Source of the DNA: Candidatus Kuenenia stuttgartensis
GTDB taxonomy: Bacteria; Planctomycetota; Phycisphaerae; Phycisphaerales; SM1A02
Assembly: GCA_945902075.1 (NCBI GenBank)
Contig: CAMDMA010000035.1
Span: 1 to 37,230, forward strand
Direction of reading: 5' to 3'
Length of the DNA: 37,230 bases
Program-made: the position numbers and the translations under genes
Notes under the pieces: model-generated
What the model saw: the letters and a program-made list of their open reading frames with translations, nothing else
Databases searched by the model: none
Told to the model about the DNA's origin: nothing
Shown: piece after piece, positions 1 to 37,230 of the stretch
Layout of the letters: each line of letters opens with the position of its first letter
Position numbering within the stretch: the first letter of the stretch is position 1

Positions 1-460
<460 letters not shown>

Positions 461-476
461 ATTTGCCGCCCCGCGG

Positions 477-683
477 TTACCCGAGGGTCGGGAAAGATAG
501 CAGATCTTCGGGGATCGGCAAGTCGGTTGCAAGGGTCAAGCTGAAGTCGGCAAAGTCCCGCTTGCACAACCCGCAAATCCCGCCCAATCGTTCCATCGCT
601 CCGCGGCTGGTCTCGCTTTCGTCCTTGATCGGGACACTTTGAAAGGTCCACGTTCCGGTTACCGCGGGCGTCGGCGTGCTCAA
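477..683 (-). CDS. Hypothetical small protein (doubtful)
   Basis: This is a 68-codon frame starting with TTG. The start overlaps the stop of the upstream barrel gene as TTGA, the kind of junction that gives translational coupling, and the frame fills the gap up to tRNA-Gly. The product contains one CxxC (GGICGLCKRDF) and no signal peptide or membrane segment. I recognise no family. The TTG start and short length make it uncertain. Points in favour are the coupling and a reasonable amino-acid composition. Confidence 0.3.
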   Translation of the reverse strand: MSTPTPAVTGTWTFQSVPIKDESETSRGAMERLGGICGLCKRDFADFSLTLATDLPIPEDLLSFPTLG

Positions 684-1543
684 AAGGTGAATACGAATGC
701 GAGGAACGGACCGCTTAGCGTCATGTCGTAAACAAAGTCGTCGCCTTCGCCAGAATGGTCGATGTCGATTGCTCGGTAGCCCGCACCGAGCGAGAAGGTG
801 TCGTTGAAACGGATCTCAAGGCCCGCGAGGGCGTTCCACACCAGGTCGGAGCCGCCGCCGCCGACATCACCACGCAGGAAGAGGCCAAAATGCTCGTTGA
901 GGTCGTACCTGCCGCGGAGGCCGATGAATGCGTCGGCCCAAGTTTCGCTGCCGTTCACGGCAAAGGGCGTGACACCATCGGTGCCCGCGATATCCGTGGA
1001 GAACGAGTAAAGGCGCACGCCAGCGATCGCCTCGAGCCGGCCGCCAGGTCCTTCGCCAATGCGAGCGTACGACTGAGGTGCAGTACCCAAAGTCTCATTG
1101 AGCAATGAGTAACCGCCCCCAAACTCAAAGATGCCTTGGGTCATGGACACGTCTGCGGATGCGGTGCCGTCGGCAAGACTCGAGCCGAGATCGATGTACA
1201 TCACATCGCCGAAAATGCTGATGGTGTCGTTTGAAATCTCAAGGTGAAGTTCAAGCCCGAAGTTGAAGTTCTCAGAGATCAGTTCGAAGGTCTCGCCGAT
1301 GTCTTCATCAACATGCGCCGTCTGGCCGGCAACGCTGACGGTTCCGTTCTGCGCGGGGACCCAGACATAGGGCGCGAGCACAACCGCCCAGAGTGCGTCG
1401 TCATCGCTCGCCGTGGTCGGGTCCGCATGCGTCGCGGGTATGTCCGCATGCGCTGGGGGAGTGTCCACCACCGCGGTTTGGCCATGAAGCGGGAGTGTGC
1501 ACAGGATCAGCGACGAGGGGATCGATGCACGAAGTGTGGGCAT
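680..1543 (-). CDS. Outer-membrane beta-barrel-like protein
   Basis: The 287-residue product has a putative signal peptide (MPTLRASIPSSLILCTLPLHG). Alternating strands with glycine and aromatic residues follow: LWAVVLAPYVWVP, FNFGLELHLEI, SIFGDVMYIDLG, GIFEFGGGYSLL, RLEAIAGVRLYSF, DAFIGLRGRYDL, GLFLRGDVGGGG, ALAGLEIRF and FSLGAGYRAIDID. It ends in FLAFVFTF, a C-terminal aromatic typical of outer-membrane barrels recognised by BamA. The layout resembles small porin-like or OmpA/OmpW-type barrels, and no ligand can be assigned. I chose the ATG at 1543 because it places the hydrophobic segment at the N terminus; upstream extensions add a basic non-signal stretch. Confidence 0.7.
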   Translation of the reverse strand: MPTLRASIPSSLILCTLPLHGQTAVVDTPPAHADIPATHADPTTASDDDALWAVVLAPYVWVPAQNGTVSVAGQTAHVDEDIGETFELISENFNFGLELHLEISNDTISIFGDVMYIDLGSSLADGTASADVSMTQGIFEFGGGYSLLNETLGTAPQSYARIGEGPGGRLEAIAGVRLYSFSTDIAGTDGVTPFAVNGSETWADAFIGLRGRYDLNEHFGLFLRGDVGGGGSDLVWNALAGLEIRFNDTFSLGAGYRAIDIDHSGEGDDFVYDMTLSGPFLAFVFTF

Positions 1544-1628
1544 GGGAGTTGCGCGAGCTCTCGGCGCGGTGGATTGACGATGGCACAACGGCGCCGGCCG
1601 ATCCTATCCACGTCGATGCCAGAGGCAA

Positions 1629-1949
1629 TCACCAGTTGCGCACAACCGCAGCACCTGCAATGACTCCACCGAGGATCTTTGCTCCATTGAGGAGATCCCC
1701 GAGCGCCAATGGGTAGAGCGGATTGAGCACCACCGCCATGGCTGCGCACAGCCCGCACCACACGGCACTTCCATCCTTACCGAAGACGACAGCGCCGACG
1801 AGAAAGACCGCCGAACTCGCCCAACGCACGATGTCGTTGTTGACGGCAGTGGGCAACATGCCGAATGTCTGAAAGAAGAGAAACCCGCTCAACAGCGCGA
1901 GTGGGATCAGAATCGTCTTGCCGGAGCCGCTGCCACCTTTGGATGCCAT
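1629..1949 (-). CDS. DUF6804-like small membrane protein
   Basis: The 106-residue product has a short Gly/Ser/Lys N terminus (MASKGGSGSGKT) and four predicted membrane helices: ILIPLALLSGFLFFQTFGML, IVRWASSAVFLVGAVVFG, AVWCGLCAAMAVVLNPLYPL and GAKILGGVIAGAAVV. The pattern RW...A-V-LNP-P (NPLYPL) between helices 2 and 3 matches the DUF6804 group of small bacterial membrane proteins, which have no established function. The ATG at 1949 gives the usual length; the longer frame adds 27 residues running through the neighbouring terminator region. It lies 85 bp upstream of the barrel gene on the same strand. Confidence 0.65.
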   Translation of the reverse strand: MASKGGSGSGKTILIPLALLSGFLFFQTFGMLPTAVNNDIVRWASSAVFLVGAVVFGKDGSAVWCGLCAAMAVVLNPLYPLALGDLLNGAKILGGVIAGAAVVRNW

Positions 1950-1983
1950 GGTGGTCCTATCGGCAGTGCCCGACGACGCGCCG

Positions 1984-2017
1984 TAAAACGAAAGCGGCCC
2001 CGCTCGTACGGGGCCGC
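1984..2017 (-). terminator. Rho-independent terminator of the tricorn gene
   Basis: An 8-bp GC stem GCGGCCCC (1994-2001)/GGGGCCGC (2010-2017) has an 8-nt loop. On the minus strand it is followed by a T-rich TTTCGTTTT tract. It lies about 30 bp past the stop codon at 2047. Confidence 0.85.
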
Positions 2018-2046
2018 CCTCATCCTGCACTCAACTGTGGTAGCCG

Positions 2047-5000
2047 TTACTTGTCGCTCTCCGGAAGCCCCATGCCACTTCGGTCGGGGTATTTCGGCTT
2101 TGGCGTTGGCTTGTAGCCGTCCGTTTCAATCTGCTTGAGCAAGAACTCAACGGCGGCTTCCAGTTGCGGGTCGCCGCCGTCCTTCATCTTTGCAGGGTCG
2201 TCGATCACGACCATATCCGGATCGATGCCGTGACCCTCAACGCCCCAGGTTCCATCGACTTCGTAGAAGCCAAAGGTCGGCACGCTGATGGAACCACCGT
2301 CCAGGAGGCCGGGGTTGCCAGAGATTCCGACAAGCCCGCCCCAAGTGCGTGTACCGATGACCGGGCCGAGTTTGTTGTGCTGAAAGAGCCAGGGGAACAT
2401 GTCGCCGCCCGAACCAGCAAGGCCATTGGTCAGCATTGCTTTCGGTCCGCGATGTCCATCCGGTGGCCACGCGCCATCACGCGCATCGCGGCGCGCCCAG
2501 TAGTTGGTGACCGGACGGTTGAGGAGTTCGATGAAGCGCGTTGGAATCTGGCCGCCGCCGTTCCAGCGATCGTCGATCAGAAGGGCCTGCTTCATGCGCT
2601 GTCCGTAGAACTGGCGCACAAGTTCCGTTTGCCCATCGACGCCGGTATTCGGGACGTAGAGATAGCCGATCTTACCGCCAGAAAGTTCCTCAACACGGCG
2701 GCGCTTCGACTCAACCCACGCGCTGTAGTTGAGCGCGTCTTCGCTCGCGAGCGTCGTGACGACGACATCGGTCGCGTCCTTGTCCATCATCGGCTTCTTC
2801 GAAATGGTGAGGACCACCGACTTACCGGCAAGACCGATGAACGGCGCCCAAGGATCGGTGGTCGGATCGACAGGCTCGCCATTGACCGCAAGGAGAAAAT
2901 CGCCCTCGCGCACACCGAGACCTTGCGCGGCGAGCGGACTGCGCGCGTCGTTGTCAAAGGTCGCGCCCGTGGTGAACTTCGCAAGTTTCCACGCATTCGC
3001 GAGCGTACCGTCGTCATTTTTGACCGACTCGAATGTGACGCCGAGGAGTCCGACATTTCGACTCGGCGCATTCTCGACATCGCCAGGACCTTGAAGGTAC
3101 GCATGACCGACATTGAGCTCTGAGATCATCTCGGCGATGAGATAGTTGAGGTCTTCGCGCGTGACAACCGCCGAAAGCATCGCCTCATACTTCGCGCGGA
3201 TCGCGTTCCAATCAACTCCGTGCATACCCGGGTCGTAGAAGTAGTCGCGCATGATGCGCCACGCATCGGCGAGAATTTGTGCGCGCTCGTGGCGCGGGTG
3301 AACCTCGACCAACATCGGACTCGCAACGATCGGCTTCGCAGTGGCACCCGCAGTGGAACCCGCGATCGAAGCACCGCCACGGCCGCCGAGGAGAAGCTTC
3401 TTTCCATCGGCAGACACGCTAAACCGCATCCCAGTTACACCAGTTGACTCGGTTGGCGACTTTGACGAGAGGTCGAGAATGCGGACCGAGCCATCGCGAC
3501 CGTAGAGGAGCTCATTGCGGTCATTGAATCCAAGCGAACCGAAGCTCCCGACAGCAGCCGGAAGTTTGATGGCGCGTGCCTCAAAGCCAGCAAACGGCTG
3601 CGTGGCATCGAGGTCGATGATGACATCCTTCTTCTCAGGCTTCTTGCCAGCACCTTCGCCATCCTTCTTGGCGGCAGTGCGCGTGCCGGTGATCTCTGTC
3701 GTCTGCGGGCCACCTTCGCTTTCGCCGCTGGCGGTGCCAGTGAGGTTGTCGCCATCGATCACGGCGACGATGGTGAAGGGCAGCTTCATGAAGAGGCCGG
3801 AGAGTTTGAGGGTCTTCGATGCGGCGTCCCATGAGCCGCTTGCCTCGCCAGCGCCTTGCTTTGAGGAGAAGGTGGCCTTGACGCTTGCGTCATCGACAAG
3901 CGTGATCTCAAAGGTCACCTCAAGCGGGCCGTCTTTCATCGCGACGACACACTTCCAACTACCCGCGGGGCCCGTGGGAGCTGGGGCCGCGGTGCTTGAC
4001 TCGTCCTTCTTCTCATCTTGCTTCTCATCTTGCTTTTCGTCTTTGCGCTCGTCTTGCAGCGAGGTCGCGACGGCGGTTGCCGCTTCAAACTCTGCGCCGC
4101 GTCGGCGTCGTCCGCCACCGGGCATTCCGCCGCCGGCTGGACCGCCTGTTCCCGGCGCGGCCGCTGGAGCGTCGCCAGCGGGCGCGGGCTTGCCATCATC
4201 CTTTTGACCTTCCTCGTCGCTTGTCGGAAGCCACGGAAGTTTGAAGTCCTTCTTGAGAGGAACCGCCATCAGCACTTGCGAGTTGTTGTAGATCCACGTC
4301 GTATCGAACTCGCCGTAGGTGGGCGCGAAATTGCGTTGGCTCGTGAAGACAAGCCAGTCGCCCTTGCGGTCGAATGTCGGATCGGAGTCAGAGTAGAAGC
4401 CACTTGTGACTTGCGTGCGCGCCTTGGCGGGGTCCGCCTCGCGCGTATCAAAGAGGTAGATCGCGTCGAGTTCCGTGGTGTCGCACGAGCGCGACCAGGT
4501 GATCCACCGCGAATCGTTGGAGAACGAGAGAGCAACCGCCTGCGGAGCTTGCGGATTTTTGTCGAGGAAAACCGCGGAGCCGTCCTCGAGTTTGACCAAT
4601 GTGATGTTGCCTGCCTTGTCTTGCAGCACGACCGACTTCGAGTCGGGCGACCAATCAATCGAGGTTCGGAATGAACTTGGCACGCCCTCCACAGGTTTCG
4701 TGATCTGCTTGATCTCGGCCTTGCCCGGCTCGATCTTCCCGTCTGCGGGCATGGTGTAGAGCTCGTACTCGCCAGTTGCATCGGAGAAGTAGGCGATGGT
4801 CTTGCCATCTGGGCTCCACGTTGCGTTGCGCTCAAACACGCTGTCGGTGCGGGTCATGTTGCGCGGTGTACCGTTCTCGGCAGGTGCCGACCAGATATCA
4901 CCTCGGCCGATCACCGCGACGCGCTTTCCGCTCGGCGAAATCGAAGCCCCTTGGATGTTCTCCGCAGCATCAACCGTCGCCACGCGCAGCGTATCGCGAT

Positions 5001-5937
5001 CGCCGGGAACCTTGATCTCGACCGTTGTCGCCGCGTTGGTTGCAAGATTGAGACGATAGATGCGATCCGCGTGTTGGAGCACCATCTCGCCCGTGCCCTC
5101 GGTATCCGGCCCAATTGCCGGCCACTTCACATCATGGGTCTTGAAGCGCGTGACCTGCTTCGACTCACCCGAATCCAGGTCATAGCTCCACACGTTGAGC
5201 ACATTGCCCTCAGTCTCGCTGCGGTCTGAGAGAAAGTAGACCTTCTTCCCATGCCACATCGGCAAGGTGTCGGTTCCCTCCCAGTTGGTGATCTGCTTCG
5301 ATTCTCCGGTCTTCAGATTGAAGAGCCAGACATCAGTCGCCATGCCGCCGCGGTAGCGCTTCCATGTGCGCGTGTCGGTCGAGTGCGGCGTGTAGACGAG
5401 CCATTCGCCGGTTCGGTCGATGGAACCATTGGCGCCGTAGGGCACAGGAAGCTTGCTTGGAAGTCCGCCACTCGCAGAAATCGTGTAGAGCTTTTGCGCG
5501 CGGCCAAGGCCCTCGAGCGCCGCGGTCATGAACACGAGGCTGTCACCATCGGGTGTCCAATCGCAGAGGCCCTCCGCGGCTGGATGATGGGTCACACGCT
5601 CGGGGATTCCGCCATCGACGGAGAGCGTGTAGAGGTCGGCGCCTTGGTCGTAGTTTGCGCGGAAGGCGATCGACTTGCCATCAGGCGAGAATCGCGGCGA
5701 TCCTTCAAAGCCTGGCGGACTTGCAACCGGTCGCGCGGTGCCGCCATCCTTTGCCACGATCCAGAGGTCGTTCGCATAGACGAAGACGATCGAGTCCTTG
5801 GAGATGTCCGGGTAGCGGCAGAGGCCAGCAGTCGGATCGGGCGTGTCAGCGGCGAAAGTGGGTGACGCAGTCGCGGCGACAAGAAACGAGGTGGCAACGC
5901 AGTTTGCCGCGCGCGCAGTGAGAAGGTTTCGAAACAT
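2047..5937 (-). CDS. Tricorn-type S41 serine protease with inserted domain
   Basis: The 1296-residue secreted protease has a signal peptide (about 1-30, ending TASPTFAA). An N-terminal propeller follows with PD40/WD40-like blades (FSPDGKSIAF, WTPDGDSLVF, WSPDGKTIAYFSD). Residues about 580-780 are an insertion: Gly/Pro/Arg and DEKQDEKQDEKKDE low complexity around a lipocalin-like strand module (GSWKCVVAMKDGPLEV). After it come propeller remnants, the C1 helical domain, a PDZ domain and the S41 core. The likely catalytic residues are H945 (NVGHAYLQ), S1176 (GLAGSGGD) and E1234 (WGVEGHGIDPD). The 58-residue S-E spacing equals that of archaeal tricorn (S965, E1023). Tricorn cleaves small peptides, but this copy should act in the periplasm because of its signal peptide. 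I chose the ATG at 5937 for the signal peptide. Confidence 0.93.
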   Translation of the reverse strand: MFRNLLTARAANCVATSFLVAATASPTFAADTPDPTAGLCRYPDISKDSIVFVYANDLWIVAKDGGTARPVASPPGFEGSPRFSPDGKSIAFRANYDQGADLYTLSVDGGIPERVTHHPAAEGLCDWTPDGDSLVFMTAALEGLGRAQKLYTISASGGLPSKLPVPYGANGSIDRTGEWLVYTPHSTDTRTWKRYRGGMATDVWLFNLKTGESKQITNWEGTDTLPMWHGKKVYFLSDRSETEGNVLNVWSYDLDSGESKQVTRFKTHDVKWPAIGPDTEGTGEMVLQHADRIYRLNLATNAATTVEIKVPGDRDTLRVATVDAAENIQGASISPSGKRVAVIGRGDIWSAPAENGTPRNMTRTDSVFERNATWSPDGKTIAYFSDATGEYELYTMPADGKIEPGKAEIKQITKPVEGVPSSFRTSIDWSPDSKSVVLQDKAGNITLVKLEDGSAVFLDKNPQAPQAVALSFSNDSRWITWSRSCDTTELDAIYLFDTREADPAKARTQVTSGFYSDSDPTFDRKGDWLVFTSQRNFAPTYGEFDTTWIYNNSQVLMAVPLKKDFKLPWLPTSDEEGQKDDGKPAPAGDAPAAAPGTGGPAGGGMPGGGRRRRGAEFEAATAVATSLQDERKDEKQDEKQDEKKDESSTAAPAPTGPAGSWKCVVAMKDGPLEVTFEITLVDDASVKATFSSKQGAGEASGSWDAASKTLKLSGLFMKLPFTIVAVIDGDNLTGTASGESEGGPQTTEITGTRTAAKKDGEGAGKKPEKKDVIIDLDATQPFAGFEARAIKLPAAVGSFGSLGFNDRNELLYGRDGSVRILDLSSKSPTESTGVTGMRFSVSADGKKLLLGGRGGASIAGSTAGATAKPIVASPMLVEVHPRHERAQILADAWRIMRDYFYDPGMHGVDWNAIRAKYEAMLSAVVTREDLNYLIAEMISELNVGHAYLQGPGDVENAPSRNVGLLGVTFESVKNDDGTLANAWKLAKFTTGATFDNDARSPLAAQGLGVREGDFLLAVNGEPVDPTTDPWAPFIGLAGKSVVLTISKKPMMDKDATDVVVTTLASEDALNYSAWVESKRRRVEELSGGKIGYLYVPNTGVDGQTELVRQFYGQRMKQALLIDDRWNGGGQIPTRFIELLNRPVTNYWARRDARDGAWPPDGHRGPKAMLTNGLAGSGGDMFPWLFQHNKLGPVIGTRTWGGLVGISGNPGLLDGGSISVPTFGFYEVDGTWGVEGHGIDPDMVVIDDPAKMKDGGDPQLEAAVEFLLKQIETDGYKPTPKPKYPDRSGMGLPESDK

Positions 5938-6075
5938 GGGCGGAGGGTACAACGACACATCCGCACGGTTTCGGCCCCGATACAGCATCGTTGCGTTTTT
6001 TCAAAGATCGACAACTGAGGCCACCGTTCACACCGCGGTCGGTGGGGTGAGATCGTCGCGGTCCGTTCGTCGGCG

Positions 6076-6915
6076 TCAATGAGAAGGCTTGGCAACCAAC
6101 GCGATCCGACGGTCACTCACAACCGCGCCGCCTGGCTTCTCGACCGTCACTGCGAAGAGCACCGGACGACCGACCGGCAGTTTCGCCTGAATCGGAATAA
6201 CCGCGAGCTTGTCAGCCCCGGTTGGCATGTCGAAGACGCCGCCATCGACGGGATAGCGCTCATCCCGATCTGCGTCGAAGATCCAGAGTTGGTACTGCTC
6301 GCGCGTCGGGTCGTTCACAGCAAGCCCGCCGATCGTCAGAATGCCCTCGTCAGATTCTGCGTCGAAATAAACATCACCGGATACGGCGTCAATGACATGT
6401 GGGTCTGAGGTACTGCTCCACTGGGTGCGCAGGGCAGCGGGGTGGCTCCCCACGAAGTTGGCCACGGCGGGATCGAGCGAGTCGTCGCTGGTGACTGCGA
6501 GGTAGACCATCGTCACGCCGATCACGAGGCACGCCGCAATCGCAAGTGCCGAAGTCATGCGCGTGGGTTGCTCGCGTCGAAGTTGGATCGGTGTGGGCGG
6601 AGCATGCAGAACTTCAGCGAGTTCGAAGAGCTTCGTTCGCAATGATTCGGGCATTTCCGCGGGAATCGTGGCGACGTTCGTCGCAGCACTGCGAGATATC
6701 GAAGGTGCAGTCGTCGCGAGTTCAGCTACCGCGAGTTCAGCAATGAGGCGTTCAAACACCTCTGTCTCGTTCTCGATGTCCACCTCGTGATGTGCCGCTT
6801 CGCGGCGTTCATCGAGTGTGATCGAGTCGCCAAAAAGTGCCTCGTCCGCAGCGCGCTCGCGGAGGCGAATGAAGAAATCGTCGCTTGGATCGGTGGGAAG
6901 TTCGTCGGCGGTCAC
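6076..6915 (-). CDS. RskA-type anti-sigma factor
   Basis: The 279-residue, single-pass membrane protein has a cytoplasmic N terminus, a predicted membrane helix at about 120-142 (MTSALAIAACLVIGVTMVYLAV) and an external RskA C-terminal domain (FDAESDEGILTIGGLAVNDPTREQYQLWIFD, then FAVTVEKPGG). In this family the N-terminal part holds an ECF sigma factor inactive until the membrane protein is cut or released. The GTG start overlaps the sigma stop codon (GTGA at 6912-6915), so the two are translationally coupled, as expected for a stoichiometric inhibitor. No HxxxCxxC zinc motif is visible. The rseP homologue at 33628 is one possible protease for its release, which is an inference only. Confidence 0.88.
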   Translation of the reverse strand: MTADELPTDPSDDFFIRLRERAADEALFGDSITLDERREAAHHEVDIENETEVFERLIAELAVAELATTAPSISRSAATNVATIPAEMPESLRTKLFELAEVLHAPPTPIQLRREQPTRMTSALAIAACLVIGVTMVYLAVTSDDSLDPAVANFVGSHPAALRTQWSSTSDPHVIDAVSGDVYFDAESDEGILTIGGLAVNDPTREQYQLWIFDADRDERYPVDGGVFDMPTGADKLAVIPIQAKLPVGRPVLFAVTVEKPGGAVVSDRRIALVAKPSH

Positions 6916-7607
6916 GGAGTTTCCTCTCGCGAAGCACCGACCCGGCGGCTTTGTGCTGTTGGATTCGTTCCGAGCGATTCGTTGTCGGAACCTTCACGCG
7001 ACGCGCGCGCGATGCTGGTCGCTGGGGCCGTCGTCCGCGCGAGATCTGCCGACGAGATCACGCCCTGCTCAGCGAGAATCTGTCGAATCTTGATGAGTCC
7101 TCGTCGCGCGTGGGTCTTCACGGTTCCGAGCGGCATGCCAGTGGCCGTCGCGATCTGTTCGTGCGAGCAGCCATGGTGGATTGCAAGTTGGAGGACTTGT
7201 TGTTGCTCCGGCCGCAACTGCGCGAAGGCTTTTTGCGCGATGCCATGTTGTTCACCGATCTCAGTTTGATCGACGAGCTCAGCCGGATCGGCAACCGTAT
7301 CGGCGATTTGCGGAACCTCGGGCCTGCGCATCTTCCGGCGACCGCGGTCGATCAAGCGGCGCCGCGCGATCATGGCGACAAAGGTCGTCTCGCTCGCGAT
7401 CGACGCATCAAATCGAGGTGCGCTCTTCCAGACATCGATAAAGATCTCTTGCACAGCATCTTCGGCATCTGAAGCACTCGAGCACAACCGTCGCGCGAGA
7501 CTCCACACCAGTCCGCTGAATCGCTCAATGCACGCAGCGGGTGCACCGGGCTCACCTGCAGCGACGCGTTCGAGGATGGAGGAGTCGTCGGTCACAAGCG
7601 TGCGCAC
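6912..7607 (-). CDS. ECF-family RNA polymerase sigma factor
   Basis: The protein has about 231 residues. Region 2 spans CIERFSGLVWSLARRLC, then DAEDAVQEIFIDVWK and a helix ending in ARRRLIDRGRRKMRR. Region 4 is AQLRPEQQQVLQLAIHHG, then HEQIATATGMPLGTVKTHARRGL, a typical helix-turn-helix for the -35 element. The long reading frame upstream runs through tRNA-Ser, so translation must start later. I take the GTG at 7607 (VRTLVTDDSS); the GTG at 7595 is equally possible, and neither has a clear ribosome-binding site. It pairs with the anti-sigma gene directly downstream. The C-terminal roughly 50 residues are polar and probably disordered. Confidence 0.9.
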   Translation of the reverse strand: MRTLVTDDSSILERVAAGEPGAPAACIERFSGLVWSLARRLCSSASDAEDAVQEIFIDVWKSAPRFDASIASETTFVAMIARRRLIDRGRRKMRRPEVPQIADTVADPAELVDQTEIGEQHGIAQKAFAQLRPEQQQVLQLAIHHGCSHEQIATATGMPLGTVKTHARRGLIKIRQILAEQGVISSADLARTTAPATSIARASREGSDNESLGTNPTAQSRRVGASREETP

Positions 7608-7672
7608 CGGGCAAGAACGGGAGCGCGAGTGTAGCGGAAGCACGCGGCATTCCTCATCCTCAACGGAACGAA

Positions 7673-7759
7673 CGGTGGGGGAGGGATTCGAACCCTCGAG
7701 ACCCTGACGGGCCTGCCGGTTTTCAAGACCGGTACATTCAACCACTCTGCCACCCCACC
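7673..7759 (-). tRNA. tRNA-Ser (anticodon UGA)
   Basis: This is an 87-nt class II tRNA on the complement. The acceptor is GGTGGGG/CCCCACC (7753-7759 with 7674-7680), with discriminator G. The anticodon loop is CTTGAAA between CCGGT and ACCGG. A long variable arm and the T-arm GAGGGTTCGAATCCCTC are present. CCA is not encoded. It lies about 65 bp upstream of the sigma factor start. Confidence 0.95.
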
Positions 7760-7795
7760 AGGAGTGAGGCGAGAGTCTAGCGAATTCGTCCCGCG

Positions 7796-10486
7796 TTATG
7801 AGAGGCGTTCCGCCATCCCGCTCGAGCGCGGCGTCAGCATCTTCGCAATCGTCGCCGTCCAACCCGTCTGGTGCGATGCGCCGCAGCCTCGGCCGGTATC
7901 GCCATCAAAGTATTCATAAAAGTTGATGAGCTCCCGGAAGGTTGGGTCGCTCGCGTACTTTGGATGCATTGCCATCGATGGGCGCATGCCGTGCTCATCG
8001 GGAAGAAACAACCCAGCAGCCCGTCGCGAGATCTCGTCTGCAGCGTCGAGCAACGTGCCCGTTTTTCCGCTCCCGACGGGTAGTTCAATCCGAAAATCGT
8101 CACCGTAGTAATGGTGAAATTTCTGCAGGCTCTCGACGAGCAGCAGATTCATCGGCATCCAGATGGGGCCACGCCAATTGGAGTTTCCTCCGAAGAGTCC
8201 GGTTTGGCTCTCTGCCGCTTCGTAGCGCACGTTGTACGACTTACCGTCGATCCACAGCGAATAAGGCCGATCGGAGAGCGCGCGCGAGATGCTGCGGATG
8301 CCGTACGGCGAGAGAAAGTGCTTCTCGTCAAGCGTCTTACGAAGAAGCGCTTTCATCCGATGTCCACGGAGAAGCGAGAGAAGCCGCCGTTCGCCGCGCC
8401 CCGGCTCATTCCAACGCGAAACAAGCGCGGCCATCTCCGGTCGTTCACGGAGGAACCACTCAAGGCGCTCGCGAAAGATTGGGAGTTGCGCGAGGACTTC
8501 AGGCTCGATCGTCTCAACTGCAAAGAGCGGAATCAGTCCGACGACCGAGAGGATCTTGATGGGCTCGACGCGACCGTCGGGCATGCGCATGAGGTCGTAG
8601 TAAAAGCCGTCGTCCTCATTCCAGAGCCCGATGTCTTTGCCGCCCATTTGCGTCATCGCTTCGGCGATTTGCAGGAAGTGCTCGAAGAACTTCGCCGCCA
8701 TGTCCTGGTAAAGCGGCCGATCATGCGCGAGTTCAATCGCCATGCGCATCATCGTGAGCGCGAACATCGCCATCCAACTCGTTCCGTCGGCTTGCTGCAG
8801 AGTGCCGCCGCCGGGGAGGGGCTGCGAGCGATCGAAGACGCCGACGTTGTCGAGGCCGAGGAATCCACCCTCGAAGATGTTTCGGCCGGAGGAGTCCTTT
8901 CGATTGACCCACCAGGTGAAGTTGAGGAGTAGGCGGTTGAAAATGGAAGCGAGAAAGTCGAGATCGGCCGTACCGTTGCGCCGACGATCAATCTGGAATA
9001 CCCGCCACGCGGCCCATGCGTGAATCGGCGGATTCACATCGCTGAACGACCACTCGTACGCCGGGAGTTCGCCGGACGGATGCATGTAGTGGTCGGTGAG
9101 AATTTTCGCGAGTTGTCCCTTGGCAAACTCCGCGTCGATGTTCGCAATCGCGACGCAGTGGAACGCAAGATCCCATGCAGCGAACCACGGATACTCCCAC
9201 GTGTCCGGCATCGAGAGCACGCTTGATGCCGCAAGATGCCGCCAGTTGGCGTTGCGACCGCGCTTCCGTTCGACCGGTGGGGTTGGCTGCGTCGGATCAC
9301 CGTCGAGCCAGCGGCGAACGTCGTACTCGTAGTACTGCTTCGACCAAAGGAGGCCCGCGTAGGCCTGTCGTTGCAACTTCCGACTCTCAGGCGACACAAG
9401 CCCGCGGTGGATGACCTCGTAAAACTGAGAAGCCTCGGTTGCCCGCAACTCAAAGAGGGCGGGAACATCCTTGGGCGCGAAGTCGCTCGCTGCCGGGCAG
9501 AGGACCGCGTCGATCGTCGTGCGACCACCAGCAGGGATCGACAGCGTGTACCACGCAGCTGCCTTTGTGCCATGTGCTGTCGTGTGTACCGCGTCTTCGC
9601 GGCCTCCAACGATCCGGTCATGAAACGCATCTTTCGGTGCGATGGACGACGGCTGAGCTTTCGGCGTCATGCCGAACTCGCGAACCACATTGGTTTCGTT
9701 CTCGCAAAAAAGATACTCGGGAACAGCGGCGTCTTCGGACATGCGAAGTTCCATCGTGCCGAGCGCGCGACATGTCGCGGAAAACGCATTGCGCGAACGC
9801 ACGCCGTCGATCGACGGGCGTTCAGCATCCGCGCGCCACGACCAAGTGTTCCGGAAGAAAAGCTGCGGAATGACGTGGATTTCTGCCGTTTCTGGGCCGC
9901 GATTGATCACTTCGATGCGCATGGCAGTTTCGTCGCCAGCGCGTTTCGCATAGGTAACCCACACTTCAAAAAAGCGATCATCATCCAGGATTCCGGTGTC
10001 GAGCAACTCGAATTCCGGATCAAGCTTTGTGCGCGCCGCGTTCTCCTTGACGAGTGTGTCATACGGGAATGCCCGCTGTGGATACGCATACATCATGCGA
10101 TTCCATGCGTGCGATGGCACCGCGTCAACATGCCACCAGAGTTCTTTCGCGTCCTCTCCGTGGTTGCCCTCAGAGTTGGTCAGGCCGAAGAGTCGCTCCT
10201 TGAGGATTGGATCCTTCCCATTCCAAAGCGCAAGCGATAGACAAAGATGCTGGTCTTTGTCGCACCAACCCGCGAGTCCGTCTTCACCCCAGCGATAGGC
10301 CCGACTGCGGGCACTGTCGTGCGGGAACGAATCCCACGCAGAGCCATCCGCTGAGTAATCCTCACGAACCGTTCCCCACTGCCGACAGGAGACATACGGC
10401 CCCCATGTACGCCAGCGTGCGAGTCCGGCGTGGTCGTCGCGGAGTCGGCTGTGTTCGGCGGAGTTCGAGCGGGAAAGTTCACTCAC
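7796..10486 (-). CDS. GH63/MGH1-like glucosidase
   Basis: The protein has 896 residues, the normal size for the bacterial GH63 group with an MGH1-like (alpha/alpha)6 domain. The N-terminal half (RQWGTVREDYSADGSAWDSF, WGEDGLAG) is the beta-sandwich-rich region. The C-terminal half has the helical-barrel motifs YPWFAAWDLAFH, QQADGTSWMAMFALTM, GLWNEDDGFYYD and WRGPIWMPMNLLLVESL. Such enzymes hydrolyse alpha-glucosides; the exact substrate here cannot be read from sequence. No signal peptide is seen, so it is probably cytoplasmic. The GTG at 10486 overlaps the stop of the debranching-enzyme gene as GTGA, implying coupled expression and a shared role in alpha-glucan or glycogen breakdown. A longer frame to 10561 lies inside the upstream gene and is unlikely. 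Confidence 0.88.
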   Translation of the reverse strand: MSELSRSNSAEHSRLRDDHAGLARWRTWGPYVSCRQWGTVREDYSADGSAWDSFPHDSARSRAYRWGEDGLAGWCDKDQHLCLSLALWNGKDPILKERLFGLTNSEGNHGEDAKELWWHVDAVPSHAWNRMMYAYPQRAFPYDTLVKENAARTKLDPEFELLDTGILDDDRFFEVWVTYAKRAGDETAMRIEVINRGPETAEIHVIPQLFFRNTWSWRADAERPSIDGVRSRNAFSATCRALGTMELRMSEDAAVPEYLFCENETNVVREFGMTPKAQPSSIAPKDAFHDRIVGGREDAVHTTAHGTKAAAWYTLSIPAGGRTTIDAVLCPAASDFAPKDVPALFELRATEASQFYEVIHRGLVSPESRKLQRQAYAGLLWSKQYYEYDVRRWLDGDPTQPTPPVERKRGRNANWRHLAASSVLSMPDTWEYPWFAAWDLAFHCVAIANIDAEFAKGQLAKILTDHYMHPSGELPAYEWSFSDVNPPIHAWAAWRVFQIDRRRNGTADLDFLASIFNRLLLNFTWWVNRKDSSGRNIFEGGFLGLDNVGVFDRSQPLPGGGTLQQADGTSWMAMFALTMMRMAIELAHDRPLYQDMAAKFFEHFLQIAEAMTQMGGKDIGLWNEDDGFYYDLMRMPDGRVEPIKILSVVGLIPLFAVETIEPEVLAQLPIFRERLEWFLRERPEMAALVSRWNEPGRGERRLLSLLRGHRMKALLRKTLDEKHFLSPYGIRSISRALSDRPYSLWIDGKSYNVRYEAAESQTGLFGGNSNWRGPIWMPMNLLLVESLQKFHHYYGDDFRIELPVGSGKTGTLLDAADEISRRAAGLFLPDEHGMRPSMAMHPKYASDPTFRELINFYEYFDGDTGRGCGASHQTGWTATIAKMLTPRSSGMAERLS

Positions 10487-12558
10487 GAGCGGAATCCTCG
10501 TTGAAGGGAAGTGCTGAGCGCGTCGAGCAGGCAGCCCACGCTCCATGCTTGCATGGGGCATCCGCGCGACTCATGCGGAGGATCGCCATCCGCGACCTCA
10601 CCGATTGAGCCGAGTCCGGCGTCGTGGAATTGACCGGCGAGATCAGAAAGGATGAGGTTGGCGAGTCGCGCACCGCGCGCTGGATCGGCGAGCGTTTCCG
10701 CGCGAAGCCGAAGCCCAGCAAGAAACGGCCAAGCCGTGCCGTTGTGATACGCGAGGTCGCGGGATCGCTGGTCGCCTTCATATCGTCCTCGGTAACCAGA
10801 GGTGCCAGCCGCAAGTGTGCGAACCGCGAGCGGGGTAGAGAGCCGCGCAGCGAGAACTCCACGCGCGCGGGCACACCAGTCGGCATCAAACGGCCGATGG
10901 ATCGAAGCGAGTGCGAACAATTGATTCGGTCGAATCGCGTTGTCATCGCCGGCTGGACCATCGAGGAGATCGCGGAAGCACTGCGTGTCCGGATTCCAGT
11001 AGCGCGAAAATGCGGTGTGCGTTGTCGCGGCGAGTTGCTCGATGCGCATGAGTGTTGCACGTTCGTCGGCACGGTCGCGCGCGCGGAGCACTTCTCGGAG
11101 GGAGAGCAGCGCGTCAAGCCAAAGTGCGGAGAGTTCGATGGGCTTCCCCATACGCGGCGTCACCACGTGGTCGCCGATCTTCGCGTCCATCCACGTGAGT
11201 TGAAGACCTTCCTCGCCCGCGCGCACGAGTCCGTCGGTGTCGACCATGATTCCATGGCGCGTTCCTCGCATGAAGCTCTCAACAATCGAGAGAAGCGCTG
11301 GCAGCACGCGATCAAGCCACGCATCGTCGCGTGAGGCACGCCAGGTGTCGATTGCAGCAGCGATGGCAAGTAGCGGCGCATCGGCGCTGTGATATTCAGG
11401 CACGGTGGATTCATCGGGAAAACGATTTGGAAGAAGTCCGTCAGCGAGGTGCTCAAGGAAAGTCTCGATGACAAGTTTGGCCTCATCGGCGCGTCCTGTT
11501 TGGAGGAGCAATCCTGGAAGCGCGATCATTGCGTCACGACCCCAGTCTTCAAACCAGGGAAAACCGGCAATGATCGAACGGCCAACGCTGCCATCCTTCC
11601 GCGGACGGGTGACAACGAAGGTGTCGGCGGCGAGGCAGAGCGTCTGGAGTTCGGGAACTGCGTCCAACATGCCGGCCTTGGCGAGAAGCGCACGCTCGCG
11701 TACGCGCTCGCGCTCGACGATGGCGATTCCGTCGACGGGCATTTCCGCGAGGCCCCGATCGAGCCCAACGACAAGTGCACGAGTTTCCCCGGGCGCGAGC
11801 ACAAAGGTCGCTGTGAGTGCGTGGCAGGAGGACCCCGCAGAGTCGTAACCGCGCGCGCGTTCTTCGGCGAGTTGGTGTCGGCGCCACCAGTTCGCTGCAG
11901 GGGCGAACGCGGCACCCGGTGCCGCGACGTACAGCGTGGTTGCGTCAGCGGCGAAAGGATTGGCCGGGAGCACGATACGCGCCGTCGCTCGTGCGCTGGT
12001 GTCCGCAGTCGTCTCAGGAAGCCACGTGGCATCAGGGTCAAGCTGGTGGTGGCCACGGTGCTCGACAAATATGCGCGCGTCAAGCGTCACCGGTAGCGCG
12101 GACTCGACAACCGTCCAAATCACCGCGACAGCGCGCACGTCACGCAACATCACCACGCGCTTCTCAATTCGAGCGGCACCGAGCTCAAATGTCCATGTCG
12201 GGATACCACCGTCGAGGGCAAACCCGCTGATCGAGCGGTAACCGTCGGGATCGATCGAGCCATCGTTCCAGCGTCGTGAGCCGAGATTGGTGCGCGTGTC
12301 GCCGACGGCGATCTCTTCATCGATAAAGGAAACAAGCATGCGCCGGGCGATCGGCGCACGAGTCGCGCCGATCAACATGCCGTGATAGCGTCGCGAGGCG
12401 ATCAGCGAGGTGGTTCCCATCGCGTAGTCGCCAGCACCAGTGGTCGTAAGCCACTCGCGGCGCGTGCCGTCGGCGGGGTCCGATGCTTCATGTCGCGAAA
12501 GTGCGATTCGGCAGCCCATTGCAGTCTTGATCTGGTCGCCGAGTTGTTCGCCATCCAT
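10483..12558 (-). CDS. Glycogen-debranching enzyme (amylo-alpha-1,6-glucosidase, GH133 type)
   Basis: The 691-residue protein has the two-domain layout of archaeal/bacterial GDE. The N-terminal domain carries TTTGAGDYAMGTTSLIASRR and YHGMLIG (family pattern NGxGGYAxGT...RRYHGLL). The C-terminal GH133 (alpha/alpha)6 barrel carries WFEDWGRDAMIALPGLLL, EEGLQLTWMDAKIGDHVVTPR, IRPNQLFALA, YHNGTAWPFLAG and GDPPHESRGCPMQAWSVGCLL. The enzyme removes alpha-1,6-linked glucose at glycogen branch points. No signal peptide is present, so it is cytoplasmic. The gene sits 33 bp downstream of the ABC ATPase gene and is coupled to the GH63-like gene. No branching enzyme or phosphorylase lies in the window. 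Confidence 0.93.
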   Translation of the reverse strand: MDGEQLGDQIKTAMGCRIALSRHEASDPADGTRREWLTTTGAGDYAMGTTSLIASRRYHGMLIGATRAPIARRMLVSFIDEEIAVGDTRTNLGSRRWNDGSIDPDGYRSISGFALDGGIPTWTFELGAARIEKRVVMLRDVRAVAVIWTVVESALPVTLDARIFVEHRGHHQLDPDATWLPETTADTSARATARIVLPANPFAADATTLYVAAPGAAFAPAANWWRRHQLAEERARGYDSAGSSCHALTATFVLAPGETRALVVGLDRGLAEMPVDGIAIVERERVRERALLAKAGMLDAVPELQTLCLAADTFVVTRPRKDGSVGRSIIAGFPWFEDWGRDAMIALPGLLLQTGRADEAKLVIETFLEHLADGLLPNRFPDESTVPEYHSADAPLLAIAAAIDTWRASRDDAWLDRVLPALLSIVESFMRGTRHGIMVDTDGLVRAGEEGLQLTWMDAKIGDHVVTPRMGKPIELSALWLDALLSLREVLRARDRADERATLMRIEQLAATTHTAFSRYWNPDTQCFRDLLDGPAGDDNAIRPNQLFALASIHRPFDADWCARARGVLAARLSTPLAVRTLAAGTSGYRGRYEGDQRSRDLAYHNGTAWPFLAGLRLRAETLADPARGARLANLILSDLAGQFHDAGLGSIGEVADGDPPHESRGCPMQAWSVGCLLDALSTSLQRGFRS

Positions 12559-12591
12559 AGAACCGAACGATACTTGAAACGCCGATCTCGC

Positions 12592-13749
12592 TCAGTCAAT
12601 ACGTCGGCCCGGCCACGGTGCAGCGAAGAGATGCGCGTCTGACTCGTGGACATGAAAGGCAACGACGCTTTGGATCGGCAATTCCTGCGCATCGGCGCTT
12701 GGCACGCGCGCGCGAAGCGTGCGGCCGTCTGCGCGCAGGCCAATGAGGTCGGTGAACAATCCAGCAGGTTCGCGGGCGAGCAGCTCTGCCTCGAAGGTGA
12801 TGGATGGCGCGGTCGGCACGCCAACGCGGATTTGCCATGGGCGTAATCCAACGAGCGTTGAGCCGGTTGCCGACGCGCGCGAACGCAGCATCGAGAGGCG
12901 CGCGCGAAACTCCGGCGAAAGCACCGCGTTCGCGCAGTTTCCCGTTTCTGTGATCTCGACGACGTGCATCCCGAGGTCGTCAACGAGCTGCGCAACCTCA
13001 AGATCAACGGGGCGCGCGGCAACCTCGTTTGCCGGGCCGAACGCCCGCACGCGTCCACCGATCAGAACGAGCAGGTCGTCCGCAATCGCGAGCGCATCCG
13101 TCGGATCATGCGTGACGACAATTCCGGCAGAACCGGTCGAGCGTTGGAGTTCGCGCACCATCTGGCGAATCGTAAAGCGGTTGGTGCGATCAAGATTTGC
13201 GAAGGGCTCGTCGAGGAGGACCAACTTTGGCGAGCGAATAAACGCCCGCGCCACCGAAACGCGGCGACGCTCGCCTGCGGAGAGGGTTGCGGGGAGGCGC
13301 CCGAGCAGTGGCTCAATGCCGAGCGTGCGGGCAAGACTCTTGACGCGATCATGCCGACGCTGACGCGGTTCATCGCGGGGGAGTGCAGCGGAGTCGATGT
13401 TTGCGACGACAGTGAGATGCTCGTGCAGCGCGGCGTCGTCGAAACTCATACCGATACCGCGCGCCGTGGGGTCGAGTCCGGCACAGTCGATCCCATCAAA
13501 TGTGATCGTGCCGCTTGTCGCGCGCTCAAATCCAGCGAGAAGCGACAACAGCGTACTTTTCCCCGCGCCGGACGGTCCAACAATCGCAAGCAATCTTCCG
13601 CGCGGTACAGCGAGCGAAACTTTGTCGAGTGTGAATTTGGGTTCTTTTTCCGCGCCGCGACGGAAACTGAGTTCGTGCACGCGAAGCCCGCTCGCCGCCC
13701 GGTCGACGGTGTCAAGCCCGAGCGTGCTCGAACCAGACCGCAGCGACAT
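12592..13749 (-). CDS. MalK-like ABC transporter ATP-binding protein with degenerate motifs
   Basis: This is a 385-residue ATPase of the CUT1 sugar-importer type: nucleotide-binding domain at about 22-240, then a C-terminal OB/TOBE-like regulatory region (STLVGLRPWQIRVG...FEAELLAREPAGLFTDLIGLR). Walker A is GPSGAGKST (58-66), Walker B LVLLDEP (176-182) and the H-loop histidine 214 (VTHDPTDAL). Two motifs deviate: the signature is LSAGE rather than LSGGQ, and the Q-loop position reads FDDAAL where MalK has FQSYAL. No permease or binding-protein gene is nearby, so it either serves permeases encoded elsewhere or has another role. Its start codon shares one base with the prfB stop (TAATG), and a glycogen-debranching gene follows, which fits sugar uptake. 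Confidence 0.85.
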   Translation of the reverse strand: MSLRSGSSTLGLDTVDRAASGLRVHELSFRRGAEKEPKFTLDKVSLAVPRGRLLAIVGPSGAGKSTLLSLLAGFERATSGTITFDGIDCAGLDPTARGIGMSFDDAALHEHLTVVANIDSAALPRDEPRQRRHDRVKSLARTLGIEPLLGRLPATLSAGERRRVSVARAFIRSPKLVLLDEPFANLDRTNRFTIRQMVRELQRSTGSAGIVVTHDPTDALAIADDLLVLIGGRVRAFGPANEVAARPVDLEVAQLVDDLGMHVVEITETGNCANAVLSPEFRARLSMLRSRASATGSTLVGLRPWQIRVGVPTAPSITFEAELLAREPAGLFTDLIGLRADGRTLRARVPSADAQELPIQSVVAFHVHESDAHLFAAPWPGRRID

Positions 13750-14856
13750 TAGCCCCGTTCCGCCCGACGCCGCTTGAGTTCCGCATCGATGAACGGCGCG
13801 ATATCGCCGTCAAGAACCGATTGTGGATTTCCAACCTCGTATCCCGATCGGTGATCCTTCACCCGGTTGTCGTAGAAGACATACGAGCGAATCTGATTGC
13901 CCCAGTCACGAGTCACTTTGCCGCCGGTTGCGGCGCTGATCTCGGCTTCGCGACGATCTTGCTCGAGGATTTCGAGTTTGGCCTGCAGCACTTCGAGTGC
14001 CTGCTTGCGGTTCTGCGGCTGATCGCGATACGTGCTCGCAACCACCTGCAGCCCGGTCGGAAGGTGAGTGACGCGCACGGCACTTGCGACCTTGTTGACG
14101 TTTTGTCCACCAGGTCCAGAGGCGCGCACGAACGGCGTAATCTCGAGGTCTTTCTCCGGAATCACGAGGTCAGTTTCCTCGAACTCGGGGGTGACATCGA
14201 CGGTGGCGAAACTCGTTTGGCGCTTGCCTTCGGCATTGAACGGCGAAACACGCGCAAGTCGGTGCGTGCCACGCTCGCAACTCATATACCCGTAGCAGAA
14301 GGGGCCACTCACGCGATAGGCGACCTCACTTACGCCAGCTTCGGCGCCCATCGTGCGGTTGATCTCCTCGATTTTGAAGCCCATCTGCTGAAAGTAGTAG
14401 AGGTACATGCGCTCAAGCATGCCCGCCCAGTCTTCGGCCTCTGTGCCACCGGCACCTGCTTGGATCGCGACGTAGCAGTTGCGATGGTCGTGCTTGCCGC
14501 TCAGGAGCGACTGCTGCTCAACCTTCGCCATCTTTTGCGTGAGGGTCCAGAGAGTGTCATCGACCTCGCGAAGAAGCGCGGCATCGCCGGCTTCTTTCGC
14601 GAGTTCGTAGCCGACCTTTGCGTCCTCGAGAAGGCCAACGGCCTCTTCGAGCGGCTCGATCTGCGCTCGGATGATCTTGCTTTCGCCGATCGTCTTCTGC
14701 GCGGCCTTTGGATTGTTCCAGAATTCAGGCGCATTCATCCGGTCGGCAAATGCGGCCCGTTCGGCGATCTTTTGATCGTAGTTAAAGAGAGTCGCGGAGC
14801 GTATTGATCCGCGCCTCCAACTCGTCGATCACCGGCTGATGAGCGTCGTAATGCAT
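13749..14856 (-). CDS. Peptide chain release factor 2, made by programmed +1 frameshift
   Basis: RF2 releases finished proteins at UGA and UAA. Frame 1 starts at the ATG at 14856 (MHYDAHQPVIDELEARINTL) and stops after 24 codons at TAA 14782-14784. Skipping one T continues as NYDQKIAERAAFADRMNAPEF, matching the conserved continuation of E. coli RF2 (LDYDAKKERL). The joined product is 368 residues (E. coli 365). It has the tripeptide anticodon SPF (HRLARVSPFNAEGKR), which marks RF2 rather than RF1, and GGQ with Q at about residue 251 (SGPGGQNVNK), the peptidyl-transferase motif. An internal ATG at 14738 would give only a truncated factor. The coding sequence must be read as a join: 14856-14785, then 14783-13749. 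Confidence 0.95.
14781..14787 (-). promoter_or_regulatory. RF2 programmed frameshift site CTT TAA C
   Basis: On the coding strand the site reads TCT CTT TAA C TAC GAT. The slippery CTT, in-frame stop and following C are as in other RF2 genes, but the stop is TAA instead of TGA. The Shine-Dalgarno-like AGGGGG that sits 3 nt before CTT in E. coli is absent here (CTC CGC GAC TCT); the nearest GGAGG lies more than 20 nt upstream. Low RF2 would normally slow reading of the stop and favour the shift; TAA can also be read by RF1. Confidence 0.88.
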
Positions 14857-14919
14857 GGGGGGCGAAGTGTAGCGCGATTGTCTGGCGCACGCGTCGCACG
14901 AATCACTACGATTCCGCCC

Positions 14920-16140
14920 ATGTTCGTCTCCACGCGCATTGCTTCGATGTCCGAGTCCGCAACCCTTGCCGTTGGTGCGAAGGTCGCCGAAGCGCGGGCG
15001 AAGGGGCATGATGTAATCGCGTTCGCCATGGGTGAGCCGGACTTTGATACGCCCGACAACATCAAGCGCGCAGCGATCAACGCACTCGAGCGGGGAATCA
15101 CCAAGTACGCGCCGACGCCGGGGGAGAAGTCGGCGCGCGAATGCATCGCGCGCAAACTCACTCTTGAAAACGGTGTCGAGACGTCATTCGATCAAGTGAC
15201 AGTCACGGTCGGCGCGAAGCACGCGATCTACATGGCACTGCAGGCGATCATCGAGCCAGGGCGCGGCGATGAAGTGTTGCTGCCAACGCCCGCCTGGGTG
15301 TCGTACAAGCCGCTCATCGAGTTGGCAGGCGCGAAGTGCGTCGAGGTCCCTGGCACGGTTGCGAATGGATTTCGCATCACTCCCAACCAACTCGCTGCCG
15401 CCATCACGCCGCGCACGGTGGGGATTGTCTGGAACTCGCCGTCAAACCCATGTGGAACGGCGTATCCGGTTGCCGAGGTGCGCGCGCTGTGCGAGGAACT
15501 CGCGCGTCACGAGCGCATCGCGATTCTCTCCGACGAAATCTATGAGAAGCTGATTTACCCCGAGGTTGCCCCCGGGCTCGCGCACTTCTCGCCGGGTTCG
15601 CACGCGGCGCTCGCGGGTCGCACCATCACGATCAACGGCATGAGCAAGAGCTACGCGATGACCGGTTGGCGCGTCGGCTACATGGCAGCACCGAAGGCGA
15701 TGGCGAGCGAACTCATCAAGCTGCAGGGGCAGATGACGAACTCGATTCCAAGCTTCTTCTATCCAGCGATTGTGGAGGCACTCACAAACAGCGCGGTCGG
15801 TGTCGAGGCTATGCGCGTCAAGTTCGCGGCCCGCGCGGCGCTCATCAAGCGTGAACTCGACGCAGTGCCGGGGTTCGTGACCGTTGCGCCGAACGCAGCG
15901 TTCTACGCTTTCCCCGATGTTTCTGCGCATTTCGGGAAGACGACGCCCGGGGGTAACCGCATCACGACTGCCCAGTCGTTTGCCGATGCGCTTCTTCATG
16001 AAGCGCATGTGGCGGTCGTCCCTGGCGAAGACTTCGGTGCGTGTGCACGCCACCACATCCGATTCTCCTTTGCCTGTGCGGAAGAAACCATCGTGACGGG
16101 AATCGCGCGCATTCGCGAATGGGTTGCTGTATTGCGCTGA
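14920..16140 (+). CDS. Aspartate/aromatic-type aminotransferase (class I, PLP)
   Basis: The 406-residue fold-type I aminotransferase fits the Ib aspartate aminotransferase group. Motifs are AFAMGEPDFDTP near the N terminus, GAKHAIYMALQAI (cofactor phosphate region), WNSPSNPCGTAYP, LSDEIYEKLIYP and NGMSKSYAMTGWRVGYMA with the Schiff-base lysine at about 243. The C-terminal HHIRFSFACAEETI holds the substrate-carboxylate arginine region. The expected reaction is transfer of an amino group between aspartate (or prephenate) and 2-oxoglutarate, in the cytoplasm. I chose the ATG at 14920 because the conserved part begins right after it; the frame upstream runs into the divergent prfB start, 63 bp away. 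Confidence 0.92.
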   Translation: MFVSTRIASMSESATLAVGAKVAEARAKGHDVIAFAMGEPDFDTPDNIKRAAINALERGITKYAPTPGEKSARECIARKLTLENGVETSFDQVTVTVGAKHAIYMALQAIIEPGRGDEVLLPTPAWVSYKPLIELAGAKCVEVPGTVANGFRITPNQLAAAITPRTVGIVWNSPSNPCGTAYPVAEVRALCEELARHERIAILSDEIYEKLIYPEVAPGLAHFSPGSHAALAGRTITINGMSKSYAMTGWRVGYMAAPKAMASELIKLQGQMTNSIPSFFYPAIVEALTNSAVGVEAMRVKFAARAALIKRELDAVPGFVTVAPNAAFYAFPDVSAHFGKTTPGGNRITTAQSFADALLHEAHVAVVPGEDFGACARHHIRFSFACAEETIVTGIARIREWVAVLR

Positions 16141-16380
16141 GGCACCGGTGGGTTGTCAACGGTGCGGCTCGGGAAGTCGCGCCCACGATAGATGTCCGCG
16201 CCAGTCGGACCCAGTGGGGATGGGGTGCCCTCTCAAGGGGCGATTGCCCTAATCCGGCCAAGCTGGAGTCGATGCGGAATGCTCACGCATTTCCCGGCCG
16301 ACGACTGCCGATGGACGGAAGCGCACATTGGCGCCCTCTTGGGTGCAGCGCTTCACACGATCCTGAAACGGAGAGTCCCT
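16141..16380 (+). promoter_or_regulatory. 240-nt leader before the carbonic anhydrase-chemoreceptor gene
   Basis: No convincing gene lies here. The reading frame of the downstream gene is open back to 16192, but that part is basic and unstructured and would push the signal peptide away from the N terminus. Visible elements are inverted repeat GCACCG/CGGTGC (16142-16147/16160-16165), with no T tract, a small AATGC/GCATT hairpin near 16280, and a good ribosome-binding site GGAG at 16370-16373, 7 nt before the ATG. I could not match a known riboswitch. Confidence 0.5.
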
Positions 16381-19341
16381 ATGTCATGGCATCCTTGTGT
16401 TCGGTTGAGCATCGGCCTCTTCGTCGCTTCGTTGGCTTCTGTGCTCGCCATCACGTCTCAGGCTGCGGCCAGCACCGCGGATGAAGTTTTGGCAGCGCTG
16501 AAGGACGGAAATGCGCGCTTTGTCGCTGGTACTTCGGTCCATCCGCACACCGGTCATGACCGCGTCGTCGAGACAAGTTCTGGTCAGGCTCCGATGGTGA
16601 CGATCCTCGGCTGTTCCGACTCCCGCGTCCCGCTTGAGCACATCTTTGATCAGGGGATCGGCGATGTCTTTGTCGTGCGCGTTGCAGGAAATGTCGCTGA
16701 TGTCGATGAGCTCGGCTCGGTCGAGTACGGCACCGGACATCTCAATACGCCGCTCCTGGTGGTGCTCGGTCACTCAAAGTGTGGCGCCGTCAACGCAGTC
16801 GCGACTGGTGCGGTGCTTCATGGAAGCATCCCTGGTCTCGTGGACAACATCATCCCCGCCGTCAAGCGCGCACGCGCCGCAAACCCGGGTCTGAGCGACA
16901 AGGAGCTCGTTCCCTTCGCCGTGCGCGAGAATGTGCTTGAGTCGATCTCGACTGCGCTTCGCCAGAGCGAGGAAGTTCGCCATCTTGTGGCGGAGGGAAA
17001 GCTCCGCGTCGTTGGTGCTGTTTATGACATCGACACAGGCTCGGTCGATTGGCTTGGTGAGCATCCTGATCAGAGTGGGCTCCTCGTGCAGACCGCCAGT
17101 ACAGCGGCCCAGCCGACTCCGGGTGGCCACGGCGCTCCGAGAGAGGCATCCGCTGCATCCCACGGCGAACCACGCGCCGAACTCGCCGCGACCGGTGTCT
17201 TTGCGGCTCCCGAATCAAAGGTCGTCGTACGCGCGCCGTTCGGCAGTTCTGTCGGCAAGGCGCATGCATTTGATTTTGTCGCCATGACTGAACACGACTC
17301 AAGCCTGTTGTCGACGATGTTTGCCATCGCCGCGGCGCTCGCGCTTTTGGCGACGGTCATCGCATGCTTTCGGCTCGCGCGCTCCATCGGACCGGATGGC
17401 ACGGTCTCGCATTCGATCACCCTCGGCGCAAAGCTCGCCTGCGGTTTTGGTCTTCTCGCAACGGGCATCCTTTCGATCGCCACCGTAGCGATGCGCTCGA
17501 ACGAGCAGGTTTCTATGGCGATGCGGCAGATGGAATCACGAGTGTCTGAGGTCGGAGTCCTTGAGGGGGCTAAAGTCAATCTTGCGGGCATGAGGCTTGC
17601 CGTGAAGGGCTTTTTGATCGGCAACAGCGAGGATGAACTTCGCAACTACTCGAATGAGGCTGCATCGTTTACGGACAAACTCGCGACCGCAAAGTCTGCG
17701 ATCAAAAACCACGAGCATCTCAAGTCGCTTACGACGATCGAGTCGGACGTCCGCGAATATGACGCGACGTTTGCCCAAGTTGTCCGAAAAATCGACGAGC
17801 GCAACGCTGTAATTGAGACGCAGATGGGCGTTGTCGCAGCGAGGGCAAGTACGCTTCTCACGGAGGTTGCCGCAACGGCGCACGCAGACGGCGACACGAC
17901 GAAGGCGCTTGTTGCGGCCGAGGCGGGCGAGCACTTCCAGACTGCACGGCTCGATTTCTTCAAGTATCTCCGCTCACATGACGTCGCCCTCGCGGATGCC
18001 GCGAAGGGGCAAGCGGAAAGCATGGCCGTACTTTTGCAGCAACTTCAGGGCGAAACTACGAACCCGAAGCGCATTGCATGGCTCACCGAAGCCAAGGCCG
18101 CGGCAAGTTTTTGGACATCATGCATGAACGAAGCGATTGTGTTGCAGCACGACCGCGACGCGCTCGTGCGGCAGGGACTTGACCGCATCGGACCAAAGAT
18201 CCACGAGGCAGCATCGACGCTTGCGACAACGCTCCTCGTCGAGCAGACTGCTGCACGCGAGCGTGCCGAGGCAGCCGCGACGTCAGCCCGAACATTGGTC
18301 ACCGGATTTTCGGTGGCGATCGTGATCGCCGCGGTGGTGATCGCCTGCGCGGCCGTTCGCAGTGTGCTTACTCCACTCCGCCGCCTTGTCGCGAGCATCC
18401 TCGAGATCCAGTCGACGCGTGACCTGACTCGTCGCACCGGCGTGACGTCGCTTGACGAGGTCGGTCGCGTCGGTCAATGCTTCGATGGGCTTGTCTCGAC
18501 GCTTCACGGCATTCTTGCCGACGTCAACTCAGGTGCAGCGGAGATCGACGCTGGTGCAGCACAGATTGCCTCCGCCAGCCAGTCGCTGGCCGAGGGTGCG
18601 AGCCGCCAGGCCGCGAGTCTTGAGGAAATCAGCGCTTCCGTTGAGGAGATGTCCTCGACGACACGACAGAATGCCGAAAACGCACGCGCCGCGAATGAAG
18701 TGTCGGAGTCCTCGCAGAACGCAGCGCACCACGGGCAACTTGAGATGAGGCAGATGGTCGAAGCGATGTCCGAGATCAAGCAGTCGAGTTGTGATATCGC
18801 GAAGATCATCAAGGTCATTGATGAGATCGCTTTCCAGACCAATCTGCTCGCACTCAATGCAGCTGTTGAGGCAGCTCGCGCAGGTGAGGCAGGCAAGGGA
18901 TTCGCGGTGGTTGCCGAAGAAGTTCGTTCGCTTGCACGACGTTCAGCCGAGGCGGCAAAGAGCACTTCGGTGATGATCGACGACTCGACTGCCCGCGCCA
19001 ATCGTGGAGTGGAAATCGCCGCGCGCGTTGGCCAGTCCCTCGATGAAATTGCCGGCGCGACCGCGCGTGTGAACGAGCTGCTGACCCAGATCGCGACGGC
19101 CTGCGATGAGCAGGCGAAGGGAATTCACCAGGTCAACACCGGCGTGAGCGAACTCGATCGTGTAACGCAAACAAACGCGGGGAACTCCGAGGAGCTTGCC
19201 TCCGGCGCAGAAGAAACGGCATCTCAGGTCTCCTCGCTGCAGGCACTTGTCGGACAGTTCAAGACAGCGGGGCATGGCGCGGCAACGACTCGACCGCTTG
19301 GAGGTCACGCGGCAACCGGTTCGGTGCGTCGCGCGGGCTGA
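16381..19341 (+). CDS. Beta-carbonic anhydrase fused to a methyl-accepting chemotaxis receptor
   Basis: One uninterrupted 986-residue frame. Residues 1-30 are a signal peptide or anchor. Residues 32-230 form a complete beta-carbonic anhydrase: CSDSR with C78, D80 and R82, then HSKCG with H131 and C134, the expected zinc ligands and active-site dyad. An Ala/Pro/Gly/His linker (235-305) follows. Membrane helices at about 307-333 and 349-371 form a hairpin. Residues 372-635 are a helical bundle like MCP four-helix sensors, followed by a helix at 638-660, HAMP (661-714) and the signalling domain (715-960) with the tip [20 protein letters not shown] and [15 protein letters not shown]. Positive charges ([15 protein letters not shown]) put the loop and HAMP inside, the anhydrase and bundle outside. 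It probably senses CO2/HCO3-/pH (inference). No CheR-binding pentapeptide at the C terminus and no che genes nearby. Confidence 0.92.
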
Positions 19342-19382
19342 GTATCGATCTGCGATCGCCTGCATTTCCCGGTGCGCAGTAG

Positions 19383-20336
19383 TCAATTCAGGTTGGCGGA
19401 GGCTTCACCTGCCAAGCGGACTTTCTGCTGTGCGAACATCCAGTCGAGCACGCCGTCGTTGCCAAAGCGGTACGCGGGAGTCCACGAGTCATGGCCGACC
19501 TTTTCGTACTCGCGGTACATGGGGTTCGGTGCGCGCTTCGGCATCGGCCGCGGTGCGCCGACGGCGGGGGGCGTGGCTTTCGCGGCATCATCACGCGCGG
19601 CCTGCGCGCTGGCACCCGCGATCGCCTCGCGCATCGCACGCGAAAGCGCGACGGGAACAACTGGATCATCTGCGCCATGCACGATGTAAAACGGAATCCG
19701 CGCAACAGCCGCAGCGGTCGAGGGATCGCCGCCACCGCAGATCGGGACGACCGCCGCGAAGAGTTGAGGGCGTCTGGCGGCGAGATCGAACGCGCCGAAA
19801 CCGCCCATCGAGAGGCCGGTCAGATACACCCGCGCCGGATCAACCGCCTTCGTTGCCATCACTTCGTCGATCGCTTGCATGAGTGCGCGCATGGCGCGCG
19901 TGGGTTCCGCTACGAAGCTCGGTGTCGCGCCGCGCTCGCGTATCGCTTTGATGTCGATCGGCACCCACGTCTCATCAACGGGGCATTGCATCGCAAGCAC
20001 AAAGCACGGGTGTGCCTTCTGAAATCCCTCGTGCGCACAGTTTCCGGCGAAATGGACGAGTTGCCTCGCGTTGTCATCGCCGCGCTCGCCTGAGCCGTGC
20101 AGGAAGACCACAAGCGGCACTCGGGCGCCAGGATGGGCGATCGCCTCCGCCGCGGGCACGACGAGGCGGTAGCGATAGGTCGCGGTCGGCGCGCCGGCCG
20201 CACCTTTGACCACGCACTCCCCCGCAGAAATGCCAGAGTACGGGTCAGCGGCGGCAGCAGTCGCATCCTGCGCAAAAGCAACGCCGCCCGCGCAAAGTGA
20301 TGCGCAGGCGGCGAGGAGTTTCGGAAGGAACATCAT
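19383..20336 (-). CDS. Secreted alpha/beta-hydrolase esterase (predicted peptidase/PHB-depolymerase type)
   Basis: The 317-residue protein has a signal peptide ([22 protein letters not shown]). Alpha/beta-hydrolase motifs follow: oxyanion HGSGERGDD (80-88), nucleophile elbow GLSMGG with S176, acid at D223/D224 (HGADDPV) and histidine 282 ([11 protein letters not shown]). The HGSGERG...GLSMGG pattern matches COG4099-like predicted peptidases and related esterases. A short Ala/Pro/Arg-rich insertion (about 245-270) precedes the histidine. The start ATG overlaps the nuoB stop as ATGA (20333-20336), so the two are co-translated although no functional link is obvious. Substrate unknown; carbohydrate esters or polyesters are possible. 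Confidence 0.85.
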
Positions 20337-20953
20337 CCGCGCAATGGTACCGCTGGGTTGATTCCCGCAGCGCGATTGGTCGGCATTCCCGCGGGCATAC
20401 CGAGCGGAACGGGCTGCGGGCGGACCTCGTAGTTCGGCGTCAGCGCGATGTTCAGCGGAAGTCGCTTGCCCGTCGGATCGCGTGGGATGTTGTCTTCATC
20501 GATGATGCGCTGAATCGCCATGATCGCTTCGATCAGCATCTCAGGGCGAGGAGGGCAGCCGGGCACGTACACGTCGACCGGGATGTACTGGTCGACGCCT
20601 TGGACAACCGCGTAGGTGTCAAAGACGCCGCCCGTCGAGGCGCACGCGCCCATCGAGATGACCCACTTGGGCTCAGCCATCTGCATGTAGATCCGTTGAA
20701 GCACTGGGAGTGTCTTCACGCTCACGCGGCCGGCGACGATCAGCAGGTCGGCTTGGCGCGGAGAGAAACGCATGACCTCCGCGCCGAAGCGCGCGAGGTC
20801 GAAGCGCGAGCACGCCGTCGCCATAAGTTCGATGCCGCAGCACGCGGTCGCAAACGGAAGTGGCCACACGCTCGAGCGACGCGCCCAGTTGATGACGCGG
20901 TTGAGTTGCGTGGTGACGACGCTGTCGGTGGGAAGTGCTGCTTCGAGGCCCAT
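20333..20953 (-). CDS. nuoB: NADH-quinone oxidoreductase subunit B
   Basis: The 206-residue NuoB/PSST protein carries cluster N2 at the quinone end of complex I. The four cysteine ligands are present: C38 and C39 in [12 protein letters not shown]104 in MGACASTGG and C133 in VPGCPPRPE. Other family motifs are [24 protein letters not shown] and [16 protein letters not shown]. The C-terminal tail (about 165-206) is Pro/Gly-rich and longer than in short homologues. I chose the ATG at 20953 because the typical N terminus starts there. No other nuo gene lies in the window, so this gene is separated from the rest of complex I and is instead coupled to an esterase gene. Confidence 0.95.
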
Positions 20954-21043
20954 AGGAAGCGCATGGTAGCGCCACCCGTGCGGCACGGACGGGCGCAAAG
21001 AAAGCAGTTTTGTGGTCGATGTGCGGCCGCGCAATCGGCTGAC

Positions 21044-21442
21044 TTAGCCGAGGATCGCGCCGAGTTCTTCGCGGCTGTGGAGGACCGTGTAGAGGCGGTC
21101 AATCTTCATCATGCGGAAAAGATCAAGGAGCGAACGGCTGGTTCCGCTGAGATAGGGGCGGAACTTCGCGCCCTCTGATCGCTTGCGGAGGTCAACACAC
21201 ATGCCAAGACCCATGCTGGTCAGCATCGTCACGCCGGACATATCGAGGACGAACGAACTGCCCTTGGGCATATTCGCGTTCTCAAGCGCCTCGGTGATCT
21301 CCGCGGCAATGATCGGTGCTTCCCGTTGACCGACGGATGGACAGACGACGCGGGCCAGGATGCCCTTCTGATACCGCTCGATCGCGACAAACTGGGAGAG
21401 GTTGGTATCGCGGCTGTTGGTCGAGAGGGTGTACGGCGTCAT
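21044..21442 (-). CDS. STAS-domain protein (anti-sigma factor antagonist type)
   Basis: The 132-residue single STAS domain carries SFVLDMSGVTMLTSMGLGMCVDLRKR, which aligns with the SpoIIAA phosphorylation loop (DSSGLG); S76 sits at the phosphorylatable position, with T75 replacing the usual Asp. In known systems such proteins bind an anti-sigma kinase when unphosphorylated and so free a sigma factor. No HPK/RsbW kinase or PP2C phosphatase gene is nearby, so the partner is unknown. I chose the ATG at 21442 because the conserved domain starts soon after. The gene lies 90 bp upstream of nuoB and downstream of the 11-bp repeat and coiled-coil gene. Confidence 0.85.
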   Translation of the reverse strand: MTPYTLSTNSRDTNLSQFVAIERYQKGILARVVCPSVGQREAPIIAAEITEALENANMPKGSSFVLDMSGVTMLTSMGLGMCVDLRKRSEGAKFRPYLSGTSRSLLDLFRMMKIDRLYTVLHSREELGAILG

Positions 21443-21576
21443 GCACTTGTTGTCGGCCGTTCGTAGCGGCGACTTTGACGCAAGGGTCCGAAGAATGGAA
21501 AACCGCCCCGGGAACGGAGATTCCGGCAATTCCGGCTCCGCGCGGGGCGGTGGGAGAATTCGTGGGCTGTGCTCAG

Positions 21577-21664
21577 ACCGCGATCAAACCGCGATCAGAC
21601 CGCGATCAAACCGCGATCAGACCACGATCAAACCACGATCAAACCACGATCAAACCACGATCAA
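21577..21664. repeat. Eight copies of an 11-bp tandem repeat
   Basis: The unit is ACCRCGATCAR, perfectly phased: four copies with ACCGCGATC, then four with ACCACGATC. Each contains one GATC. The array fills most of the gap between the coiled-coil gene and the STAS gene. The TGA stop of the coiled-coil gene (21661-21663) lies inside the last copy. Confidence 0.95.
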
Positions 21665-22944
21665 ACATGAACGCTGCCGACGTCAAGCTCGATCGTCCGG
21701 TTGACGGCGATCGTCGACGCGGTCTCGATCTCAGGCATCACCTGCGCAACATGGCCGAGCCGGGAGATTTCGTTCGTAAACGAGCGCACGAACTCCTTCG
21801 GATCCGGTGCAACGAGCGTGGTGTCTACTCGGATGTTTGCGAATGCGCCGTCGGCGCGCGAGGCAAGTTGTCGAAGCGCTGACGAGAATCCGCGCATGTC
21901 AGCGGCGAGTTCGTCGCGCACAGTGCCCGCGATTGTGTCGGCAATCGGACGAAGCCGATCACGATCGGTCCCGGAAAGAAGCGGGGACCACGCCGCGAGT
22001 TCGTCCATCATCGGCGCGGCTGCGGCTGCGGTGGCGCGCAGCGTTTCGCTCGTCTGCGTCGCCTGGTCAGCCCGCTCAACAAGTTCGCCGGTGAGGCGTT
22101 CACTCTTTTCGACAAGCCAACCGAGATCGTCACGCATCCGGCGCATGTCGCCTTGGACCACCTCACGGGCGGCAGCGAGTTCGTGGACGAGCGTCCCGAG
22201 TGCCTCGCGCAGCGCGGAGGCGTCGCCGGTACGGTTGACGAGCGTTTCGATGTGCCGCTGGCCCTCGGAGGTGAGCCCAGCAAGCGCGGCAGTCGCGCGT
22301 TCGGCGCGGTCGACGAGTTCGCCCGTTCCTTCGAGCCGTGCGATTGCGGACTCCGAACGCTCCAGGAATTGGCCCGCGCGGGCGACGGTGTCGTTGATCG
22401 TGCAAAGCCGCTGCTCAAGTTCGGAGTCGAGCCACGCGAGTTTGCCATTGGCGGCCTGCTCGATGCGCTCCTCGACTTCCTTGACGCGATCGAAGCGCCA
22501 CGAAAGTTCACGCTCAAGCCATTCAAATTTCTCTCGCGCCAATCGGTCGGCAAGTGCGTGGATAGACGCCTCCGCCGTTCCCGCACTCGCGCGCATTGTT
22601 TCGTCGGCCTGTTGAAGCGCGGCTTGCGCACGGCCGCTGGCCTGCTCGCCGCGCTCGACTTGCACATCGAATGCTTGCAACATGCGGACGCCGAGACGCA
22701 AGCGTTCGTCGATTTCCGCAGTGGTTCGCGCGGCCCGTTCGCTCGCGAGCCGCTCTTCGGTGAGTCGCGCTTCAAGGTGTGCGATGAGCGTTTCGGTTCG
22801 ACCGACGAGATCGGAAAGGCGCGACGGCGCGGATGCACTCGACGCATTCGCGCGGAGTGCAGAGACCGACAGCGGGCCGACGCCCGAGATATCGAAAGAG
22901 GCGAAACTGAGGGATTCGGATGTGGTGGGGTTCTGTTCGAGCAT
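21661..22944 (-). CDS. Long coiled-coil protein of unknown function
   Basis: The 427-residue protein is almost entirely alpha-helical heptads from about residue 45 to 370 (SDLVGRTETLIAHLEARLTEE, REKFEWLERELSWRFDRVKE, ELVDRAERATAALAGLTSEG, LGWLVEKSERLTGELVERAD). It has no signal peptide or membrane helix. An Ala/Ser-rich N terminus (LSFASFDISGVGPLSVSA) precedes the coil, and a globular-looking end (RSFTNEISRLGHVAQVMPEIETASTI) follows it. The composition resembles cytoskeletal or MCP-like scaffolds, but no signalling tip is present. I chose the ATG at 22944 because AAGGA precedes it; further upstream the frame is basic, proline-rich and non-coding in character. Confidence 0.75.
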   Translation of the reverse strand: MLEQNPTTSESLSFASFDISGVGPLSVSALRANASSASAPSRLSDLVGRTETLIAHLEARLTEERLASERAARTTAEIDERLRLGVRMLQAFDVQVERGEQASGRAQAALQQADETMRASAGTAEASIHALADRLAREKFEWLERELSWRFDRVKEVEERIEQAANGKLAWLDSELEQRLCTINDTVARAGQFLERSESAIARLEGTGELVDRAERATAALAGLTSEGQRHIETLVNRTGDASALREALGTLVHELAAAREVVQGDMRRMRDDLGWLVEKSERLTGELVERADQATQTSETLRATAAAAAPMMDELAAWSPLLSGTDRDRLRPIADTIAGTVRDELAADMRGFSSALRQLASRADGAFANIRVDTTLVAPDPKEFVRSFTNEISRLGHVAQVMPEIETASTIAVNRTIELDVGSVHV

Positions 22945-23092
22945 GTCCTTCGCTCGCTGAGAGGCGTCCTGCCTAAAACAGCATGGTGGGGTGGTGGCGA
23001 CAACCACGCACCCGCCTGAGTGTTTCGGCAGGGTAGACCGAGAACGGTGAAATATGTGACTGATGCAGCTCGCGCGATGCGAATGACCGCGG

Positions 23093-25327
23093 TTACTCCG
23101 CCGAGGGCTTCGCGGTGCGATCGATGAAGACGCTGTCAAGGCCGGTGCACTCGGCGGTGGTGACCTCACCGGACAGCGTGACCGAATCGTTCGCTCGGCC
23201 AGTCGGGTACGCGTCGATGCCGTCGAGATCGAGGAAGAGCGCGAGCGAGCCAAGTCCAGTGTCCGCGAAGTGGTAGTCGTTTGAACTCGCCGCACCAAGC
23301 GTCGCGCCCGCGCCGGCGTAGTGATCCGCGCCAGCGCGATCAATCATGATGGCAAGCGCTTGGTTTGCCGCACCTCCGAGAGAGAGTTCGTCGACGGCGT
23401 ATCGGTCGTCACCTTCGATATCGAGGAAGAACGCAATCGACTCGTCCCACGCTCCGCCAAGGTGGGCTGCGGTCCTGCCGAGATACGCGTCGTTCCCGCC
23501 AAAGTCGAGGGCGACACCAATGCCTTGATGTGTGGCAGAACCGATTCCGTAGCGGTCTGCGCTGGAGTCGTCGTTTCCCGAAGCATCGACGAGGATGCCA
23601 AGACCGAGGAAGTAACCGCAGCCTTGGGAAAACTCTCCAGAGCGGCGTGTGTCGTTGCCCGCGAGATCGAGGTATGCGCCCACACCGCCCGCGGCGGCAA
23701 AGCGGAATCCGAGGCCAAGCCCCAGACCAAACCCGGCATGCTCGCCGGCCACGCCGTACACCGAGGGCCGCGTGCCAAGCTCTGCTCGGTCGTCACCGGC
23801 AAGGTCCACCACCGCTCCGACGCCAAGCGGACCGCCGACGCCGATCGCCATGCCCTCGCCCTTCCAACGGTCGTCGCCGCTGAGGTCCACGACCGTCGCT
23901 GCGCCACCGGCTGCAGCACCGAGACTCCACGAGCCACCGGAGTAGTGATCGTTTCCGGCACGGTCCACAAGCACCGAGACGCCAAGCACCGCACCGAAGG
24001 TCAAACTGCCGCCGGCGTAGCGATCATCTCCCGCATAGTCGTCGACAAACGCAAGCGCGCCAATCGCAGCACCCGGCCCGAGCGCGTTTGCGCCGTCGCC
24101 TCCGAGATGAGTGTCGTTTCCTGCGAGGTCGACGACCGCGCGATGGGCTCCCGGCTTCGGACTCCATCGGTAGGTGTCATCGCCACCGATGTCGAACACG
24201 GCGGCGATACGGCCGAGGTCGTAGGTGTTTGCACCCGCGCCGCCGACGATGACCCATCCAAGTTCGGCAATCTCACTTGCATTCAGAATCGTTCCCTCGA
24301 CTGCGCCGACGAGGGCTTCAGGAAGTCCGATTGGCTCGGACTTCGCAAGTTCCGGATCAACGTTCGCAACCACATCAAGGTGCGCGATGATGCGCGCGGC
24401 CTCGCGGGGCGGAAGTTTGGGAAGAAGCCGCAGCGCCTGCATCGAGGCTGCTGCGTTCGGTCCGCGGACAAGCAGGCTCGCAAGTCGCTCTTCGACGAGC
24501 GGGCGAAGGCCGGGCGTGTTCGCATCAAGGTCAGTGACCAACTCGGCAAATCGACTGCGAGCGCCATTCAGGAGAAAGTCGAGATACCACACCGCTGCAT
24601 CACTATGCGCGATTTCAAAGGTTCCATGTGCCTCAGGCAACGCAAGTGACGGAAGGCCCGCGAGGTTGCCAGTGAGCCGAGCAGCTGCGCGATGTGGCGC
24701 CATCAGCCAGTCGGCAGTTGGCGGGATGCTGGAGCGCACAAGGTCTTCGGACTTCTGCGGAGCTCGAAAGATCGCGCGGAGGAGTGCGGAAGTTCCGGGG
24801 TCGCGAAAGCGTTCGGGGATGACAGCAAGCGCTCCGAGTAATTTCTCGCCGCGCGCGCGGGCAGTTGGCCCAAGATTGGCGAGCGCGGTCGCACATTCTG
24901 CTGCGCATCCCTGGTTGGCGGTGCGAGCGCCTTCAAGCGAAGCGTCAAGTGGCGGGAGGTCTCCCGATTTCAGCAGGCCGGTCCAGACATCTGGTTCGCT
25001 GAGCGAAACCTGGGTCGTTTGGAGGGTGCCCCCTGGCGCAGGTACGCCGCGCCATCCCCGGGGCGAGCCCTCGCGATACTCGAGCACCATCGTCGAACCC
25101 GCGGGCTGCGCATGCGCGAACCGCCAAGCGTCGAGGGTCGCGGGTCGACCGTCAATCGAGATCAGCAGGTCACCGCGCGCAAGAGAGGTCGATGTCAGAA
25201 TGTTTCCATCGAGTGGGCCGGGCGTGATGCGCCAAACCATCAGACCTTCAGGCCGTTCGACAAGATCAATGCCGCTGAACCCTGCGATCGCAAGAGTCGT
25301 CGCAAGCAGCATCGTCGCGAGGGTCAT
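23093..25327 (-). CDS. PDZ-like protein with about twelve GDDxY/GNDxY repeats
   Basis: The 744-residue protein has an N-terminal hydrophobic signal (MTLATMLLATTLAIAGFSG). A PDZ-like domain spans about 20-85 (LTSTSLARGDLLISIDGRPATL). A helical region follows at about 120-365, with two cysteines in GCAAECATA. Residues about 372-720 are repeats of roughly 25-35 residues: a hydrophobic strand, then D-x-x-G-D/N-D-x-Y, then Gly-rich GxxxxGAA. Examples are FDIGGDDTYRW, VDLAGNDTHLG, DDYAGDDRYAGG, VDRAGNDHYSGG and LDIEGDDRYAVD. About twelve are visible, some degenerate. This suggests a repetitive beta structure that may bind Ca2+ through clustered Asp, though the RTX nonapeptide is not present. No named family recognised. 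Its ATG overlaps the upstream synthase stop (ATGA). Confidence 0.8.
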   Translation of the reverse strand: MTLATMLLATTLAIAGFSGIDLVERPEGLMVWRITPGPLDGNILTSTSLARGDLLISIDGRPATLDAWRFAHAQPAGSTMVLEYREGSPRGWRGVPAPGGTLQTTQVSLSEPDVWTGLLKSGDLPPLDASLEGARTANQGCAAECATALANLGPTARARGEKLLGALAVIPERFRDPGTSALLRAIFRAPQKSEDLVRSSIPPTADWLMAPHRAAARLTGNLAGLPSLALPEAHGTFEIAHSDAAVWYLDFLLNGARSRFAELVTDLDANTPGLRPLVEERLASLLVRGPNAAASMQALRLLPKLPPREAARIIAHLDVVANVDPELAKSEPIGLPEALVGAVEGTILNASEIAELGWVIVGGAGANTYDLGRIAAVFDIGGDDTYRWSPKPGAHRAVVDLAGNDTHLGGDGANALGPGAAIGALAFVDDYAGDDRYAGGSLTFGAVLGVSVLVDRAGNDHYSGGSWSLGAAAGGAATVVDLSGDDRWKGEGMAIGVGGPLGVGAVVDLAGDDRAELGTRPSVYGVAGEHAGFGLGLGLGFRFAAAGGVGAYLDLAGNDTRRSGEFSQGCGYFLGLGILVDASGNDDSSADRYGIGSATHQGIGVALDFGGNDAYLGRTAAHLGGAWDESIAFFLDIEGDDRYAVDELSLGGAANQALAIMIDRAGADHYAGAGATLGAASSNDYHFADTGLGSLALFLDLDGIDAYPTGRANDSVTLSGEVTTAECTGLDSVFIDRTAKPSAE

Positions 25328-26967
25328 CGCGGGCGACCCTGCGGGCGACCTTGCGAACGACCTTGCGGACGACCTTGCGGACGACCTTGCGGGCGACCTT
25401 GCGGCTCGTTTCGCAAGCCAGTGCGCGGACCACTTTGTGCACGGGCCTCCGCGCCACCGCGCGGGCCCTTCGCGCCAGTGGCACTCCCCGAGCGCTTGGC
25501 GAATCCCGGGCCTCCGCGACTTGATCCCGCACGGCTGGACTCCGTGCGATTTGATCCCGCTTTGAAGCCGGCAGCCGCGCCATTGCGCGCGCCCGAACTT
25601 GCGCCTGCCTTCGGTCCCGACTTCGGTCCTGACTTCGGTCCCGACTTCGCGCCCGGCTTTGCGTCGTTGCGCACACCAGCCCGCGGGCCTTCTGCTGCGC
25701 TCGGCCGCGACGCGAACTTCGAACCCGCTCGCGCACCCGATCGCGGCGCAGCTCCGCCGGCGTTGAAGCGTGGCTCGCTCCTCCGTGATTCTTCACGACG
25801 CGGTTCTTCACGGCGTGATTCTTGACGACGTGGTTCTTGACGACGCGGTTCTTCACGACGTGGTTCCGCACGACGCGATTCTTCACGGCGCACAGGCTTT
25901 GCCGCGCCTGATTTCGCCGGAGTAATCTGAAGTGTCGCACTTCTGAATGGCGCGGGAACGCGCACCGCCGGGGCTTCTGTGGTTCGTTTTGGTTCGCGCG
26001 TTGATTCGCGCGTTGATTCACGTTTGGGTGCGCGCGATTCTTGGGAGCTCTGCGCTTCCACCGATTCGGGGAGTTGCCGTGCGGCGCGGGCCTCGCGCTC
26101 GATCGCCATTTCCGCCATCGATCGTCGTGGCTCTCGCGGTGTGCGAGCCTCGCCGGTGCCTTCTTTGCGCGAGGCTCGACGCAATTGGTCAAGCTCCTTC
26201 GCAGTCAATTCGCGCCACTCGCCGACAGCAAGCCCCTTCAACTTCAGCGGGCCAAAGGAGGTTCGACGCAACTTCTTCACCGGGAAGCCAAGTTCGAGCA
26301 TGAGCGGACGGATCTGCAGGTTGCGATGCTCGCACAACTCGAGGTGCACCACTGTTTTCTCGCGATCACGGTTCACGAGGGTGAGCGAGCTCCCACCCGT
26401 GCGCTTTCCGCGACCAGAGTCGAAGATCTCGCGCTCAAGTCGCGCAATTGTCGCCTCGTCCACGTTCCCTTCGAGCGTCACGTCATAACCCTTGTGTACT
26501 TCGTAGCGCGGATGCGTCAGTCGGTTTGCGAACTCGCCGTCGTTGGTCAGCACCAGTAATCCTGAACTATCGAGGTCAAGGCGACCGACACAATAGAGGC
26601 GCGGTTTGAGCGGGTGCTGCACGAGATCGATTGCGCGCGGACGTCCCTCGGGATCACTGTTGGTGCAGACCGTTCCGCGCGGCTTGAACAGCACAACGTA
26701 GACATGCTTCTCGGCCTTTCGAAGCGGACGGCCGTAGACCTCAATGCGATCCTGATCTACATCGACCCACGCCGGAAGTGTGTCGACCGTGTGCCCATTG
26801 ACAGTGACCGCACCACCAAGGATCAATTCTTCGCATTCGCGGCGGGCAGCAACGCCCGAATCGGCAAGGACCTTTTGAAGCCTTGCGCCTCGCGATTTGT
26901 CGTTGAAATCATGACTCTTCGTTTGGCTCTGCGCCGCCGTGGTTCGAGGCTTCCGGGAACTCTGCAT
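25324..26967 (-). CDS. rRNA pseudouridine synthase (RsuA/RluB family) with long disordered tail
   Basis: The protein has 547 residues. The S4 RNA-binding domain is at about 28-75 (ARLQKVLADSGVAARRECEEL), then the catalytic domain (YVVLFKPRGTVCTNSDPEG, GRLDLDSSGLLVLTNDGEFANRLTHP with the conserved catalytic Asp). The RsuA/RluB core ends near 265. The remaining about 280 residues are low complexity: Arg/Glu/Pro repeats (RREEPRRQEPRRQES), Lys/Gly/Ser (SGPKSGPKSGPK) and a terminal (QGRP)n run. Such basic tails could bind rRNA. The family isomerises uridine in rRNA; the site cannot be fixed from sequence. A gene for an FmdB-like protein diverges 56 bp upstream. Confidence 0.9.
   Translation of the reverse strand: MQSSRKPRTTAAQSQTKSHDFNDKSRGARLQKVLADSGVAARRECEELILGGAVTVNGHTVDTLPAWVDVDQDRIEVYGRPLRKAEKHVYVVLFKPRGTVCTNSDPEGRPRAIDLVQHPLKPRLYCVGRLDLDSSGLLVLTNDGEFANRLTHPRYEVHKGYDVTLEGNVDEATIARLEREIFDSGRGKRTGGSSLTLVNRDREKTVVHLELCEHRNLQIRPLMLELGFPVKKLRRTSFGPLKLKGLAVGEWRELTAKELDQLRRASRKEGTGEARTPREPRRSMAEMAIEREARAARQLPESVEAQSSQESRAPKRESTRESTREPKRTTEAPAVRVPAPFRSATLQITPAKSGAAKPVRREESRRAEPRREEPRRQEPRRQESRREEPRREESRRSEPRFNAGGAAPRSGARAGSKFASRPSAAEGPRAGVRNDAKPGAKSGPKSGPKSGPKAGASSGARNGAAAGFKAGSNRTESSRAGSSRGGPGFAKRSGSATGAKGPRGGAEARAQSGPRTGLRNEPQGRPQGRPQGRPQGRSQGRPQGRPR
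25328..25399. repeat. Six 12-bp repeats coding for (QGRP)n
   Basis: The unit TGCGGGCGACCT (variants TGCGGACGACCT, TGCGAACGACCT, CGCGGGCGACCC) is repeated in register at the 3' end of the pseudouridine synthase gene. Because 12 is a multiple of three, copy-number change would lengthen or shorten the tail without shifting the frame. Confidence 0.9.
25787..25891. repeat. Seven 15-bp repeats coding for Arg-Arg-Glu/Gln-rich pentads
   Basis: Units such as GATTCTTCACGACGC, GGTTCTTGACGACGC and GGTTCCGCACGACGC follow one another in frame inside the pseudouridine synthase tail and encode RREEP/RRQES-type pentapeptides. A shorter 12-bp set (TTCGGTCCCGAC type) at about 25614-25660 encodes SGPK units. 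Confidence 0.85.
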
Positions 26968-27023
26968 CTGGGCAGTGTACGGTGCAAGGCGTCATTCGCG
27001 TTCGGCGTCGCTATGCTGCGTGG

Positions 27024-27260
27024 ATGCCAATCTATGAGTACGAATCGATCGAGGACGGCGAGGTGGTCGAGATTCTGCGTTCGATGAAGGATGCGGATCT
27101 CCCGGTGGACGATCCTGCGGGCAAGGGACGACGGTTCCGGCGCCGCTTGTCCGTCTTTGGTGTCAATGCAGGTGCTGCGCCAGTCGCTTCGAGCGGCGGT
27201 GGACATGTGCACTCCTCCGGCTGCGGCTGCGGGCGAACCCCGGGAAGCTGCGGAAACTGA
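27024..27260 (+). CDS. FmdB-like small protein lacking the N-terminal zinc knuckle
   Basis: The 78-residue protein begins MPIYEYES, like FmdB-family zinc-ribbon regulators (MPIYEYRCxxCG), but the two CxxC pairs are replaced (EYESIEDGEVVEILRSM). Instead the C terminus is Cys/His-rich: HVHSSGCGCGRTPGSCGN, with four cysteines and two histidines. FmdB proteins are linked to regulation of formamidase and are otherwise poorly defined. The stop codon shares a base with the next start (TGATG at 27258-27262), so it is coupled to the DUF429 gene. I chose the ATG at 27024 because MPIYEYE is the family start. Confidence 0.75.
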   Translation: MPIYEYESIEDGEVVEILRSMKDADLPVDDPAGKGRRFRRRLSVFGVNAGAAPVASSGGGHVHSSGCGCGRTPGSCGN

Positions 27261-28090
27261 TGAAAAACGCACCTACTCGTGTTGCCGGCTTCGATCGCCG
27301 GCTTGTCATTCATGGCGTTGATTTCTCCGGGGCCGATAGTGGAGGCGCTGCGAAGATTCGTATTGCCGAGCGTGAGCTTGCCTCGCGCAGCGCGGTCGCT
27401 GTTCGCGGTCGTATCGATCGCAGCGGCCTGCGTCGCGCGATCCTTGAAAGCGTGAAGGATGGGCGCGAGCATCTTTGGCGCATCGATGCTCCGTTCGGAC
27501 TGCCGCTGGAATGCTTTGCGGAGTCGCGGCCCGAAGCAATGGCCGCGGGTGAACTCTCCTGGCGTGCAGTTGCAGATTGGATGAGTGGCTTCGCCAACGC
27601 CCGCGATTGGCGCGGCGCGATGCGCGAACTTTCACGACGCGAGCCGAAGCGCGCATGCGACCGTGCACTGCACACGCCGCTCGCTCCGATGAATCTGCGT
27701 GTCTTCAAGCAAACGTTCACGGTCATCACCGAAGTGCTCGTGCCGCTCGCCGACGCGGGCGTCAGCATCATGCCGGTATGGATGCCGTCCGATGGTTCGA
27801 TGCCGATGGTGCGGGTGTGCGAGAGTTGCCCGGCGAGCGTGCTTTGGAACCGCGGTTGGCCCGCGAAGGGTTACAAGGGCACAGGCGAGCCGCCACGCGC
27901 GGTACGTGAGGAGATCATCAAGTTGCTTCGGAAGGAAGGCCTCGATATCGCATCTGATGTTGCGGTCGAGGCGATCCACGATGTTGAGGGCGATCTCCTT
28001 GACGCACTCATCATGGTGACGGAGCCGATTCAAAACGGCGTGCCCGTGGAGTTTGCCGCACAGGCCGAGGTTGAGGCGTGGGTGTACTGA
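27260..28090 (+). CDS. DUF429 family protein
   Basis: The 276-residue cytoplasmic protein has the DUF429 pattern: HGVDFSGA near the N terminus (D21), LWRIDAPFGLP about 50 residues later and a C-terminal DVEGDLLDALIMV. The family has a predicted RNase H-like fold with acidic residues that may form a metal site, but no activity is established. Two extra cysteines (VCESCPASV) lie mid-protein. It is coupled to the FmdB-like gene and lies 3 bp before queE, so the three probably form one operon. Confidence 0.75.
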   Translation: MKNAPTRVAGFDRRLVIHGVDFSGADSGGAAKIRIAERELASRSAVAVRGRIDRSGLRRAILESVKDGREHLWRIDAPFGLPLECFAESRPEAMAAGELSWRAVADWMSGFANARDWRGAMRELSRREPKRACDRALHTPLAPMNLRVFKQTFTVITEVLVPLADAGVSIMPVWMPSDGSMPMVRVCESCPASVLWNRGWPAKGYKGTGEPPRAVREEIIKLLRKEGLDIASDVAVEAIHDVEGDLLDALIMVTEPIQNGVPVEFAAQAEVEAWVY

Positions 28091-28093
28091 AGC

Positions 28094-28798
28094 ATGCCGG
28101 CGACCGATGACATGCTCACGCAGACGCTTCGTATCAACGAGACGTTTTTTTCGATTCAAGGCGAATCGACCTGGGCGGGTTGTCCGTGCTTTTTTGTGCG
28201 GTTGAGCGGGTGCCCGTTGCGCTGCCACTACTGTGATACGGAGTATGCATTTCGCGAAGGAGCGCCTCGCACGTTGGCGGCGATTGTCGCTGAGATCGAA
28301 GCCTCGGGTGCGACCCTCGTCGAGATGACCGGCGGCGAACCGCTCGCGCAAAAGCGCGCGTTCGACCTCATCGCGATCCTCTGTGATCGCGGCTTCACCG
28401 TGCTGATCGAGACTTCCGGCTCGATCGATATCCGGCCGTGTCATCCGAAGGCGATACGAATCCTCGATCTCAAGACGCCGGGTTCGGGTGAGTGCGACCG
28501 CAATCTCTGGGCAAACATCGATGACCTTCGTCCCCGCGACGAGGTCAAGTTCGTCATTGTCGATCGGGCCGACTACGAGTGGGCGCGCGAACAAATCCGC
28601 GCGCATCGACTCGCCGAGCGCTGCGCCGCGGTGCTCCTGAGCCCTGCGTTTCCGCAGAAGCGGGGGCTCGAGATTCTTGGCTGCCCCGGACTGGAGCCCC
28701 GCCTCCTTGCGGAGTGGATTCTCGAGGATCGGCTGCCAGTGCGCCAACAAACCCAACTGCACAAGTTGCTTTGGGATCCGGGTACGCGCGGCGTGTAG
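28094..28798 (+). CDS. queE: 7-carboxy-7-deazaguanine synthase
   Basis: The 234-residue radical-SAM enzyme makes 7-carboxy-7-deazaguanine, the second dedicated step toward queuosine and other 7-deazaguanines. The SAM-cluster cysteines are C40, C44 and C47 (GCPLRCHYC). Family motifs are FFSIQGESTWAG, VEMTGGEPL, VLIETSGS and DLKTPGSGE. It is cytoplasmic. No queC, queD or queF is in the window. The alternative ATG at 28112 would remove only six residues. A bidirectional-looking hairpin follows at 28872-28901. Confidence 0.94.
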   Translation: MPATDDMLTQTLRINETFFSIQGESTWAGCPCFFVRLSGCPLRCHYCDTEYAFREGAPRTLAAIVAEIEASGATLVEMTGGEPLAQKRAFDLIAILCDRGFTVLIETSGSIDIRPCHPKAIRILDLKTPGSGECDRNLWANIDDLRPRDEVKFVIVDRADYEWAREQIRAHRLAERCAAVLLSPAFPQKRGLEILGCPGLEPRLLAEWILEDRLPVRQQTQLHKLLWDPGTRGV

Positions 28799-28865
28799 CG
28801 TCGGCCGTGGTCGCGAGATCGCGTCCACATCATGCGCGCACGCAGTCGACCGGGTTCACTCGCCA

Positions 28866-28901
28866 AAAACGAACAGGCCCGCGCCTTCGCACGGGCCTGT
28901 T
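28866..28901 (-). terminator. Terminator after tRNA-Leu, possibly shared with queE
   Basis: A perfect 10-bp stem AACAGGCCCG (28872-28881)/CGGGCCTGTT (28892-28901) encloses a 10-nt loop. On the minus strand it is followed by CGTTTTTGG, giving a T run for the tRNA-Leu transcript. On the plus strand only TTCATT follows, so termination of queE here is weaker. Confidence 0.85.
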
Positions 28902-28910
28902 TCATTGGAA

Positions 28911-28994
28911 TGCCCAGAAGAGGACTCGAACCTCCAAGGTTGTTACACCACCAGCACCTCAAGCTGGCGCGTCTGCCAATTCCGCCACCTGGGC
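28911..28994 (-). tRNA. tRNA-Leu (anticodon GAG)
   Basis: This is an 84-nt class II tRNA on the complement. The acceptor is GCCCAGG/TCTGGGC (28988-28994 with 28912-28918, one G-U pair), with discriminator A. The D-arm has TGGCGGAATTGGCAGAC. The anticodon loop TTGAGGT lies between CCAGC and GCTGG. A long variable arm and the T-arm GGAGGTTCGAGTCCTC are present. CCA is not encoded. Confidence 0.95.
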
Positions 28995-29089
28995 AGGTGG
29001 TCCCGTGACATGTCATCGGGGGACGAAGAAGATAGCCGAAACTTGCGGGAGCGGCAACCCGCGATGGAGAAACGACGAGCGACTCAGAA

Positions 29090-29122
29090 AAAGAAACGCG
29101 GGGCCCGAAGTTGGGCCCCGCG
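29090..29122 (-). terminator. Terminator of the metallopeptidase gene
   Basis: A perfect 10-bp stem CGCGGGGCCC (29097-29106)/GGGCCCCGCG (29113-29122) has a 6-nt loop. On the minus strand it is followed by GTTTCTTTTTCTG. It lies 27 bp past the stop codon. Confidence 0.88.
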
Positions 29123-29149
29123 TGTCATTTTGAGAGTGGGCTCTGCGTC

Positions 29150-32050
29150 TCAGACTCCCCATGAGCCGAGGAGGATCGCAAGATCGCTGGCATCGGTTGC
29201 GCCATCGCCATTGATGTCGCCGGTCCCTGCGTTACCCCAGTTGCTCAGCAGAATCGCAAGATCCGCAGCATCGATATCGCCGTCGCCATCGAGGTCGGCT
29301 GGGTTGCCGCAGGCGACAACCGAAACACGCACTTCGTCCACTGCAGCCTCGATGAGCGAGCCGTTTCCGATGTCGTCGGCGAGGAATCGAACCTTCATCT
29401 CCGCGGTCGGCGTCACAAAGTCCGAGATCTTGAACTCCTTCTGGATCCAACCGCCGTTGGTCTCGGCACCTGTTGGCCCAACAGTTTCGAGCGTAGTCCA
29501 GCTCGCACCGTTGTCGTTCGAGAGCTGCACGCGGAAGGTGTCGGCGTTTGGAGCGCCGCCCTGCGAGTTCGAGTACCAGCGATAATAGCTCACGGTCGCC
29601 TCGCCACCTGAACCGTCCATCGTGGGCGAGGTGAGGGTTGTGAGTCCACCGTCAACATCTGCTCCACCAAGCGTGCCGCCAGCAACACCCTGCCCAGTGA
29701 AGAAGCAAATGGTTCCTGGATCGGAAACATCGTTCTCAGGCTGGACAGCCGTGCCGCCACTGGTCGTTCCAATGGGATCCGCGCGCGTCCAGAGGCCAGC
29801 AGTGGCAGTGTCGCCCGCGGTACTCAACGTCCAACCAAGATTGGTCTCGACGGTGTCGTTGAAGGCGATATCCACGCCCGTGGCCGCGATCGTCGAATAG
29901 AGCGAGAGCGGCGCGTTGGATGGGCTCGACACAACGAACCCCGAGGTTGCATCGGCGGCGACGTAGTACTGAACCGTCGAGCCGCACGGCGCGGCAGGCA
30001 GGGTCGCGCGGTACGAGTTGGGAGCGATTTGCGTCGCGTTCAACGTGGTGTAGGCACCCGAGGTTCCAAGGCGGTAGACAAGCTTGCCAGTGTCTGGGGC
30101 CGGGGTTCCAGCGACCGCCGAGGCGGTAAATGCCACAGATGTACCACCGCTTGGGAGCGAATAGGTCGGGCGGCCACTTGGGAAGTCGATCGTGATCAGC
30201 TGAAGCGCAGGACCAGGCAGACCGTGCGCTGTGAAGGCACTGTTAATGTCTGAGTAGTTCGGGGTGCCATTTCCGATGTTGCCATCGTTGTCATCAAGCG
30301 TGAGGAAGTCGATGGTGATGTCGCCGGCGATACCCGTCCCCGCGTGCAGCAGCACGGAGTCGACGCAAAGGTTTGCGAGCGTCGAGCGATAGGTTGCTGG
30401 CTGACTAATGAGCAGGTTCTCGCGGAGATCCCAGACGCAGCCCGAGAGCAACTGGCCACAGGAGTGGATCGCGCTTCCGCACGACGAGCAACCTGTCGCC
30501 GAATACTGGCAGTTGTTGTTGGCCTCGCGGATACCTGTCGCACAGGTCTGAAAGCCGACGGCGAGGCGAGACTCGTCACTGACGAGCACGCCCATCACGT
30601 CGCCAAAACCTTCGCCGTACGCGCCTTGTCCTGAGCCCGCACGGTTCACGAGGTGATGTCCGTACTCGTGGTGCACAATCACGCCGAACGCCGTGTTGTT
30701 GCAGCCGCCGCCGGCAGGGTAAAAGTTGATCGATGCGCCGTCGTAGTAGGCGTTGCAGGTTCCAGAAACTTGGACGTTGATCGGCCAGCTGGTCTGCGAA
30801 CCAATCGACGGGAATGACGGATTGTGCGCGAGGGTGAGATCGCGCACAACATTGGCCTCGATGTAGGCATTGACTTCAGCGCGCTGGTCTTCCGCTGTAT
30901 TCGCAGCGTTGTGCGTGAAAGTCAGCGCCCCACCGGCACTTGATTGGGCGATCGAGCCAATCGACCCATTCGCCGCATCGTTGACCGCAAACCACTGGCC
31001 GGAGATTGTCGATGTGAACGAGGTCGATGCTGCAATGCCAGGGATCGTGACCGTACCGTTGACGCCCGTGTAGAGCGTGCTGGTTCCGTAGGTGATTCTT
31101 GCGTAGGGAATGGGCTTCGTAATCTCTGGAGCGCACGCGTCTGCTGAGGCGCCTTGGGTGCCGAGGCCGTTGACTTGAACAGTCACATCAGCGTGGCTGA
31201 CCTGATCTTCTTGAAAGAGGATCTTGCCCGTTTCCGCGTCGACCACGTAGAGCATCTTTTGAAAGCTCTCGCGATCAAAGACGCCGGTTCCGGTCACGAT
31301 GAACTTGGTCGCGAGGCGCACTTGCGCCGCGGGCGCATCGTCGTATCCGGCCCAGATGACTTGCTCTTGCGCGGAAATCGCAGCGCCAGGTCCGAACTGA
31401 TTGAGTGGAAGTCGCGAAGCCTTGCGCACATCGACCTTCGAGGGCGCAATCGCGCGGCCCTTAAAATTCGCAGCGAACGCAGTCACGTCGCGGAGCGCGT
31501 TCGAGACGAGGACGAGCGGGTAGCCCGGCTCGTTGCGAACAAGGCAGCGCACATCGCCACGAAACACCGGCACACCATTGATGTGCTGGGTGTAGCCCAC
31601 GAGAGAGAATCGGTAGCTCCCATCTGCCGCGTCGAAACCAAGTGGGAGCACATGAGTGCCATCGCCGTTGGGTCCGATTGGGAGAAGTTGGCTGAAGTCA
31701 CTCGAGAGCATGCCCGCGTGTTCGCGGAGGAAGCGCTCGGCACTATCGACGGCGTTGGTTCCCGACGAGAATGACGCGCCATAGACGCGGCTGATCTTGC
31801 CTCCGAGCTCAAACACGCCCGCGGCGGGATTGGCTTCAAGGAAGCTTTCGCGGGCAGAGATCGCAATCGGGCTTCCGATGTTCTCGGAAAGGCTTCCGGC
31901 AGAGACCTGCGCGGAAAGTGAGGTCGCGACGGTCGCGGAAAGCGCGACCGACAAGAGGGATGTCGACAGCACGGCGGTCAAATTGGATGCCACGCCCACG
32001 ATCGGCGAGCGTAGAGCTGGGGTAGGGAGGGACTGCGATCGAACCTGCAT
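29150..32050 (-). CDS. Secreted gluzincin-like metallopeptidase with FTP and dockerin-like domains
   Basis: The 966-residue exported protein has a long basic N terminus and a hydrophobic signal (about 20-48). The FTP-like propeptide (about 70-285) includes GYTQHINGVPVFRGDVRCLV and YVVDAETGKILFQED. The catalytic zinc motif is HEYGH with H461, E462 and H465, followed by AYGEGFGDVMG with E480 as likely third ligand, an M4/M36-like gluzincin pattern. The C-terminal half has Ig-like and jelly-roll segments. The end carries two EF-hand-like repeats, DLDGDGDIDAADLAILLSNWG and the similar last 18 residues, the dockerin-like tail common in Phycisphaerales. The tail may anchor the protein at the cell surface, though no cohesin is seen. 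AAGGAG lies 5 nt before the ATG. Confidence 0.88.
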   Translation of the reverse strand: MQVRSQSLPTPALRSPIVGVASNLTAVLSTSLLSVALSATVATSLSAQVSAGSLSENIGSPIAISARESFLEANPAAGVFELGGKISRVYGASFSSGTNAVDSAERFLREHAGMLSSDFSQLLPIGPNGDGTHVLPLGFDAADGSYRFSLVGYTQHINGVPVFRGDVRCLVRNEPGYPLVLVSNALRDVTAFAANFKGRAIAPSKVDVRKASRLPLNQFGPGAAISAQEQVIWAGYDDAPAAQVRLATKFIVTGTGVFDRESFQKMLYVVDAETGKILFQEDQVSHADVTVQVNGLGTQGASADACAPEITKPIPYARITYGTSTLYTGVNGTVTIPGIAASTSFTSTISGQWFAVNDAANGSIGSIAQSSAGGALTFTHNAANTAEDQRAEVNAYIEANVVRDLTLAHNPSFPSIGSQTSWPINVQVSGTCNAYYDGASINFYPAGGGCNNTAFGVIVHHEYGHHLVNRAGSGQGAYGEGFGDVMGVLVSDESRLAVGFQTCATGIREANNNCQYSATGCSSCGSAIHSCGQLLSGCVWDLRENLLISQPATYRSTLANLCVDSVLLHAGTGIAGDITIDFLTLDDNDGNIGNGTPNYSDINSAFTAHGLPGPALQLITIDFPSGRPTYSLPSGGTSVAFTASAVAGTPAPDTGKLVYRLGTSGAYTTLNATQIAPNSYRATLPAAPCGSTVQYYVAADATSGFVVSSPSNAPLSLYSTIAATGVDIAFNDTVETNLGWTLSTAGDTATAGLWTRADPIGTTSGGTAVQPENDVSDPGTICFFTGQGVAGGTLGGADVDGGLTTLTSPTMDGSGGEATVSYYRWYSNSQGGAPNADTFRVQLSNDNGASWTTLETVGPTGAETNGGWIQKEFKISDFVTPTAEMKVRFLADDIGNGSLIEAAVDEVRVSVVACGNPADLDGDGDIDAADLAILLSNWGNAGTGDINGDGATDASDLAILLGSWGV

Positions 32051-32385
32051 CAGAACTCCTTCATGTGATCAGTCATGTATTCAAAGATGTCTTCAGTTCC
32101 TCGGCCGTTGGCCCGAGAAACTCATGCATAAGACCCGACGGGACGGACGGGAACCTCAAGATATTGCCAAACGCGCATTCCGCCTCGCGCTTGCGTTATC
32201 TTGCGACACTTTCGGGGCTGGGGTTAAACCGATCCGTCAAAACTAAAAGATTCAGCGTTCTCGCCCTGTCCTCCTGCGTTCGCAGTCCTGCTCCGAGAAG
32301 TCGCGTCGCGGCCACCATTTCACGGAAACGGATACGCTGACGATCCGGAGTGGACTCTTCGTCCATTGCTTCCGGGATGTTCGCA
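32051..32385. other. Intergenic region between divergent metallopeptidase and smpB
   Basis: These 335 bp hold the promoters of both divergent genes. The minus-strand ribosome-binding site AAGGAG is at 32056-32061. On the plus strand TTGCGA, 17 nt, TTAAAC (about 32209-32237) is a weak -35/-10 candidate for smpB. I found no tmRNA (ssrA) gene, tRNA or clear ORF in it. Confidence 0.5.
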
Positions 32386-32874
32386 ATGAGCAACGGTAAA
32401 AACAAGAAACAGGCCGAACGTGAGCCGGTGGTCGAGAACCGCAAGGCTCGGCACGACTACGCGGTCACCGACACCCTCGAGTGCGGCCTCAAACTCGTCG
32501 GCACCGAGGTCAAGAGCCTACGTCTTGGCCAGGCGAGCATCGCTGAGGGCTGGGTACGCGCGGATATCGAGCCTCCCCAGTTCACATTGATGAATGTAAC
32601 GATCGCCGAGTACCCGCCTGCGGGCGCCGCGAGGCAGCATGATCCAATCCGGCCTCGTCGCCTGCTTGCGCACAGTCGCGAGATTGTGAAATTCGCCACC
32701 GAGGCGAAAGCGAAGGGCGCAACTCTCGTTCCACTCAAGATTTATTGGGTAAAGGGTCGGGCCAAGGTTTTGATCGGTATCGGCCTTGGCAAGAAACAGC
32801 ATGACAAGCGGGCAGACATCGCCAAACGAGAGGACAAGCGTGACATGGACCGCGCGTTGAGTAGGCGACGCTAG
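32386..32874 (+). CDS. smpB: SsrA-binding protein SmpB
   Basis: The 162-residue partner of tmRNA in trans-translation rescues stalled ribosomes. Conserved motifs are ENRKARHDYAVTDTLECGL, LVGTEVKSLRLGQASIAEGW, RPRRLLAHSREI, ATLVPLKIYWVKGRAKVLIG and the C-terminal basic tail KKQHDKRADIAKREDKRDM. The tail is expected to enter the mRNA channel. The ATG at 32386 gives MSNGKNKKQ; the ATG at 32377 adds three residues and is equally possible. Its 3' end faces the SDR gene across 9 bp. ssrA is not in the window. Confidence 0.95.
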   Translation: MSNGKNKKQAEREPVVENRKARHDYAVTDTLECGLKLVGTEVKSLRLGQASIAEGWVRADIEPPQFTLMNVTIAEYPPAGAARQHDPIRPRRLLAHSREIVKFATEAKAKGATLVPLKIYWVKGRAKVLIGIGLGKKQHDKRADIAKREDKRDMDRALSRRR

Positions 32875-32883
32875 CAGTCCGCC

Positions 32884-33588
32884 TCAGGGGCTTGGGACAA
32901 GGATCGCCTTGCCATTGTCCTCGTCGCGCTCGCCGCAAGCGCAGGCGACGACGACCTCCGCGACAGCTTCGGGCGAGAGGGTGCGCGATGTGGGAAGCAC
33001 GCGCTCCGGGAAGTTCTTTCGAAGGATCGCAGTCTCAACAGCGCCAGGATTGATCGCAAAACCTTTGACGCCGATGCTCTTGCCCTCGGCCTTGATGGAG
33101 CGGGCAAAGCTGTCCTTGGCCGACTTGCTCGCCGCATAAGCGAAAAAGCCCGGGAAAGGGTCAGTGGTTCCGATCGTTGAGATCAGCGCAACCCTGCCCG
33201 AACGTTGGCTCTTGAAGTGTGGCCACGCGCGAGTGATCAAAAACGCGGGGCCAAACGCGTTGGTAAAGAAGCACTCTTCAAGCAGTTCCTCAGTCGTCCG
33301 ATCAATCGGCGCAAGCGGTGCAACACCAGCCGCGAGCACCAGCGCGTCAATGCGTCCATATGCCTCGACAGTGCGGTCGACGACGTCGTAGGCACACGCG
33401 CTATCCGCAACATCAGCGACCATCGAGAGGTGTCGCGTAGGTTCCTCAAGGGAGGCCCGCACGCTCTCAAGCGTCTCGATCGTTCTTCCAACAAGGACAA
33501 CAGCATGGCCGCGGGCGGCAAGTAGCCGCGCGCAAGCAGCACCGATTCCACTGCCAGCTCCGGTGACGATCGAGACAGGTTGAGTCAT
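32884..33588 (-). CDS. Short-chain dehydrogenase/reductase
   Basis: The 234-residue classical SDR has nucleotide-binding TGAGSGIG (9-16), LAAGVAP (86-91) and the catalytic triad S137, Y151 and K155 (YAASK). INPGAVET follows the active site. The Arg in VGRT after the second strand hints at NADP(H). The substrate cannot be told from sequence. The gene lies 39 bp downstream of rseP on the same strand and may be the last gene of that operon. Confidence 0.9.
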   Translation of the reverse strand: MTQPVSIVTGAGSGIGAACARLLAARGHAVVLVGRTIETLESVRASLEEPTRHLSMVADVADSACAYDVVDRTVEAYGRIDALVLAAGVAPLAPIDRTTEELLEECFFTNAFGPAFLITRAWPHFKSQRSGRVALISTIGTTDPFPGFFAYAASKSAKDSFARSIKAEGKSIGVKGFAINPGAVETAILRKNFPERVLPTSRTLSPEAVAEVVVACACGERDEDNGKAILVPSP

Positions 33589-33627
33589 GGGGCGATGTTC
33601 GCGCAGACGCGCGTTGCCGATGCAGCA

Positions 33628-35745
33628 TCAGCTGAAGAGTCGGCCAATGTCGTTGTAGAACGTCAGGAGAAACAGCCCCGCGACGAGCGCAATTCCCGCC
33701 ATCGCCGCAGCATTTTGAAAGGCGATGGACGGCGGGCGTCCGCGCAACTTCTCGTAGACCAAGAAGAGAAAGAGCCCACCGTCAGCGATTGGAATCGGCA
33801 GGAGATTCACGACCGCAAGGTTCACGCTGATCATGGCGAGGAAAAACACCATAAACATCGGTCCTTCGCTTGCCACCTGGGTTCCCGTGTGCAGGATGCC
33901 GACTGGCCCTTGCAGTTGGTCCACACCAACAGAACCCCGGCTCACGCGATCGATCGTGAGGAAAACCTGTTCGATCATGACGACCGTTTGTCGGAAGCCC
34001 ATCGTGATGGCGCGGAGAGGGTCGCCGCCGGCGCTCAGTACGGTGAACTCAGGATCGAAGAGTGTCTCTGGAATCGGAAATGAGAATTCGAGTGTTCGGA
34101 TTCGGGCAAGGTCGTCTGAGGTGAGTGTTGTGGTTGCAACGGTGGTCGACGCTTCAGGGGAGGGATCACGAAGTTCGAATCGAACATCGATCGCAGTCTC
34201 CGCAGGCGTTGCATTGGCAAGCGAGAAGAGCGCGTCGCGCAGCGCACGAAAGTCTGCGATCGGTTGCCCGTTCATCGAGACGATCATCCCGAGAGGGACA
34301 ATTTCAAGTTCTTTTGCGGGCGTATCGAAGGAGTCTGTCGAAGGTGTTGGCGCAAGATCCGAATCCGCGGTTGCGATCGAAACGCGATCCACGGCGCGGG
34401 CAAGGCGCGGGAGGTCGAAAGCTGGTTCGAGATAGACGCCGACGCGACCTTCTGAGTCGGTCTTGAGTTCGACCGCGACCTCAACGCCATCGCGAAGCAC
34501 CAGCGCCGGGATCGATGCATTTGGCGTGGCGCGGAAGGTCTTCATGACCTCACTCACCCGCGGACCGTACACCGTTCCGACGCGGAGAAACACATCTCCA
34601 GCACGAAGAATTTCGAGGTTCCGACTCCCAGGAACGATCAATCGCACACGGCTAAGCGGTGCAAGTCCAATGATGCCGGCATCGACTCCCGTCGAGGCCT
34701 GACCCGCATCAGCCGCGCGCAGCGATTCGAAGTTCAGTACCGGCGTCAACGCGATCTCGCGGGTCGTGCCCGGCGTGCCGTCTACATTCGTCCACGTAGC
34801 GATGAGCGGTGCACCATTCGAGCCACGCGCCGCCGCGGCAAGCTCGGCGAAGGTCGTGATTGGTTTGCCGTCGAGGATGGTGAGGCGCGAGCCGGGGCCG
34901 ATTCCATTCTTCGCGAGATTCAAATCGATTTCGGCAAGCGCATCGATGACAACCTCAGGCGGTTCAGATGCCAAGGTTGAGCCGCGCGCGGGATCGACGC
35001 CGATCGAGAGCAAACCACTCGATGCATTCTTCGTCGGCGTCGCGGTGTAGACCATCCGCTCGCCGCCGCGAAGGACTTCAATCGACATCGGTGTCTCAGG
35101 CTTGGCCATCGCGCTTGCGACACGAAGATCGATAAAGGTCTTCACCTCGCTGCCATCGATCGAGAGCACCTGATCGCCAGGGCGTAGTCCGATTGAATGC
35201 GTTGGGTCCGCAGGTTCTGCAAGGGCGGCAGGGCTACCAACCTCGACATCGCCCACAGTCGGCGCGGGAAAGCGCACTCCAGCGAGGAACGCGACGAGGA
35301 AAAGCACAACCGCCAGAGCGAGGTTCGCGGCAATTCCTGCAAGAATGACTACCGCACGCTTTGGAATCGGCGCCGTCGAAAAGCTGCGTGCCTCAGAACT
35401 GGTCGCGCCGGGATTTCCATCTTCCTGCCCGAGCATCCGCACGTAGCCGCCAAGCGGCAGCGCGCGGAGCGAGTATTCGGTTTCACCGAGCCCATTGCGA
35501 ATGCGCTCGGCATCGCCCATCTCAATAGGCCGTTTCCCGTGTTGCCGCACGACCTTGGCGTCGGCAGATCCAAAGCAGAAACCAATGCCTTTTCGATAAC
35601 TCGCCAAGCAGGGGCCCATGCCAATGGCGAAGCCGTCGGCCCGAATCCCCGCCCATTTCGCGGCAAGAAAATGCCCGAGTTCATGGATGAAAATGAGGAA
35701 GCCGAAGCCAAGAAGTACGAGGAGAAATCCGGAGGACGCCGTCAC
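33628..35745 (-). CDS. rseP: Enlarged site-2 metalloprotease of the RseP family
   Basis: The 705-residue intramembrane zinc protease cleaves anti-sigma factors or other membrane proteins. The first membrane helix holds HELGH (21-25). The C-terminal LLPIPIADGG (about 648) supplies the third ligand, D655, with IAD where LLPIPALDGG is usual. Membrane helices follow RAVVILAGIAANLALAVVLFLVAF and the end. E. coli RseP is about 450 residues with two PDZ domains; here the central part is about 250 residues longer, with three or more PDZ-like repeats (LRPGDQVLSIDGSEVKTF, IGPGSRLTILDGKPITTF, LGMIVSMNGQPIADF). It lies 9 bp after dxr, a common arrangement. The RskA anti-sigma at 6076 could be a client (inference). 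Confidence 0.92.
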   Translation of the reverse strand: MTASSGFLLVLLGFGFLIFIHELGHFLAAKWAGIRADGFAIGMGPCLASYRKGIGFCFGSADAKVVRQHGKRPIEMGDAERIRNGLGETEYSLRALPLGGYVRMLGQEDGNPGATSSEARSFSTAPIPKRAVVILAGIAANLALAVVLFLVAFLAGVRFPAPTVGDVEVGSPAALAEPADPTHSIGLRPGDQVLSIDGSEVKTFIDLRVASAMAKPETPMSIEVLRGGERMVYTATPTKNASSGLLSIGVDPARGSTLASEPPEVVIDALAEIDLNLAKNGIGPGSRLTILDGKPITTFAELAAAARGSNGAPLIATWTNVDGTPGTTREIALTPVLNFESLRAADAGQASTGVDAGIIGLAPLSRVRLIVPGSRNLEILRAGDVFLRVGTVYGPRVSEVMKTFRATPNASIPALVLRDGVEVAVELKTDSEGRVGVYLEPAFDLPRLARAVDRVSIATADSDLAPTPSTDSFDTPAKELEIVPLGMIVSMNGQPIADFRALRDALFSLANATPAETAIDVRFELRDPSPEASTTVATTTLTSDDLARIRTLEFSFPIPETLFDPEFTVLSAGGDPLRAITMGFRQTVVMIEQVFLTIDRVSRGSVGVDQLQGPVGILHTGTQVASEGPMFMVFFLAMISVNLAVVNLLPIPIADGGLFLFLVYEKLRGRPPSIAFQNAAAMAGIALVAGLFLLTFYNDIGRLFS

Positions 35746-35754
35746 GCGCGCATC

Positions 35755-36924
35755 CTACGCACGGACCATCGATCGTGTGCGCTGTCGGGCACTTTGATCG
35801 GCGGCAAAGACATCCTCGAGCAGTCGAACGGGCCGCACGGGCTCGGCCTCGACGGTTTCACGCACCATCTCGGCGATCTCGAGGAACCCAATCTCGCGGT
35901 CGAGAAATGCCTGAACGGCAACTTCGTTCGCGGCATTCAAAGTCGCGCCCGAAGTGCCCCCGGTGCGGATGACATGGTGGGCAAGTTCGATCGCAGGAAA
36001 TCGAGCGGCATCGACAGGTTGGAAGTCGAGCGACCGAAGCGCGGCGAAATCGAGTTTGCGCGACGGGCCATCGAAGCGGTAGGGGTCGCACATCGCTTGC
36101 TGAATCGGTGTGCGCATGTCCGGGGGCGAGAGCTGGGCAAGCACGGAGCCGTCGAGATATTCGACAAAGCCGTGCACAATCGACTGCGGGTGCACGATCG
36201 CGTCGATTCGGTCGGAACCGAGCCCAAAGAGCCAGTGCGCTTCGATGAGTTCAAGTGCCTTGTTCATGAGCGATGCACTATCGATGGTGACCTTTGGGCC
36301 CATTCGCCAAGTCGGGTGGGCGAGCGCATCTTCGACGGTCGATCGAGCCATTTCCTCCCGCGATTTTGTCCGAAACGGGCCACCGGATGCCGTCAGCACA
36401 ACCCGACGAACTTCGTCCATCGTGGTTGATGCTTTGAGGCACTGGAACAACGCGTTGTGTTCGCTATCGACGGGGATAATGCGAACGCCTGCCGCTTGAG
36501 CTCGCGGCATGACGATGGCTCCAGCTGCGACCAGTGCCTCCTTGTTGGCGAGGGCGATGTCGCAACCCATGGCGATGCCGACGAGGACGGGCTCGATGCC
36601 GGCTGCACCAACCATCGATGCAAGCACGAGATCGCCACGCTGCGCATGGGTCTGAAGCAATTCGCACGCGGCCAGGGGGCCTTGGTGCACGCGTGTGCCG
36701 GGCGCGAGGTCCGGATGTGCATTCGGGTCGGCAATCGCAACCGCCTGCACCGCAAACTCACGAGCCTGAGCGGCGAGGGCGTCGCCGTTTCGGGCAGCTG
36801 CGAGTCCAGCGATCTCGAATCGGTCATCGCCTCGACGCGCAAAGTCGCGCACAACATCGAGGGCGCTGGTTCCGATCGATCCCGTTGAACCGAGGATGAA
36901 GAGGCGGCGGCGTGGGAGGCTCAC
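35755..36924 (-). CDS. dxr: 1-deoxy-D-xylulose 5-phosphate reductoisomerase
   Basis: The 389-residue enzyme converts DXP to 2-C-methyl-D-erythritol 4-phosphate with NADPH, the first committed step of the MEP isoprenoid pathway. Motifs are the NADPH-binding LFILGSTGSIGTSALDVV at the N terminus, MVGAAGIEPVLVGIAMGCDIALANKEALV, VDSEHNALFQCL, TASGGPFR, HPTWRMGPKVTIDSASLMNKALELIEAHWLFG split around the active site, and HPQSIVHGFVEYLDGSVLAQLSPPDMRTPI. The GTG start overlaps the stop of the upstream Arg/Gly-repeat gene as GTGA. Length is normal for the family. Confidence 0.96.
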   Translation of the reverse strand: MSLPRRRLFILGSTGSIGTSALDVVRDFARRGDDRFEIAGLAAARNGDALAAQAREFAVQAVAIADPNAHPDLAPGTRVHQGPLAACELLQTHAQRGDLVLASMVGAAGIEPVLVGIAMGCDIALANKEALVAAGAIVMPRAQAAGVRIIPVDSEHNALFQCLKASTTMDEVRRVVLTASGGPFRTKSREEMARSTVEDALAHPTWRMGPKVTIDSASLMNKALELIEAHWLFGLGSDRIDAIVHPQSIVHGFVEYLDGSVLAQLSPPDMRTPIQQAMCDPYRFDGPSRKLDFAALRSLDFQPVDAARFPAIELAHHVIRTGGTSGATLNAANEVAVQAFLDREIGFLEIAEMVRETVEAEPVRPVRLLEDVFAADQSARQRTRSMVRA

Positions 36925-37230
36925 TCGTCGCCGCCGCCCTTCGGACGTTCACCGGGGGAGAGCTTGCGAAGACGACCACCGTAGAGCGAGCGCGGCTTTG
37001 GTGTCACCGCAGGCGCAGGTGCGGGCGCGGGTGCAGGTGCTGGTGCTGAAGATTGAGGCGTAGGAGAAGGCTTCGAAGACTCCGACCGAACGGCTCCACC
37101 GCGATCACCACCACGGCTATCACCACCACGGTTATCACCGCCACGGCGATCACCACCACGGCTTCCACCACCACGGCTTCCACCACCACGGCTTCCACCA
37201 CCACGGCTTCCACCACCACGGCTATCACCA
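36921..37230 (-). CDS. Arg/Gly-repeat protein, C-terminal part only (cut by the window edge)
   Basis: The frame is open to the window edge and gives about 102 residues. From the N side it reads a run of (G)GGSR/GGDR/GGDN repeats, then AVRSESSKPSPTPQSSA, an Ala-Pro run (APAPAPAPAP) and a last conserved-looking stretch KPRSLYGGRLRKLSPGERPK with GGGDE at the end. RGG-like repeats are often RNA-binding, but no domain is visible in this fragment. Its stop overlaps the dxr start. The N-terminal domain lies outside the window, so its function cannot be assigned. Confidence 0.75.
   Translation of the reverse strand, partial: GDSRGGGSRGGGSRGGGSRGGGSRGGDRRGGDNRGGDSRGGDRGGAVRSESSKPSPTPQSSAPAPAPAPAPAPAVTPKPRSLYGGRLRKLSPGERPKGGGDE
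37101..37230. repeat. 15-bp coding repeat, nearly nine copies, running off the edge
   Basis: Units GCTTCCACCACCACG, GCTATCACCACCACG, GCGATCACCACCACG and GTTATCACCGCCACG follow one another in register (last copy partial). On the minus strand they encode RGGGS and RGGDS/RGGDN/RGGDR pentapeptides. The four GCTTCC units in a row are identical. Confidence 0.92.

Follow-up and report, generated by a model that had tools for sequence, protein, structure and literature searches.

A beta-carbonic anhydrase fused to a transmembrane chemoreceptor, a candidate receptor for inorganic carbon or pH in two distant bacterial groups

To our knowledge, how bacteria sense CO2 or bicarbonate for navigation is poorly understood. 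Here, we describe a gene that joins a predicted exported beta-carbonic anhydrase (CA) to a chemoreceptor (MCP) in a single frame, found in a window of 37,230 nucleotides (the whole stretch of DNA that was analysed). We read its product, with a rough probability of 0.4, as a transmembrane chemoreceptor for inorganic carbon or pH in which the tethered CA makes a product that a periplasmic helical bundle would read, the reading of that product being the step that we infer. Rather closer to even odds, and still short of them, is the broader proposal that the protein belongs to a family of enzyme-input chemoreceptors, spread over at least two distant bacterial groups, that would sense CO2, bicarbonate or pH through a built-in CA module combined with varied sensors and signalling domains. 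A first-pass annotation of this DNA had proposed a CO2/bicarbonate/pH taxis receptor; as a whole that interpretation is partly supported, and taxis is a candidate function suggested by the sequence.

As that annotation had described, one open frame of 986 residues joins the two halves, with its stop ending at 19341, and Pro_CA, HAMP and MCPsignal all score above their Pfam cut-offs. The domain order is export signal, beta-CA, disordered linker, two-helix membrane hairpin, periplasmic bundle, third membrane helix, HAMP and MCPsignal, with the following features.

16370..16375, + strand: likely ribosome-binding site GGAGAG (sequence and homologues), ending 5 bases before the 16381 ATG
16381..19341, + strand: CA-chemoreceptor fusion gene, 986 residues (open frame and Pfam)
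16381..16470, + strand: N-terminal export signal, residues 1-30, predicted from hydropathy, with a hydrophobic signal-like stretch at 6-24
16471..17085, + strand: beta-CA domain, residues 31-235 (Pfam Pro_CA at residues 74-222, E 1.4e-38, above cut-off; structure model)
16612..16626, + strand: codons 78-82, with C78 (zinc) and D80 and R82 (dyad), from alignment
16771..16782, + strand: codons 131-134, with H131 and C134 (zinc), from alignment
17110..17301, + strand: disordered linker, residues 244-307 (pLDDT <50)
17191..17277, + strand: juxtamembrane motif TGxFxxP..RxxFGxxxGKAxxF, residues 271-299, also retained in CA-less relatives
17314..17370, + strand: membrane helix 1, residues 312-330 (hydropathy)
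17434..17490, + strand: membrane helix 2, residues 352-370 (hydropathy)
17491..18294, + strand: periplasmic HBM-like helical bundle, residues 371-638 (predicted structure, homologues)
18295..18351, + strand: membrane helix 3, residues 639-657 (hydropathy)
18355..18504, + strand: HAMP domain, residues 659-708 (Pfam, 28.7 bits against a cut-off of 25)
18697..19167, + strand: MCP signalling domain (MCPsignal), residues 773-929 (Pfam, 7.6e-50, 169.6 bits, above cut-off)

The longest mechanical version of the frame starts at 16192, but the ATG at 16381 is the better candidate start, since GGAGAG lies upstream of it, GGAG recurs in family members (within 20 bases of the chosen start in 14 of the 19 inspected) and a signal-like stretch follows. 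The earlier annotation had itself raised the prospect of two separate proteins, the second initiated at an in-frame ATG at 17284, just ahead of membrane helix 1. We consider this highly improbable and dropped it on start-site, promoter and homologue evidence: no GGAG-like motif precedes that ATG, its Met is absent from 3/3 aligned homologues, and its region holds no promoter-like sites and one terminator-like site against 3.4 in shuffles. No stop falls between the CA and receptor halves in any of 23 fused frames (the window protein and those at other loci), and an identical join in all of these open frames rules out an assembly accident.

Alignment bears out the five residues first read from the translation, C78, D80, R82, H131 and C134. 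All five are retained in 24 of the 25 CA domains of the 23 fused frames, in 3/3 fused fragments and in 87/87 stand-alone rows aligned with them, counts that exclude presumed duplicate loci, seven stand-alone CAs that are not duplicates (L126-L132) and CA matches weaker than E 1e-25. The sole exception is L136 (genome G191), in which two zinc ligands are replaced by Ser and Asn. Structure prediction, proposed in the annotation as a check, gave a CA domain model with a mean pLDDT of 89.8 whose best structural match is tetrameric Rv3588c; chains A-D of 2a5v take ranks 1-4, and chain C has 40% identity and a TM of 0.89 on target. Against NCBIfam NF011765 (PRK15219) the window protein scores 141.6 bits, below the cut-off of 221. 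By domain, modelled fold, zinc ligands and Asp-Arg pair we assign this half to the beta-carbonic anhydrases, and the enzyme is apparently intact. Pairwise dN/dS among the window protein, L009 and L010 is 0.11-0.18 for the CA (dS about 1.2 in both comparisons with the window and 0.31 for L009 versus L010), 0.05-0.06 for the MCP part, 0.17-0.25 for the bundle and 0.31-0.38 for the linker; we take the CA to be under purifying selection in the window's lineage, and both halves to be kept by selection.

From the signal-like stretch and the three membrane helices found by hydropathy, the CA and bundle are predicted to be periplasmic and the HAMP-MCP part cytoplasmic, in agreement with the periplasmic enzyme and two-helix membrane hairpin proposed before. 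HAMP, MCPsignal, a flanked sensor predicted to be periplasmic and CheA in the same genome together identify the window protein as a putative transmembrane MCP. Its bundle is modelled at moderate confidence with six helices, of which three are long; the full-length model scores low (mean pLDDT 72.3, pTM 0.38), and its domain arrangement was therefore left unused. HBM (PF16591, cut-off 29.8) gives no match to the window protein at E 0.01. The same family is above cut-off in L009 (31.7), L010 (38.3) and L134 (42.4) and below it in L133, L137, L138, L144 and L075; the related four-helix families 4HB_MCP_1 and CHASE3 are likewise above cut-off in L009 and L010. A profile built from 15 bundles matches the HBM-type receptor structure of ancestral PcpI, which presumably carries an HBM domain, at 2.5e-8. 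PcpI is described in PMC9543091 as an auxin chemoreceptor, with HBM among the sensor domains of its strain. Judged from these homologues, the bundle looks HBM-like in the window's lineage. In L046, it is 4HB_MCP_1 that is above cut-off (28.0 bits, cut-off 27), and in some Desulfobacterota members the second sensor is a shorter four-helix bundle, as predicted from such matches; hence, CA and hairpin appear to be constant, with bundle and signalling domain variable. The second sensor bundle of the first-pass annotation thus stands, a periplasmic second sensor being found in the fused frames read, but its type now has to be given by lineage.

Linker length ranges from 71 to 181 residues over the 23 fused frames. 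The longest, in L106 (G071), has 12.7% His and is also rich in Gly and Ser, and stand-alone CAs of family f2 also have His-rich tails at the C terminus; we raise the question of zinc supply or buffering for both. At the other end of the protein, L044, L075, L106, L133, L143 and L167 carry a DD..FxxF/Y-like tail, absent from the window protein, which we take to resemble the CheR/CheB docking pentapeptide.

The same domain order, which the annotation had suggested seeking in databases, recurs well beyond the window. Fused frames occur in at least 8 of 151 genomes of its family (whole-protein query; one across two contigs, one interrupted), in at least 18 of 400 genomes of its order, covering three families (profile spanning the CA, the linker and the start of the bundle), and in at least 6 of 340 genomes of the class of a Desulfobacterium MAG (second profile; one genome with two genes), all of them lower bounds obtained by scoring the best 4 or 5 candidates per genome. 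Among 68 named loci at least three are fused, in Desulfobacterium sp. MAG9 (L044), a Desulfobacterales MAG (L046) and a Desulfobacula MAG (L075). Several frames are incomplete: L046 and L166 run into a contig end, L075 is without its N terminus, L011 has a run of N, and the fused gene of G148 is divided over two contigs (L108, L012). L107 (G092; 958-4541), which is related to the L106 fusion, has a frame change in the linker and a stop within the MCP domain, and is a pseudogene or an assembly error.

A phylum sample of 392 genomes gave 11 with a match at E 1e-60, eight of them outside the order; seven of these eight frames are 244-426 aa long, and that of G985 is long with the CA at its end and no MCP. 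No fusion outside the order was seen in this sample, in which the frames of G985 and G958 were read. In seven other frames of family f2, long or interrupted, the CA is present and no MCP was found, and 60 plasmid records match parts of the protein, none covering 80% of it. On the CA tree, the nearest relatives of the CA domain are stand-alone exported beta-CAs from the same order and from Desulfobacterota. A single origin of the fusion is not supported: this tree requires 10 changes for 28 fused rows, at least six of them forced by starred branches, the exact number being unsure because of long branches. A different pairing is seen in a Magnetococcales carbonic anhydrase (L041, 4967-6055), which is followed by an NTF2-like Cds6_C domain.

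Within the family, the CA comes in two copies, in one, in a zinc-dead form or not at all. L140 (G226) and L141 (G214) each have two tandem CA domains with zinc and catalytic residues complete in both, those of L141 being sisters on the CA tree. Four receptors (L014, L019, L143 and L144, the last ending at a contig end within the MCP domain) are without CA and retain the juxtamembrane motif and hairpin. The first part of L143 matches CA-bearing L106 up to the start of the CA (57% over 49 residues) and its next residues match the stretch after the CA (L169, 65% over 20; L075 and L044 more weakly), so that L143 seems to have lost the domain cleanly. In the bundle tree, which omits L044, L046, L075, L167 and L169 and has long branches for L136 and L019, CA presence switches four times, at least three of them forced, and zinc-dead L136 is sister to CA-less L143 (95/87); CA-less rows cluster on it no more than under shuffled labels. 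The CA-less relatives, together with the CA that has lost two zinc ligands, indicate that the CA is a module and not an indispensable part. L147 (G318; 353-1936) has CA and membrane helices together with a stretch that resembles HAMP but scores below cut-off; it shows no bundle and ends at a contig end, and no complete relative of it was found in 163 genomes of its family.

The window's own genome has CheA (PF02895 above cut-off at two loci), three flagellin matches and another CA, a lipoprotein-like stand-alone one that looks exported and has all five residues, which makes bulk catalysis by the receptor unnecessary. No known inorganic-carbon transporter was found among nine window neighbours and ten neighbours of four homologous loci; the window neighbour at 12592-13749 is an ABC-transporter ATPase with undefined substrate. 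Neighbour genes of the window's fusion recur in G072 and G093 and not in G116, G226, G453 or G310. The gene adjoining the CA-chemoreceptor of G453 (L191, 8741-10477, - strand) has an MCPsignal match below threshold (31.9 bits against a cut-off of 34.6). Elsewhere in the window, at 14738-14860 (- strand), prfB (release factor 2) seems to start out of frame with the rest of the gene, the two frames meeting at CTT TAA C; this appears to be a programmed +1 frameshift with TAA in place of the TGA of the usual prfB site.

Chemotaxis memory is seconds long, and uncatalysed CO2 hydration takes tens of seconds. In the reading we favour, the exported CA would bring CO2, HCO3- and H+ into equilibrium beside the receptor within that memory, the bundle would read the CA product, be it a proton or some small carboxylate-like anion, and the signal would reach CheA by way of HAMP and the MCP tip, resulting in movement along CO2/HCO3-/pH gradients. 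With linkers of such length and a separate membrane helix, the CA is unlikely to be coupled to the receptor by rigid mechanics; a tethered enzyme is the better reading, and it also fits the predicted disorder of the window linker better than a rigid lever does. The near-complete retention of zinc and catalytic residues, a CA dN/dS below that of the bundle, recurrence in the order and in Desulfobacterota, tandem CAs in two genomes, the second periplasmic sensor and a genome with CheA and flagellins all speak for this enzyme-coupled receptor, although the receptor is kept in the four CA-less relatives, one fused CA is without two zinc ligands, the second sensor varies by lineage and no inorganic-carbon transporter adjoins the gene among the proteins scanned. 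PMC9600550 reports that HBM domains bind malate, acetate and other carboxylates at the dimer interface and that Tar is a pH sensor, but also that the HBM domains of McpS and McpQ bind ligands over about 7 pH units; HBM is not known as a pH sensor. Such robustness weighs against a pH-reading bundle and makes an anion the more likely signal.

Alternatively, the CA may itself be the sensor, with pH or bicarbonate flipping it between closed and open forms and oligomeric states and thereby altering receptor packing and signalling, catalysis being incidental. Its best match, Rv3588c, is described in PMC3230598 as alternating with pH between a dimer that is blocked and a tetramer that is open (the idea of a switch also draws on PMC7287614), G191 retains a CA domain minus two zinc ligands, and L147, as far as its contig reaches, has a CA and no bundle. 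Even so, we regard this as unlikely: linker and hairpin separate the CA from the signalling helix, catalytic residues are almost always conserved, and it is closeness to Rv3588c that ties this CA to the type II pH-switching beta-CAs, in which Asp takes the place of water on the zinc at lower pH in step with the oligomeric state. Equally doubtful is a receptor that serves as a mere anchor, with an exported CA hitch-hiking on a chemoreceptor for, say, an organic acid and having no signalling role. It would suit the CA-less receptors of the family, the apparent clean loss, the pairing of CA with varied bundles and signalling domains, and the organic acids sensed by known HBM receptors (PMC9543091); yet a chemoreceptor is unnecessary for simple anchoring, and so odd a pairing recurs over distant groups, with repeated changes on the CA tree. 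The genome's lipoprotein-like CA cuts both ways, counting against a mere anchor and also against the need for a local product, which it may make redundant. That the CA is a decaying passenger would accord with the grouping of zinc-dead L136 (a long branch) with CA-less L143 and with the repeated changes of CA presence on the bundle tree, but the low dN/dS of the CA in the window's lineage and the 24 of 25 intact domains make it improbable.

The open-access literature searched yielded no paper on a CA-chemoreceptor architecture, in keeping with the annotation's claim of novelty; each half is of a known kind, and what appears to be undescribed is their combination, along with its recurrence and natural variants. 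If the enzyme-coupled reading is true, a receptor with its own CA would be a direct molecular answer to navigation by CO2 or bicarbonate and, as a chemoreceptor with an enzyme for its input, a rarity, and the series of single, tandem, zinc-dead and absent CA would offer ready comparisons of catalysis, binding and mere tethering. In mammalian CO2 smell, carbonic anhydrase II makes bicarbonate that guanylate cyclase D reads; the likeness is one of working only, given separate proteins, an unrelated receptor and an animal system. SulP transporter-CA fusions also join a beta-CA to a membrane protein, and no SulP or STAS domain is among the Pfam matches of the window protein. Rv3588c of M. tuberculosis (2a5v, 1ym3) is the top sequence and fold match and has the same zinc, Asp and Arg residues, but it is a stand-alone enzyme without a receptor, and the nearest relatives of the CA domain, stand-alone exported beta-CAs near NF011765 (PRK15219), are without membrane hairpin or MCP. 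The HBM chemoreceptors McpS, McpQ and PcpI of Pseudomonas, which we take to be without an enzyme domain and without the extra membrane hairpin, have, like homologues of the window protein, a periplasmic bundle of the HBM kind, and they share HAMP and MCPsignal with the fusion.
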